Source: a virus. Taken from it: a DNA stretch of 44,476 bases. Location of the stretch: positions 1 through 44,476 of the IMG/VR virus record IMGVR_UViG_3300025044_000002. One strand, 5' to 3'. Positions 1 to 44,476 of this stretch are shown one piece after another. Positions within the stretch are counted from its first letter, which is position 1. Every line of letters begins with the position of its first letter. The translations under genes and the position numbers were made by a program. The notes beneath the pieces are model-generated. The model was given only the letters and a program-made list of their open reading frames with translations, did not search any database and was not told the origin of the DNA.

Positions 1-570
1 CACTGGTTTAGTTTGTGAGAATGCAGGGGCAGGCATCGCCGCGGAAAGTACACCGCCGTAAGTACCCGTAATCGAAAGCGTAAAGGTGGGTACGCCGCCG
101 TTTGAAATTGTCCAGCTCACATTCGCTTGCGCCGATAACACTTTGTGGTTTCTGCCAGAAGCATAGAAATAGAACGTCGCGTCAGGCCAGCTGTCATCGT
201 CTAATTGCGTGTAAGTTACATCCGTTCCCGCGTTAACGGTTTCCGAAAACGCACCAATTTTAAGTAAGTCACCGTAAGCAGGAACGTTGCCTGCAGTACC
301 CGCACCTGCAATTTCAATCTCTGTCGACAACGTAAAATGCTGACCAACTAATAATTGTGGCTTGTAACCCAGCGTTGCGTCATCAAGCTCTCGGTCAATC
401 GTTTCCACTTCAAAGGTAATTTCAGCGTTCTTCGTTTGAATGTGTTTAGCGACTTCACCGGCTGCAATGTAATCCTCTCCAACGGTTAACGCAGGGGCAG
501 CTGTCGCATTGAAAACCGCCATGGTGAGTAGAAGACGTTTAACTTTGTATTTTTTGAAGGTCGCACTCAT
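1..570 (-). CDS. Phage tail tube protein, N-terminal 190 residues (runs off left edge)
   Basis: An open frame starts at ATG 570 (MSATFKKYKVKRLLLTMAVF) and is still open at position 1, ending KPV. It has no signal peptide and is rich in beta-type sequence (for example FYFYASGRNHKVLSAQANVS), as in major tail subunits that polymerise around the tape measure. It follows the tail terminator and HI1506-like genes, the usual place for the tube gene. The missing C-terminal part is very probably the open frame at the right edge (44476-44097), whose TFSLDG...GNEV-like pattern is typical of the second half of such tube proteins. Simple end-to-end joining is out of frame; a 2-nt overlap of the ends (shared TG) would restore one ~315-residue protein. 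Family assignment is by pattern and context. Confidence 0.7.
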   Translation of the reverse strand, partial: MSATFKKYKVKRLLLTMAVFNATAAPALTVGEDYIAAGEVAKHIQTKNAEITFEVETIDRELDDATLGYKPQLLVGQHFTLSTEIEIAGAGTAGNVPAYGDLLKIGAFSETVNAGTDVTYTQLDDDSWPDATFYFYASGRNHKVLSAQANVSWTISNGGVPTFTLSITGTYGGVLSAAMPAPAFSQTKPV

Positions 571-752
571 TACTTAGACTCCTTTGCAGGCACAGCTTCA
601 ACCTGCTTTACAGATAAAGTAGGGGCGGCATTAATTTGCGCTAACTGCGACTGGGTAAGTTGATTTTCAGGAAAGTCAGTTTTACCTGGCTTAAAGTCGA
701 TACCAGCACTACGTACTGATTTGGCATGTGAATTTGTTACTGTAATAGGCAT
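570..752 (-). CDS. Small HI1506-like structural-region protein
   Basis: This 60-residue protein opens MPITVTNSHAKSVRSAGIDF and contains a P-x-x-LTxxQLAQI segment followed by a short beta end (TLSVKQVE). The pattern resembles the small HI1506-related proteins of Mu-like phages, which sit between head-completion and tail genes; their function is not established. Its stop overlaps the start region of the tail tube gene, so the two are probably translationally coupled. A copy of the repeated spacer element lies about 46 bases upstream. The family call is from memory of the pattern. Confidence 0.6.
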   Translation of the reverse strand: MPITVTNSHAKSVRSAGIDFKPGKTDFPENQLTQSQLAQINAAPTLSVKQVEAVPAKESK

Positions 753-798
753 GTGCGCCCCCTTTTTGCTGATGTACTCAGTGTGGCAGGGGGGAAAA

Positions 799-815
799 CG
801 CAGCGTTAGGGCAAA
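799..815 (-). repeat. Spacer element copy A (TTTGCCCT-N4-CTGCG)
   Basis: Minus-strand TTTGCCCTAACGCTGCG lies directly after the stop of the tail terminator gene and about 46 bases before the HI1506-like gene. It is part of a ~40-base near-identical repeat shared with copy B upstream of the capsid gene; the shared part continues through a C-run and CCACACTGA. Role unknown; see the finding on the six-copy element. Confidence 0.85.
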
Positions 816-817
816 AA

Positions 818-1228
818 TTAAAGGTCGTTAAAGCGCAATTCACAGAGCACCCAAGCGTAGAGAGGATCCATTTGTCGAGATTGCCGAGCACTAATAATCT
901 CAATGTTTAGCGGGGCGTTTTGTTGTCCGTCATTAGCCACCAAGGAGCGGATGTTTTCTATCATGGCAAATTCGATAGCTTCTTTTTCGCTGCCAGCAGT
1001 AGCTTCGGTTACCTGCTCTTGTGCCACTATCATGAAGTTATGAATTTCGTCTTCAGTATCGAAAAGCTTACCGAACTGAGGGAACCCCGAAGATACAATG
1101 GCGTACATACGCGGGTAAGTATCCATTTTTGTATCTAAATCACTGTACGAACGGGTGACATAGATATCTGAGCCTAATAACGCCTTTAAATTATTTTCAA
1201 CTGCGGTTAAACGCGCTTCTGGAGTCAT
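818..1228 (-). CDS. Tail terminator-like protein
   Basis: The 136-residue protein lies between an HK97 gp10-like gene and the tube block, the standard slot for the tail terminator (lambda gpU type), which caps the tail tube and meets the head. It is a mixed alpha/beta protein: an N-terminal helix (LTAVENNLKALLG), beta strands around IYVTRSYSD and RMYAIVSSG, and a C-terminal WVLCELRF strand. Its start overlaps the end of the previous gene by four bases, indicating one operon with coupled translation. Assigned mainly by order and size. Confidence 0.6.
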   Translation of the reverse strand: MTPEARLTAVENNLKALLGSDIYVTRSYSDLDTKMDTYPRMYAIVSSGFPQFGKLFDTEDEIHNFMIVAQEQVTEATAGSEKEAIEFAMIENIRSLVANDGQQNAPLNIEIISARQSRQMDPLYAWVLCELRFNDL

Positions 1229-1722
1229 TTCAGTTCACCTTTGACCGCTAATTCAGCGGTGAGTATGCGTAGAGAAAGGGCTGGCAATGTTTTTTTTATA
1301 TGTTGTGCAGCAGGGCTTAAAAAGGGCTGGGCGGGTGTGCCGTTATAAAAAATCTTAGTTTGAATAAGGTAAGCAAGCTGCTCCATGCTCATGTTTTCAT
1401 CATCGGGGCGAATGCCTTTAACTGTTAACCAGTCCATGATTGTTTGCTCTGGTACCCACCCCCCTCTACCGGTTCCTTCTTCAATATATTTAGCATAGTG
1501 AACAGGCGCTAAGATTTGTTGATGAGTAAGTGCTTTTTGCTTTGCATTAATGGCATTAGTTAAGGTTGAATCTGCTTTAGGGGCATGCCGCTTCGCTTCC
1601 CGAGCCCCTTCATTTGCGCCACGGCGTATAATTTTAGCCGCGGCACTATCAACTTTCCCTACGCTTTGCTGTAGGTAGTTCAGTAAAGCGCGAGTATTTA
1701 ACTCTATGGCCAACTGATTCAT
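1225..1722 (-). CDS. HK97 gp10-like head-tail component
   Basis: The 165-residue protein has the signature of the HK97 gp10-like family: an early KIIRRGANEGAREAKRHAPK helix and the HYAKYIEEGTGRGG segment that in this family reads 'Y...vEfGT', followed by a C-terminal PAQPFLSPA motif. Family members complete the head-tail joint in long-tailed phages. It overlaps both neighbours by four bases, so it belongs to a tightly coupled head-completion operon. Family recognition is good; the exact role is inferred from relatives. Confidence 0.8.
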   Translation of the reverse strand: MNQLAIELNTRALLNYLQQSVGKVDSAAAKIIRRGANEGAREAKRHAPKADSTLTNAINAKQKALTHQQILAPVHYAKYIEEGTGRGGWVPEQTIMDWLTVKGIRPDDENMSMEQLAYLIQTKIFYNGTPAQPFLSPAAQHIKKTLPALSLRILTAELAVKGELK

Positions 1723-2318
1723 AACGACTTAGCAATGGTTCGCGCTTCAATTTCTAGGGCTTTAAGCGCTATCGCAGGACTACCGTATTGCAATTTGGCA
1801 CCGCCTTTCACGGTAACTTGTGTGCCAGGCTCACGTAGCACCAGTAGCTTCATTACTTCCATTTGACACAACAGCAATAACAACGCTTGCTTGCGAGGCT
1901 CTATGTCAATTGCGTTATTTATCACTTGGTAGCGGGCATAATAAAAGTAGGTAAAGCGGCTTCCTAAATTAGCAATCATGGCGCTAGTTGGCGCAAAGCT
2001 GAAATATATTGAACCTTCGTTATAGCTGACTTCAGGCAGACGTGAAATATAACCGGCTTCCCACGGCGCGGCTGCTTGTTCAAATCCCCACGCGGTCTCT
2101 TTGTAGGCCCAAAGATTAGTGGGCGCGCTGTAAACCTGCACCCCAGACTGTAAAGTGATGGTATCAATGCCTGTAGCCGGCGCTAGTCGACTGAGTGCAT
2201 CTAAGGCATTATCCACGATTGTGCTAGTCAAAGTGGTGTCGGTGGTATCAAGTAGCTTTTTGCTACTTGATACTGACACTAAAAGACTGCCGACAAGGTC
2301 AGTTTTACTTATTGTCAT
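1719..2318 (-). CDS. Head-tail connector-like protein
   Basis: The 199-residue protein lies between the capsid-distal 147-residue gene and the gp10-like gene, where connector/adaptor proteins are usually encoded. Its N-terminal third is helical (TSTIVDNALDALSRLAPA); the middle is rich in aromatic strands (RFTYFYYARYQVIN); the C-terminus is helical again (KQALLLLLCQMEVMKLLVL). No catalytic motif is visible. Function is inferred from gene order only. Confidence 0.45.
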   Translation of the reverse strand: MTISKTDLVGSLLVSVSSSKKLLDTTDTTLTSTIVDNALDALSRLAPATGIDTITLQSGVQVYSAPTNLWAYKETAWGFEQAAAPWEAGYISRLPEVSYNEGSIYFSFAPTSAMIANLGSRFTYFYYARYQVINNAIDIEPRKQALLLLLCQMEVMKLLVLREPGTQVTVKGGAKLQYGSPAIALKALEIEARTIAKSL

Positions 2319-2748
2319 TCTTTAGTTGCTCTGCCCGTTTTGCCATTTCATCCTGAACCATGGCGGTTTTGGTTTCATCATCCGCCACTTCAAGTAATAG
2401 AGGGTCTAACTCTTCTACACTCGAGAGGGCTAATGCAAATTCACTAAGCTCACTATCGTATTCACGCTCTTTAATGGCGCTCTCAATTTTAGAAATAGCC
2501 GTTTTACGGTTTTGCCCTGCAGCTTCAGCGGCAATCAACTGTTGCAACGCATCTTGTTTAAGCGGGGCTAACACTTCATCTAACTTGGCGACCGGCGAAC
2601 TCAAAATACTTTCAATATTAATAGTGCCAGTAAATGAAGACGGTGTGGGTGTCTCTTTTACTTCTACCGTACGAGTTTCACCTGGATTAATCATTTTGCC
2701 AGCAACAAACATAATCGCCGCAGTCGTATTGGTAATTGCTTTTTTCAT
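2305..2748 (-). CDS. Head-region protein of unknown function
   Basis: The start is placed at ATG 2748 (MKKAITNTTAAIMFVAG) because an AAGG box lies about 10 bases upstream; an in-frame upstream start at 2781 would begin inside the terminator flank. The 147-residue product begins with a short beta segment (GKMINPGETRTVEV) and then becomes a long acidic helical protein (KLDEVLAPLKQDALQQLI...). It is the first gene after the capsid gene and its terminator. It could be a head decoration or completion factor; I do not recognise a family. Confidence 0.5.
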   Translation of the reverse strand: MKKAITNTTAAIMFVAGKMINPGETRTVEVKETPTPSSFTGTINIESILSSPVAKLDEVLAPLKQDALQQLIAAEAAGQNRKTAISKIESAIKEREYDSELSEFALALSSVEELDPLLLEVADDETKTAMVQDEMAKRAEQLKNDNK

Positions 2749-2765
2749 TTTCACGTACCTTATAT

Positions 2766-2798
2766 AAAAAAGGGCAGGCAAATCGGCCTGCCCTTTTT
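2766..2798 (-). terminator. Strong intrinsic terminator after the capsid gene
   Basis: A perfect 8-bp GC-rich stem (GGGCAGGC/GCCTGCCC, 2772-2779 and 2786-2793) with a 6-base loop is flanked by A and T runs on both sides, so it could act in either direction. It sits 20 bases after the capsid stop and 18 bases before the next gene, so it probably lowers expression of distal head and tail genes relative to capsid, with read-through or an unseen promoter beyond. Confidence 0.85.
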
Positions 2799-2818
2799 AT
2801 GGGTTACATTAATGGCGT

Positions 2819-5371
2819 TTAACGGCCTGTGGCTGAATACACAACAACAGAGGTATAACGGCCGGCCAACGGCTTCGGCGTGTGAATAGCATTGTATTCT
2901 TCGCCATACGCTTCTTTAGTACCGTTAAGTTCACCGGTTGCAGGGTCGCGGCCCTCTTGCATTTCACCAATTGCAAACGCTTTTGCCACCGTATAACCTG
3001 TGGTGCCTGTTTGGCCCATCAAAATACGTTCATCACCAAGGTCAATGCCTGGTGCGTTGGTAGAAAAAGCAGGTAAGCCTTTTACTCTTTCAAGATCCCC
3101 CATGCTTCCCGTATCACTTCCATCACGTTTCAAACTCACCACGAACTGGTCAGCATTGGTGCACACGTCGTTAAGTGTGTTGCTCATTAACAAAAAGTTT
3201 GGAGCTTCGTAGCGGTCGTCTTTCATTAGCGCTTTACGGTTACCTAATTTGCGTAACAAACCGTTTAGGTGCGCTTCTAGCTTGGTTTCAGCCGGCAAAT
3301 CAATATCAAACATCGCAACGTTTGTTGATTGGCTGTAACTAATGGTCGCTGTTGACTCATTAGGCGCTACTACTTCACCGGTTTGGTCAACAAATTGAAT
3401 ATAGCCAAGATTAGGGTTAGTTAGCACATAGTAAGTGCCAGAAGCTTGTGCACCCGTACCATCGAAGGCTTCGATTTCAGTACCACCAAAACTAATAACA
3501 ATGGGGTTAGTCGTTGAGCCCACAGGGTTACCTTGTAGGTCATACACTTGATGTGGGCGAACCACTGGGAATACAGCCGTTTTTAGCACTGTATTAGCGC
3601 CATCTAGCTGTGATGCAATATTTTCAGACGTAACCGGTACTGCACCGAAGCTATCGGACATACGTAGCATTTCATTCGCCAGTCTTTGCACAACAATTTC
3701 ACGAAGAATGCGTGAACACGTTGCTACATGACGGCCCCATGCATCCCAATTAACACCGCTTACACGGGTAAAATGCATCATTTCGTTAGACACATTAAAC
3801 GCAATTTTCATCGCATTGATATATGCCATATCCATTTTCTGTATAACACCGGCCTTTGGAATACCGCCACGTTCAAATACTAAGCCGTCTTTGCGACCTG
3901 AAAACGCTTTTCGTTCTTCATAAGGCACTTGTGTAACACCTTGAGCGCCAGGGTCTGTATTGGTAGCAACTAGCTGTAGTACAGACATATCGTGCAGGGC
4001 TTCACGAATCACTTCACGGCGAAACGCATAAGGTAACGACGTATCTGACATACTGCCTTCTTCACCATTAAGTACTTTATACTCACGGTTTAGTTGCTGA
4101 TTATACTGACCATCAAACAACGTTAGCACTTTATCGACGAACGGATCGACAGACTCAGAAAGGCGAATTGATTTGTTAGAAAACGATGAGGTTAACTTAA
4201 GCTGCTTACGCACATCTTCGGCAAGCTTCATTGCATTTACATTGTGGCCAGATGCTAAAACTACTGAACCCATCGCGCCTTGATGACCAGAGAAACCCAT
4301 ACCAGCGAGTTTAGTTTGCGACTCTAACTCTTCACCCAACGTAATTTGCTGCGTTGCTAACGCATTAACTTGGGCTTCGCTCATATCTGCAGTAATTAAG
4401 TCTGCAGACGCAAGTAACTTTGTTTTTACGCCATCTGACAAACCATCAACACCATTTACCTTTTCGGTAAACAGTTTTACGTTAGCGGCTTTTTTAGATT
4501 CAGTATCGGAAAGTTTTTTCGCTTTGTCGGCTTCTAGTTTCTCAAAAAGAGCCTTAACACCTTCTTCCGTTAGGCCAGTTGAAGTATTAACGGTAACGTT
4601 AGGAACTGAACCTGGCGCAGACTCAGCAAGCGCCAATGCGGTTTCTTGCAAGTTCGCCATAAGGGTCTTTTGTTGTGATTCATCAGAAGTGCCTTCTAGC
4701 ACTTTCTTAGCCGTTTCTACCCATTTGCTTATGGCCTGCTCACTAAGCTTTTTATTAGCAAGCGCAGCTCTAAATAACTCGAGTAACTTTTCCACGTTTA
4801 TTTCCTCAGATAGTTTAACCGCCAGCTGCTGTGAAATTAGCTGTATGCCATCAAAGTCTTCACTTTCTGATAGCTCTACACGGTCTAGATTTTTGATACA
4901 GGGGCGAACCACTAAACCTGCCGCTAATAAGGTAGGGCCATGTTCAGTATGGGGTTCTTCGTTGCTGACGAAATTTTCAATAAATTCCGCTGATAAATAG
5001 CGATAACCTTTGTCCTTGATTAACTCTTGGCCAAAGTTCGTCCACGCTACTTCACCACGCAGTTTGTTCCCATCCAGGAATAAGCGTGTAATTGTGCCGG
5101 CTGCACCATCACTGGGGGTATGAGCACGGTCTATGAAAATATCTTGCCCGAAAACGCCAGCATTGAAATTCTCAACCATGCTTTGAAGCATTGTGGTGTT
5201 AATTTCAAAATTGCCGTAACGAGGGTCATAGAAACGGCCCGTACGAGTAATAGTAACCACACTGGTTTGTTGGTCGGCATCCACCGACACTGCAGCGGCT
5301 AGAAAGCGCACCGTTCGCGTAGCTGCAGGTGCGTCCAATTGGATTTTTCGGTTGTGTCGGCTCATGTCCAC
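2819..5371 (-). CDS. Fused prohead protease - scaffold - major capsid protein
   Basis: One uninterrupted 850-codon frame combines three head functions. Residues ~35-175 look like a Mu gpI-type protease: GRFYDPRYGNFEI, FIDRAH around His84, AAGTITRLFLDG, and GYRYLSAEF with Ser126, which are candidate catalytic residues. Residues ~185-400 are charged, Lys/Glu/Ala-rich and helical, as in a scaffold. Residues ~430-850 form the capsid-like part (RREVIREALHDMSVLQLV, AFNVSNEMMH, and the C-terminal AGRYTSVVVYSATGR). Mu encodes protease/scaffold and capsid as separate genes. The frame opens with GTG 5371; ATG 5365 is an equally possible start. A terminator follows. Domain boundaries are estimates. Confidence 0.8.
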   Translation of the reverse strand: MDMSRHNRKIQLDAPAATRTVRFLAAAVSVDADQQTSVVTITRTGRFYDPRYGNFEINTTMLQSMVENFNAGVFGQDIFIDRAHTPSDGAAGTITRLFLDGNKLRGEVAWTNFGQELIKDKGYRYLSAEFIENFVSNEEPHTEHGPTLLAAGLVVRPCIKNLDRVELSESEDFDGIQLISQQLAVKLSEEINVEKLLELFRAALANKKLSEQAISKWVETAKKVLEGTSDESQQKTLMANLQETALALAESAPGSVPNVTVNTSTGLTEEGVKALFEKLEADKAKKLSDTESKKAANVKLFTEKVNGVDGLSDGVKTKLLASADLITADMSEAQVNALATQQITLGEELESQTKLAGMGFSGHQGAMGSVVLASGHNVNAMKLAEDVRKQLKLTSSFSNKSIRLSESVDPFVDKVLTLFDGQYNQQLNREYKVLNGEEGSMSDTSLPYAFRREVIREALHDMSVLQLVATNTDPGAQGVTQVPYEERKAFSGRKDGLVFERGGIPKAGVIQKMDMAYINAMKIAFNVSNEMMHFTRVSGVNWDAWGRHVATCSRILREIVVQRLANEMLRMSDSFGAVPVTSENIASQLDGANTVLKTAVFPVVRPHQVYDLQGNPVGSTTNPIVISFGGTEIEAFDGTGAQASGTYYVLTNPNLGYIQFVDQTGEVVAPNESTATISYSQSTNVAMFDIDLPAETKLEAHLNGLLRKLGNRKALMKDDRYEAPNFLLMSNTLNDVCTNADQFVVSLKRDGSDTGSMGDLERVKGLPAFSTNAPGIDLGDERILMGQTGTTGYTVAKAFAIGEMQEGRDPATGELNGTKEAYGEEYNAIHTPKPLAGRYTSVVVYSATGR

Positions 5372-5403
5372 ACTTAACTATATTTAACCTAGATTCAGTG
5401 TGG
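5368..5403 (-). promoter_or_regulatory. Possible hairpin over the capsid start region
   Basis: Arms AGTGTGG/CCACACT (5397-5403 and 5368-5374) are complementary over 7 bp with a 22-base spacer. The downstream arm covers the bases directly before the capsid ATG at 5365, so folding could hide the ribosome-entry region. The upstream arm belongs to the spacer repeat shared with copy A. Only a short stem, so tentative. Confidence 0.3.
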
Positions 5404-5415
5404 CAGGGGGGGAAA

Positions 5416-5432
5416 CGCAGCGTTAGGGCAAA
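5416..5432 (-). repeat. Spacer element copy B (TTTGCCCT-N4-CTGCG)
   Basis: Minus-strand TTTGCCCTAACGCTGCG, identical to copies A and C, follows the stop of the Acb2-like ORF by about 10 bases and precedes the capsid gene by ~45 bases. With copy A it shares a ~40-base block. Confidence 0.85.
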
Positions 5433-5442
5433 AAAGAAAGTG

Positions 5443-5622
5443 CTAGCCCAAAGCTGCTCGTACTAAACAATCTTTGGCCTCTAATAACTTTCGAAGGCCT
5501 GCGCTCTTCTCAGCTCCGTCTGGTAAGCTTTCATTCATTTGACGTGCTAAATCACCAACAGGCTTGCTTACCGCCTGTAATTTGGAGGGAAGATGCTCAT
5601 AGTCAAAAAATTTCATGTTCAT
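5443..5622 (-). CDS. Acb2/Tad1-hairpin-like small protein (candidate anti-CBASS/Thoeris sponge)
   Basis: A 59-residue ORF starts ATG 5622 (or ATG 5616): MNMKFFDYEHLPSKLQAVSK, then LARQMNESLPDGAEKS and AGLRKLLEAKDCLVRAALG. The LP-x-G-x-E-K-S...L-x-K-L-x-E-A-K-D...RAA pattern matches, as I recall it, the short helical hairpin shared by phage Acb2 and Tad1-related proteins. Acb2 binds cyclic nucleotides made by CBASS and so blocks immune signalling. The ORF lies in the head operon between MuF and capsid genes; as I recall, acb2 of the Mu-like Pseudomonas phage PaMx33 is also near head genes. It has spacer elements on both sides. Functional assignment is inference; many related phage ORFs are untested. 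Confidence 0.55.
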   Translation of the reverse strand: MNMKFFDYEHLPSKLQAVSKPVGDLARQMNESLPDGAEKSAGLRKLLEAKDCLVRAALG

Positions 5623-5684
5623 AATTTAATTTTCCATTTTTAATGATTTGCTGCTGACAATAGAAAGTTTAGAGCGGCTATTAG

Positions 5685-5701
5685 TGCAAGGTTAGGGCAA
5701 A
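5685..5701 (-). repeat. Spacer element copy D (divergent)
   Basis: Minus-strand TTTGCCCTAACCTTGCA keeps the TTTGCCCT half exactly and differs at two positions of the CTGCG half. It begins three bases after the MuF stop codon and lies ~62 bases before the Acb2-like start. Confidence 0.65.
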
Positions 5702-5704
5702 CTT

Positions 5705-6754
5705 TTATGCAAAGCGTTTTTTAAGGGTTTTGACTTTCGACTTGATCATGGTTTCTTTTAACTGGTCGTTTTGAAGTAAGTTGTTCTTGTATACGCCCAG
5801 TACGCCCACTCGAATATTACCAGGCTGATTACTTAACCATTGAATTCGGTCTTCTTTACCAGCTTGGTCTTCAGCTGATACTTCATCATCAAATACCGCT
5901 TCTACATAACTTAAAGTATTAGGGTGCGCAGGCCACGGGTTCTTACCTTTTGGGTAAACGCCTCTGCCTAAGCCATAACGGTTAACACTTGCATGCATAT
6001 CGCAAATATCCACCCTAGGATGGTTAGGGCTCAATACAAATCGGGTACCGATAACATCATCATCGTCTTGCAAACTATTTTGGTACGACATTCCATAAGC
6101 TCTGTTTATTTCAGTTCTAAATAAGCGTCTGGCTTGCCAATAAGCGGCATCTTCGTCGGTACCTTGTGCTTTTAATACTTTGCCTATTTTATCGCTACTT
6201 GCGTTTTTTTCTTTTGCTTGTAAAGAACTAGGCGGTATTTCACCGTTAGCAATTAAAGCAGCTGCGGCTTCACTGGCAGAACTGCCCTGAATAACTGCAC
6301 TGTTAATAGCACGGATAACCTTATTTTTATGGTTATCGTTAATAATCCAAATGCGATCAGATAATTGAAGCCCATCTTCACCAGTGAACTGTTTAACAAA
6401 ACGGGTTGTGCGCTGACTGATATCAAGAGCAGCTTCGGTGCCAGAGTACGATAAGAAAGGCTTTGTACCAATGGTGGCTGACTCCCGTAAACTAGCATTT
6501 AATAATTCTGTTTGCAGGCGAGATAAATTCAACAGCACACTTTCAATATCACGGCGTAATGCGCTTAGTTGTTGAAGTCGAATAATGCCGATTGAGTCAG
6601 CATAAAAAACTAATAAAGCCACCGTTTCTTCTAAGCTTGCTTCGTAATATTCTTTCAACGTGGCAAGGGTGGCCAAATCTAACGTTAAATACTCTTTTAA
6701 AGCGAGAGCTTGGGCGCGTTTTATAATCGCTTTCTTAGCTGATAACTCGCTCAT
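5705..6754 (-). CDS. MuF-like head morphogenesis protein
   Basis: The start is set at ATG 6754 (MSELSAKKAI) because GAGTG lies 7 bases upstream; ATG 6760 is in frame but poorly spaced. The 349-residue protein has a helical N-terminal half and the MuF-family C-terminal core: ARRLFRTEINRAYG, then SPNHPRVDICDMHA and GVYPKGKNPWPAHPNT. In Mu gp30/SPP1 gp7 relatives this minor head protein binds portal and helps capsid assembly or DNA retention. It follows portal and the GroES-like gene, and precedes the capsid block, consistent with this. Confidence 0.85.
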   Translation of the reverse strand: MSELSAKKAIIKRAQALALKEYLTLDLATLATLKEYYEASLEETVALLVFYADSIGIIRLQQLSALRRDIESVLLNLSRLQTELLNASLRESATIGTKPFLSYSGTEAALDISQRTTRFVKQFTGEDGLQLSDRIWIINDNHKNKVIRAINSAVIQGSSASEAAAALIANGEIPPSSLQAKEKNASSDKIGKVLKAQGTDEDAAYWQARRLFRTEINRAYGMSYQNSLQDDDDVIGTRFVLSPNHPRVDICDMHASVNRYGLGRGVYPKGKNPWPAHPNTLSYVEAVFDDEVSAEDQAGKEDRIQWLSNQPGNIRVGVLGVYKNNLLQNDQLKETMIKSKVKTLKKRFA

Positions 6755-6764
6755 GATCATTCAC

Positions 6765-7046
6765 TCACAATATAGCTTGTACATCGTTAATAGAAAGTAT
6801 GCGTACTGTTTTATCATCAAGCTCATAACGATAACCAGCATACCTACCCAATAACACCCTATCACCTGGCTTCACGAACATAGGGGCTCGTCTACCGTTG
6901 CCCAACACTCTCCCCTTACCTACCGCTAAAACTGTGGCTTGATTCGAAGGCCGACTGTCTATGACAGCAATGGTATTCGACGTTTTAGCTGGGCGTTCAT
7001 CAGTGACCACCACGTTATCAGCAATGGGTTTAAGCATTTTGCACAT
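6765..7046 (-). CDS. GroES/Cpn10-like co-chaperonin
   Basis: The 93-residue protein follows the Cpn10 pattern from end to end: MLKPIADNVVV at the start (ATG 7046, or ATG 7037 which begins MLKP), the central VLAVGKGRVLGNG, then VKPGDRVLLGRYAG and a closing ILSINDVQAI. The segment TSNTIAVIDSRPSNQ lies where the GroES mobile loop is found and carries an IAV tripeptide that could contact GroEL. It overlaps the portal stop and precedes MuF, inside the head operon, so it probably helps GroEL fold the large capsid protein, as T4 gp31 does. Length equals bacterial GroES (about 95). Confidence 0.88.
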   Translation of the reverse strand: MCKMLKPIADNVVVTDERPAKTSNTIAVIDSRPSNQATVLAVGKGRVLGNGRRAPMFVKPGDRVLLGRYAGYRYELDDKTVRILSINDVQAIL

Positions 7047-8427
7047 AAGTGGCTGACTCGCCTTTAGGTTGATTGTTAGGCGTTACCGTAACACGTGGCT
7101 TGGGATTGTCATTAGTGGATGTTCCATCCTCATCGTCTTCTTCGCCAGGATAAGGATCACCACTACGCTTTTGGTCTTTAATTTTATCCATAACATACGC
7201 AGGTTCAAACCCTGCCGTTTCCCATACCAATGAATCTGGCACACCTAGCGCCTGATATTTCAGTGCAAGGTCGGCTTTCTGATTTCGTGTTTCTGTTTTG
7301 CGCTCGGTAAATTGAACATTAAAATTGTAGGAATCGGGGTTAATACCCGCAAGCAGCAGCTGCAGACGGAAACCTTCAAAGTACACTTGGGAAATCGTGT
7401 CTTGCAGACCTTCAATTTCTTCAAAATAGTCTTTTTTCAAGTCTTCTAAAATGTCTCGACTCAGGCCTTCAGAATAGCCAAATAAACCTTTGGGGGCGGG
7501 CGCACCGCTGAAAAATGTATCGAGCAAATGCACCACATCGTTGATTTGGTCTAAATTTGCGTCACCATTCACACCAGTTACACCACCTTTGTGGTTGGCA
7601 TAAAAATCGGTGGTCATTAACCCTTTATTGCTCTCTATTGTAGATTTATATTTGGCGAGTTCTTCGGCAGTAGCACCATCTAAAACATGACTGAAGCGCT
7701 GCGGTGCTCGTGTTCTACGACGAATAACCAAATCATCTTCTGTCATTTGCAGTTGCCGCCACGTTTTTCGTGTTGCATCTAAATACGGTCGACCAGGACA
7801 ACCGAAATCGTCGTAGTTATCTGGGTCTATGCGCACCATTGATAGCTGCCAAAACGCAAAGTTTGCAATTATTTGATACCCCCCAACTGGGTCTAATTGC
7901 TTATATGCAGAAGCTATGCTCTTCAATTGTCCTGTGGGTAGCGTGTCCGGTAAAATTGTTTCTGCTGGCATTCGCAGGCCCGAGACTACATTACGTTTAT
8001 CATTGACCACCCACTGCATAGCTAATGAGCCTTCCATAGCAGCACCACGGGCATCTGAATGCAGCTTTTGTGGATTATTCAAACCAAGACGAAGTTTAAA
8101 TTCGTTAAACAAACGGGTTACACGTTCACTTTCTTTACCTTCCCACTGCAGACGTATGCCGTTTTTTGTAGCATCTCTAGCCATCTTTCGGTGTATGCGT
8201 TTCACGCGAGGGTCTACGCGGTCCATTTCACGAATGTTATAAACCGACAATTTATAATCTGGGGATATATACAGTTCATTGTAAATTCGCTCCGCGATAT
8301 TTTCAGAATTTACCGTTGTGCCACTGCGAGTATTATTTTTGTGCTGGGGCTCTTCGCTTTTGCTTACCGTGTCGGCCGAATTAGAGTGACGGCCTAGCGC
8401 ACTATTTATTTTTGAAAGAATTCCCAT
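7030..8427 (-). CDS. Portal protein
   Basis: The start is taken at ATG 8427 (MGILSKINSALGRHSN), preceded by AGGGG about 10 bases upstream; the upstream open frame to 8541 overlaps the terminase and lacks a good start. The 465-residue product has portal-like features: an early SVYNIREMDRVDPRVKRIHR segment, a clip/wing-like middle, the TDFYANHKGG...LDTFFSGAPAPKGLFG segment, a long helix (LSRDILEDLKKDYFEEIEGL) and a charged C-terminal tail. It directly follows the large terminase. It forms the dodecameric DNA channel at the capsid vertex. The subfamily is not the DUF935 type of Mu. Confidence 0.75.
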   Translation of the reverse strand: MGILSKINSALGRHSNSADTVSKSEEPQHKNNTRSGTTVNSENIAERIYNELYISPDYKLSVYNIREMDRVDPRVKRIHRKMARDATKNGIRLQWEGKESERVTRLFNEFKLRLGLNNPQKLHSDARGAAMEGSLAMQWVVNDKRNVVSGLRMPAETILPDTLPTGQLKSIASAYKQLDPVGGYQIIANFAFWQLSMVRIDPDNYDDFGCPGRPYLDATRKTWRQLQMTEDDLVIRRRTRAPQRFSHVLDGATAEELAKYKSTIESNKGLMTTDFYANHKGGVTGVNGDANLDQINDVVHLLDTFFSGAPAPKGLFGYSEGLSRDILEDLKKDYFEEIEGLQDTISQVYFEGFRLQLLLAGINPDSYNFNVQFTERKTETRNQKADLALKYQALGVPDSLVWETAGFEPAYVMDKIKDQKRSGDPYPGEEDDEDGTSTNDNPKPRVTVTPNNQPKGESATYVQNA

Positions 8428-8432
8428 GCTTG

Positions 8433-10034
8433 CTATACCCCTGGTAATAAAATGGTGGCGCCCAACAGTTCGTCGCGGCTTTTTGAAGATGTAAGTACTG
8501 ATGCTGCAGGTTTGGGTTGGCCACGCGTAGCAAGTGCCCATACAGCAGCCATTGCAGCGTCAAATAAATCATCGCCAAGTTTCTTCAGCACCATAACGTA
8601 GCTTGAGTAACTTTTACTGGTTTCTTCTGGCTTAATATTCGATAGCTGCGTAATAAATGTTTTCATATCTTTAACGGCAAGGCTGTCTATATCAAAACCG
8701 ACTGGTTCAAGGTGGTCAACGTAAGGAATAACCGCATGTTGGTGGTGAAAAATGCCCCTTAACGCTTGTGCCATACTGTGCTTGATAGAGCCCTCAAAGC
8801 GTAGAGGGGCGAAAGCCCATTCATTCCAAGAGGTTGCGTTAGACTCGCCGTTATTTACTGCCCTGATATCAACTTGTGTAAGGCCTTCTGAAAATAAATC
8901 GTGATTAAGCTGCGTTAGCATCCCCAAACCGTAGGCATCACCAATGGCATAATCGGGTCGAAAGTATCGCCAAAACGCAAGCAAGTCATTTTTCACTATT
9001 GAATCATCTGTGCCGGCTGCCCATGTTTTTGCAAATAAAACTACGACATAGTTTCCCACTTGCTCTGTAACGATGAATGCATGTTTCGACGCAGTAGCAC
9101 TTTCACCATGCCCTGCAGCATCGTAGCCAAAGCTGAGTAATCCACGTTTGCGGTAACGTGTACCAGGTTCGGGGATCACCATTTCAATATTTGTTTTAGC
9201 ACCCATTTGTATGGCAGCTCGAATGTACTTTTCCCATATCAAGTTAGTTGAGCTGGTATTAATGCACAGCAGCTGGCGTATGTACTCTTCTGGTGATAGC
9301 TGCACTTTCATATCGTCAATAAATTTGCCATTCAATATGCCAAGTTCTACGCCTAGATGGCAATCGACAGTAGGTAACATGTGGTATTTGTTAGTTTCTA
9401 ACAGATTCGATAATACAGACGCACCTTTAAATACCCCTGTAATTCTTATAATTGGTTCATTTTTGGCATTTTCATCCGCACCCAAACGGCGTGTAGAGCC
9501 CATGGTTAGTAGAAAACGAGAATTAAGGCGCTCTTGATCTAAATCATCCACTTCTTCAATAGAGGCTAACGTTAAATCTCCCCCATCAATTTGTGAAAAT
9601 ATACCGTACCCACGTGCAATACTGCGGTTACAAAAGCGAAAGTAGGTGTCGCTCATCTGCTTGCGGCCGTTACGGTAATCTATAAAGTTACCCAGTATTT
9701 CAGAACGACGGATAGCGTCCAAATGGTAATTTAAATTAACGATACTTTGGGCTTCTTTGGGCGCAACGATTCCCAGTTCTTGGTCAGCGTTGGTTGCCAA
9801 GTACTTTAAGTTCCACATTTCTTTTACTGCGGTTTTACCCGTTCGACGACAACTGTTATCGATAGTATTGGGGTGCTTATCCATTTCGTAACACTTAAGC
9901 ACTTGCATAGGGTCAAGCGTTATATCATGCACATGCTTATGCCATAGAGCATGATCACCATTAAAACGGAGTATTTCCGTTTCTGCTAAATGCTGTAGTT
10001 TTCGCCTCTCTTTGGCCGTGGTACGTTCAGCCAT
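8433..10034 (-). CDS. Terminase large subunit (ATPase and nuclease)
   Basis: This 533-residue packaging motor protein has a Walker A at residues 61-68 (SCRRTGKT, the arginine-rich form common in TerL), a Walker B around 154-162 (LTLASIEEVDD), and a C-terminal RNase H-fold nuclease with acidic positions in SFGYDAAG, YAIGDAYG and GDDLFDA. It cuts and pumps phage DNA into proheads through the portal. It overlaps the small-subunit gene by eight bases and is followed at once by the portal gene. Confidence 0.92.
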   Translation of the reverse strand: MAERTTAKERRKLQHLAETEILRFNGDHALWHKHVHDITLDPMQVLKCYEMDKHPNTIDNSCRRTGKTAVKEMWNLKYLATNADQELGIVAPKEAQSIVNLNYHLDAIRRSEILGNFIDYRNGRKQMSDTYFRFCNRSIARGYGIFSQIDGGDLTLASIEEVDDLDQERLNSRFLLTMGSTRRLGADENAKNEPIIRITGVFKGASVLSNLLETNKYHMLPTVDCHLGVELGILNGKFIDDMKVQLSPEEYIRQLLCINTSSTNLIWEKYIRAAIQMGAKTNIEMVIPEPGTRYRKRGLLSFGYDAAGHGESATASKHAFIVTEQVGNYVVVLFAKTWAAGTDDSIVKNDLLAFWRYFRPDYAIGDAYGLGMLTQLNHDLFSEGLTQVDIRAVNNGESNATSWNEWAFAPLRFEGSIKHSMAQALRGIFHHQHAVIPYVDHLEPVGFDIDSLAVKDMKTFITQLSNIKPEETSKSYSSYVMVLKKLGDDLFDAAMAAVWALATRGQPKPAASVLTSSKSRDELLGATILLPGV

Positions 10035-10980
10035 CGCCGTTTGCTTTTTTATGTTCTATGAGAATTTCATCGTTCTTTAAAGAATTTTGTGAATTCACTA
10101 TTTTCTCACGAAGGCCAGCGAGTAATTCGTTCTGCTTATTTTGGAAGTCAGATAAGCTCTGTTTATCTTTACCCTCTTGCTGTAACCGCCCCATCTGCAC
10201 TTCATTCTCATCTTGAACTTTTTGCGTCATACCCAGGTCGGCCAACGACATATTGTTTTTGCTCATAAGGTCAAATATGGGTTTTAAGAGGGGGTTTGCC
10301 TTTGCATCCATTATTTGAGTTGATTGGCCGGTTGCTTCATCTGTGTATTTAGCCAAATGAAAGCCGCCATCTTTATCAAACGCATAGGCTGGGGTTTCTA
10401 GCATTACCCCTTTATTGATAACGCTGATAAGCATGTCATCCATCAGCGAGGCAAAGTTAGCTTGAACCATAGCTTGGTGTTCGCGCAGCATTTTGGGGTC
10501 GTGTGACTCAATGGCAATTAAATGCCGCATGAACAACTCTGTTTTTCTGGTGCAGGCAGCTTGGGACGAACAATAGTCAAAATCTATATCGCAAGTTCCA
10601 CATGCATCATATTTACCTGGCCTCGCAGGGAAATATAACGCTTGCTTAGCTGCAGCGCCGTGTTTCAACGCATTAAATCTAGTTCTCAACGCTTCTTCTG
10701 GCGTGGGATGGCCCTCTAAATTAGCAGAGGAAGCCGCTTTGCCTTCTAACGTTCTTGGCCCCGTAGACTTCACATAACTACTAAAAAGACCTCGCTGCCA
10801 TGGGATTTGCTGCGATCGGGAATGGCAAGTAGGGCAAATAGCGAAATATCGGTAAGGATGAGACAAATCTGCATCATCAATTACTTCTTCTGGTTCGCTG
10901 TCCCACACATGACGACACGCATCACATCGAAACGTAATGTCCTTCCGAGGCTCTAAGAACTTGCTTTTATCCTTCTTCAT
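10027..10980 (-). CDS. Terminase small subunit (putative), zinc-ribbon type
   Basis: The start is placed at ATG 10980 (MKKDKSKFLEPRKDITFRC); the upstream in-frame start at 11013 would overlap the spacer element. The 317-residue protein has an N-terminal zinc ribbon (CDACRHVW...CPTCHS), a GPRTLEGKAASSANLEGH motif, which resembles phage/DNA-associated proteins with TPEG-like repeats, a second cysteine cluster (CGTCDIDFDYCSSQAAC) and a long helical C-terminus. Position before TerL suggests DNA recognition during packaging. Larger than most small terminases, and assigned by context. Confidence 0.6.
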   Translation of the reverse strand: MKKDKSKFLEPRKDITFRCDACRHVWDSEPEEVIDDADLSHPYRYFAICPTCHSRSQQIPWQRGLFSSYVKSTGPRTLEGKAASSANLEGHPTPEEALRTRFNALKHGAAAKQALYFPARPGKYDACGTCDIDFDYCSSQAACTRKTELFMRHLIAIESHDPKMLREHQAMVQANFASLMDDMLISVINKGVMLETPAYAFDKDGGFHLAKYTDEATGQSTQIMDAKANPLLKPIFDLMSKNNMSLADLGMTQKVQDENEVQMGRLQQEGKDKQSLSDFQNKQNELLAGLREKIVNSQNSLKNDEILIEHKKANGDG

Positions 10981-11005
10981 GGCTTCATTTTGGTGCACTG
11001 CGGGG

Positions 11006-11022
11006 CGCAGCACTAGGGCAAG
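11006..11022 (-). repeat. Spacer element copy E
   Basis: Minus-strand CTTGCCCTAGTGCTGCG differs at one position of the first half and keeps CTGCG. It lies after the serine recombinase gene and 26 bases before the small terminase start. Here the element runs into a GC hairpin (GTGCTGCG/CGCAGTGC type) that could terminate or cap a transcript. Confidence 0.75.
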
Positions 11023-11058
11023 TTTTATCTAGGGGGGAACTATTCAAAATTTGCACGA

Positions 11059-12681
11059 TTATGCTGCAATTCTTAAGCGTGGCGGCAACTTACGCTTAAA
11101 AACGACCATTGGCACTCTGATAGTTCCCAGTAAGGAGGGTTCGGGGAGCCACTTTTCTTCACTGGGAACTACTTCAGAGTTCACAGACATAAGTGCCTCA
11201 GGCCTGTATTTCACTGTTATTTCATTACCTTGCAAAACTATACTGTCTATAAAGGTTTTGAAAAATTCACGAACTTTACCCGGGTTATTCGTTGTTTTAA
11301 TAATATCGGTAAGCAATTCACTTAATTCTGTTAAGTCACTCTCTGATATTTCCAACGTTGGTGGTTTCTCTGTTTCAGCCAGGGCAAGTTCGGTGTTTAG
11401 TTTTCGAACCGTTTCATTATTGGAGCGCAAGCGCGGGGCTAAATCTTGTAGGTTGTAATCTCCACTATCAGCTTCGAGTAATTCATAAAGTCGTGAGTTT
11501 TTTCGTTCATACTCCCTAATTTGCTGAATAATTTCATTGCATCGGTCGCGCTTTTTCTGTGCCCAAGAACCGCATAGGTCGTTTAATTGCAGTAACAGGT
11601 CTTTCAAATTTCGCTCTGTAAGCACTTCTGAGCAGATTAAGTCAGTCATCCAAGGGTCGAATATGTCTGAGTTGATTCTACGATTCTCACAGCCTCTGCC
11701 TTGCTGTTTCGTGCTGCAATTGTAGTAGTAATAGTTTTTAGTGGCGCCCTTCGCTTTTTCTATCCTCATCGACTTGCCACATTTCCCACATTTCAAAATA
11801 CCGGTAAAAAAACGAGTACTTTTAGGTGAGCCCGCATCTTTTGACGCTGCAGGGGTTTGTTCATCCATGGTTTTTTGCACTGCGTTGTACAGTTCCAAAT
11901 TTACAATGGGTTCGTGGCTATCAACGAGGATCCATTCAGAGCGAGGTAATGCGCCGGCCCTGCTTTTTTTACCAAAAGCAATACGGCCCACGACACGTTC
12001 GTTACGTAACAGCACTAACACAGAGGTTTTATTCCATTTTTTTCCGCGGTTTAATCGTCCCTCAGCATTTAATAATTCAGCTATTTGTCGGCCGCCGTAC
12101 CCCGACATTTTTAATTCGAAAATTCTGTTAACCGTTGGCGCTTCCATAGGGTTAGGAATTAAACGATTTTTATTTTTTTCGCCCAGTACCTTCTCCAGCT
12201 GATAGCCGTAGGTAAGAAAACCACCATTAAAATATCCTCTCTGAGCATTCGCTATCATCGAGCGTGTGGTGTCTTGTGATACCTGGCGGGAATAATACTC
12301 GTCGAACAGCTCTAGCATACCCTCGTAAATAAAGCCTGAATCGCCTGTGTCGATGTTTTGCGATACGTAACCCACCTTGGTATTACTTGTTGCTAAACGG
12401 CGCTTGTTTAACTTTGCTTCGAGCGCATTTCGGGCAAAACGGGAAGTACTCCAGCAAATAAAGTAGTCAACGTCGAAATTTTCGCAGTAAGAAATAGCCT
12501 GTTGGAACGCGGGGCGATTATCAGAGGCGCCAGAAATACCTTCGTCGGTAAATATTTTTTTTACCTCAGCACCTAAGCTTTCAGCGTGAATTCTGCATTT
12601 CTCTATTTGGCTTTGTACGGGCAGTTCTTTTTCCGCCTGTTTCGCTGTGGAAACACGCGCATAAATTACACAAGTGGTCAT
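11059..12681 (-). CDS. Large serine recombinase/integrase
   Basis: The 540-residue protein is a full large serine recombinase. Residues 1-150 are the catalytic domain with YARVST (Ser11 nucleophile, Arg9), FTDEGISG and the conserved WSTSRFARN segment. Residues ~150-270 are the recombinase DNA-binding domain (PNPMEAPTVNRIFELK, TSVLVLLRNERVVG). A zinc ribbon follows (Cys298, Cys301, Cys322, Cys331), then a coiled-coil region (~360-440) and a beta C-terminus. Such enzymes integrate phages at unrelated attB/attP sites and need a directionality factor to excise. It lies between the Mor-like gene and terminase, apart from the tyrosine integrase, so which enzyme handles integration is open. Its start carries the GGAACTAACA-type leader seen on early genes. 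Confidence 0.92.
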   Translation of the reverse strand: MTTCVIYARVSTAKQAEKELPVQSQIEKCRIHAESLGAEVKKIFTDEGISGASDNRPAFQQAISYCENFDVDYFICWSTSRFARNALEAKLNKRRLATSNTKVGYVSQNIDTGDSGFIYEGMLELFDEYYSRQVSQDTTRSMIANAQRGYFNGGFLTYGYQLEKVLGEKNKNRLIPNPMEAPTVNRIFELKMSGYGGRQIAELLNAEGRLNRGKKWNKTSVLVLLRNERVVGRIAFGKKSRAGALPRSEWILVDSHEPIVNLELYNAVQKTMDEQTPAASKDAGSPKSTRFFTGILKCGKCGKSMRIEKAKGATKNYYYYNCSTKQQGRGCENRRINSDIFDPWMTDLICSEVLTERNLKDLLLQLNDLCGSWAQKKRDRCNEIIQQIREYERKNSRLYELLEADSGDYNLQDLAPRLRSNNETVRKLNTELALAETEKPPTLEISESDLTELSELLTDIIKTTNNPGKVREFFKTFIDSIVLQGNEITVKYRPEALMSVNSEVVPSEEKWLPEPSLLGTIRVPMVVFKRKLPPRLRIAA

Positions 12682-12700
12682 TTTGTTAGTTCCTAAATCA

Positions 12701-13054
12701 CTATCGCAGGGGAACGTCCCCTAGGTCGTACTTTTTCGCAATTCGTCTGATTGTATCAGTTGAGCGGGATATGCCGTGCTTTTCTAGTTCTTTGGATATG
12801 TCACAGCACGACATTTTTTGTTCTATGAAGCGTTTTATTATTTGTACGCACTGGTATTCCTGGTATTTCTTTATGGAAGGTACATATATTTTATCTTGCT
12901 TCCACTGGTTTTCTGGACTGCTGGCAACATGCCAAATTTTCACGAACATTTCGGGGCCCGCGATATTTGCAATTTCTCGCCAAAATTTAGGCAAATTTAG
13001 TTTGTCCAGTTCATCCATCTTTAACGCTTGGATTTCTGTTAAGTTTTCACTCAT
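12701..13054 (-). CDS. Mor/C-family-like transcription activator
   Basis: The start is set at ATG 13054 (MSENLTEIQALKM), after an AGGGC box; the upstream in-frame start at 13108 lacks one. The 117-residue protein has the Mor layout: an N-terminal dimer region (FWREIANIAGPEMFVKIWH), a beta 'IYVPSIKKYQEYQ' element like the VYIP strand of Mu Mor, and a C-terminal helix-turn-helix (CDISKELEKHGISRSTDTIRR). Mu Mor and C activate middle and late promoters. It is the first gene of the leftward late block, so a late-activator role is likely but inferred. A general HTH protein tied to the downstream recombinase is the alternative. Confidence 0.6.
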   Translation of the reverse strand: MSENLTEIQALKMDELDKLNLPKFWREIANIAGPEMFVKIWHVASSPENQWKQDKIYVPSIKKYQEYQCVQIIKRFIEQKMSCCDISKELEKHGISRSTDTIRRIAKKYDLGDVPLR

Positions 13055-13577
13055 TGGTTTTTGCCCTATAACAGAATTTAAAAGTAGTGCAGATATGCTG
13101 GTACCCACCCTACCCGTATCAAAAAGGCCTTTATGCTTGCCGAGCCCCCACCCCCTCTAATAGTAATCAATTAAAGGGTTGTCTTGCAGATTATTCGTAC
13201 AGTTGAAAGGTTTTAAACTGTATTTCTATTTTTTATTGCGCTTTTTGTTAAATGAGTATCGCTGCAGGTACTGGTTTATCGTGTCTGCCTATTTGTGTAT
13301 TGCGTATTTTGTATATTAAGCGCAGTAACTATTTCCGTGCACCTAAATGCTATTGTCCGTTATTAGAGTGAGTTTCAAGGGTTGCTGCGCACACCCTCAT
13401 ACATTGCTTATCAGTTAATTGTAGGTTCCTATAATGTCTTTTCCACGCACCAATAACAAACCAAATGGACGTTTCTCTGGGTTGAACTTAAGTTGAATGC
13501 GGTCTGATATATAGGGAAAGACAGTCTCTGAAATGAGAGATGGTGTTATTGCTATGGGCAGAGCCCATAGCGGTAGG
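13055..13577. other. Intergenic region: late-promoter and attP candidate zone
   Basis: About 520 bases without a convincing gene between the tyrosine integrase end and the Mor-like gene. It holds the perfect hairpin at 13551-13571, a short TCTCT/AGAGA inverted repeat just before it (around 13524-13540), and a dyad ACAGTT-N11-AACTGT at 13199-13221 that could be an operator for the downstream late block. The sequence 13280-13330 is rich in repeated GTATT-type tracts. A phage attachment site beside the integrase is plausible here, but no host junction is present to define a core. Confidence 0.45.
13551..13571 (-). promoter_or_regulatory. Perfect hairpin just after the integrase stop
   Basis: Nine-base perfect arms GCTATGGGC and GCCCATAGC flank a three-base loop, starting 6 bases downstream of the integrase stop codon. 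No T run follows on the minus strand, so a simple intrinsic terminator is unlikely. It could be an RNase III/retroregulation-type structure like lambda sib, an mRNA 3' stabiliser, or part of an attachment site. Confidence 0.55.
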
Positions 13578-14576
13578 TTATTTGTTAAGGGCGTTAATAA
13601 GGGGGGTTACTGCAGTGGCTATTTTGCTGAGGGGGTTACCTTTGTCTACTTGCTTAGTCAGTTTGCGTAACGCTAACTGTGTGTATATCTCAGTGGTTTT
13701 AGGGTCGCTATGGCCTAGTAGCGTTTGCCTAGTAATGATATCTAAGTCTTCTTCCGCATACTCAGTGCCAGTTAGATGGCGAAGCGCATGGGGATGACTC
13801 TGATTTGCAGGAACGCCGGCTGATAAGCCCCTTCTCTTAATCATTTTCTGAATAGTACGCCTTGAAATGCGGCGATTCTCGCCATAATAATCCCAGGGCG
13901 GGCATAGACGATTCTGAGTGCTAACGAATAAAACCTGGTCACCATTGGGTAGCGTACGGTTGATATGGCGTAATTCTGGGTGTCCGATATAAACGCGTAA
14001 GAATAATTGCGCCTCGAGCGGCAATGGCACCTGTCGTTCTTTACTACCCTTCTCTACTACTCTAACGGCTAAGCGCTCCGAATCATCATGCTCATAACTC
14101 ACAATATGAGATACGTTCATATTGACGACACCAGCCAACCTGAAGCCGCAGCCCCCCATTAATGCGATGATAGCCGCGTCTCGAACCCCAGTGAAAGTTT
14201 CAAGGTCGCAGCTTTGGAGCAGCTTTTCAAAATACTTCAAACCCATGGCGACGGGAATTTTTTGCGCCGTGGCCGGATACGCTAACGTAAGAGTAGGGTC
14301 TGTAGCTATATGGCCATTGTCCGACAAATAAGCATAAAACCCTTTTAATGCGGCAACAGCAGTACGACGGCTTTGTGGCACCAGTTTCTTTTGATGTAAG
14401 TAAAGGCCAGTAAACTGCTCTAAATTACCCGGTTTAATTTCAAATGGATTAACCAAATGTTCTTCACAGTAGGTGTGGTAAAGAACAAGGTAATAAGCGT
14501 ACTTCTTTATTGTTTCAGGTGATCGCCCTTCGTTCAGCTGTTTAAACTGCAACCACTCTTTAACCAAACTTTTCAT
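13578..14576 (-). CDS. XerC/D-like tyrosine integrase
   Basis: The start is set at ATG 14576 (MKSLVKEWLQFKQLNEGRS), with GGGAACC seven bases upstream; the in-frame start at 14612 has no usable spacing. The 332-residue enzyme has an N-terminal SAM-like core-binding domain (~1-90, SPETIKKYAYYLVLYH) and a catalytic domain with Arg146 (GGCGFRLAG), Lys176 (EKGSKER), His263-x-x-Arg266 (HALRH), His289 (LLGHSDPKTT) and the Tyr298 nucleophile (EIYTQL). All catalytic positions are intact. It is most like XerC/D-type phage or plasmid recombinases. Iterons and a large inverted repeat lie directly upstream, and a hairpin directly downstream. Confidence 0.92.
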   Translation of the reverse strand: MKSLVKEWLQFKQLNEGRSPETIKKYAYYLVLYHTYCEEHLVNPFEIKPGNLEQFTGLYLHQKKLVPQSRRTAVAALKGFYAYLSDNGHIATDPTLTLAYPATAQKIPVAMGLKYFEKLLQSCDLETFTGVRDAAIIALMGGCGFRLAGVVNMNVSHIVSYEHDDSERLAVRVVEKGSKERQVPLPLEAQLFLRVYIGHPELRHINRTLPNGDQVLFVSTQNRLCPPWDYYGENRRISRRTIQKMIKRRGLSAGVPANQSHPHALRHLTGTEYAEEDLDIITRQTLLGHSDPKTTEIYTQLALRKLTKQVDKGNPLSKIATAVTPLINALNK

Positions 14577-14646
14577 TTTAAAAGGTTCCCAGGGGCATAT
14601 TCTTACGGACAACCGGACATTTCCCCCTTTTTATCGCTACAAGCCA

Positions 14647-14663
14647 CGCAGAACAAGGGCAAA
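14647..14663 (-). repeat. Spacer element copy F
   Basis: Minus-strand TTTGCCCTTGTTCTGCG keeps both half-motifs exactly and differs only in the four spacer bases. It lies 71 bases before the integrase start, so the element is not confined to structural genes. Confidence 0.7.
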
Positions 14664-14674
14664 GCACTGTCCAA

Positions 14675-14718
14675 AACTGTCCGAAAAAACCGATCACCCC
14701 AATTTTTTTCGGACAGTT
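14675..14718. repeat. 15-bp inverted repeat upstream of the integrase
   Basis: Perfect arms AACTGTCCGAAAAAA (14675-14689) and its reverse complement (14704-14718) are separated by 14 bases. Each arm contains the TGTCCG hexamer that recurs nearby, and a further ACTGTCC copy lies 10 bases to the left. This could be an operator for integrase control, a recombinase-binding site, or a structural part of an origin. Confidence 0.75.
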
Positions 14719-14836
14719 CCGACCAGTACCTTATTTGAAAACGGACATTTGGACTTTTCTCTATATCTATCTATCTAATTATTATTTAAAGAAAAAATAA
14801 AATAATAAGGTGAAGTTGAAACGCGGCAGAAATGTG

Positions 14837-14889
14837 AAAACTGACAGGAATGGAACGAAAACTGACAGTTTAAGCATAAAAACTGACAG
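14837..14889. repeat. Three iterons AAAACTGACAG with exact 21-bp period
   Basis: The 11-mer AAAACTGACAG occurs at 14837-14847, 14858-14868 and 14879-14889, so starts are exactly 21 bases apart, two helical turns. Such phasing places bound protein on one DNA face, as in iteron origins or arm-type integrase sites. An AT-rich stretch lies immediately to the left. Confidence 0.8.
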
Positions 14890-15073
14890 CAATAAAAAGC
14901 GCAATAAAAAATTAGTTATATATATTATAAGCTTAGGGTGATTAAACGCTGGTTTTAGTTAAAATGTCCAATGTCCAATGGTTGCGCCCCCCAGTAAAAT
15001 GTGAAAAATACCCCCAAAATGCTCGAACGCCTCGCTTTAGGTGTTCGGACTTAGCTAAAACGTAGAGGTACTG

Positions 15074-15346
15074 ATGAAACGCCTGCCACCATCTTTTGAT
15101 GGTATGCAATTGCGAGTTCTACGCAGGGAGGCTGGATTAACACAACAACAAATAGCAGATGCGCTGGGAATGAGCAGGGAAACAGTGGTTGCTATAGAGA
15201 ACAATAAGCCTTCGGCTATTGAGGGGTTAAAGCTTAAAACTATTCAAATGTGGTGCGGGGTATGTAGGCAACATCATGTTAGATTTAATACGTTAGATAG
15301 ATTTTCTAAGTACACACTGTCTTTAATTTTTTGCCAAAAAGAATAA
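15074..15346 (+). CDS. XRE-family helix-turn-helix regulator
   Basis: The 90-residue protein is one of three plus-strand genes in the window, with an AGAGG box six bases before ATG 15074. Residues ~11-50 form a classic XRE helix-turn-helix (LRVLRREAGLTQQQIADALGMSRETVVAIENN). The C-terminal part (QMWCGVCRQHHVRFNTLDRF) is short and has no known dimerisation or cleavage domain. It sits beside the iteron/inverted repeat region and may bind there to control itself, the integrase, or replication. Confidence 0.75.
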   Translation: MKRLPPSFDGMQLRVLRREAGLTQQQIADALGMSRETVVAIENNKPSAIEGLKLKTIQMWCGVCRQHHVRFNTLDRFSKYTLSLIFCQKE

Positions 15347-15457
15347 AAATTGACTTGGTTATTACAAACCGATTAGTAATGTGGATTTGAATTAACAGAT
15401 CGTACAACTACAGACTGATAGTATAAATACGCGCCATTGCAGTAAAAGGAATTAAAC

Positions 15458-15595
15458 ATGCAGCACGACACATTTATTCTATCAAGCCTACTCGCCTCTA
15501 TTAAAACAATACTTATTAGTATGGAAGAAACCGGTACCGACCACACAGCTGCTTTGCACTGCCTGATTGAGCAGTGCGAACGGTTAATCAATTAG
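15458..15595 (+). CDS. Small protein of unknown function (45 residues)
   Basis: ATG 15458 has a well-placed AAAGGA box seven bases upstream. The 45-residue product (MQHDTFILSSLLASIKTILI...CLIEQCERLIN) looks like two amphipathic helices with no membrane segment long enough to be sure of. It lies 111 bases after the XRE gene on the same strand and meets the minus-strand membrane-protein gene tail to tail with an eight-base overlap. No family recognised. Confidence 0.55.
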   Translation: MQHDTFILSSLLASIKTILISMEETGTDHTAALHCLIEQCERLIN

Positions 15596-15863
15596 TTTCG
15601 TTAGACTCTTTTCTAGCACTTTTATCTAAGCACTCACAAATAAATGCTATGCCAAATATTATTGAGGAAAGGAACAAACCAGTAAGCATGTAGGACAACG
15701 AAAAAATATAGTGAATAAGTTCTCTCTCTTGTCCGCGTTCATATTCAGGGAGAAATACAAAGGCAAAAACTGAGCAAATAAATAGCATTAAAAAAGCTAC
15801 AAACTTTAGTCCATCTGGCACCATTGATTGGTTGTCGTATTTGTTTTGATATTCATCTTCCAT
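15588..15863 (-). CDS. Two-span membrane protein, moron-like
   Basis: The 91-residue protein has two hydrophobic spans, ~19-39 (LKFVAFLMLFICSVFAFVFL) and ~55-75 (SLSYMLTGLFLSSIIFGIAF), with charged ends. It has its own near-consensus promoter and lies after a terminator, so it is transcribed separately from the early operon, as expected of prophage-expressed morons. Small membrane proteins in this setting often block superinfection, but nothing in the sequence proves that here. Confidence 0.7.
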   Translation of the reverse strand: MEDEYQNKYDNQSMVPDGLKFVAFLMLFICSVFAFVFLPEYERGQERELIHYIFSLSYMLTGLFLSSIIFGIAFICECLDKSARKESNETN

Positions 15864-15876
15864 AATTTTTACTCAT

Positions 15877-15905
15877 ATTTTAAAAAATCAGAGTAATACA
15901 CTCAA
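15877..15905 (-). promoter_or_regulatory. Sigma70-type promoter for the moron-like gene
   Basis: On the minus strand TTGAGT (15905-15900) and TAAAAT (15882-15877) are separated by exactly 17 bases. The predicted transcript would start near 15870, only ~7 bases before ATG 15863, so the message would be almost leaderless. It lies between a terminator and the gene it would serve. Confidence 0.6.
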
Positions 15906-15920
15906 AACAAAAAGCGCAAT

Positions 15921-15948
15921 AAAAAAGCCCACATTAATTTGTGGACTT
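15921..15948 (-). terminator. Intrinsic terminator ending the antirepressor operon
   Basis: On the minus strand AAGTCCAC and GTGGGCTT form an eight-pair stem (one G-U) around an eight-base AT loop, followed by a run of T. It lies just after the 59-residue gene that follows the BRO-N antirepressor. Confidence 0.75.
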
Positions 15949-15956
15949 TCGTTTGT

Positions 15957-16136
15957 TTAGCGTTCGGCTTTTACCAGTATTTCTATTTTCTCGGTGGCTG
16001 GTTTAAGCAGCTGCACCATCTGAAATGCCTGTAAATGCTCTACTGGGCCATCGTCCATATTTTCGAACAAACTTTGTAGCCCTTTCAGGTATTCACTTAT
16101 CTCGTAGGCGGTTTGATATCGGCTTTGACTTCTCAT
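15957..16136 (-). CDS. Small protein of unknown function (59 residues)
   Basis: The start is fixed at ATG 16136 (MRSQSRYQTAYEISEYLKGL) by a GGAGG box six bases upstream; the longer frame from 16154 overlaps the upstream gene and lacks a site. The product is helical throughout (EISEYLKGLQSLFENM, LQAFQMVQLLKPATEKIEILV). It follows the antirepressor by one base and precedes a terminator, so the two form an operon. No family recognised. Confidence 0.65.
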   Translation of the reverse strand: MRSQSRYQTAYEISEYLKGLQSLFENMDDGPVEHLQAFQMVQLLKPATEKIEILVKAER

Positions 16137-16137
16137 G

Positions 16138-16683
16138 CTAAACCTCCAATTCAAGCTGCTGGCCTAATAAGTCAGTGTTTGGCATAGGTTCGCCTAACTG
16201 GTTACATATGTTACGAAGCGTGGTGATATAGGCGCTTTTTGCAAACCGGTCACGGCAACTCACTAATTCCTGAATGAGTTTGATTTTTTGGTTGCGCAGC
16301 GCAATAAGGTCTTTGGCTGGCAATGTACCGAAGTAACCTTGCTTACGAATAGAAGGGAGTACTTCTTCGCACACCCATTCTGTAAATTTTATGGCGTCAG
16401 GTTTATTCGACCGAAAGGTGGCCTGAAAAACAGCAGGCTCCTTGATGAAAATAACTTCTCCATTGCCACTTAGCCCCTGAAGATAACAGGTGCTAATCCA
16501 CTTTTCTGGTGTTCTTGTCAGGCTACCAGACCTATTTTTCCACTGGATTCCTAGCGCCTCATAAACGTCTTTTGCACAAAACCAAGGTTCTCCATTTTCG
16601 TCCGTTGCAGTACGAACTTCATGGCCAGAAAAGCTATATGGGTTGCTAATTGATTGCAGAGACTGCTGTATAGATTTGTTCAT
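16138..16683 (-). CDS. BRO-N domain antirepressor
   Basis: The start is set at ATG 16683 (MNKSIQQSLQSISNPYSF), behind a GTAGG box; the frame stays open upstream only because it crosses the structured C4-like RNA. The 181-residue protein has a BRO-N domain at ~15-120: VRTATDENGEPWFCAKDVYEALGI, then VIFIKEPAVFQATFRSNKP and AIKFTEWVCEEVLPSIRKQGY. BRO-N proteins act as phage antirepressors that inactivate the lysogenic repressor. The C-terminus is helical (DLIALRNQKIKLIQELVSC). The RNA just upstream is expected to control it. Confidence 0.82.
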   Translation of the reverse strand: MNKSIQQSLQSISNPYSFSGHEVRTATDENGEPWFCAKDVYEALGIQWKNRSGSLTRTPEKWISTCYLQGLSGNGEVIFIKEPAVFQATFRSNKPDAIKFTEWVCEEVLPSIRKQGYFGTLPAKDLIALRNQKIKLIQELVSCRDRFAKSAYITTLRNICNQLGEPMPNTDLLGQQLELEV

Positions 16684-16710
16684 GTTTTTACCTACGCTAT
16701 TTTTTTGAAT

Positions 16711-16806
16711 GTACCCAAATAGGGCGACGGGAGGTTCAAAACAGCTACGTAGCGCTGCGGTTGGCTTTTCCCCTAAGGGTTTTATATAACCAGCCCCTCC
16801 CGTCAT
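16711..16806 (-). ncRNA. C4-like antisense RNA leader of the antirepressor
   Basis: On the minus strand perfect 9-base arms GACGGGAGG (16804-16796) and CCTCCCGTC (16734-16726) enclose ~60 bases with inner hairpins CCCTTAGGG and the palindrome GCTACGTAGC, and the arm is followed by CCC-TATTT-GGG. This layout upstream of an antirepressor resembles the C4 antisense RNA of phages P1 and P7 (an Rfam family also seen in many prophages). A CTACG stretch inside is complementary to CGTAG in the antirepressor's ribosome-entry region (around 16694-16698), as expected if it silences that gene. Not verified with a covariance model. Confidence 0.65.
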
Positions 16807-16844
16807 TGAATTGATGGGAGTTACAGATGCCTAATTACAGACAC

Positions 16845-16873
16845 AAAAAAACCGCGAGTCTATCGGGTGCGGT
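16845..16873 (-). terminator. Intrinsic terminator of the early operon
   Basis: On the minus strand ACCGC (16873-16869) pairs with GCGGT (16855-16851), followed directly by a seven-base T run. The stem is short, but the T run is strong. It separates the early operon end (92-residue gene) from the C4-like RNA. Confidence 0.55.
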
Positions 16874-16944
16874 ATCCGCTACGTAAAAGGTTTTGAAGCC
16901 TCACGAAGCAGACTAGCCCCGAAGTAATTTATTGTCAAGTTCTA

Positions 16945-17223
16945 CTATTGCTTCTCAATATTCACGTTCAATTGAATAATCAATCTTTTATCTTCATCAG
17001 GAAGTTCGGATAACTCTTTGGTAAGTTTTACCGCCATTTCAAAATCAACTTCCGCTGAATCATAAGCCAAGAAATCGTCTTCTTTATAAAAGCTCAGCGT
17101 ATTCCATAAAAAACCAAAGCAATCTTCATCTCTCTCGGCATACAAAGCACTATCTGCTAGTTTAGAAAGGTAAAGTAACTGATCCCCATATAAATCTTTA
17201 GCTTTTATGTACCATGGTGTCAT
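16945..17223 (-). CDS. Conserved-looking acidic protein, unknown function (92 residues)
   Basis: ATG 17223 (MTPWYIKAKDLYGDQLLYLS) is chosen because GGAGGG lies eight bases upstream; the longer frame from 17304 overlaps the preceding small gene. The product is acidic and helical (LADSALYAERDEDCFGFLW, AVKLTKELSELPDEDKRLI) with no membrane span. It is the last gene of the early operon before a terminator. No family recognised. Confidence 0.6.
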   Translation of the reverse strand: MTPWYIKAKDLYGDQLLYLSKLADSALYAERDEDCFGFLWNTLSFYKEDDFLAYDSAEVDFEMAVKLTKELSELPDEDKRLIIQLNVNIEKQ

Positions 17224-17272
17224 TTTTTTAACCCTCCAAAAAATGACACTCAACCTCACTTTCATTCGGGTG

Positions 17273-17425
17273 TCAAACTTTGGTTCTCCTTTCAATTTCA
17301 ACAAGAATCATAGCGCCTATGAAGCAGTGAATGGCTATCGCCCCAAATTCTGTGGGTAAGCCATAGATGAGGTCGGCTAGCAATGTAAGCCAACCAGCAA
17401 TTGTTAGTTGTATGCTAGTTGTCAT
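17273..17425 (-). CDS. Small two-span membrane protein (50 residues)
   Basis: ATG 17425 comes directly after the stop codon of the P22-type antirepressor. The 50-residue product is mostly hydrophobic: IQLTIAGWLTLLADLIYGL and EFGAIAIHCFIGAMILVEIE, ending in basic RRTKV. It could be a small regulator or lysis/exclusion factor; nothing more can be said. Confidence 0.55.
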   Translation of the reverse strand: MTTSIQLTIAGWLTLLADLIYGLPTEFGAIAIHCFIGAMILVEIERRTKV

Positions 17426-17965
17426 TTACACATCCATCCCTGTTTGGCGGCCTATAGGAATATTCATTCCGTACCGTTTGTTGATGTCTCTGGCATATTC
17501 GGCACGAATGTGAGGGTCTTTTATTTTGTCCAACTTTACTAAGTCACTACCTTTACTTGCCTTGAAAGCAATACCTTTTGTTTCGTAGTCGTGCAACGCC
17601 TTACGCCATTCTTTCTGCAGGGCCAGTAAATAATCAGCGGCTTTCTCGTTGCCATTGGCGCGAATCCGGTTGGTATCTGTTTTCATCAGAAACGTTTCAG
17701 TTGCTTCCAGTAGAATATGAACCGATTTTTTGGACCTCTTAAGAGGTTCTACAACGTCAAATTCGGGCTTAAATAGCAACTGTGTACCGTAAATTTCAGC
17801 GTTATCGCCCAAAAACACGTTTCTTCGTACGGAATCCCACTTAGTTCCCAACATATCCACGATGGGTTTAAGTTGCACATAATCTTTATTCTCAAACGTG
17901 ATCACGGTAAGTAGCATGCCGTGAAACTCGATGACGGTCTTAAATTTAATTGTTGGTTCGGTCAT
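17426..17965 (-). CDS. P22 antirepressor N-terminal-domain protein
   Basis: The 179-residue protein has the P22_AR_N pattern in residues ~5-105: FHGMLLTVITFENKDYVQLK, then PIVDMLGTKWDSVRRNVF and LKRSKKSVHILLEATETFLM-type regions. P22 Ant binds and inactivates repressors. The C-terminus (KLDKIKDPHIRAEYARDINKRYG) is basic and helical, differing from P22 Ant. It carries the AAGGAACTAACA leader and lies in the early operon, so the phage has two unrelated antirepressor types. It could alternatively act as a DNA-binding regulator. Confidence 0.72.
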   Translation of the reverse strand: MTEPTIKFKTVIEFHGMLLTVITFENKDYVQLKPIVDMLGTKWDSVRRNVFLGDNAEIYGTQLLFKPEFDVVEPLKRSKKSVHILLEATETFLMKTDTNRIRANGNEKAADYLLALQKEWRKALHDYETKGIAFKASKGSDLVKLDKIKDPHIRAEYARDINKRYGMNIPIGRQTGMDV

Positions 17966-17967
17966 TG

Positions 17968-18186
17968 TTAGTTCCTTAATGTAATTAATATGAGCGATAG
18001 AACGCCAAGCAATGCAGAGTAAAATAAACCCGTTGATAAATGCTGCATTGTGTTTTTAAACCACTGTGGTTCGTGCGCACAGCTAAAGCCAAACAAGCGC
18101 GCAGATACCATCATTCCAACCAGCAGGCCGCCAGCACAAGCGCTGCTTAAAATGGCGCATACGGCCATTAGTAGATAAGCTTTCAT
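17968..18186 (-). CDS. Small two-span membrane protein (72 residues)
   Basis: The product begins MKAYLLMAVCAILSSACAGG, a possible signal/anchor with a cysteine that could even be a lipobox-like site (LSSAC), and has a second span near the end (FYSALLGVLSLILITL). Its start overlaps the exonuclease stop by one base, so it is co-translated. Function unknown; membrane-associated. Confidence 0.6.
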   Translation of the reverse strand: MKAYLLMAVCAILSSACAGGLLVGMMVSARLFGFSCAHEPQWFKNTMQHLSTGLFYSALLGVLSLILITLRN

Positions 18187-18932
18187 TAACTAACATTCCC
18201 ATTGTCTTTCGGCTTAAACAAATAGCCTCTGTTACCGTATGTGTCGCAGCATCGCCCAGCGAACTCAAAAAGCTTTAGATCTCTTTTATTTAGTTGTGAC
18301 ATGGTTTTATAACCAGTTGGACGATAAGCCTGCCCATAATCTGGAAAATCTGAAAGATTAAAAGGAACAAGAGCCATTCGCTTATTCTTTAGTGACTCTC
18401 TGTAGTCGGCTCTTTTTTTACGGCGGCTATCTTCTTTTAAAATCTCGCGGTCAAGCATCCGAGTCATTTCACAGTCGCCGATAGCGTTATGTGCTTGTAT
18501 ATGAAAAACATCAAGGTTTTCGTAAGAACATGCATCAGTTAGCTTTATCCATTCCCCATCAAAATGCATGTTGCCATAAGCCTTCATGACGCAGAACGTT
18601 TTAAGGCCTAAACGAGGCAAATCTAAACAATATCTATCTGCAGTTTGTTTTAGCATGCGCAGGTCATAACTAGCATTGTAAATTTTAATACGGCTTGCTT
18701 TTTGAAGAATTTCTGCAACTTTGCCGTGTATTTCAGGCCAAGTCGGAGCATCAACAAGGTCTATTTTTTTAATCCCATGCACACCGCTGGCCTCTGGTGG
18801 AATATCGCCCTCACATTTGACTAGACTATCGAAAATCACACGACCTTCTTCATCAATAATACCTAATTGGATTATTTCAGCGTTATGGTCCAACCCAGTT
18901 GTTTCAGTATCTAAATAAATGGTATTTAACAT
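18186..18932 (-). CDS. DnaQ-like 3'-5' exonuclease (DEDDh)
   Basis: The 248-residue protein has the DEDDh exonuclease motifs: Exo I YLDTETTG (Asp8, Glu10), Exo II in IYNASYDLRML, and Exo III HNAIGDCEMT with His and Asp five residues apart. The domain ends near residue 160; a basic linker (EDSRRKKRADYRE) and a C-terminal domain with KPTGYK-like and CCDTYGNRGYLF segments follow. It probably proofreads or processes DNA ends during phage replication. It lies near SSB and primase in the early operon. Confidence 0.88.
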   Translation of the reverse strand: MLNTIYLDTETTGLDHNAEIIQLGIIDEEGRVIFDSLVKCEGDIPPEASGVHGIKKIDLVDAPTWPEIHGKVAEILQKASRIKIYNASYDLRMLKQTADRYCLDLPRLGLKTFCVMKAYGNMHFDGEWIKLTDACSYENLDVFHIQAHNAIGDCEMTRMLDREILKEDSRRKKRADYRESLKNKRMALVPFNLSDFPDYGQAYRPTGYKTMSQLNKRDLKLFEFAGRCCDTYGNRGYLFKPKDNGNVS

Positions 18933-18956
18933 TACTTGTTCCTATATATTCTTGTT

Positions 18957-19127
18957 CTAGTACAAATCTGAAATATTCAAGCCCATGCTTTTTGCCATCT
19001 CAAAGTCTTCAATGCGGTGGCGCTGTTCACGAGTTACTTTTTTGCGTTCTTTCGAGCACTTGGGAAGCTTGTTGCTCTTTCGGTTGCGCAGCGAACCTAC
19101 TTGTAAAAATGGATTTTCTTCAATCAT
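18957..19127 (-). CDS. Small basic protein of unknown function (56 residues)
   Basis: ATG 19127 is preceded by an AAGGAACTAGCA leader shared with other early genes. The product (MIEENPFLQVGSLRNRKSNK...DFEMAKSMGLNISDLY) is strongly basic in the middle (KLPKCSKERKKVTREQRHR), suggesting nucleic-acid contact. It ends 24 bases before the exonuclease start. Confidence 0.6.
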   Translation of the reverse strand: MIEENPFLQVGSLRNRKSNKLPKCSKERKKVTREQRHRIEDFEMAKSMGLNISDLY

Positions 19128-19166
19128 TGCTAGTTCCTTGGTTGTTATCCCGTCTGGTCCACGGGG

Positions 19167-19436
19167 TTAGTTAGCTTTGCCTTTCCACGTAGTATCTAGA
19201 ATGTTGTATTTACATTCGTCGATATCTTCTAGGTAAGTCACTTCGGCTTTAATGGTGTAAACACCTTCTTCTGGCTTAACATGCTTTGGTAAGCGGTCGT
19301 GCCAGTCGTCGGTGCCCCAGTTCTCGATGTCGCCGGTGATTGTGTCTGGCGCGTTTGCTGTGACGCCTAGAACGCACACGCCAATAAGGCCTGTGCATAC
19401 AACGATTTCGGCTGTACCCGTTTCAGTTTGCATCAT
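19167..19436 (-). CDS. Acidic protein of unknown function (89 residues)
   Basis: The product starts at ATG 19436 or ATG 19433 with an AAGGAACTAATG-type leader. It has an N-terminal hydrophobic stretch (IVVCTGLIGVCVLGVTA), too short and polar-flanked to be a sure membrane span, then an acidic, tryptophan-containing region (IENWGTDDWHDRLPK, YTIKAEVTYLEDIDECKY). It follows SSB in the operon. No family recognised. Confidence 0.55.
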   Translation of the reverse strand: MMQTETGTAEIVVCTGLIGVCVLGVTANAPDTITGDIENWGTDDWHDRLPKHVKPEEGVYTIKAEVTYLEDIDECKYNILDTTWKGKAN

Positions 19437-19483
19437 TAGTTCCTTACTTGGTTGAATAAGCCCGTCTGGTCACGGGCATGTTG

Positions 19484-19846
19484 TTATACGCTTTGCGCTT
19501 CTTTTCTGCCGAGCAGCTGCACATCGCCGCTCTGGTCTACAATAATTTCGCAAATGCTTTTGTCGTTGCCGTTGCTGTCCTGGTATGTGCGCGTTTTCTT
19601 TTTACCTTTAACATAAAGCTGATCACCCTTCGCTCTGAACTGGTGAACAAGCTCTGCTCGCTTACCCCAAATGATTACCCGGTGCCATTCGGTGTCTTCC
19701 ACTGGGTTTCCGTTTCGGTCTTTATAAATTTCACTGGTTGCCAGATTAACCACGCACTTGGCTACGTTGTTAGGCGTATAAGCTAGCTCGGGTTCATTGC
19801 CCAAATTACCGATTATTTGAACGTTATTTAGTCCTTTGGTTGCCAT
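19484..19846 (-). CDS. ssb: Single-stranded DNA-binding protein
   Basis: The 120-residue protein is an OB-fold SSB: NNVQIIGNLGNEPEL at the start, CVVNLATSEIY, TEWHRVIIWGKRAELV and the QLYVKGKKKTRTYQD strand, matching bacterial SSB to its last beta strand. It binds and protects single-stranded DNA in replication. It stops at LLGRKEAQSV, so the long linker and the acidic DDDIPF-type tip that bind host repair and replication proteins are absent. Confidence 0.93.
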   Translation of the reverse strand: MATKGLNNVQIIGNLGNEPELAYTPNNVAKCVVNLATSEIYKDRNGNPVEDTEWHRVIIWGKRAELVHQFRAKGDQLYVKGKKKTRTYQDSNGNDKSICEIIVDQSGDVQLLGRKEAQSV

Positions 19847-20015
19847 TTAAACGCCTCCATAATTTACTGGTTGCCTCATGCCGAGAACGACGTTCAACAA
19901 TAACCATGATGAAAATAATAAGAATTAAACACGCTTGTAGTGCGTCACTTTTAAAATAAACCGACGCCACTGTGATAAGGCCTAAAATGGCCAGTAGTGC
20001 ATTAATTAAGTTCAT
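19824..20015 (-). CDS. Small membrane protein (63 residues)
   Basis: The protein has two hydrophobic segments (NALLAILGLITVASVYF and ALQACLILIIFIMVIV) and a basic C-terminus (RRSRHEATSKLWRRLNGNQ). Its 3' end overlaps the SSB start by 23 bases, carrying the SSB ribosome site within its coding sequence. Function unknown. Confidence 0.55.
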   Translation of the reverse strand: MNLINALLAILGLITVASVYFKSDALQACLILIIFIMVIVERRSRHEATSKLWRRLNGNQRTK

Positions 20016-20245
20016 TGTGCTGCCTTACTAAGTACCCGACGTTGGCGGTGTGGTAAACGGTGCTCACTATGTAGCTGTTCACCTGGTTGCATTTCCCGCC
20101 AGCCTTCAACGCCATCGGGACTGGTATCATCCCAATTAAAGTCTTTCGCGGGGCCTTCATAAAAACGCTCGTTATTTAAAATAACGCTCACGTTCTGGTT
20201 CTCGCTTACGGGCATGCTCCCGAAGTTTGGTAAAAAAGCCATCAT
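20012..20245 (-). CDS. Small hypothetical protein (77 residues)
   Basis: It has an AACGAGGTAACA leader (GAGG about eight bases before ATG 20245). The product is polar and acidic in the middle (FNWDDTSPDGVEGWREMQPG), then histidine/arginine-rich (LHSEHRLPHRQRRVLSK). It overlaps the next gene by four bases. No recognised domain. Confidence 0.55.
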   Translation of the reverse strand: MMAFLPNFGSMPVSENQNVSVILNNERFYEGPAKDFNWDDTSPDGVEGWREMQPGEQLHSEHRLPHRQRRVLSKAAQ

Positions 20246-20266
20246 GGTTGTTACCTCGTTATGTTG

Positions 20267-20461
20267 TTAGTTCACTTTTAAATGGGACACGCAGACACCC
20301 CCACGGCGGCCGGTCACTTTTACTAATGCATGGCGATTACTTGGGGTGCTCCATGCGGGAGAAGTGGTTCGTACAATCTCGAAATCGTAGTTACCTTTCA
20401 CTGGGTAATATTTGAATTGGGTACCTTCGGGGTACGTTTTGTTGAAATAGGCTGCGTTCAC
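20267..20461 (-). CDS. Small hypothetical protein (64 residues)
   Basis: The protein is beta-rich (TQFKYYPVKGNYDFEIVRT, HALVKVTGRRGGVCVSHLKV), like a small SH3-like barrel. Its start overlaps the primase stop by four bases, so it is translationally coupled. Function unknown. Confidence 0.55.
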   Translation of the reverse strand: MNAAYFNKTYPEGTQFKYYPVKGNYDFEIVRTTSPAWSTPSNRHALVKVTGRRGGVCVSHLKVN

Positions 20462-23217
20462 AGAAGTTGCTCCTTTGGAGGTCTAAGATTTTCTGGTGCA
20501 GTTACGCTAATGCCGTACTGCTCCATTTTTTTCACATCTAACCGCTGCATGTGACCTAGTCGCGTGCCGTTTATGCTGCGTACCACGCCATCGTTATTCA
20601 TCACGCCTGCTTGCTCGATTTGATGTTTTAAAACACGGGCGGTTTTCACTGGCATGTTGTTGTACTTTTCACGTAGGGCCACGCTTGTAGATAAGTGCGA
20701 CATCATGTGTTTTACCCGCACACATAGGTACCGAGGTTCGCTGGGCGCCATGGGTTCACATTCAAATACATAGGGGTACACGTATCGGCCAGCTGCAATT
20801 TCATCCATGATGATTTCAACAATCCAAATCCATGGTTCGCGATCGTTATTGGTGTCTGAAATATGGCTATTCATTTCAGCAATAAGGTCACGTTCGAAGG
20901 CATCAGTTTCTTCTTCTATGCCTGCAAATGAGCAGACTAAACGCCATGCGGTCATTAAGGCTGCGTAGTTATTCACCATACGCTCTGCGCCTCGGTCGTC
21001 TTCCCTGGCACGGTTGAAGTGCTGACATTTAGCTAGCGCTATCTTGTAGCTATCAAGCACGGGCTTTTTGCCAAGCTTCGCCAGCCATTCAATCCATTCA
21101 TACATGGGAAACTTAAGTAGGCTCTCGTCTAGCATGGGGCCTTTGCGGTTTGATAAATCGGTACGAACCGTTTTACCGGTTAAACTTTCTACCGGCACAT
21201 CTTCCCCAGCCAGTAGCACAGGCGCTGAAATAAGGAATGGGGTTTGTGCACTGCCACGGCTGGTTTCAGTGTAGTTATAACTTTCTTGGAGTAACGACAC
21301 GGCACGGGCGATAATTTCAGACTTACGGGCACTCAGTTCTTCCCAGCCAATAGGATGGCTAGTACCGGATACCGAGGTCATTAAGCGGTATTCGGTGCCC
21401 ATGCTTTGGCCTGAAAACATTTTCATGCCGGTTGTGCGCTCAAGGCGTTTTATTAACGTTGATTTGCCACTGGCCTTGCCTGCCTGCACGATTAAATGCG
21501 GCCAAAAGCCTAAGAATAATTTCAACTGAGCCCCTAATATCCACACTAGTGCTCTGGCTGCAGCATTGTCTTTGAAGGTTTCTTGGTAGGCGGCAACCAC
21601 TTGACTAGCATGACCACGCATACCGCGGGGAAATGCAAAGTTATGGTAGGGACATTGCTGTGCCGGCTCAGTGAAAAAACAATCTTTTCCCTCGTTTACC
21701 CTGGGCTTGCCACCTAAGTAGCAAAGACCTACAAAGTTCGCCGCTTCTACACTGCCAATGCCAATGGTGCGTTCAAATATGTTTAGCATTCGAGAAAATG
21801 CGCGGGGGTTATAAATTGGTCCGCTTTTGCGCCAGTGATCGAGGTTATGCAGCTGCTCGTCGTCCATCACTCGGCGCTGCAATTTTTCGCCGTGCCTTGT
21901 GGTTTGGTATATGGCCACAAATTGAATTCGAGGGCTGTTATCTTCCTCCCCACTCATGGTGGCACTGGCGCTGGCAATTTCAACGCGGCTAAGGCCGGCT
22001 ACCCGAAACCCTGCCACATCGATGTTTTCAATTTTTTCGTCACCTTCGTTGTCGGTGCTAATTTTAATTGAACTGGTGAAGTCGGCTTTTACCCGATACT
22101 TCCAGTACTGCTGGTAATCGTGATGGGGTAACCATACTCGTGGTTTCGCACTTATGCTGTCGTCGTTATCTTTTCCTGCTAACCCTGGTATAAGCCATGG
22201 CTCTAATTCACGAAACGGGCTCTTGCTCTTAATGTTTTTCCACACGTCGTTGGCATCTTGGCCATATTCCCATTTTGAACGGTCGACAAAAAAACAGGGA
22301 ACGCCAGCGGCTAAACAACCTTCGTGAATTCGCCATTCCGCTTCAGCGGAATAGCAACGAAACGCCCCATTTGGATTACGTTTGTCTGGCTTGGGTTCGT
22401 CGTGGTCGTAACAACAAATAACAGTTTTACCAATAAACAGCTGCCAGTTAACTTGAACTTGGGTACCACGCAGCGCAATGGCGCATGTGGTTTTGTCATT
22501 CCAAAATGCAGCTTCAATACTGAGTGCATCTAGCGGCCCTTCGACTACATATACTGTTTTCGCCGTGCGCAGTGCTCTTGGGTCCAGCATCCAAAACACG
22601 CCATTCTTTTGGCCTAGGGATTTGGTTTTCATGCCGCCGTTTAATTCTGGTACGTAATAACGATAATCGACTGCAGCGAGCATTTTTGTGTTCGGTTGAT
22701 AGGTAAGGAAGCTCACGGCTTCACCGCCCCAATGTTGCTCGCCTTGTTTTAATTTGGGGCTGGTGTAATTAGTCCAACCCAGTGTTTTATTGGTGATGCC
22801 TGCACTAATGACGTGATCGGGAATGCCCCGTTCATTTTTTAAGTAAACACGGCAGCCTTCTTGATTCTCTGAACTCTTACTTGCAATGTACGCTAGCTTT
22901 TGCAGGTCTTGCTGTTCATCGTCTGCATCATCGATGGTAGGCAGGAAGTGCAGAAAATAGAGTTCATGCAGTTTTTTATTCGCGGCAGGGTAATCGATAT
23001 CGAAATACCACATGGCCAAATCGATAATATTACCGCCACCTTGGTTATGCGCATTGCGCCATACCTGGTGTTCAACATTGATAATGACCTCTGGCGCCTC
23101 ACTTTGAGGTCTGCTTAAGGTTTGCAGCACCCCATTATCACTGCTCATTTTCATGCCCATACGCATGGCAGCGTCGGTTAATGGGATGCGTGCTCGTAAC
23201 TGATCTAACGTCAGCAT
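20458..23217 (-). CDS. TOPRIM primase - P-loop ATPase/helicase
   Basis: The 919-residue replication protein begins with a CHC2-like module (~1-80; NQGGGNIIDLAMWYF) that lacks zinc-binding cysteines, then a TOPRIM domain with YVVEGPLDALS (Glu226) and CYDHDEP (Asp271, Asp273). A second half carries Walker A QAGKASGKST (Lys585) and a likely Walker B near GWEEL, as in phage primase-helicases of the DUF927/D5-like kind. It would lay primers and unwind DNA at the phage origin. It carries the AACGAGG-type leader. The ATPase subgroup is uncertain. Confidence 0.85.
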   Translation of the reverse strand: MLTLDQLRARIPLTDAAMRMGMKMSSDNGVLQTLSRPQSEAPEVIINVEHQVWRNAHNQGGGNIIDLAMWYFDIDYPAANKKLHELYFLHFLPTIDDADDEQQDLQKLAYIASKSSENQEGCRVYLKNERGIPDHVISAGITNKTLGWTNYTSPKLKQGEQHWGGEAVSFLTYQPNTKMLAAVDYRYYVPELNGGMKTKSLGQKNGVFWMLDPRALRTAKTVYVVEGPLDALSIEAAFWNDKTTCAIALRGTQVQVNWQLFIGKTVICCYDHDEPKPDKRNPNGAFRCYSAEAEWRIHEGCLAAGVPCFFVDRSKWEYGQDANDVWKNIKSKSPFRELEPWLIPGLAGKDNDDSISAKPRVWLPHHDYQQYWKYRVKADFTSSIKISTDNEGDEKIENIDVAGFRVAGLSRVEIASASATMSGEEDNSPRIQFVAIYQTTRHGEKLQRRVMDDEQLHNLDHWRKSGPIYNPRAFSRMLNIFERTIGIGSVEAANFVGLCYLGGKPRVNEGKDCFFTEPAQQCPYHNFAFPRGMRGHASQVVAAYQETFKDNAAARALVWILGAQLKLFLGFWPHLIVQAGKASGKSTLIKRLERTTGMKMFSGQSMGTEYRLMTSVSGTSHPIGWEELSARKSEIIARAVSLLQESYNYTETSRGSAQTPFLISAPVLLAGEDVPVESLTGKTVRTDLSNRKGPMLDESLLKFPMYEWIEWLAKLGKKPVLDSYKIALAKCQHFNRAREDDRGAERMVNNYAALMTAWRLVCSFAGIEEETDAFERDLIAEMNSHISDTNNDREPWIWIVEIIMDEIAAGRYVYPYVFECEPMAPSEPRYLCVRVKHMMSHLSTSVALREKYNNMPVKTARVLKHQIEQAGVMNNDGVVRSINGTRLGHMQRLDVKKMEQYGISVTAPENLRPPKEQLL

Positions 23218-23237
23218 GTGTAAACCTCGTTATTAAT

Positions 23238-23477
23238 CTATTGGGGCTGTAAACGGCGAAATATATTGACTATCGCTTTAATGACTACCAGCTCGGCTAG
23301 GCGCTCAATTAACAACGGGTTGTCTTGCATAAAGCTATTGATTTGCTCATCAAAAGGGGGCTGCACTTCGCTGCCCTTTGCTTTTTTTACAAGCCGAGCA
23401 ATATCGTGCTCGAGCATGACCAATTCGCTTTCAAGCATCTGCAGGTTTTCGCGGGTAACTGGAGACGTTTCAGACAT
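23238..23477 (-). CDS. Small helical protein (79 residues)
   Basis: The start is set at ATG 23477 (MSETSPVTRENLQMLESELV) by the AAGGAACTATTCACA leader; the upstream frame belongs to another gene. The product is helical and acidic with a coiled-coil-like N-terminal half and a basic end (IVNIFRRLQPQ). It precedes the primase gene by 20 bases. Unknown function. Confidence 0.6.
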   Translation of the reverse strand: MSETSPVTRENLQMLESELVMLEHDIARLVKKAKGSEVQPPFDEQINSFMQDNPLLIERLAELVVIKAIVNIFRRLQPQ

Positions 23478-23619
23478 TGTGAATAGTTCCTTCTCGATGC
23501 TGCCCAAAACCAGATTCACGATCTTCTTTTTTACGGCGCGCAGCATCGGCCAATAAGCGCTCATGCTGGCGCTTTATTTCTTCACGCAATGGTTTAAAGG
23601 TTTGACGAATAGCACTCAT
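23470..23619 (-). CDS. Small basic helical protein (49 residues)
   Basis: ATG 23619 overlaps the recombinase stop as ATGA. The product MSAIRQTFKPLREEIKRQHE...ARRKKEDRESGFGQHREG is a single very charged helix. Its stop lies just inside the next gene, giving tight coupling. Function unknown; it may bind nucleic acid or be a recombinase accessory factor. Confidence 0.6.
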   Translation of the reverse strand: MSAIRQTFKPLREEIKRQHERLLADAARRKKEDRESGFGQHREGTIHNV

Positions 23620-24248
23620 AGCGCAGCCTCCTGCATTGTTTTTCGTAGGTCGTCGCGGCTAGGCTGTGTATAAACCTGAGTCGTAGTGATGTGTTCATGG
23701 CCTAAAACAGCTTGAACCTGCCTTAACCCTTCACCGGTTGTGGAATTTTGTAGTCTGCGTACTGCCCATGTGTGGCGTAACCAGTGAGGTGAGGCTTTTA
23801 CAATGCCTGCAGTGTTGCACCAATGCGTCATTCTCTGCTGATACGCTCGAATACTCATGCGCTGCCTGCGGCGAGACAAAATTAACGCCTGCTCGTCATA
23901 ACTACTCTCGGGGCTAGCTGCTATCATTTTGCGGCGTATTTTTAATAGCGCTTCTAGGGCTTTTCGTGCTGCATCAACTAAATAAATCTCTTGTTTTTTA
24001 TCCAGTCCACGCACGCTATCTTTCTTGCCGCCCTTTTGTTTTTCCGAGGCCAGATGCAAGTAGCCTTTATCCAGCGCTTCTAATGCATCCGCTTCATCTA
24101 ACAAGTGCACCGTTTGCACACGCCTTGCGGTATAGCGCATCAGCAGCATCCAGTTAAGGTCACGCTCGGCTTCTACATCTTTGAATTTACGTAAGGTGCT
24201 AAACAGTATTTTTTCTTCTTCACGGGTTAAACTTTTAACTTCAGCCAT
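23616..24248 (-). CDS. Minimal tyrosine recombinase (catalytic domain only)
   Basis: The 210-residue protein has an intact tyrosine recombinase catalytic domain: RYTARRVQTV (Arg42/43), a lysine in ASEKQKGGKK, HWLRH (His155, Arg158), VLGHEHITTT (His184) and QVYTQP (Tyr193). It has no N-terminal core-binding domain, so it is about 60% of the normal size. It sits in the early replication operon, away from the integrase, and overlaps its neighbours. Possible roles are resolving dimers or concatemers, excision, or regulating the main integrase. All catalytic residues look intact. Confidence 0.88.
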   Translation of the reverse strand: MAEVKSLTREEEKILFSTLRKFKDVEAERDLNWMLLMRYTARRVQTVHLLDEADALEALDKGYLHLASEKQKGGKKDSVRGLDKKQEIYLVDAARKALEALLKIRRKMIAASPESSYDEQALILSRRRQRMSIRAYQQRMTHWCNTAGIVKASPHWLRHTWAVRRLQNSTTGEGLRQVQAVLGHEHITTTQVYTQPSRDDLRKTMQEAAL

Positions 24249-24426
24249 GCGCCTGCTCCTTACGGTTTTGCTTGGCCAATAAGCGCTGTGCTAATTCATC
24301 ACCAAAGAACAAACCAAGTGCCCCATTTTTAAGTGCAATAGTTTGATGGCCAGCACGGTTTGTATTTACCTTGGTGATCCCTGCTTTTCGTAAAGCTGCA
24401 GGAACAGCCGTAGCGTTATTACTCAT
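24241..24426 (-). CDS. Small hypothetical protein (61 residues)
   Basis: ATG 24426 (MSNNATAVPAALRKAGITKV) is chosen because GGAG lies seven bases upstream; the longer frame from 24483 overlaps the previous gene. The AALRKAGITKVNTNRAGHQT region could be a short DNA-binding or beta segment. It overlaps the recombinase by eight bases. Confidence 0.6.
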   Translation of the reverse strand: MSNNATAVPAALRKAGITKVNTNRAGHQTIALKNGALGLFFGDELAQRLLAKQNRKEQAHG

Positions 24427-24694
24427 TTGGTAACTCCAAACCCACCATTTCGGCTTGCATCTTGATGAGGTGCATATAGGCATTTTTTTGTTTTTCGTTA
24501 CAATCGGCTGACTGCATATGCAACAACGCTTGAGACATTGACGTTAAAATTGTGTCGCGCACTTTTAACCGCTTAATAATCAGCTGTAACTGAAATTTGG
24601 ACATATCATCCATTTCTGATTGCGATGCGTTCACGTTCGCTTCACTCTCGTTCACTTTAACCACCGTTAATTGTGTTTTAGGTTCTGCTGACAT
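24419..24694 (-). CDS. Small helical protein (91 residues)
   Basis: ATG 24694 (MSAEPKTQLTVVKVNESEAN) is chosen because GGAGAG lies upstream at good spacing. The middle and C-terminal part is helical (MSKFQLQLIIKRLKVRDTIL, AYMHLIKMQAEMVGLEL). It overlaps both neighbours. Function unknown. Confidence 0.6.
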   Translation of the reverse strand: MSAEPKTQLTVVKVNESEANVNASQSEMDDMSKFQLQLIIKRLKVRDTILTSMSQALLHMQSADCNEKQKNAYMHLIKMQAEMVGLELPNE

Positions 24695-25181
24695 GGTTTC
24701 TCTCCGCTTCTTGCTGCAGGGCAACTTGCACACCAAACCACTGCGCCATTTTTTTATTGCCGGCACTGGTAATGGCGTTTAATTCTGTGGGGGTAATAAC
24801 GTCATCCTCGATGGCGTCGTAAATGCTTTGGCATGTTCTTCCCACCGCAGCTTGCCATTGACAGAATTTGTCGAGCACTCGTTCGGTTGGTTTTTCACTT
24901 AAGTCGACCGGCACGGCCACAAACCCACACATTGCATTTATTTGAAAAAGCAGGCTGAAACATTCAGTACAGTTCATCATTTCAACCGCATCTATCAGCC
25001 CTAATTTATAATTAGGTAAATTGGGGTTTAGCTCGTTGCGAACCGTATTGGGCGTTTTGCCTAGCGAGCAGGCAAACATCTCTGCAGCACTTGGGTGACT
25101 TTTCAGCAACAGATGCGCAGCATGTAAAACTGCGTTATAGTTACGTTGACTCTGCATTAGTTCATCCTCGAATATTTGCAT
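24678..25181 (-). CDS. CII-like phage regulatory protein (Phage_CP76-type)
   Basis: The start is fixed at ATG 25181 (MQIFEDELMQSQRNYNAVLH) by its GGAACTAACA leader. The 167-residue protein has the pattern of the CP76/CII family of P2-like and related phages: HAAHLLLKSHPSAAEMFACS, then GKTPNTVRNELNPNLPNYKL and VEMMNCTECFSLLFQINAMCG, ending the conserved part at FVAVPVD. CII-type proteins activate or tune early/lysogeny promoters. It lies third in the early operon after the switch, as in those phages. Confidence 0.75.
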   Translation of the reverse strand: MQIFEDELMQSQRNYNAVLHAAHLLLKSHPSAAEMFACSLGKTPNTVRNELNPNLPNYKLGLIDAVEMMNCTECFSLLFQINAMCGFVAVPVDLSEKPTERVLDKFCQWQAAVGRTCQSIYDAIEDDVITPTELNAITSAGNKKMAQWFGVQVALQQEAERNHVSRT

Positions 25182-25605
25182 TGTTAGTTCCTGCCACGGG
25201 CTCCTGGTCCGAGCCTGTGGCAATCACTTCTTTCTTGTTGTATCCCAGCACATTCAAATCATCTTTTATGTCACAGTTAAACGTGAGAATAATGGCGTGT
25301 GCGTCGTTTTCTGTAATTGTGATGTAGGAATTAGAAGAATCTTTTCGGCAGAAAAAAAGCATAAAGACAATTTCGCCTAAAACTTCTTGAACTTCGATTT
25401 CGATTTTATTGCTATTTAACGCCACCCATCCATGTCGATGAAAATAAGTGAGAGTAAAATAACCATACATATACTGAAAGACGGCACCTACCTCCAGCAT
25501 TAGAGTGGAAGGCTCTCCCTCGCAGTACAGATGTGAAAACGTTCCGTTTTCTCTTGCAGCTGAACTGTAATCTATATGTTTTACTGGTTGAGTCGCTTCA
25601 GGCAT
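25162..25605 (-). CDS. Hypothetical protein (147 residues)
   Basis: The protein is beta-rich with several aromatic strands (AVFQYMYGYFTLTYFHRHGW, SYITITENDAHAIILTF) and a short cysteine-containing part. It is second in the early operon and overlaps the CII-like gene by 20 bases. No family recognised; a host-takeover or counter-defence role is possible only by location. Confidence 0.55.
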   Translation of the reverse strand: MPEATQPVKHIDYSSAARENGTFSHLYCEGEPSTLMLEVGAVFQYMYGYFTLTYFHRHGWVALNSNKIEIEVQEVLGEIVFMLFFCRKDSSNSYITITENDAHAIILTFNCDIKDDLNVLGYNKKEVIATGSDQEPVAGTNNANIRG

Positions 25606-25608
25606 GCG

Positions 25609-25788
25609 TTACTCCTGACGCGCAATAGCTGTGGAGGGGGAGTTTTCGAATCTTCGAATACCCGACTCAACACACAAGGCGATAATTTGAGATTTTGACC
25701 TCTGCTCTCGAAGCGCCGCTTCGTTGATGCGCTGCTCGAGTTCAGGTGTAGGCCGAAAGCACATAGGTTTGATTTTTACGTTAGACAC
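25609..25788 (-). CDS. Ribbon-helix-helix (Arc/CopG-like) regulator, GTG start
   Basis: A 59-residue ORF starts at GTG 25788 behind a GAGGA box. The product has the ribbon-helix-helix pattern: a short strand (NVKIKPMCFRP), helix 1 (TPELEQRINEAALREQ) and helix 2 (SKSQIIALCVESGIRRF). Arc/CopG-type dimers bind tandem operators. As first gene of the early operon opposite the repressor, it takes the place of a Cro protein. Tandem ATACAA boxes in the promoter region are possible targets. Confidence 0.72.
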   Translation of the reverse strand: MSNVKIKPMCFRPTPELEQRINEAALREQRSKSQIIALCVESGIRRFENSPSTAIARQE

Positions 25789-25908
25789 TGCGTAATCCTC
25801 TATTTTGAGTTAGAATGTATACAAACGAATACAATGTTTATTATAGATTCAATATTTGGGATTTAAATTCATTTTTTGGGTTTTTTAATACCGATTTAGA
25901 ATAAGTTT
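25789..25908. promoter_or_regulatory. Divergent lysogeny-switch control region
   Basis: This 120-base spacer separates the repressor (plus) from the early operon (minus). It has two direct ATACAA boxes at 25819-25824 and 25829-25834, a 10-bp period, overlapping a dyad TGTAT-N8-ATACA, and a perfect TATAAT -10 on the minus strand at 25845-25840 without a convincing -35. These would serve as operators for the repressor and the ribbon-helix-helix protein. The rest is A/T-rich. Confidence 0.55.
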
Positions 25909-26745
25909 ATGAATAATCCGCACGAAAAAGAATTTACGCAGCGTTTGGAATGGCTGCTAGCAGATAGGAAATTGACGCCCTGGGCCAAGAAACTTGGACT
26001 TTCTTCGGGTACTGCCGCCCGTTTATTGAAGAACGTTGTGCCCGGGTCTGACATTCTTACTGCGATAATGCGCACTGAACATGTAAACCTGAATTGGTTG
26101 CTGGAAGGTCGCGGCCTACCTTTTATGTTAGATAGCTATACAGAAACGGAAGCATTCGAGAATATGCTGAGTGTTCATGCTCAAGATGCTGAATATGATG
26201 CATATTTGTGTTTTAACGACGAGTTAAAATCTGCTGCTGTCGTACTGACACAACCGGCTGCCTATACATTTAAAGACAAAAGTATTGCGTACCATCAAAT
26301 CGAAACATTGTGCGGACCCTATAAATCACCGTTCTCTATAGAGCGCGCCCTTACTGGTTGTAATATCAATTATTTCGACCTACCAGAGTTTCAATTCCCC
26401 GCATTTACTCGAGGCCAGTACGGGACTTACAAACTATTAGGCGATGATAGAGTCCCAGGTATGGTTAAAAATACGCAGGGCGGTACCCAGTTCGCAATGT
26501 ACAAAAGACAAGAAGCACAGCACTACGACCACATAAAGCCAATTAGCCACTATAAGTTTTCAATGGATGAGAAATTAGCGTTGCTAGACTTAATTGTTTT
26601 AACTGCAGAAGAGCATAAGCTCACCGAAAAATTAGACAGAAAAGTAAAGCTAGATGCGCTTGAAACATTAGAAGAAATGAACAAGCGCGCTGATAGCTTG
26701 ACGCCGAAAGAAGTTGAATTTGCGTTAAGAGCGAGTGTTCACTAG
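25909..26745 (+). CDS. CI-like phage repressor
   Basis: The 278-residue protein has an N-terminal helix-turn-helix like that of CI-type repressors (FTQRLEWLLADRKLTPWAKK, LGLSSGTAARLLKN, and the typical VNLNWLLEGRGLPF ending). The rest shows no clear Ser-Lys peptidase dyad of the LexA/CI self-cleaving type, so induction may rely on the phage's antirepressors instead. It is the only long plus-strand gene and faces the early operon, as expected for the lysogenic repressor. It ends overlapping the last lysis gene by four bases, tail to tail. Confidence 0.8.
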   Translation: MNNPHEKEFTQRLEWLLADRKLTPWAKKLGLSSGTAARLLKNVVPGSDILTAIMRTEHVNLNWLLEGRGLPFMLDSYTETEAFENMLSVHAQDAEYDAYLCFNDELKSAAVVLTQPAAYTFKDKSIAYHQIETLCGPYKSPFSIERALTGCNINYFDLPEFQFPAFTRGQYGTYKLLGDDRVPGMVKNTQGGTQFAMYKRQEAQHYDHIKPISHYKFSMDEKLALLDLIVLTAEEHKLTEKLDRKVKLDALETLEEMNKRADSLTPKEVEFALRASVH

Positions 26746-27281
26746 TTTTTCTTTTGAGGTCGTTGTCCGAACCACCAAAAAAATATGGTTGTGGCTATAT
26801 ATGCCACCATACGCCAGATTTCCTGTGCTGCAGATAGTCGAAGTTCAACATCTAGCCCATCAACCTTTGAAATTAACGCGTTAGCTTCTACCAGTATAAT
26901 TGTGATCGCTACCGCAACGTATAGCGTTAGCGCGGGCCTCACAATACCTCGTATTACATCGACAATACCTAACGCCCCAATTACCCATGTAGGTGCACCC
27001 GTATCAGGCATGTATTGCCGTTTGTCGTGACCGTAGCTGGCCGTTTGCATAACAAAAGCATTATTGTCAGATTGTGCGGCTGCTTCTTGGCTTGCAATGC
27101 TAAGGTTCGCCTCGCTTTCCAATTTCACCATATTTGCATCGTGATCGAGTCGGTACTTTTCCTGCTGTATTTCCAACCCTTTTGTTTTGTACTGAAACAA
27201 ACTTTGGACTGCAGAGCCTAGAATACCGGTAGCGCCACCGCCTACTACGGCCATCAGTGCATCACTTAACCATTCAAACAT
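26742..27281 (-). CDS. Holin-like membrane protein
   Basis: The 179-residue protein begins with a glycine-rich hydrophobic segment (ALMAVVGGGATGILGSAVQS), has a long charged coiled-coil-like region (~30-75), and two membrane spans near the end (PALTLYVAVAITIILVEA and MVAYIATTIFFWWFGQ) before a basic tail. This fits the three-span GTA-type holin family (RP-x-x motif in IVRPALT). It is the last gene of the late block, next to a putative lysin. Such proteins permeabilise the inner membrane at lysis. Confidence 0.6.
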   Translation of the reverse strand: MFEWLSDALMAVVGGGATGILGSAVQSLFQYKTKGLEIQQEKYRLDHDANMVKLESEANLSIASQEAAAQSDNNAFVMQTASYGHDKRQYMPDTGAPTWVIGALGIVDVIRGIVRPALTLYVAVAITIILVEANALISKVDGLDVELRLSAAQEIWRMVAYIATTIFFWWFGQRPQKKN

Positions 27282-27717
27282 TTTCTTGCTCCCATGCGTT
27301 GCGTATTGATATGCGAGCTGGCTGGCCAGCTAATATATTGTGAAAATCGCCAATGGCGCGTCGAGTATCAAAAATAGCCCGTTGGTTTTGGTGTACTCCA
27401 GTGCGGTAACCAATCAGAACACACCCTAGTACGCTGGTTTTCAGCCCTTTTTCTTTATTACCTGCCCATGTACCAGCATGAGCTAAAATGCTGCTGCGCT
27501 GGGGTACATCCTCTATGAGGTATAAATGAGAACGACCACCAATAGGTTTGCGTGTTTTAACCAGTCGCATGGAATAGTCGCCTGCAGGAATGCAACTTAG
27601 ATTAGGTAAGTTATCGCGCCATGGTAGCTCTAAGGTATGCGCAAACCATGGCCCAATAAACATATTGCCAGGTGTGCCTTGCTCGTCAGTGCTATGTCGT
27701 AGCAGTTCAATAGTCAA
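27274..27717 (-). CDS. DUF5675-family protein, lysis-associated
   Basis: The 147-residue protein (TTG start, overlapping the previous stop as TTGA) has the DUF5675 pattern: an FAHTLELPWRDNLPN segment, CIPAGDYSMRLVKT, a conserved SILAHAGTWAGN (His and trailing Gly/Asn), then CVLIGYRT. The fold looks related to cysteine- or histidine-based peptidoglycan enzymes, but an enzymatic activity is not established. It lies between the spanin-like and holin-like genes, so a lysis role, possibly endolysin, is likely. Confidence 0.65.
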   Translation of the reverse strand: MTIELLRHSTDEQGTPGNMFIGPWFAHTLELPWRDNLPNLSCIPAGDYSMRLVKTRKPIGGRSHLYLIEDVPQRSSILAHAGTWAGNKEKGLKTSVLGCVLIGYRTGVHQNQRAIFDTRRAIGDFHNILAGQPARISIRNAWEQENV

Positions 27718-28079
27718 AACCGCAACTCGACTTTTACGAGTCTGTCGTCTAGTTCACGACTTTCTGACTGCTGTTCACGAAGTTGTGTCTTTACCTCTTC
27801 CAGCTGCTGTTGCCATCGCCCCTGGTCTCGCAATGCATCATCAGAGGTATAGCGCTTTTGATTAGCCAAGTTAAACGTTGTGATCATCGGTAAAACGCTC
27901 GCTTTCAACTCAGCCATAGCGATGTTCAGCTTTTTAACTTCCTCTTGCAGTTGCGAGTCTTTGTTTTGAATATCGTCGAATACGAAATTACTCAAAAATA
28001 TCAACAACGAAAGCATTAAAGTTCCCGAGTTGAGATATAGCCAATTTTGTGGCCCTGGGTTTTTGTCAGGTTCAGCCAT
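27714..28079 (-). CDS. Anchored coiled-coil protein, spanin-like
   Basis: The 121-residue protein has one N-terminal membrane span (~14-34, LYLNSGTLMLSLLIFLSNFV) followed by long charged coiled-coil (QEEVKKLNIAMAELKASVLP, EEVKTQLREQQSESRELDDR). This N-in, periplasmic coiled-coil layout matches inner-membrane spanins (Rz), though a nested Rz1 partner was not found. It overlaps the DUF5675 gene. A holin accessory is the alternative. Confidence 0.5.
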   Translation of the reverse strand: MAEPDKNPGPQNWLYLNSGTLMLSLLIFLSNFVFDDIQNKDSQLQEEVKKLNIAMAELKASVLPMITTFNLANQKRYTSDDALRDQGRWQQQLEEVKTQLREQQSESRELDDRLVKVELRF

Positions 28080-28082
28080 CGA

Positions 28083-28120
28083 AATAACACCATATAATTG
28101 CGAAATTAGATGGTGTTATT
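28083..28120 (-). promoter_or_regulatory. Long hairpin before the lysis cassette
   Basis: Perfect 11-base arms AATAACACCAT and ATGGTGTTATT (28083-28093, 28110-28120) enclose an inner AATT/AATT pair, giving a near-continuous stem only four bases upstream of the ATG at 28079. It would hide the ribosome entry site of the first lysis gene, so it could delay lysis-protein synthesis. Confidence 0.5.
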
Positions 28121-28136
28121 GTCGCGGCGGAAACCG

Positions 28137-28153
28137 CGCAGCGTTAGGGCAAA
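28137..28153 (-). repeat. Spacer element copy C (TTTGCCCT-N4-CTGCG)
   Basis: Minus-strand TTTGCCCTAACGCTGCG, identical to copies A and B, lies eight bases after the 87-residue gene's stop and before the lysis cassette. Here it continues into a GC hairpin (CGCGG...CCGCG). Confidence 0.85.
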
Positions 28154-28161
28154 ACCTCCGC

Positions 28162-28425
28162 TTAGCTGATGTTGCTTATGGTCGCCGCTTCTTTTCCGCG
28201 CCCCCAGCGAACCTGTCGTATACCAGAATTTTTAGCCCAAATCTTTATTATTTTCTTATACTTTGGACTAAGATTGCCGTGACCTAAATACACGGTAATA
28301 TTATCTTCACCTTCAGATTGAGCGAAGAATTTAAAAATACCATCTTCCGACTTTATTCTTACAATTCTTGCTGTTACGTACTCTTCAACAACAATACCGT
28401 TAATAATTTTCTCGTTATAACTCAT
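28162..28425 (-). CDS. Hypothetical protein (87 residues) after the tail fibres
   Basis: The protein is beta-rich and basic at the end (VYLGHGNLSPKYKKIIKIW, RQVRWGRGKEAATIS). It sits between the last fibre gene and the lysis cassette, in the late transcript. It might be a fibre chaperone or accessory protein; no family recognised. Confidence 0.5.
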   Translation of the reverse strand: MSYNEKIINGIVVEEYVTARIVRIKSEDGIFKFFAQSEGEDNITVYLGHGNLSPKYKKIIKIWAKNSGIRQVRWGRGKEAATISNIS

Positions 28426-28447
28426 GTTTTCGCGTCCTGTACGTTAA

Positions 28448-30907
28448 TTACCGTCTGAAATACGATGCGCTTTGATAAGGCACCATTTCACTGGCTGTCA
28501 TGACCAACCCGTCGCTATCACCGGTGACATACAACACAAACGTGAGCTCAAGATTGTTAGGGTCTTCACCCTTTAAATCACCTGTTCGCGCAGCTATCAC
28601 TACTTCACGAATCATATCTGGGTCATCAGTGGATGAAACACTTGAAGACGTCGACGATAAAACTTCAACGGCATCGATACCAGGCTGATCGAATCTAAAG
28701 AAACCATCAGCATCATTTAAAACACCGTCATCTGGTATTAACTTAAAACGAAATGCCTCACGGTTTGCCCTACCTTCAAACGCCTGCACGGTTCCGTCGT
28801 GATGCAGTTCCCAGCGTCGAGTATCCAGCAGCTTAAGCAGCGCACTTGTTACGAACGCCGCCACATCGATGTGAACAGCAGCTGCAGCGCTTCGGTTACC
28901 GTCGGTATCAATAGCAATCACATCAAACGACACACGTTGTGCTGCCGTGGTAACTGGGGATTCAAACGTAGGGGTTGCGGTGGTTTCATCTTCAAGTGCA
29001 ACAGTGTCGCCAGCAGTTTGCGTCCACTCATATGACGCAATGGGGTATGTGCCTGGTGTTGAACTAGATGCGTCTAGCTGAACGGTTGCACCCGCCAACA
29101 CTGATTGGTCGGTTCCGGCATTAGCTGTTGGTGGGGCTTTTTCTTCAGAAACCGCCGTAAAAGCATTGAATCTAATCAAGGCGGCTTCATTAACCTGAGA
29201 ACTTGAATTTAAGTGTGTTCCATCGCCAGACGTTGAAAGGTCAACCACCGAGGTATCGCCGCCAAACTTACAGTAAGGGTTATTCTCTATGGCGTAATCA
29301 AACTCACCTCTAAGGGTGTCACCTAGCCCGTTTTCGTAGCTTCTCGGCACGTATGTTAAATAATGCATACTGCCAAACTCTGCATGTAGGGCGTTAATCA
29401 TTTCCTCAAGCCAAGCTCGTAAAGTTGCACTATCCGTACCGACATTCGATTCACCGCCTAGTGAAGTGGTATAGGTTATTCCGCAATCCGCTTCGGTCAC
29501 TTCCTGAATGATTCTGGTATCCCACAAATCGTTACTAGAAGGCAACCAACGTTCTATACTCGTACCACCGACAGCAACGTTAATAACACCAATAGGAATG
29601 CCGAGTTTGGCATATTCAACTGCAATACGAACCCATGTAGAACCGCCTGAACTATCCTCACTTGTAGGATCAGCCAAGCGTTGCCATACCCCATTTTTAA
29701 ACATTGTGGGTCTTGGGTCGGTGTCGGCAAGCTCATTTCTAACGCTATTTTGTGTACTAGCCCCCCTCCCCGATTCGTTGGATTGCCACCAAGCTAACCA
29801 CGTAGGCGCAGATGTTACATAACTAACAACATCAGTAATATCTGTGTGAGTGCTTACCCTTACAGTGATTTTCTGCTGCTTAGTAATGATTACATCAGTT
29901 GCAAAATTGCCACTTGAATCAGTTGCCGCAGTTATCCAATTGCCATCGTCAACTTGGTATTCTGCTGTTGCCCCTGCTGGCAAATCTGTAATTACACCTG
30001 TTAAATTGAAAATGGCCTCAAACAAAGAATCAGCTTCTTTAGTTTGATATGCATAAGGCGTTAGTATTGTTATTGTGGGGTCGGATACCGCTACGCCATC
30101 TTCAAGCACGAAGAAACTAACTTCATCGGTGTCCTCTGTACCGTCACTACCAGTAGTAGTCAGTAAGAATGTGATTTCAGTTAGTTCGGTAAAGCTAGGG
30201 GCTGTAAATGTCGGACTAACCGCCGTATCATCGCTAAGCGTTACGCCTGTGCTTGTAACCTCAGACCATGAGCGGCTAACAACTCCGGTTGAAGCGGATG
30301 AATTAAGAATGACCTCATCACCTGCGCTAATGTTGCTTTGGTCTGCACCTGCATTCGCTACGCTAGGTGTAGGCGTTGCAGCCCCCTGAAAACCACCAGT
30401 AGTAAACCCTATCAATGTTCCGTGGTCGTAATCTCCTGATGTATTGGTGAGTTGCGTGTCGCCGTTCACTCCACCATCAAAATCATGGGTTATAACCCCA
30501 TCAGAATCGCCAGTTATTGAAGCAACTCCAGACATTTTCCCCAAAAAATACGCAGCATCCGCTGAACGCCTTCCCCATCCTCTAATATCTAACACCCCAC
30601 TTGACGTACCAGTTGCGGTATTTCCACCAAACGTAAACGTTACAGTGGTGCCTACTCTGGTAATGCGCCCATCGGTAATAGTAGACGGAACAGTCACTGG
30701 GGGTACATCAACAGTCGTACCGCCCTCGCCCATGCGGAGCCTAACCTCGCTTTCCCGTATCTGTATAAAGCTATCGGCGCTATTGCTACTAAAAATGCAC
30801 CCGAAAAAATCATTTATTTCTATCGTGGGGAGTATTACATCGAAATCCCCCGTTAAATTGGCAATAAATCCACCTATATGGCCATTGCCGTCAAATACTA
30901 TACCCAT
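28448..30907 (-). CDS. Tail fibre with SGNH/sialate-esterase-like domain and PKD repeats
   Basis: The 819-residue protein is modular. Residues ~1-175 are beta-structured with glycine-rich repeats. PKD/Ig-like domains lie at ~185-270 and ~283-365 and again at ~592-685 (ANAGTDQSVLAG). Residues ~366-590 resemble the sialate O-acetylesterase group: WWQSNESG (Ser376 nucleophile), INVAVGGTS (block II), LGGESN (block III), and GDGTHLN (Asp562, His565). This would deacetylate host surface glycans during adsorption. Block III is GGESN rather than the usual QGESD/N, so specificity may differ. The C-terminal domain (~690-819) could trimerise or bind the baseplate. It follows the beta-helix spike. Confidence 0.75.
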   Translation of the reverse strand: MGIVFDGNGHIGGFIANLTGDFDVILPTIEINDFFGCIFSSNSADSFIQIRESEVRLRMGEGGTTVDVPPVTVPSTITDGRITRVGTTVTFTFGGNTATGTSSGVLDIRGWGRRSADAAYFLGKMSGVASITGDSDGVITHDFDGGVNGDTQLTNTSGDYDHGTLIGFTTGGFQGAATPTPSVANAGADQSNISAGDEVILNSSASTGVVSRSWSEVTSTGVTLSDDTAVSPTFTAPSFTELTEITFLLTTTGSDGTEDTDEVSFFVLEDGVAVSDPTITILTPYAYQTKEADSLFEAIFNLTGVITDLPAGATAEYQVDDGNWITAATDSSGNFATDVIITKQQKITVRVSTHTDITDVVSYVTSAPTWLAWWQSNESGRGASTQNSVRNELADTDPRPTMFKNGVWQRLADPTSEDSSGGSTWVRIAVEYAKLGIPIGVINVAVGGTSIERWLPSSNDLWDTRIIQEVTEADCGITYTTSLGGESNVGTDSATLRAWLEEMINALHAEFGSMHYLTYVPRSYENGLGDTLRGEFDYAIENNPYCKFGGDTSVVDLSTSGDGTHLNSSSQVNEAALIRFNAFTAVSEEKAPPTANAGTDQSVLAGATVQLDASSSTPGTYPIASYEWTQTAGDTVALEDETTATPTFESPVTTAAQRVSFDVIAIDTDGNRSAAAAVHIDVAAFVTSALLKLLDTRRWELHHDGTVQAFEGRANREAFRFKLIPDDGVLNDADGFFRFDQPGIDAVEVLSSTSSSVSSTDDPDMIREVVIAARTGDLKGEDPNNLELTFVLYVTGDSDGLVMTASEMVPYQSASYFRR

Positions 30908-30919
30908 TCTATTCGCCCT

Positions 30920-33856
30920 TTATACTGTAATTGAAATTGTGTTAGACCAAGCGCCAACTAAGGCACCGTTAAAGCAACGGCATCGGATTTCATAAGTACC
31001 GCTTGAAAAGTTAACTGAGCGTTTAAAGCAACCGACAACCCCAGGGAGGTCTATATTTTCCAAATTCAAGCCATACCAACTTGAGCCACCGGAGTTCTTA
31101 TGTTGAAATTCCATATCGGTCATTGTGAAGCGGTTTAAGTCGTCTAGCGTGGGGTAGGTTTTTAGCACTTCAATTGATGAATGATTACCACCCAATAAGC
31201 CGCGCCCTTCATAGAAATAATTGGCGTCTTTTTTCTGGTTATTCATTTGCGTGTTATTAACGCAGCGAACACCATCAACGGTGCAATTCCAAATCTCGAA
31301 GTAAGCGGCACTATCACTAACCGAAAACACTTCGCGGGTTCCGTACCCTTGAATGTATTCGTTATTGGCTAGCGTCACACATCCGTGCTTATGGGTACGG
31401 GTAATCTTGCAAGCACCTTCTAAACGACTGTTAACCAGTTCGGTGCGCTTTTTAAGATCTGTTATTGAGTCTGATCCGTTCTTGCCATCGAGGTTATAAA
31501 TGTGGGCGCTATATAAGAAACTATCTTCATCGTAATTCGAGCTATTGATAACAATAATGTCAGAGTTGCCAAAGTCTGCTTGGTAGTTGCCATAGTTTGA
31601 GTTGAGCAATAGGTTCGCTGTAATATTTCCGAGTTGTTGGTTCTCAACAAATGGACCATATAAATCCCCCACTACCGCAACTTGCCACGTTGAGTTGGGG
31701 TAATCGTCTTTCAGGGTTTCACCATCCTGCAGAGTCAGTCCGTAACCGCCGATGAAGTCCATACCATCAACTTCAAGGGATTGAGCCCCTTTTAAAGTAA
31801 TACCATTTCGTCGGTTCTGAACGCTCACATTCTCGAAAAAGAAGTTTTTTCCCGCACTGCTAGACATTCGGTAGCCATCTTGGTCGTTAAGCGCCATCTC
31901 TTGGTTTTGAATGTGAATATCCGCAACGTAGTCATCCCGCAAGCGGCGAACTGGATTTATACGCCAACTTAAATCAATATCTGAGCCATTAGCTTCACCG
32001 CTTAATGTTGGCACTGCTGGCGTTTCTGTTCTTATGAGTTTTTGCACGTAGATATTCTGCACCGTGCCTTTGTAACCACTGGCGGTTATTTCTATTTGGG
32101 TGGTGTTAGCCGGTGCGCGAATTAACCACACTTCGTAGCCCTCAATACTGTGGCTATATTTTGGTATAGCGCTGCCAAGTTTCGGCATAACCGAACCACT
32201 TGAACGATCAGTAAGGTTTAAAATGACTTGATAGATTTCATCGGTTTCAAAGGCGTAATTCGCGGTAAGTGAATTGCTTGTGCCGGTTGTCGTGTAAACA
32301 CCGTTGGTATTAGTCCAGCCTGAACCGCTAAACGCATTAGGCTGCACAACTTTGGGGCCTACCTCCTCAGAACCTTTAATAATGAATTGGTGCATGTATA
32401 TAAGGGTTTCAGTGGAATAGCGGAAATAATCAATCGCCGTTTCCCCAGGGTCTAAATGAAGCCATGCTGTGCTAGGCATGTAACGAATAGAGCCATTTAC
32501 GGTAGGAAGTATTCTTGCGCCGCTGGGCAAGGTGATCACATTTTGAAACGGCCTTTCTGAACCCTGCACGGCAATAGCATTGGCTAGCTCTGGTATGTGC
32601 ATGTATGGTAAGTAAAGCGTTTTATTGGCGCTTACTTCCATAGAGTCTAGAGTTACTGTGGCTTTCTCACCCCGCCACGCTTCACCTTCTAGCAATTCAA
32701 TCGTTTCGTTATAGAGAATGCCATTAACGGTTACGTTGTTGAGAACGAACGTGCAAGGACCGAGCGCCGACAAGAATGGTAAAGGCAAATGAGCGCGATA
32801 ATCGCCGCCGTTAATCGTTACCGTTGCATTTGGCCCCGCGACAACAACACCTAAGCCGCCCACTTCATCTAAGTTGCAGCCAGAATTATTAAGCTCACCG
32901 CCTTTGTGGAAGTAGTACGCGAAACTGTTACCGTCTAGCTGTCTCGTCCAACTCACCATACAATCGCGAGCGGTTGAGTATTCTTGAAATTCTATTCCTG
33001 CGCCATCGCACTGAGATACCAAGCCCTTTGCATCAATTTCACATTCAAATTTAAAACCGTTGCCGCTAAAGCCTTTAGTTTCCACATAACGAACAATGGC
33101 AGCATCACCGGCTTCAATTTTTAAGCCATGCAATAACGTTTCGTTTTCGCTGTAATTGTGGTTCTCATTAACTATCTTGCCGCCGATCACTTCCATATCA
33201 GAGTGACCGGAGCGAATAACCATGCCAATGTCACCGGTGCCGGTTACATTGAAATCCTGCGTGCTTACGTTACTTGAGCCGGTAGGAATATCTAAAAACT
33301 TAAATATCGTATTGATGAATGTTAGCTTTCTAAATATCCAATCGAACATAGCGTAACCCTGTGTTTCGATAAGCCCCGCGTTATTCAGCGAAGCGCTATA
33401 CACCTCGCCGCCGCGATTGTTACTGATTAGCTTTAATGCGGGGTCTGAATCTTTGGCTTTTATTCCGAAGAAACGATGGTAGTTAGCGCCGACAATAATA
33501 AAATCACCGGAAACGTTTTGAATCCATGGGCTGTGGCTATCAAGGTTGTAATCAATCTCGCGTTCACCGACTTGTAAGCCGAAGTAAAACGAAAGCGGAT
33601 TACCTTCGCGGCCTTTGTCTATATCGAAAGTCCACGGTAATGTGCGGGGCGTCCAATCTTTGACTTGGTTGGCATTTGATCCGATGTAGAAGTTATCGCC
33701 AGGGTCTATGCGGTATTCTGGATCTTCCTCTTCACTACCTGAAAACTCACGGCGATAAATATTTTCAACTTCTTGCGCGGGGTTACAATCTGACCACTCC
33801 GTGCCATCAGTCCAGCCAGCCGCCACGGTTAAATTAATATCAAACAATCTATCCAT
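30920..33856 (-). CDS. Right-handed beta-helix tail spike/fibre with split FN3 domain
   Basis: The 978-residue protein has short repeated hydrophobic strands from ~110 to ~400, typical of a right-handed beta-helix (VIRSGHSDMEVIGGKIVNEN, GLGVVVAGPNATVTINGGDY). A jelly-roll-like domain occupies ~500-607. An FN3 domain begins at ~612 (VPTLSGEANGSDIDLSWR) but its matching end (TYEIRCRCFNGALVGAWSNT) appears only at 952-971; between lies a second beta-helix-like domain (~640-940). Such spikes bind or cut host polysaccharide. The N-terminus probably attaches to the tail tip. No catalytic residues could be assigned. Confidence 0.72.
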   Translation of the reverse strand: MDRLFDINLTVAAGWTDGTEWSDCNPAQEVENIYRREFSGSEEEDPEYRIDPGDNFYIGSNANQVKDWTPRTLPWTFDIDKGREGNPLSFYFGLQVGEREIDYNLDSHSPWIQNVSGDFIIVGANYHRFFGIKAKDSDPALKLISNNRGGEVYSASLNNAGLIETQGYAMFDWIFRKLTFINTIFKFLDIPTGSSNVSTQDFNVTGTGDIGMVIRSGHSDMEVIGGKIVNENHNYSENETLLHGLKIEAGDAAIVRYVETKGFSGNGFKFECEIDAKGLVSQCDGAGIEFQEYSTARDCMVSWTRQLDGNSFAYYFHKGGELNNSGCNLDEVGGLGVVVAGPNATVTINGGDYRAHLPLPFLSALGPCTFVLNNVTVNGILYNETIELLEGEAWRGEKATVTLDSMEVSANKTLYLPYMHIPELANAIAVQGSERPFQNVITLPSGARILPTVNGSIRYMPSTAWLHLDPGETAIDYFRYSTETLIYMHQFIIKGSEEVGPKVVQPNAFSGSGWTNTNGVYTTTGTSNSLTANYAFETDEIYQVILNLTDRSSGSVMPKLGSAIPKYSHSIEGYEVWLIRAPANTTQIEITASGYKGTVQNIYVQKLIRTETPAVPTLSGEANGSDIDLSWRINPVRRLRDDYVADIHIQNQEMALNDQDGYRMSSSAGKNFFFENVSVQNRRNGITLKGAQSLEVDGMDFIGGYGLTLQDGETLKDDYPNSTWQVAVVGDLYGPFVENQQLGNITANLLLNSNYGNYQADFGNSDIIVINSSNYDEDSFLYSAHIYNLDGKNGSDSITDLKKRTELVNSRLEGACKITRTHKHGCVTLANNEYIQGYGTREVFSVSDSAAYFEIWNCTVDGVRCVNNTQMNNQKKDANYFYEGRGLLGGNHSSIEVLKTYPTLDDLNRFTMTDMEFQHKNSGGSSWYGLNLENIDLPGVVGCFKRSVNFSSGTYEIRCRCFNGALVGAWSNTISITV

Positions 33857-35252
33857 AGTGCGGCATTCTCATTCTTGTAGACTCAACCGTGAACGCTGCA
33901 GTAACAGAGCTACCGCCGCGCTTAAAGTAAATGCGGTCATTGGTGATATACCGTCCGGTGCCAGGGTAATAAATAATGTTTGGATCTTGATTTGAATTGG
34001 TGATAGCCAACTTGCCGCTTACGTAACTTACGACCAGAACCAACTCAAATACGTAATCGTCTAACGCATCCGCGAAAAAACGTAAGGCATCTGTGCTGCC
34101 AGTGGCTTCAGTTACGGTGAAAGTATTCCCATCTTGAACCCAACTGCCACCCAACGTGTGAGGGCTGCTAGGCGTCATATCTTCGCTATACCAATACCCA
34201 TCACTACGTAGCGAGAAGGTTAAAAAGGGGCTGGAAACTGACGCGTCATTGTCGCGAGTGTAATAAGCGTTAATTGACTCGAAGTGTGATTTTTCAGTGT
34301 CTAGGGTTTCCCAGCGGTTGCCCATTTGAATAAAATCAATCACGCCCACAAAGCCATCACCTATGGTGGCTAAGTTGGTTACGCTTGCAGTTATGGTGTG
34401 CCATTTATGATTGGCGAGTGTTGGATTACCTGGCAAGCCATTGCCGCCGTTACCCATCGGGCAAACACGAAGCGTAATATCGCCCGTATACGTTGCATTG
34501 AGCTTTAAATAACGACTACTAGGCATCACCATAAATTTACGACTTTGCAGCGAATTAGGCACCGTAAACCACGAATCTGGCATAGCAACATGAACCAATC
34601 CGCGTATGTCATCGGTAAGGATTTCTCGGCGATTGTTAGGTGAGGCCGTTGGTATGGTCTCTGTTTGCTTTAACTTTAGGTATTCAACTAATAGCTGTGT
34701 AAGCGATGGATCGTTTTCAACAGGTGGGCTTAACGCCTGAGTTCGCTTGCTATCCGTTTCAATTGAGTCGGGTAACTGCTCCTGAGAAACCTTACCAGTA
34801 ACGTTCTCAAAATCTGGCCAGCCTTGAGCATAATCGGGCTTATCTTCTATCTCGCTGTATTTCCCCCAGCGCTTCACAAACTCCGGTAGCGTTGATGCGA
34901 CTATGTTGCCCCACTCAACTTCTGTTAACGGTTCTTCCTGCCCTTCTATGGTTGCTACAAATGCTTCATAGGCTGCACGGTTGCTATCTAGCGCTTGCAA
35001 TAGCCAATCGCCTAAGCCAATGGGAATAAGCGCAGCTGGCACGTTGATTTGGTCTGCGTGTGGCCATGGCGTTGCTAGCGTTAGCGTGCGGTTTATTGTG
35101 TCACCTGCAGTCACGGTCACTGGCAAAAAGTCATTTAGAAAAAGTCGACTACCTGGTGCTATCGCAAAATTTGAATCATTGCTATTTATCTGCAGTGTGT
35201 CACTGCCGGCTGTGATTGTTACGTCACTGAAGTCTCGCGCATAATTGCTCAC
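33849..35252 (-). CDS. Tail fibre/adaptor protein (467 residues)
   Basis: The start is GTG 35252, overlapping the hub gene's stop as TAGTG. Residues 1-80 form beta strands ending IPIGLGDWLLQALD, then a linker (~80-200, with EVEWGNIVASTLPEFVKRWG) and a C-terminal beta domain (~215-467; FMVMPSSRYLKLNATYTGD, HKWHTITASVTN). The N-terminus probably docks on the hub and the C-terminus carries or forms a fibre. It is directly between hub and spike genes. No enzyme motif is visible. Confidence 0.6.
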   Translation of the reverse strand: MSNYARDFSDVTITAGSDTLQINSNDSNFAIAPGSRLFLNDFLPVTVTAGDTINRTLTLATPWPHADQINVPAALIPIGLGDWLLQALDSNRAAYEAFVATIEGQEEPLTEVEWGNIVASTLPEFVKRWGKYSEIEDKPDYAQGWPDFENVTGKVSQEQLPDSIETDSKRTQALSPPVENDPSLTQLLVEYLKLKQTETIPTASPNNRREILTDDIRGLVHVAMPDSWFTVPNSLQSRKFMVMPSSRYLKLNATYTGDITLRVCPMGNGGNGLPGNPTLANHKWHTITASVTNLATIGDGFVGVIDFIQMGNRWETLDTEKSHFESINAYYTRDNDASVSSPFLTFSLRSDGYWYSEDMTPSSPHTLGGSWVQDGNTFTVTEATGSTDALRFFADALDDYVFELVLVVSYVSGKLAITNSNQDPNIIYYPGTGRYITNDRIYFKRGGSSVTAAFTVESTRMRMPHYG

Positions 35253-38200
35253 TACTGAGGCTCCTCGGTGATCACTAGCGATAGTGATTGATGTGTAATG
35301 AAGTTCGGGTGTAAATACCGTTGCTGGTTAGATACCACAAGGCGATAGCTAAAGGTTCCCGTGCTTGCATGAGTATCAGTGAAGGTGGTGGCGTAGTTAG
35401 TAGTTTCCTGAACCACGCACTGAGTGCTCACTTCTGGCTCGTTGAGCTCGGTGTAGGTCATTTCACCGACTACCTGTAATGTCTGCAGGGTTGTCCAGCT
35501 TCCCCCGCCCAGTGACCGTTCTAGTTTCACGGTGGCTGATGGTGTAACCACGTCGCTTGTAGGGCATTCGTCGTCTGAATGCCATATCCCGCCCCAGATA
35601 AAGCTCACGTTGACAAGCTTAGGGTTGCCATTCGTTGTGAATGGTCCAACAGTCACGCTTGGGTCAAGGGTGAGTAACGTAGAAGTTCCTGAATTTTTCA
35701 GTATTCCTGATGAAATGGTGCCACCGAAATAATCACTAATTGCATCTGCCCAGCGCATGGTCGCATTGGCTTTTGTTAAATTCCCCCAGTCTGGTTCGCC
35801 GTTGGCGTCTAGAATGGGTGGTCCCTTCCATTCATGTAGGTTGTCGGGGCCGAACCCAGCGTAATCTCTGATGTACATTACATCGGGTGCTATGTTGATT
35901 TCTCTGGCAGTTCTCATCGTGCCTTTGAACTCTGTATCAGCGCCTATTTCCAACTTGCCCGTTATCGTATTGAGCGAGAAGAAAACCACGCCGGCTTTGC
36001 TGGCGAACTTCAAGCGGTCCATATAAAGGTGTATGTCGCTGTTGCCATTGCCGCCGGCTATCTCTAGCCCTGTAAATTGCTCGTTCTCGTCGATGATTCC
36101 AAGATAGTAAGCTGCATTCAATTCGCCTAGGGAGTTCTCTAGTGCTTGCATAAAACTAATCACGTTGACTTCTTCGCCTTCGCCATTAGTGACTTTCACT
36201 TCTTGGAATGCTCGAGCTAAAGGTGCGCCGACTATCCAGTTTCCGTCTTCGTCTTCATAGCCAATTTGCACGACGTTATTTTCGGATATTTGGGCCTGTA
36301 CTGTCTTGGTACCTACTTGCTGCTTCAAGCCGATGATATTGGTTTGGTTAATCTGATTGGCCTGTCCAACGGTGGTTACTTGGTAAACTAATTGTTGGTA
36401 GTCTTCGCCGTTCTCGCTGGTTGCTGTGCTCCATAGGTTTACATCATTGGTGATGTTATCGATGTGCTCACCGAGTGCGACCGGCAAGCCTGGCCATTGA
36501 ATTAACGCAAAGGTTTCAGGTACAAATTCCTGTGCGTCTACGCCCAGCAAGTTCGGAATTGTGACAGATAGCCAGTTAGGGTCGGCGGCGTTGCTATTTA
36601 CAAGCCGATACCACACAACCACCGTTCCACCGTGGGGGGTGTTTGTAATGGTAATAGTTAAGTTTTTGCCGGCAGCCAGTGCGCTGCTGAAATCTTCTTC
36701 TGTATCGCCATCAAATGAATATCGCCATTCATATGTTGCGCCGGCATTGGGTGGGGTGGGGCCAGTGACAATAACGCGACCTGGCAAGATGTTTACACCA
36801 ATATCGCCAGTCGGTGTGCTAGTTGCTCCCACGTTAAATAAAATGGTAGTACCAACACTGGTCTTTTCGAAGCGATTTTCAGCCGCTATCGCTACCCGAT
36901 AATCGCCCAACGTTAAATTATTAATATCTTGTGCTGGGCTAGTTGGGTAGTACACCTGTTGCCAACCATCATCTGGATAGCGGGTAATTAACACTACATA
37001 GCGGCGAATGCTCGTAGGGGTGTCGTGTGACCAGGTTAAAACACCCTGTCGCCAAGCGTCATTGGGGGTAGGTGTGTAACTTACGTTCTTAGGCTCTTTA
37101 ACGTAGGTGTTATCTATTGATGTACCAGGCGTTAAATCTTGCTCGGCTGGTATTACTGAGTCGTCGTATATCGCCGCTGCAGTTTCTTGCAATACAAGCG
37201 ACCATATGAAATTTTCAGCATCGAATTCATATCCCACAACTTCAAATTCTTTATTGGTGATCCCTGCCTCTTTAAAATTGGCGGATATCACAGCGCCAGG
37301 GGGGCATTTTATTCCTTTCCAACCCACCTGTATGCTCAACGTATCACCGGCCGCCATGCGCTCCATATACAATCGATTTAAGCGCTGGCACATGGTATCC
37401 GAGTTTGTGTAGCCCAACTCACGTTTATGTTGCAAATAACGCTTGTCACGTACAGTGCGGTAATAATCACTGTATATTTCAGTACTATTCGTCTCTTGAT
37501 AATACGCAGATGGGTCGATAAACACCGCAACCACTGCATTACATCTGTCTTCTAGTGCTGTAAATGGCTGTCTATCAATCTCACCTTGCAAATCGTCATC
37601 AGTTAAACTGACCGTAGCGGGTCCACGGTACGCAGCTGTGAGCAACCAATATTTACCCCCTGCTTCTGTCCATCTCCCCCCACAGGATTTTAATAGCTCG
37701 TCTTCAACAATCCTCTGTCCCTGGCTTAAATCAATAATGCCATTGCATGTCCAACGCTTTTCGGTGTGAGTGTTACCGTCTTTATCAGTAAAAGTAACTT
37801 CTTCATCACATAAATTCGCTTCGAATGCGATATTGGCAATGTCGAACATTTCAATTGGCAGCACAATATCACCACCGAAGCGCTTCCAATAAAAATTAAT
37901 TAGTGCAGCGTTATCAGTCCATTCCCATGTTGTTTCGTCATCCGCAAGGTGCGAACCGTCACCACCAATCGTCGAATCTTTTCTTGGGTCGTAACACAGA
38001 ATTCCTTTAACTTTAAACTTAACGTCTTGCACGCCGTTTGGGAAAATATCAGGGTTAACCTCATACTTGTTATAGGCATAAGCCACCCCGTAACCAACGC
38101 ATGTGCTATCTATATTTTCCATTTCATTACGTGCATTGGTATTAACTGTAGTCTGGTCACCTAACGCGACTTCAATACGGTACCCTTCACCACTCAACTG

Positions 38201-38545
38201 GTTATTTTCAACCCCATCGAGTTGATAAAGCGTAATACTTTCACAAAGATGAGCGGCAAGCGGTACAAAGAATAAGTGATATTCTTTATCCCCAATTGTC
38301 CGTTTCTCATATTTAGTAATTGGTCCACTGGTAATGGTTTCACCGACTACCATTGTGCGTGTAGGGTTACTTTCTACACTCAATTCTTGGCTGCTAGTAC
38401 TTATGCCACCCATGTCTGGAACCATTGAGTCCATTAACGCGTCGAACCCAATTGCCCCAGCGACTCCTATACCAATAGCCCAGCCCACACCAACAACTGA
38501 AGCCGCGCCCAACCCAATTGCTGCACCAACTACCACGGCAGGCAC
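35252..38545 (-). CDS. gpJ-like central tail hub / host specificity protein
   Basis: The start is placed at GTG 38545 (overlapping the upstream stop as TAGTG and preceded by GGAGGG); the TTG 38560 frame start is less likely. The ~1097-residue protein begins with a glycine-rich hydrophobic stretch (VVVGAAIGLGAASVVG), then a hub region (~60-480; YEKRTIGDKEYHLFFVPLAA, TCNGIIDLSQGQRIVEDELL), FN3-like domains (~485-660) and a DUF1983-like central region (~690-830) with a coiled tail. This is the layout of lambda gpJ, which binds receptor and caps the tail tip. Fibre genes follow it. Confidence 0.85.
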   Translation of the reverse strand: MPAVVVGAAIGLGAASVVGVGWAIGIGVAGAIGFDALMDSMVPDMGGISTSSQELSVESNPTRTMVVGETITSGPITKYEKRTIGDKEYHLFFVPLAAHLCESITLYQLDGVENNQLSGEGYRIEVALGDQTTVNTNARNEMENIDSTCVGYGVAYAYNKYEVNPDIFPNGVQDVKFKVKGILCYDPRKDSTIGGDGSHLADDETTWEWTDNAALINFYWKRFGGDIVLPIEMFDIANIAFEANLCDEEVTFTDKDGNTHTEKRWTCNGIIDLSQGQRIVEDELLKSCGGRWTEAGGKYWLLTAAYRGPATVSLTDDDLQGEIDRQPFTALEDRCNAVVAVFIDPSAYYQETNSTEIYSDYYRTVRDKRYLQHKRELGYTNSDTMCQRLNRLYMERMAAGDTLSIQVGWKGIKCPPGAVISANFKEAGITNKEFEVVGYEFDAENFIWSLVLQETAAAIYDDSVIPAEQDLTPGTSIDNTYVKEPKNVSYTPTPNDAWRQGVLTWSHDTPTSIRRYVVLITRYPDDGWQQVYYPTSPAQDINNLTLGDYRVAIAAENRFEKTSVGTTILFNVGATSTPTGDIGVNILPGRVIVTGPTPPNAGATYEWRYSFDGDTEEDFSSALAAGKNLTITITNTPHGGTVVVWYRLVNSNAADPNWLSVTIPNLLGVDAQEFVPETFALIQWPGLPVALGEHIDNITNDVNLWSTATSENGEDYQQLVYQVTTVGQANQINQTNIIGLKQQVGTKTVQAQISENNVVQIGYEDEDGNWIVGAPLARAFQEVKVTNGEGEEVNVISFMQALENSLGELNAAYYLGIIDENEQFTGLEIAGGNGNSDIHLYMDRLKFASKAGVVFFSLNTITGKLEIGADTEFKGTMRTAREINIAPDVMYIRDYAGFGPDNLHEWKGPPILDANGEPDWGNLTKANATMRWADAISDYFGGTISSGILKNSGTSTLLTLDPSVTVGPFTTNGNPKLVNVSFIWGGIWHSDDECPTSDVVTPSATVKLERSLGGGSWTTLQTLQVVGEMTYTELNEPEVSTQCVVQETTNYATTFTDTHASTGTFSYRLVVSNQQRYLHPNFITHQSLSLVITEEPQ

Positions 38546-38952
38546 TAAGCTACCCTCCAAACTTTTTTAATATTTAGAGGTGAGACAGTGGCGAGCTGAT
38601 CAACACCAGGAACAAGAACCTGCCCGTACATAACGCCTGCAACTTCTTGCCCTTCATAATCGACCAATACAACATCGCCGCGGCGAACAGAAAGCCTCGA
38701 CACTGGCGCGCCTAAAATACCTGTTAGCGCTTCTTCTATATTTGAGTACCCCTTTTTCTTTAAGGCTCGCTTTGCCCCTATAGCTGAGTTGTATGTACCT
38801 CTGAAATCGGCAGCTTTGTCTTCGCCAGTCATTGCTAGCACCGCGTCTGCAGGGAATAAGCAACAGTCGTTCTTACCCCAAACAAAAGGAGTATTTCTTC
38901 GGCTTTGAATAAAATTGGTCAATAAGTCAGTCCAGTTATGTGATCGAATCAT
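38545..38952 (-). CDS. NlpC/P60-like tail peptidase (DUF6950-type)
   Basis: The 135-residue protein has the FVWGKNDCCLFPADAVLAM motif, where the cysteine (the usual nucleophile) follows WG-x-x-D, as in NlpC/P60-like phage tail proteins of the gpK/GTA gp14 kind. A following VRRGDVVLVDYEGQ fits the partner strand; a clear catalytic His is not obvious. It would cut peptidoglycan locally during injection or assemble with the hub. It overlaps both neighbours by a few bases. Confidence 0.7.
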   Translation of the reverse strand: MIRSHNWTDLLTNFIQSRRNTPFVWGKNDCCLFPADAVLAMTGEDKAADFRGTYNSAIGAKRALKKKGYSNIEEALTGILGAPVSRLSVRRGDVVLVDYEGQEVAGVMYGQVLVPGVDQLATVSPLNIKKVWRVA

Positions 38953-39551
38953 CGTTGCCTCGTCGAATTTTTATTGCTTCCGCTTGCTCTACCGCTTACT
39001 GCATTGCTGCCGCTGTAACTGTTTAGAGGGCCTTTCGCTATCGCTTCAACATCGTCAAAAAAACTATCGTTGGGATAGATAGCGCGCTGGCTTCCTGAAC
39101 TGTAGGTTGTATAACGTTTAGGTAAACTCCATCGGTGTGAATAACTCACTGCTTCAACAGTGATGACAGGGGGAGCTGAGTAGCGAACGGGGGATTTATT
39201 AACAATGCCTAGAAAAACAAGTTGTGTGGCAACAAGCTGCTGATGTTCATTAAAAACGCCCAAATACAAGCGCACTTCACCGCCTGCGGCATCATCTGTG
39301 ATGGCCTCTGCTACAAGGCCAGCATCTGAGCTTTGTAAACTCAAATTCACGGTAGGCGAGCTACCCTCTTTTACAATATCAACGAAGCCGTTTCCCCCAA
39401 CGCCGTACCAGTTTTCGCCTTCCCACGGAATAGTCCCTACTCCGTTATGAAAGCGAACCATTCCTACAGGCCATACGATTGAACCCATAATGCAGGCACT
39501 TTTGTTGTTTGCGCTGAGCAGTGCTTCTATTTGAGGGTCTAAATGTCTCAT
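38949..39551 (-). CDS. Tail tip protein, DUF2163/GTA gp13-like
   Basis: The 200-residue protein sits in the position of GTA gp13 (DUF2163), between a Dit-like gene and an NlpC/P60 gene. Beta-type segments and a VRYSAPPVITVEAVSYSHRW stretch support a hub-like fold, while the C-terminus (SRASGSNKNSTRQR) is basic and disordered. It would help close the tail tip around the tape measure. Overlaps neighbours by four bases on both sides. Assigned by order plus weak pattern. Confidence 0.55.
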   Translation of the reverse strand: MRHLDPQIEALLSANNKSACIMGSIVWPVGMVRFHNGVGTIPWEGENWYGVGGNGFVDIVKEGSSPTVNLSLQSSDAGLVAEAITDDAAGGEVRLYLGVFNEHQQLVATQLVFLGIVNKSPVRYSAPPVITVEAVSYSHRWSLPKRYTTYSSGSQRAIYPNDSFFDDVEAIAKGPLNSYSGSNAVSGRASGSNKNSTRQR

Positions 39552-40150
39552 GCGCGAATACTCGTGAAGCCAGCAATACTGAAATTTTTCAGTACCAATT
39601 TTCTAGACGCAAAATTCAACCCTTGCTGGTTATCGGGTAACATCATCTTGCACATAGGATCCGCAGTAAGAAGTTCCGTACCGTCTGTAGGTATACTCAG
39701 AAGTTGAGGCCGAAAACGTAAGGTGCATTCTCCATTTGCATCGGCCACAGCATCTTCGGTGAGCTTGTATAAAAAATTGTCTAACTGAAACCTATCACCT
39801 GCAGGGGCAATTAAAGTATTCGCAATTGCACCTCGGATAAGTAATGCAGTTCCGGTTTGCTCCCCCCCATCAACAACTACAGTGCCATTCCAGTCGCCCA
39901 GCTGCGTATGCGTGCTATCCCACATCATAAATTCGCCAGCACTACCATCTAAGGCATCAATAAACACATCTAACTCCCGTCCAGCGGCATAACGAATACC
40001 CGACCATGTGCCAGTGAATGTCCAATAAGAGCCTGGGCGGGTCCAGACTTCAGATACACGGCTTGGCCCTGTGTTTACCACGCTGTTTGGCACAATTTTG
40101 AATTGCAAAGAACTTGGTAATATATGTCGAGGGAAAATAGGTAAGCTCAT
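39548..40150 (-). CDS. Distal tail protein-like (DUF2460/GTA gp12 position)
   Basis: The start is ATG 40150 (MSLPIFPRHILPSSLQFK), with GGAGGG seven bases upstream, overlapping the tape measure stop as ATGA; the frame start at 40165 is not needed. The 200-residue protein is beta-rich (YWTFTGTWSGIRY, GEFMMWDSTHTQLGDWNG). Its position directly after the tape measure matches the distal tail protein, which begins the tail tip. Family by order only. Confidence 0.6.
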   Translation of the reverse strand: MSLPIFPRHILPSSLQFKIVPNSVVNTGPSRVSEVWTRPGSYWTFTGTWSGIRYAAGRELDVFIDALDGSAGEFMMWDSTHTQLGDWNGTVVVDGGEQTGTALLIRGAIANTLIAPAGDRFQLDNFLYKLTEDAVADANGECTLRFRPQLLSIPTDGTELLTADPMCKMMLPDNQQGLNFASRKLVLKNFSIAGFTSIRA

Positions 40151-43100
40151 CGCGCAGCCCTCCATCCTTCGTAAACGGGGCCTCTACCACGTTTCAATTG
40201 CGTACCAGCCTGTGCAAGAGTGTCTTCCTGATGCTTTTTAAGAAGCGGAGTTAATTTCGCAATAACCTCTTCAGTGTCGCCACCCGACACATTCCATGTG
40301 CTGTTATCTTGTATAATGACGGTTCCTGCACCGCTATCATTAGCAGCTGTTCTATTCATTAAGTTTGCTGTGTCTGCACGGCTCGTAACATACGCAGGGC
40401 CTTTTACAATTTCGGGGCCATATTCACCTGCGATACCAAACTGACCAGATGGGATTCGGCCGCCTTTATCAAACATACCTGCAAAGCCAGCCGCTTTTGA
40501 AAATGCAACTGTGCTAGCAATTGCTGTATTTGCCGCTATTGCATTAGTGCCTAAAGTTGCAAGACTTACCATTGCGGCCGCAGGAGCCCAAGCAGCTGTT
40601 AGCGCAACAGCTGTAGGAACACCAGTAGACACTGCTATTGCAGCCGATGAAGTTGTTGTTGCGGCATCATCGGCTAAATCAGCTTTCCGTAATGCCATTC
40701 TTAAAGCCCAGTTTGCGGCTTCTTTAACTCCCACCTCAACCAAAGTAGCTACAACCTGCTTGCCAATAGCTAACGTGACACTTTTTAAACCATCTCCCAA
40801 GTTTTCTGCATCAAAAAGAGCACTGGCTGTAGCCTCACCTATTCCTGATGCAAATCGGTCGAATGACTCTGACCACATCGCATCAAAATCAAACTTTGCA
40901 CCTCTTTGTATTTCAGTTATCACATCAGCATGCCGGCGCTGCTCGGCTTCAATAAGCTGGTTTACTTCTTGGCGTTTGGTTAAATCCTGTTCGGGCAAGC
41001 TGTCGCGGTAGGTTGTTAGCGTGTTTAGGTTATCTTGATGATTGGCATTCTCGCGTTGCTCTGGCGTCATGGTACCAACAGCAATACCTTCTACTTTACT
41101 TTGCAATAATTTTGCTTGGGAAAGGTTATCTAGCTCTTTTGCCTGCAGAATTAGTTTTTGTTTTAATTCATCGTTGATATTTTTGAGCGCGCCATATTCA
41201 ATGTCGTAACGTACTTGCGCTTCACGGCTAGAATCACTAAACAAACTAATTTCTTCATTCTGCTTAGCAATCAGCTTACTGACTTCATCATTTAAATTTT
41301 TAACCGCATTCTTCTGCTCGGTTCTCGCGTCGACGTCTTGCTTATGAGCATCTAAGCGAGATGCAGCAATAATTAATGCCGCTTTTTCCTCTGCAGATAA
41401 ATCTTTGAGTGAGCCATAGGTGGTTTCATAGGCCACTCGCGCAGCCTCACCTACTTGGCCGTAAGTGTCCTTTTGCATAGTCAGGTTGTACAGTAGCTTT
41501 GCAGCGGCTTCTTGTTGCTTGGCAAGCTCGTCAACGTCGACTAAAGGAGTCTTCCCTTTTACTGCCGTATCAGTAAGCACGGTTTGCAGTTGCTGAATTA
41601 TATTCGTCAACCGCTCTACTTCTTTTTCCGCAGCTATCACTTCTTCTGTGGTCGTCTCAAAGTAAGGATTGTTAAAACGGTCGCGCATTTCTTCGGCTTG
41701 CTGTGTAGCTAATGCTAATTGTCCTGTATATCGCTGCAGCGCAGAACTAGCTTGTGTTCTCGTATAATTAGCAAACGGGTTCATGGTGCTTTGAAGCGCC
41801 TTAACCTCATCGTTAAGCTTTTTCGTTTTGTTGGCAGCGTCGTCAGATGATGATGCCCACTCATAAAGTGCGTAAGTGCCCAGTAACACTACACCTGGTA
41901 TTCCACCAATTGCCGCCCATAAGCCTCGAGCCACTGTCGTCGCTGTGCGAGCAACCACAGAATATTGCGCGGTGGCAACATTTAAGGCTATTTGGCTGGC
42001 AGTAACTGCTTGGTTAGCCGTAGCTAAGCGGGTAATCGCACCAGCCCTTAAAGTGTCATTACTCGCTACCGCTAACGATCGTTTAGCGGCGGTCTGTAGT
42101 GATAAGTTATATTCATGCTGTTTTTTAGCAGCATTTAAGGTGGCGGCAGTAGCCGATTGCTGTGCTGTCGTCTTTTTAACTAGTTCCACGCCGTAATTAC
42201 TCACAGCAGCTGCACCACGAACCAGTGCAACTGCCGTTAATGTTTCAACAGCAGTAGTTAATGTTTCGGCATTGTCACGCACGAAAGTTAGTGCTTCGCC
42301 GGTTGTTTCTAGCAATGCGCCATAGGTGTTGGAAATAGGATCTTCAAAGGCGGCCACCGTTTGAATTCGCAAGTTCTCGAGGGCATTTTCCTGTGCAGTA
42401 ATATTATCGATGTTCGCTTTTGCTGCTCCATCGTATTCGTCTAACGCTTTAATTAAATCGTTGCGGAACATCTCACTGGTTACTTTACCTTCCAGCACCA
42501 AGTCACGATAAGTTTGCCCTTGTAGGCCAGCAGCACGGGTTATGGCTTGCATTAACCCTGGAATAGGTTCCATTACCTGGTTGAATTCTTGTGCCTGCAC
42601 TTTAGGCTGAGAGAGCGCCTGCCCTAAGCCGTACATTAAGTTACCAAGCTGGTCAGTGCTAACACCTAGCGCGCTTTGGGCGTTACTTAACCCCTCCATA
42701 AGCGCACGCTGTTGCTGCTGGTTAATTATGTCGCCTTTACGCAATGCAGCTAACGAGGCGTAACTTTCCCCCATCACCAGCACAGACTTCCCATGTTCAT
42801 CAGCTAACGTCGTTAAATAACGCATTGAATTACTGTAGTCAGCGGTATCTTCACTTAAATAACGAAGGCGTGTGCTGAACTGCTGATAATCGGCAAGGGT
42901 ATCTTTAATATCTACCGCAGCATTTTGCGCAGCCAATAAACCAAAAGACGCAGCAATGTAGCCTGCCAATGGGCGCATAGCAGTACCAAAGCTTCGAGTT
43001 TGCGTTTCTAGTTGTTTGATATTTCGAGTAGCGGATGCGGCACTCGTATTTGTTGTGCGCATGCTTCGGTTTAATTCACCTTGGCTAGAAATGACTTGTT

Positions 43101-43434
43101 TAATCTCGCTCTGCAAATCTTCCAGTATATTTTCGTACTGGTTCATACCCGTTTTTGCAGCGTTTGTTTGCTGCTTAGATAAACTCACTTCCTTATTTAA
43201 TGCGGCTTGCTGGGTAACCAGCTGTTTAAGGTGGGTGTCTAACTTCGCAACCGCATTTTCTAAAACAGTAAAGCTACCCGCTTGATTGGTAGCCTCTGAT
43301 TTACCGCGGTTTAATTCTTTATTTAGTGCCACCTGTTGCGCTATGGCCTGTTGATACTCCTGGCGCATACCTTTGGTATTCGCCAGTAAGTTAATCATTA
43401 TATCTAGGTCACTGTTGCTCACGGGCTCGCTCAC
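40147..43434 (-). CDS. Tail tape measure protein
   Basis: The 1095-residue protein begins at GTG 43434. It has long coiled-coil helices (~20-140 and ~640-850), the tape-measure core segment (LADYQQFSTRLRYLSEDTAD, LGNLMYGLGQALSQPKVQAQ, QVMEPIPGLMQAITRAAG) and hydrophobic spans at ~145-165, ~500-520 and ~945-1010. It sets tail length and is ejected at infection; at about 1.5 angstrom per residue it suggests a tail near 160 nm. It overlaps the chaperone and distal tail genes. Confidence 0.92.
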   Translation of the reverse strand: MSEPVSNSDLDIMINLLANTKGMRQEYQQAIAQQVALNKELNRGKSEATNQAGSFTVLENAVAKLDTHLKQLVTQQAALNKEVSLSKQQTNAAKTGMNQYENILEDLQSEIKQVISSQGELNRSMRTTNTSAASATRNIKQLETQTRSFGTAMRPLAGYIAASFGLLAAQNAAVDIKDTLADYQQFSTRLRYLSEDTADYSNSMRYLTTLADEHGKSVLVMGESYASLAALRKGDIINQQQQRALMEGLSNAQSALGVSTDQLGNLMYGLGQALSQPKVQAQEFNQVMEPIPGLMQAITRAAGLQGQTYRDLVLEGKVTSEMFRNDLIKALDEYDGAAKANIDNITAQENALENLRIQTVAAFEDPISNTYGALLETTGEALTFVRDNAETLTTAVETLTAVALVRGAAAVSNYGVELVKKTTAQQSATAATLNAAKKQHEYNLSLQTAAKRSLAVASNDTLRAGAITRLATANQAVTASQIALNVATAQYSVVARTATTVARGLWAAIGGIPGVVLLGTYALYEWASSSDDAANKTKKLNDEVKALQSTMNPFANYTRTQASSALQRYTGQLALATQQAEEMRDRFNNPYFETTTEEVIAAEKEVERLTNIIQQLQTVLTDTAVKGKTPLVDVDELAKQQEAAAKLLYNLTMQKDTYGQVGEAARVAYETTYGSLKDLSAEEKAALIIAASRLDAHKQDVDARTEQKNAVKNLNDEVSKLIAKQNEEISLFSDSSREAQVRYDIEYGALKNINDELKQKLILQAKELDNLSQAKLLQSKVEGIAVGTMTPEQRENANHQDNLNTLTTYRDSLPEQDLTKRQEVNQLIEAEQRRHADVITEIQRGAKFDFDAMWSESFDRFASGIGEATASALFDAENLGDGLKSVTLAIGKQVVATLVEVGVKEAANWALRMALRKADLADDAATTTSSAAIAVSTGVPTAVALTAAWAPAAAMVSLATLGTNAIAANTAIASTVAFSKAAGFAGMFDKGGRIPSGQFGIAGEYGPEIVKGPAYVTSRADTANLMNRTAANDSGAGTVIIQDNSTWNVSGGDTEEVIAKLTPLLKKHQEDTLAQAGTQLKRGRGPVYEGWRAAR

Positions 43435-43693
43435 ATAACGTTGCGACTACGTTGCGGCTGATAATGCGCAGTTTTTGGTAGTCTTGGTGGCTGTATGTCC
43501 TGTCACACGCTTGTGCATCTGCCAGAACTGCGGGTAAATCCAGCGCAACCCGAATACCTTCGGAATAACTCCACAAGTCGTCTACATCTAAAAACCAATA
43601 AAATGCTTTTTGGTTTTCGGGTAATAATTCCAGAACACGATCTTTAAAGTCGTCATCGGCTTGTAGTTGCGCTTTAATTTGCGCCTCTGTCAT
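43409..43693 (-). CDS. Tail assembly chaperone extension (made by -1 frameshift)
   Basis: The 94-codon ORF (MTEAQIKAQLQADDDFKDRV) is open upstream to the frameshift site: codons 43783-43694 read LLEAAQAWVGPSVSNSDKEE onward, in frame with it. So it is best seen as the T part of a gpG/gpGT-type pair, giving a 229-residue fusion of the preceding 105 residues with these 124. It is also conceivably made alone from ATG 43693. The fusion would help load the tube protein around the tape measure. It overlaps the tape measure start by 26 bases. Confidence 0.78.
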   Translation of the reverse strand: MTEAQIKAQLQADDDFKDRVLELLPENQKAFYWFLDVDDLWSYSEGIRVALDLPAVLADAQACDRTYSHQDYQKLRIISRNVVATLCERAREQQ

Positions 43694-43776
43694 GCCGTAG
43701 CCATCTCGAAGTTGCGCTACCCACTCTTCTTTGTCGCTATTGCTAACACTAGGGCCAACCCAAGCTTGGGCGGCCT

Positions 43777-44097
43777 CTAGGAGTTTTTTTCCGCCACCCC
43801 TGCATCCATTTTCAAGTACGCGTTATATAGACCAACACGATAGTTGGTATCTGATAACAGCGCTTTCTTGTCAGCTGTGGTTACCTCTTCAATGTCACCT
43901 TCTGTTTCACCCGCGCCTAAAATGGCAGCGTCTAGCAACGAGGTTTGACCTTCCTTGGCCAATTTGTCGAACTCTGTTTCGCTGAGGCGTTTAAACCGCA
44001 CAAAGAAGCTGGCTTCTTCAACTTTACCGCCATCAACAGGTATGTTTACCGTGACTGGCCACACAACCGATTCTTTTTTAACAATGCGTAATTTCAT
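43777..44097 (-). CDS. Tail assembly chaperone (gpG-like), zero-frame product
   Basis: The 106-residue protein (MKLRIVKKESVVWPVTVNIP) is acidic in the middle (EEASFFVRFKRLSETEFDKL) and ends EKNS just after the slippery site. It lies between tail tube and tape measure, the fixed site of the lambda gpG gene. Its last codons include the A AAA AAC heptamer (43789-43783). As in lambda, most ribosomes should stop here and some should continue in the -1 frame. Confidence 0.8.
   Translation of the reverse strand: MKLRIVKKESVVWPVTVNIPVDGGKVEEASFFVRFKRLSETEFDKLAKEGQTSLLDAAILGAGETEGDIEEVTTADKKALLSDTNYRVGLYNAYLKMDAGVAEKNS
43783..43789 (-). promoter_or_regulatory. Programmed -1 ribosomal frameshift site A AAA AAC
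   Basis: The minus-strand run is read in frame 0 as GAA AAA AAC TCC TAG, so A-AAA-AAC is in the correct register for a -1 slip two codons before the stop. After the slip the frame continues CTC CTA GAG GCC and stays open through the 94-codon ORF. The downstream GGCCGCC and AAGCTTGG sequence could form a stimulatory structure. Confidence 0.85.
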
Positions 44098-44476
44098 TAA
44101 CTCACCGCCAACACATTTTTGTTAATAGCGCCATAAGGCATCACGAAAGTGCGTTTACCTTCAAATTCGCCATACCCCACCCCAAGAATTTGCAACTGGG
44201 TATTGGAGAACGACACGATGTTGCCTGCACTGGTACCATGTTGCAGCGTGAAGGGTAAAAACACTTCAGCTTCACTATTTATAATGGCGTATGGGTCAAA
44301 GTCACCGTGATCAGGTACTAGAATTTCAATCTCGCCTTCCGGTGCAATATCATCGATGCTAACGCCTTCATACCCGGGTAAATCGGTGTAATTAACTTCG
44401 TTATTCTGGTCAGAACTAAAATTAACCAAGGCGTATTCGGTGCCATCTAACGAAAAAGTGGTGTATTGATTACCCA
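44097..44476 (-). CDS. Tail tube protein, C-terminal part (runs off right edge)
   Basis: The frame is open to the right edge (GNQYTTFSLDGTEYALVNFS) with no ATG near it, and ends INKNVLAVS one base before the chaperone ATG. The segment has the TFSLDG...NEVNYTDLPGYEGVSI pattern with an EILVPDHGDFDPY end that fits the second half of a major tail tube protein, where a beta domain follows the N-terminal half found at 570-1. The TTG at 44429 is only an internal codon. With a 2-nt overlap of the window ends, the two parts join in frame. Confidence 0.7.
   Translation of the reverse strand, partial: GNQYTTFSLDGTEYALVNFSSDQNNEVNYTDLPGYEGVSIDDIAPEGEIEILVPDHGDFDPYAIINSEAEVFLPFTLQHGTSAGNIVSFSNTQLQILGVGYGEFEGKRTFVMPYGAINKNVLAVS

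Follow-up and report, generated by a model that had tools for sequence, protein, structure and literature searches.

Acb2 and Tad1, with which phages sequester bacterial immune signals, are characterized proteins of the superfamily to which the gene reported here is remotely tied. In the Acb2 protomer, a short helix accompanies two long antiparallel ones, and Tad1 possesses an N-terminal beta-sheet domain (PMC12043709). In Acb2 of phage T4, F82 stacks bases and Y8 is required, and sponges set off the toxicity of the Panoptes OptSE operon (PMC12657218). The C-terminal helical hairpin of Tad1 (PDB 7uav, 8kbb-8kbh) is connected to the same superfamily through profiles of the SirDuracell-gp102 type of Pfam family PF24729 (Acb2_Tad1_hairpin); within the PDB, the SirDuracell-type profile matches both Acb2 homolog 43 (9ptq, E 2e-11) and Tad1 structures (E 1e-4). 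The 9ptq entry is titled as Acb2 homolog 43 complexed with 3'cADPR, which means that a Thoeris-type signal is the ligand of at least one near branch. A search of the open-access literature found no paper on Acb2 homolog 43.

The window analyzed here is a 44,476-bp IMG/VR virus record, and its head operon contains a 59-residue ORF for which a first-pass annotation had proposed Acb2/Tad1 membership. Based on sequence comparisons, we consider that this ORF probably represents an unrecognized subfamily of Acb2/Tad1-like nucleotide-signal sponges.

A small conserved gene among head genes

The ORF lies on the minus strand, which the first-pass annotation had not given, and its placement between MuF-like and capsid genes is as that annotation described (Table 1). 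Its translation (5622 to 5443) is MNMKFFDYEHLPSKLQAVSKPVGDLARQMNESLPDGAEKSAGLRKLLEAKDCLVRAALG, in which the pattern LP-x-G-x-EKS...LRKLLEAKD...RAA, the original basis for the family proposal, can be read. At E<=1e-5, tblastn matches the ORF to 302 phage records with identity up to 86%. One scan of IMG/VR found at least 330 stretches encoding a relative, to which a profile search adds more. A further 42 loci belong to bacterial genomes or MAGs; most of these are from proteobacteria (Thalassotalea, Pantoea, Xenorhabdus, Providencia, Rhodobacterales), and a few are from actinobacteria. In comparisons with 11 homologs, synonymous differences reach saturation (pS 0.75-1.08) whereas nonsynonymous differences are just 0.08-0.20. 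A spurious ORF might be suspected from the length of only 59 codons and a modest ribosome-binding site; with hundreds of homologs and this contrast between site classes the suspicion is refuted and retains virtually no probability, and the ORF is a genuine gene under strong purifying selection. The accompanying suggestion that gene callers had missed it is no more than partly right: most named phage relatives are annotated, but nearly always as "hypothetical protein".

The ORF is a clear member of phrog_1761 (E 1e-31) and phrog_5120 (E 8e-24), both of "unknown function"; with 148 positions and an extra N-terminal part, the phrog_1761 profile exceeds the ORF in length. This PHROGs 1761/5120 family spans hundreds of phages and has no Pfam entry.

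Table 1. Features of the window at and around the 59-residue ORF, with the copies of the boundary element.
Feature	Position	Strand	Remarks
59-aa ORF, Acb2/Tad1-hairpin-like protein	5443..5622	-	ATG start; second in-frame ATG at 5616
MuF-like head morphogenesis protein	5705..6760	-	phrog_1657, E 4e-35; upstream neighbor in transcription
Mu-like I protease fused to capsid-like region	2819..5371	-	PF10123, E 9e-12; downstream neighbor in transcription
Upstream boundary element TTTGCCCTAACCTTGC	5686..5701	-	16-nt direct repeat; just 3' of MuF stop
Downstream boundary element TTTGCCCTAACGCTGC	5417..5432	-	16-nt direct repeat; just 3' of ORF stop, upstream of capsid gene
Third boundary element copy	800..815	-	marks second accessory slot, empty or filled in sister phages
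Fourth boundary element copy	28138..28153	-	3' of a stop codon
Accessory slot MuF/protease-capsid	5372..5704	.	~64 bp, without ORF, in seven sister phages

Several other features of the record were observed. The Mu-I-like head protease and the capsid-like C-terminal region occupy a single 850-aa frame, and a GroES-like co-chaperonin (phrog_3188, E 5e-15) is encoded in the portal/MuF interval of the head operon (6765-7046, minus). One large serine and two tyrosine recombinases are found in the same record (11059-12681, 13578-14612 and 23616-24248, all minus).

Remote membership of the Acb2/Tad1-hairpin superfamily

Direct searches did not place the ORF in a known family. It has no Pfam match at E<=10, though PF24729 is present in the library; with a curated cutoff of 27 bits, it falls outside that family, while T4 Acb2 as a positive control scores 71 bits. 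The HMM comparison proposed in the first-pass annotation thus came out negative. The NCBIfam search returned no match and the PDB sequence search nothing significant. Phage P1 gp22, a sheath protein, recurred as a weak match (E 0.006-0.2), which was judged to be chance. Among PHROGs, a marginal match to CII-like activators (E 0.13) would accord with a regulatory or antirepressor-like small phage protein, a reading we find very improbable given that the match is at noise level, that the Acb2/Tad1 hairpin profile evidence is far stronger, and that the ORF has no recognized DNA-binding domain.

The relatives are more informative. PF24729 is the commonest family matched weakly among them (21 of 82, best E 7e-4), and one, L099, scored in detail in a single-sequence Pfam scan of divergent relatives, reached 16.4 bits, below the curated cutoff. 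This sub-threshold match led to profile-profile comparisons with a SirDuracell-type PF24729 set of 82 sequences; the type member of this set reaches 59 bits against PF24729. The query family aligned to this set with an hhalign Prob of 94.8 and a score of 41.3, covering query residues 16-49, against a mean of 10.0 (SD 2.2, maximum 17.6) for 200 column-shuffled versions and 9.6 for a reversed alignment; the close clade alone (A1) scored 38.6. T4 Acb2 reached a Prob of 75.7 and a score of 29.2 against the same set, which places the query family nearer than T4 Acb2 to the SirDuracell-type core. The query alone scored 20.6 bits against the SirDuracell-type HMM, compared with 6.5 for the best of 1,280 shuffled family sequences and 10.4 for the best non-family ORF among 11,081 ORFs. 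Judged from these controls, homology of the query family to the superfamily is very probably real.

A direct link to T4-type Acb2 was not detected (hhalign Prob 0.2-0.7, with HMM scores inside the shuffled range), and the query family's own profile reached 9ptq in the PDB only at E 0.7. "Acb2" as an identity was consequently dropped in favor of the superfamily, with Acb2 homolog 43 and Tad1 as the nearest relatives. The ORF should not be named Acb2 or Tad1, because T4-type homology, the N-terminal domain of Tad1 and the curated HMM cutoff all failed; it consists of the hairpin only and has no direct match to Tad1. Acb2/Vs.4 of T4 and p26 (PDB 7uq2, 8h2j) are likewise small phage proteins, with a C-terminal helix KLxEA.....RA recognizable by eye, but are 88-94 aa in length.

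Structure prediction is consistent with this placement. The single-chain AlphaFold model (pLDDT 97) has helices at residues 3-6, 13-32 and 37-58, of which the two long ones are antiparallel and form the hairpin expected of the superfamily, as the first-pass annotation had anticipated; the modeled topology agrees with that of the Acb2 protomer (PMC12043709). In a Foldseek search of viral models (BFVD), the top six matches were members or likely members of the query's own family. Most named matches at ranks 7-32 were "Acb2/Tad1 hairpin" proteins, those at ranks 7, 10-13, 15, 16, 19, 21-24, 26, 28, 31 and 32 bearing the name "Acb2/Tad1 hairpin domain-containing", with probability up to 1.00. As folds go, a helical hairpin is simple. 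The PDB fold search with the ORF model returned generic helical proteins only and no Acb2/Tad1, whereas the model of a curated PF24729 member, used as a control, retrieved 9ptq (probability 1.00) and T4 Vs.4 with cGAMP (7uq2, probability 0.84). Since the control retrieves solved sponges and the query model does not, the query is a truly divergent relative. The Acb2/Tad1 assignment thus stands as remote superfamily membership, and falls as an assignment to the curated family or to T4-type Acb2.

The conserved face and its putative ligand

With the SirDuracell type and 9ptq, the ORF shares profile homology over helix 1 and up to the middle of helix 2 (LPxGxEKS...KLxEA), the F-x-Y/H-[x]-H-x-P start, a two-helix hairpin and a similar length, and the positions E38, K45, E48 and A49 are common to the query family and the SirDuracell type; the N-terminal loop of the ORF is about 5 residues shorter. 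The two diverge at the end of helix 2, where FWANAAIAR in the SirDuracell type becomes KDxxVRAxL in the query family, such that an invariant RKLxEAKDxxVR block stands where known members have the aromatic FWAN stretch. Across 82 diverse family members, the invariant residues are F6, H10, L11, A26, E38, R44, K45, L46, E48, K50, D51, V54 and R55. The position opposite T4 F82 is L/I/V and never aromatic, and the column aligned with Y8 holds Y/F/H/W in 76 of the 82, as read from a non-significant alignment to T4 Acb2. From these substitutions, we infer that the ligand contacts of the query family differ from those of known members. It is possible, though somewhat doubtful, that the PHROGs 1761/5120 family is a large overlooked sponge class in which the RKLxEAKDxxVR helix replaces the aromatic pocket and recognizes another signal, or the known signals in another manner.

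The same invariant face could instead bind a protein or nucleic-acid partner (e.g. a host regulator), in which case the ORF would be a diverged superfamily member with another job. Such a role would account for the lost FWAN stretch, for the invariance of the charged residues R44, K45, E48, K50, D51 and R55 in 82 members, for the missing PDB fold match to known sponges and for the occasional fusion of relatives to a zinc-ribbon-like segment. We nevertheless hold it to be rather unlikely, as signal nucleotides are the ligands of each of the nearest characterized relatives (Acb2, Tad1 and Acb2 homolog 43) and an accessory, moron-like distribution suits counter-defense.

We favor a reading in which the ORF product, a small helical-hairpin protein from an as yet unnamed branch of the superfamily, most likely assembles into an oligomer. 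The putative oligomer would bind a host nucleotide-type immune second messenger, either a cyclic oligonucleotide of CBASS or a cADPR-type signal of Thoeris, and the bound messenger would be kept from its defense effector, allowing infection to proceed. If this is true, hundreds of phages and prophages harbor an unannotated nucleotide-signal sponge, and counter-defense against CBASS, Thoeris or related signaling reaches further than known. The 59-residue protein would then also offer a simple scaffold for the discovery of new immune ligands, with the invariant helix-2 block providing a directly testable prediction of new binding chemistry.

An element-flanked accessory slot

The first-pass annotation had described two spacer elements bracketing the ORF, as if a cassette had been inserted; the elements are real, and the cassette idea gains support from sister phages. 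The bracketing sequences are a direct repeat (Table 1), an instance of a 16/17-bp element, TTTGCCCTAACGCTGC(G), that occurs in four copies in the window versus 0.5 expected; every copy is on the coding strand and follows a stop codon at a distance of 2-10 nt. Of the sister phages whose MuF is 72-81% identical, seven (L421-L425, L428 and L429) have a MuF-capsid gap of about 64 bp that contains a single conserved 17-bp element and no ORF. The element-ORF-element arrangement (~333 bp) is found in the window, in the identical contig L007 and in L011. The empty site in sister phages favors reading the ORF as an exchangeable accessory cassette lodged between head genes. Such an element-flanked slot would be an example of gene gain and loss amid an essential head operon.

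This distribution also bears on whether the ORF encodes a minor head, assembly or decoration protein. Its position between MuF and capsid would invite that reading, but the seven sister phages have the same head genes without it, and relatives in other phages adjoin the small terminase, tail sheath, lysis genes, the topoisomerase/rIIA region or DNA-repair genes. Absence from sister phages combined with such varied genome positions indicates moron-like behavior rather than a structural role, which we regard as very improbable. In Vibrio phage D288, a curated PF24729 member directly follows the portal gene, setting a precedent for a sponge-type gene placed in a head operon.

The boundary element is a candidate exchange boundary sequence, late regulatory element, or both. 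The core of integron attC sites is RYYYAAC; an attC origin was considered since the repeats follow stop codons, and is not claimed, as GCCCTAAC misfits this core. Before the start of the capsid gene, an imperfect inverted repeat CACACT...AGTGTG, identified by eye in the window (5377-5410, minus) and in sister phages, is a possible leader hairpin.

Other contents of the slot were observed. L420 and L427 have a MuF-capsid gap of about 274 bp with no recognizable ORF, in which an insert of about 210 nt (4557-4770 in each) is conserved between both phages; it had no match in Rfam and may be a non-coding RNA or the remnant of a gene. In L426, the slot is 1.6 kb (4560-6196) and encodes a 96-aa HTH-like protein together with a 242-aa membrane-like protein on the opposite strand. 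A second slot, with its element at window position 815 after a gene of ~136-137 aa, comprises 65 bp and one element in six loci; in three further loci it spans 1.15-1.27 kb and holds other genes. When filled (L465, L470 and L466), it holds a 188-aa protein that is phage-antirepressor-like by eye, as well as a 59-aa ORF unlike the query.

Hairpins fused to additional segments were also encountered. In Ochrobactrum phage vB_OspP_OH (L094, 403-771), a DnaJ/anti-TRAP-like zinc-ribbon segment, identified by weak Pfam matches only, precedes a fused hairpin domain. The 10.4-bit non-family ORF sits in contigs L128/L129, which also encode a query-family member, and resembles an FW-type hairpin. In both contigs, an ORF starting MATEEGPNLCKCCATN has a cysteine-rich N-terminus fused to the hairpin PDEHRAVKKLEDALFWLKHSIRK, and this fusion is probably an Acb2/Tad1-type hairpin protein.
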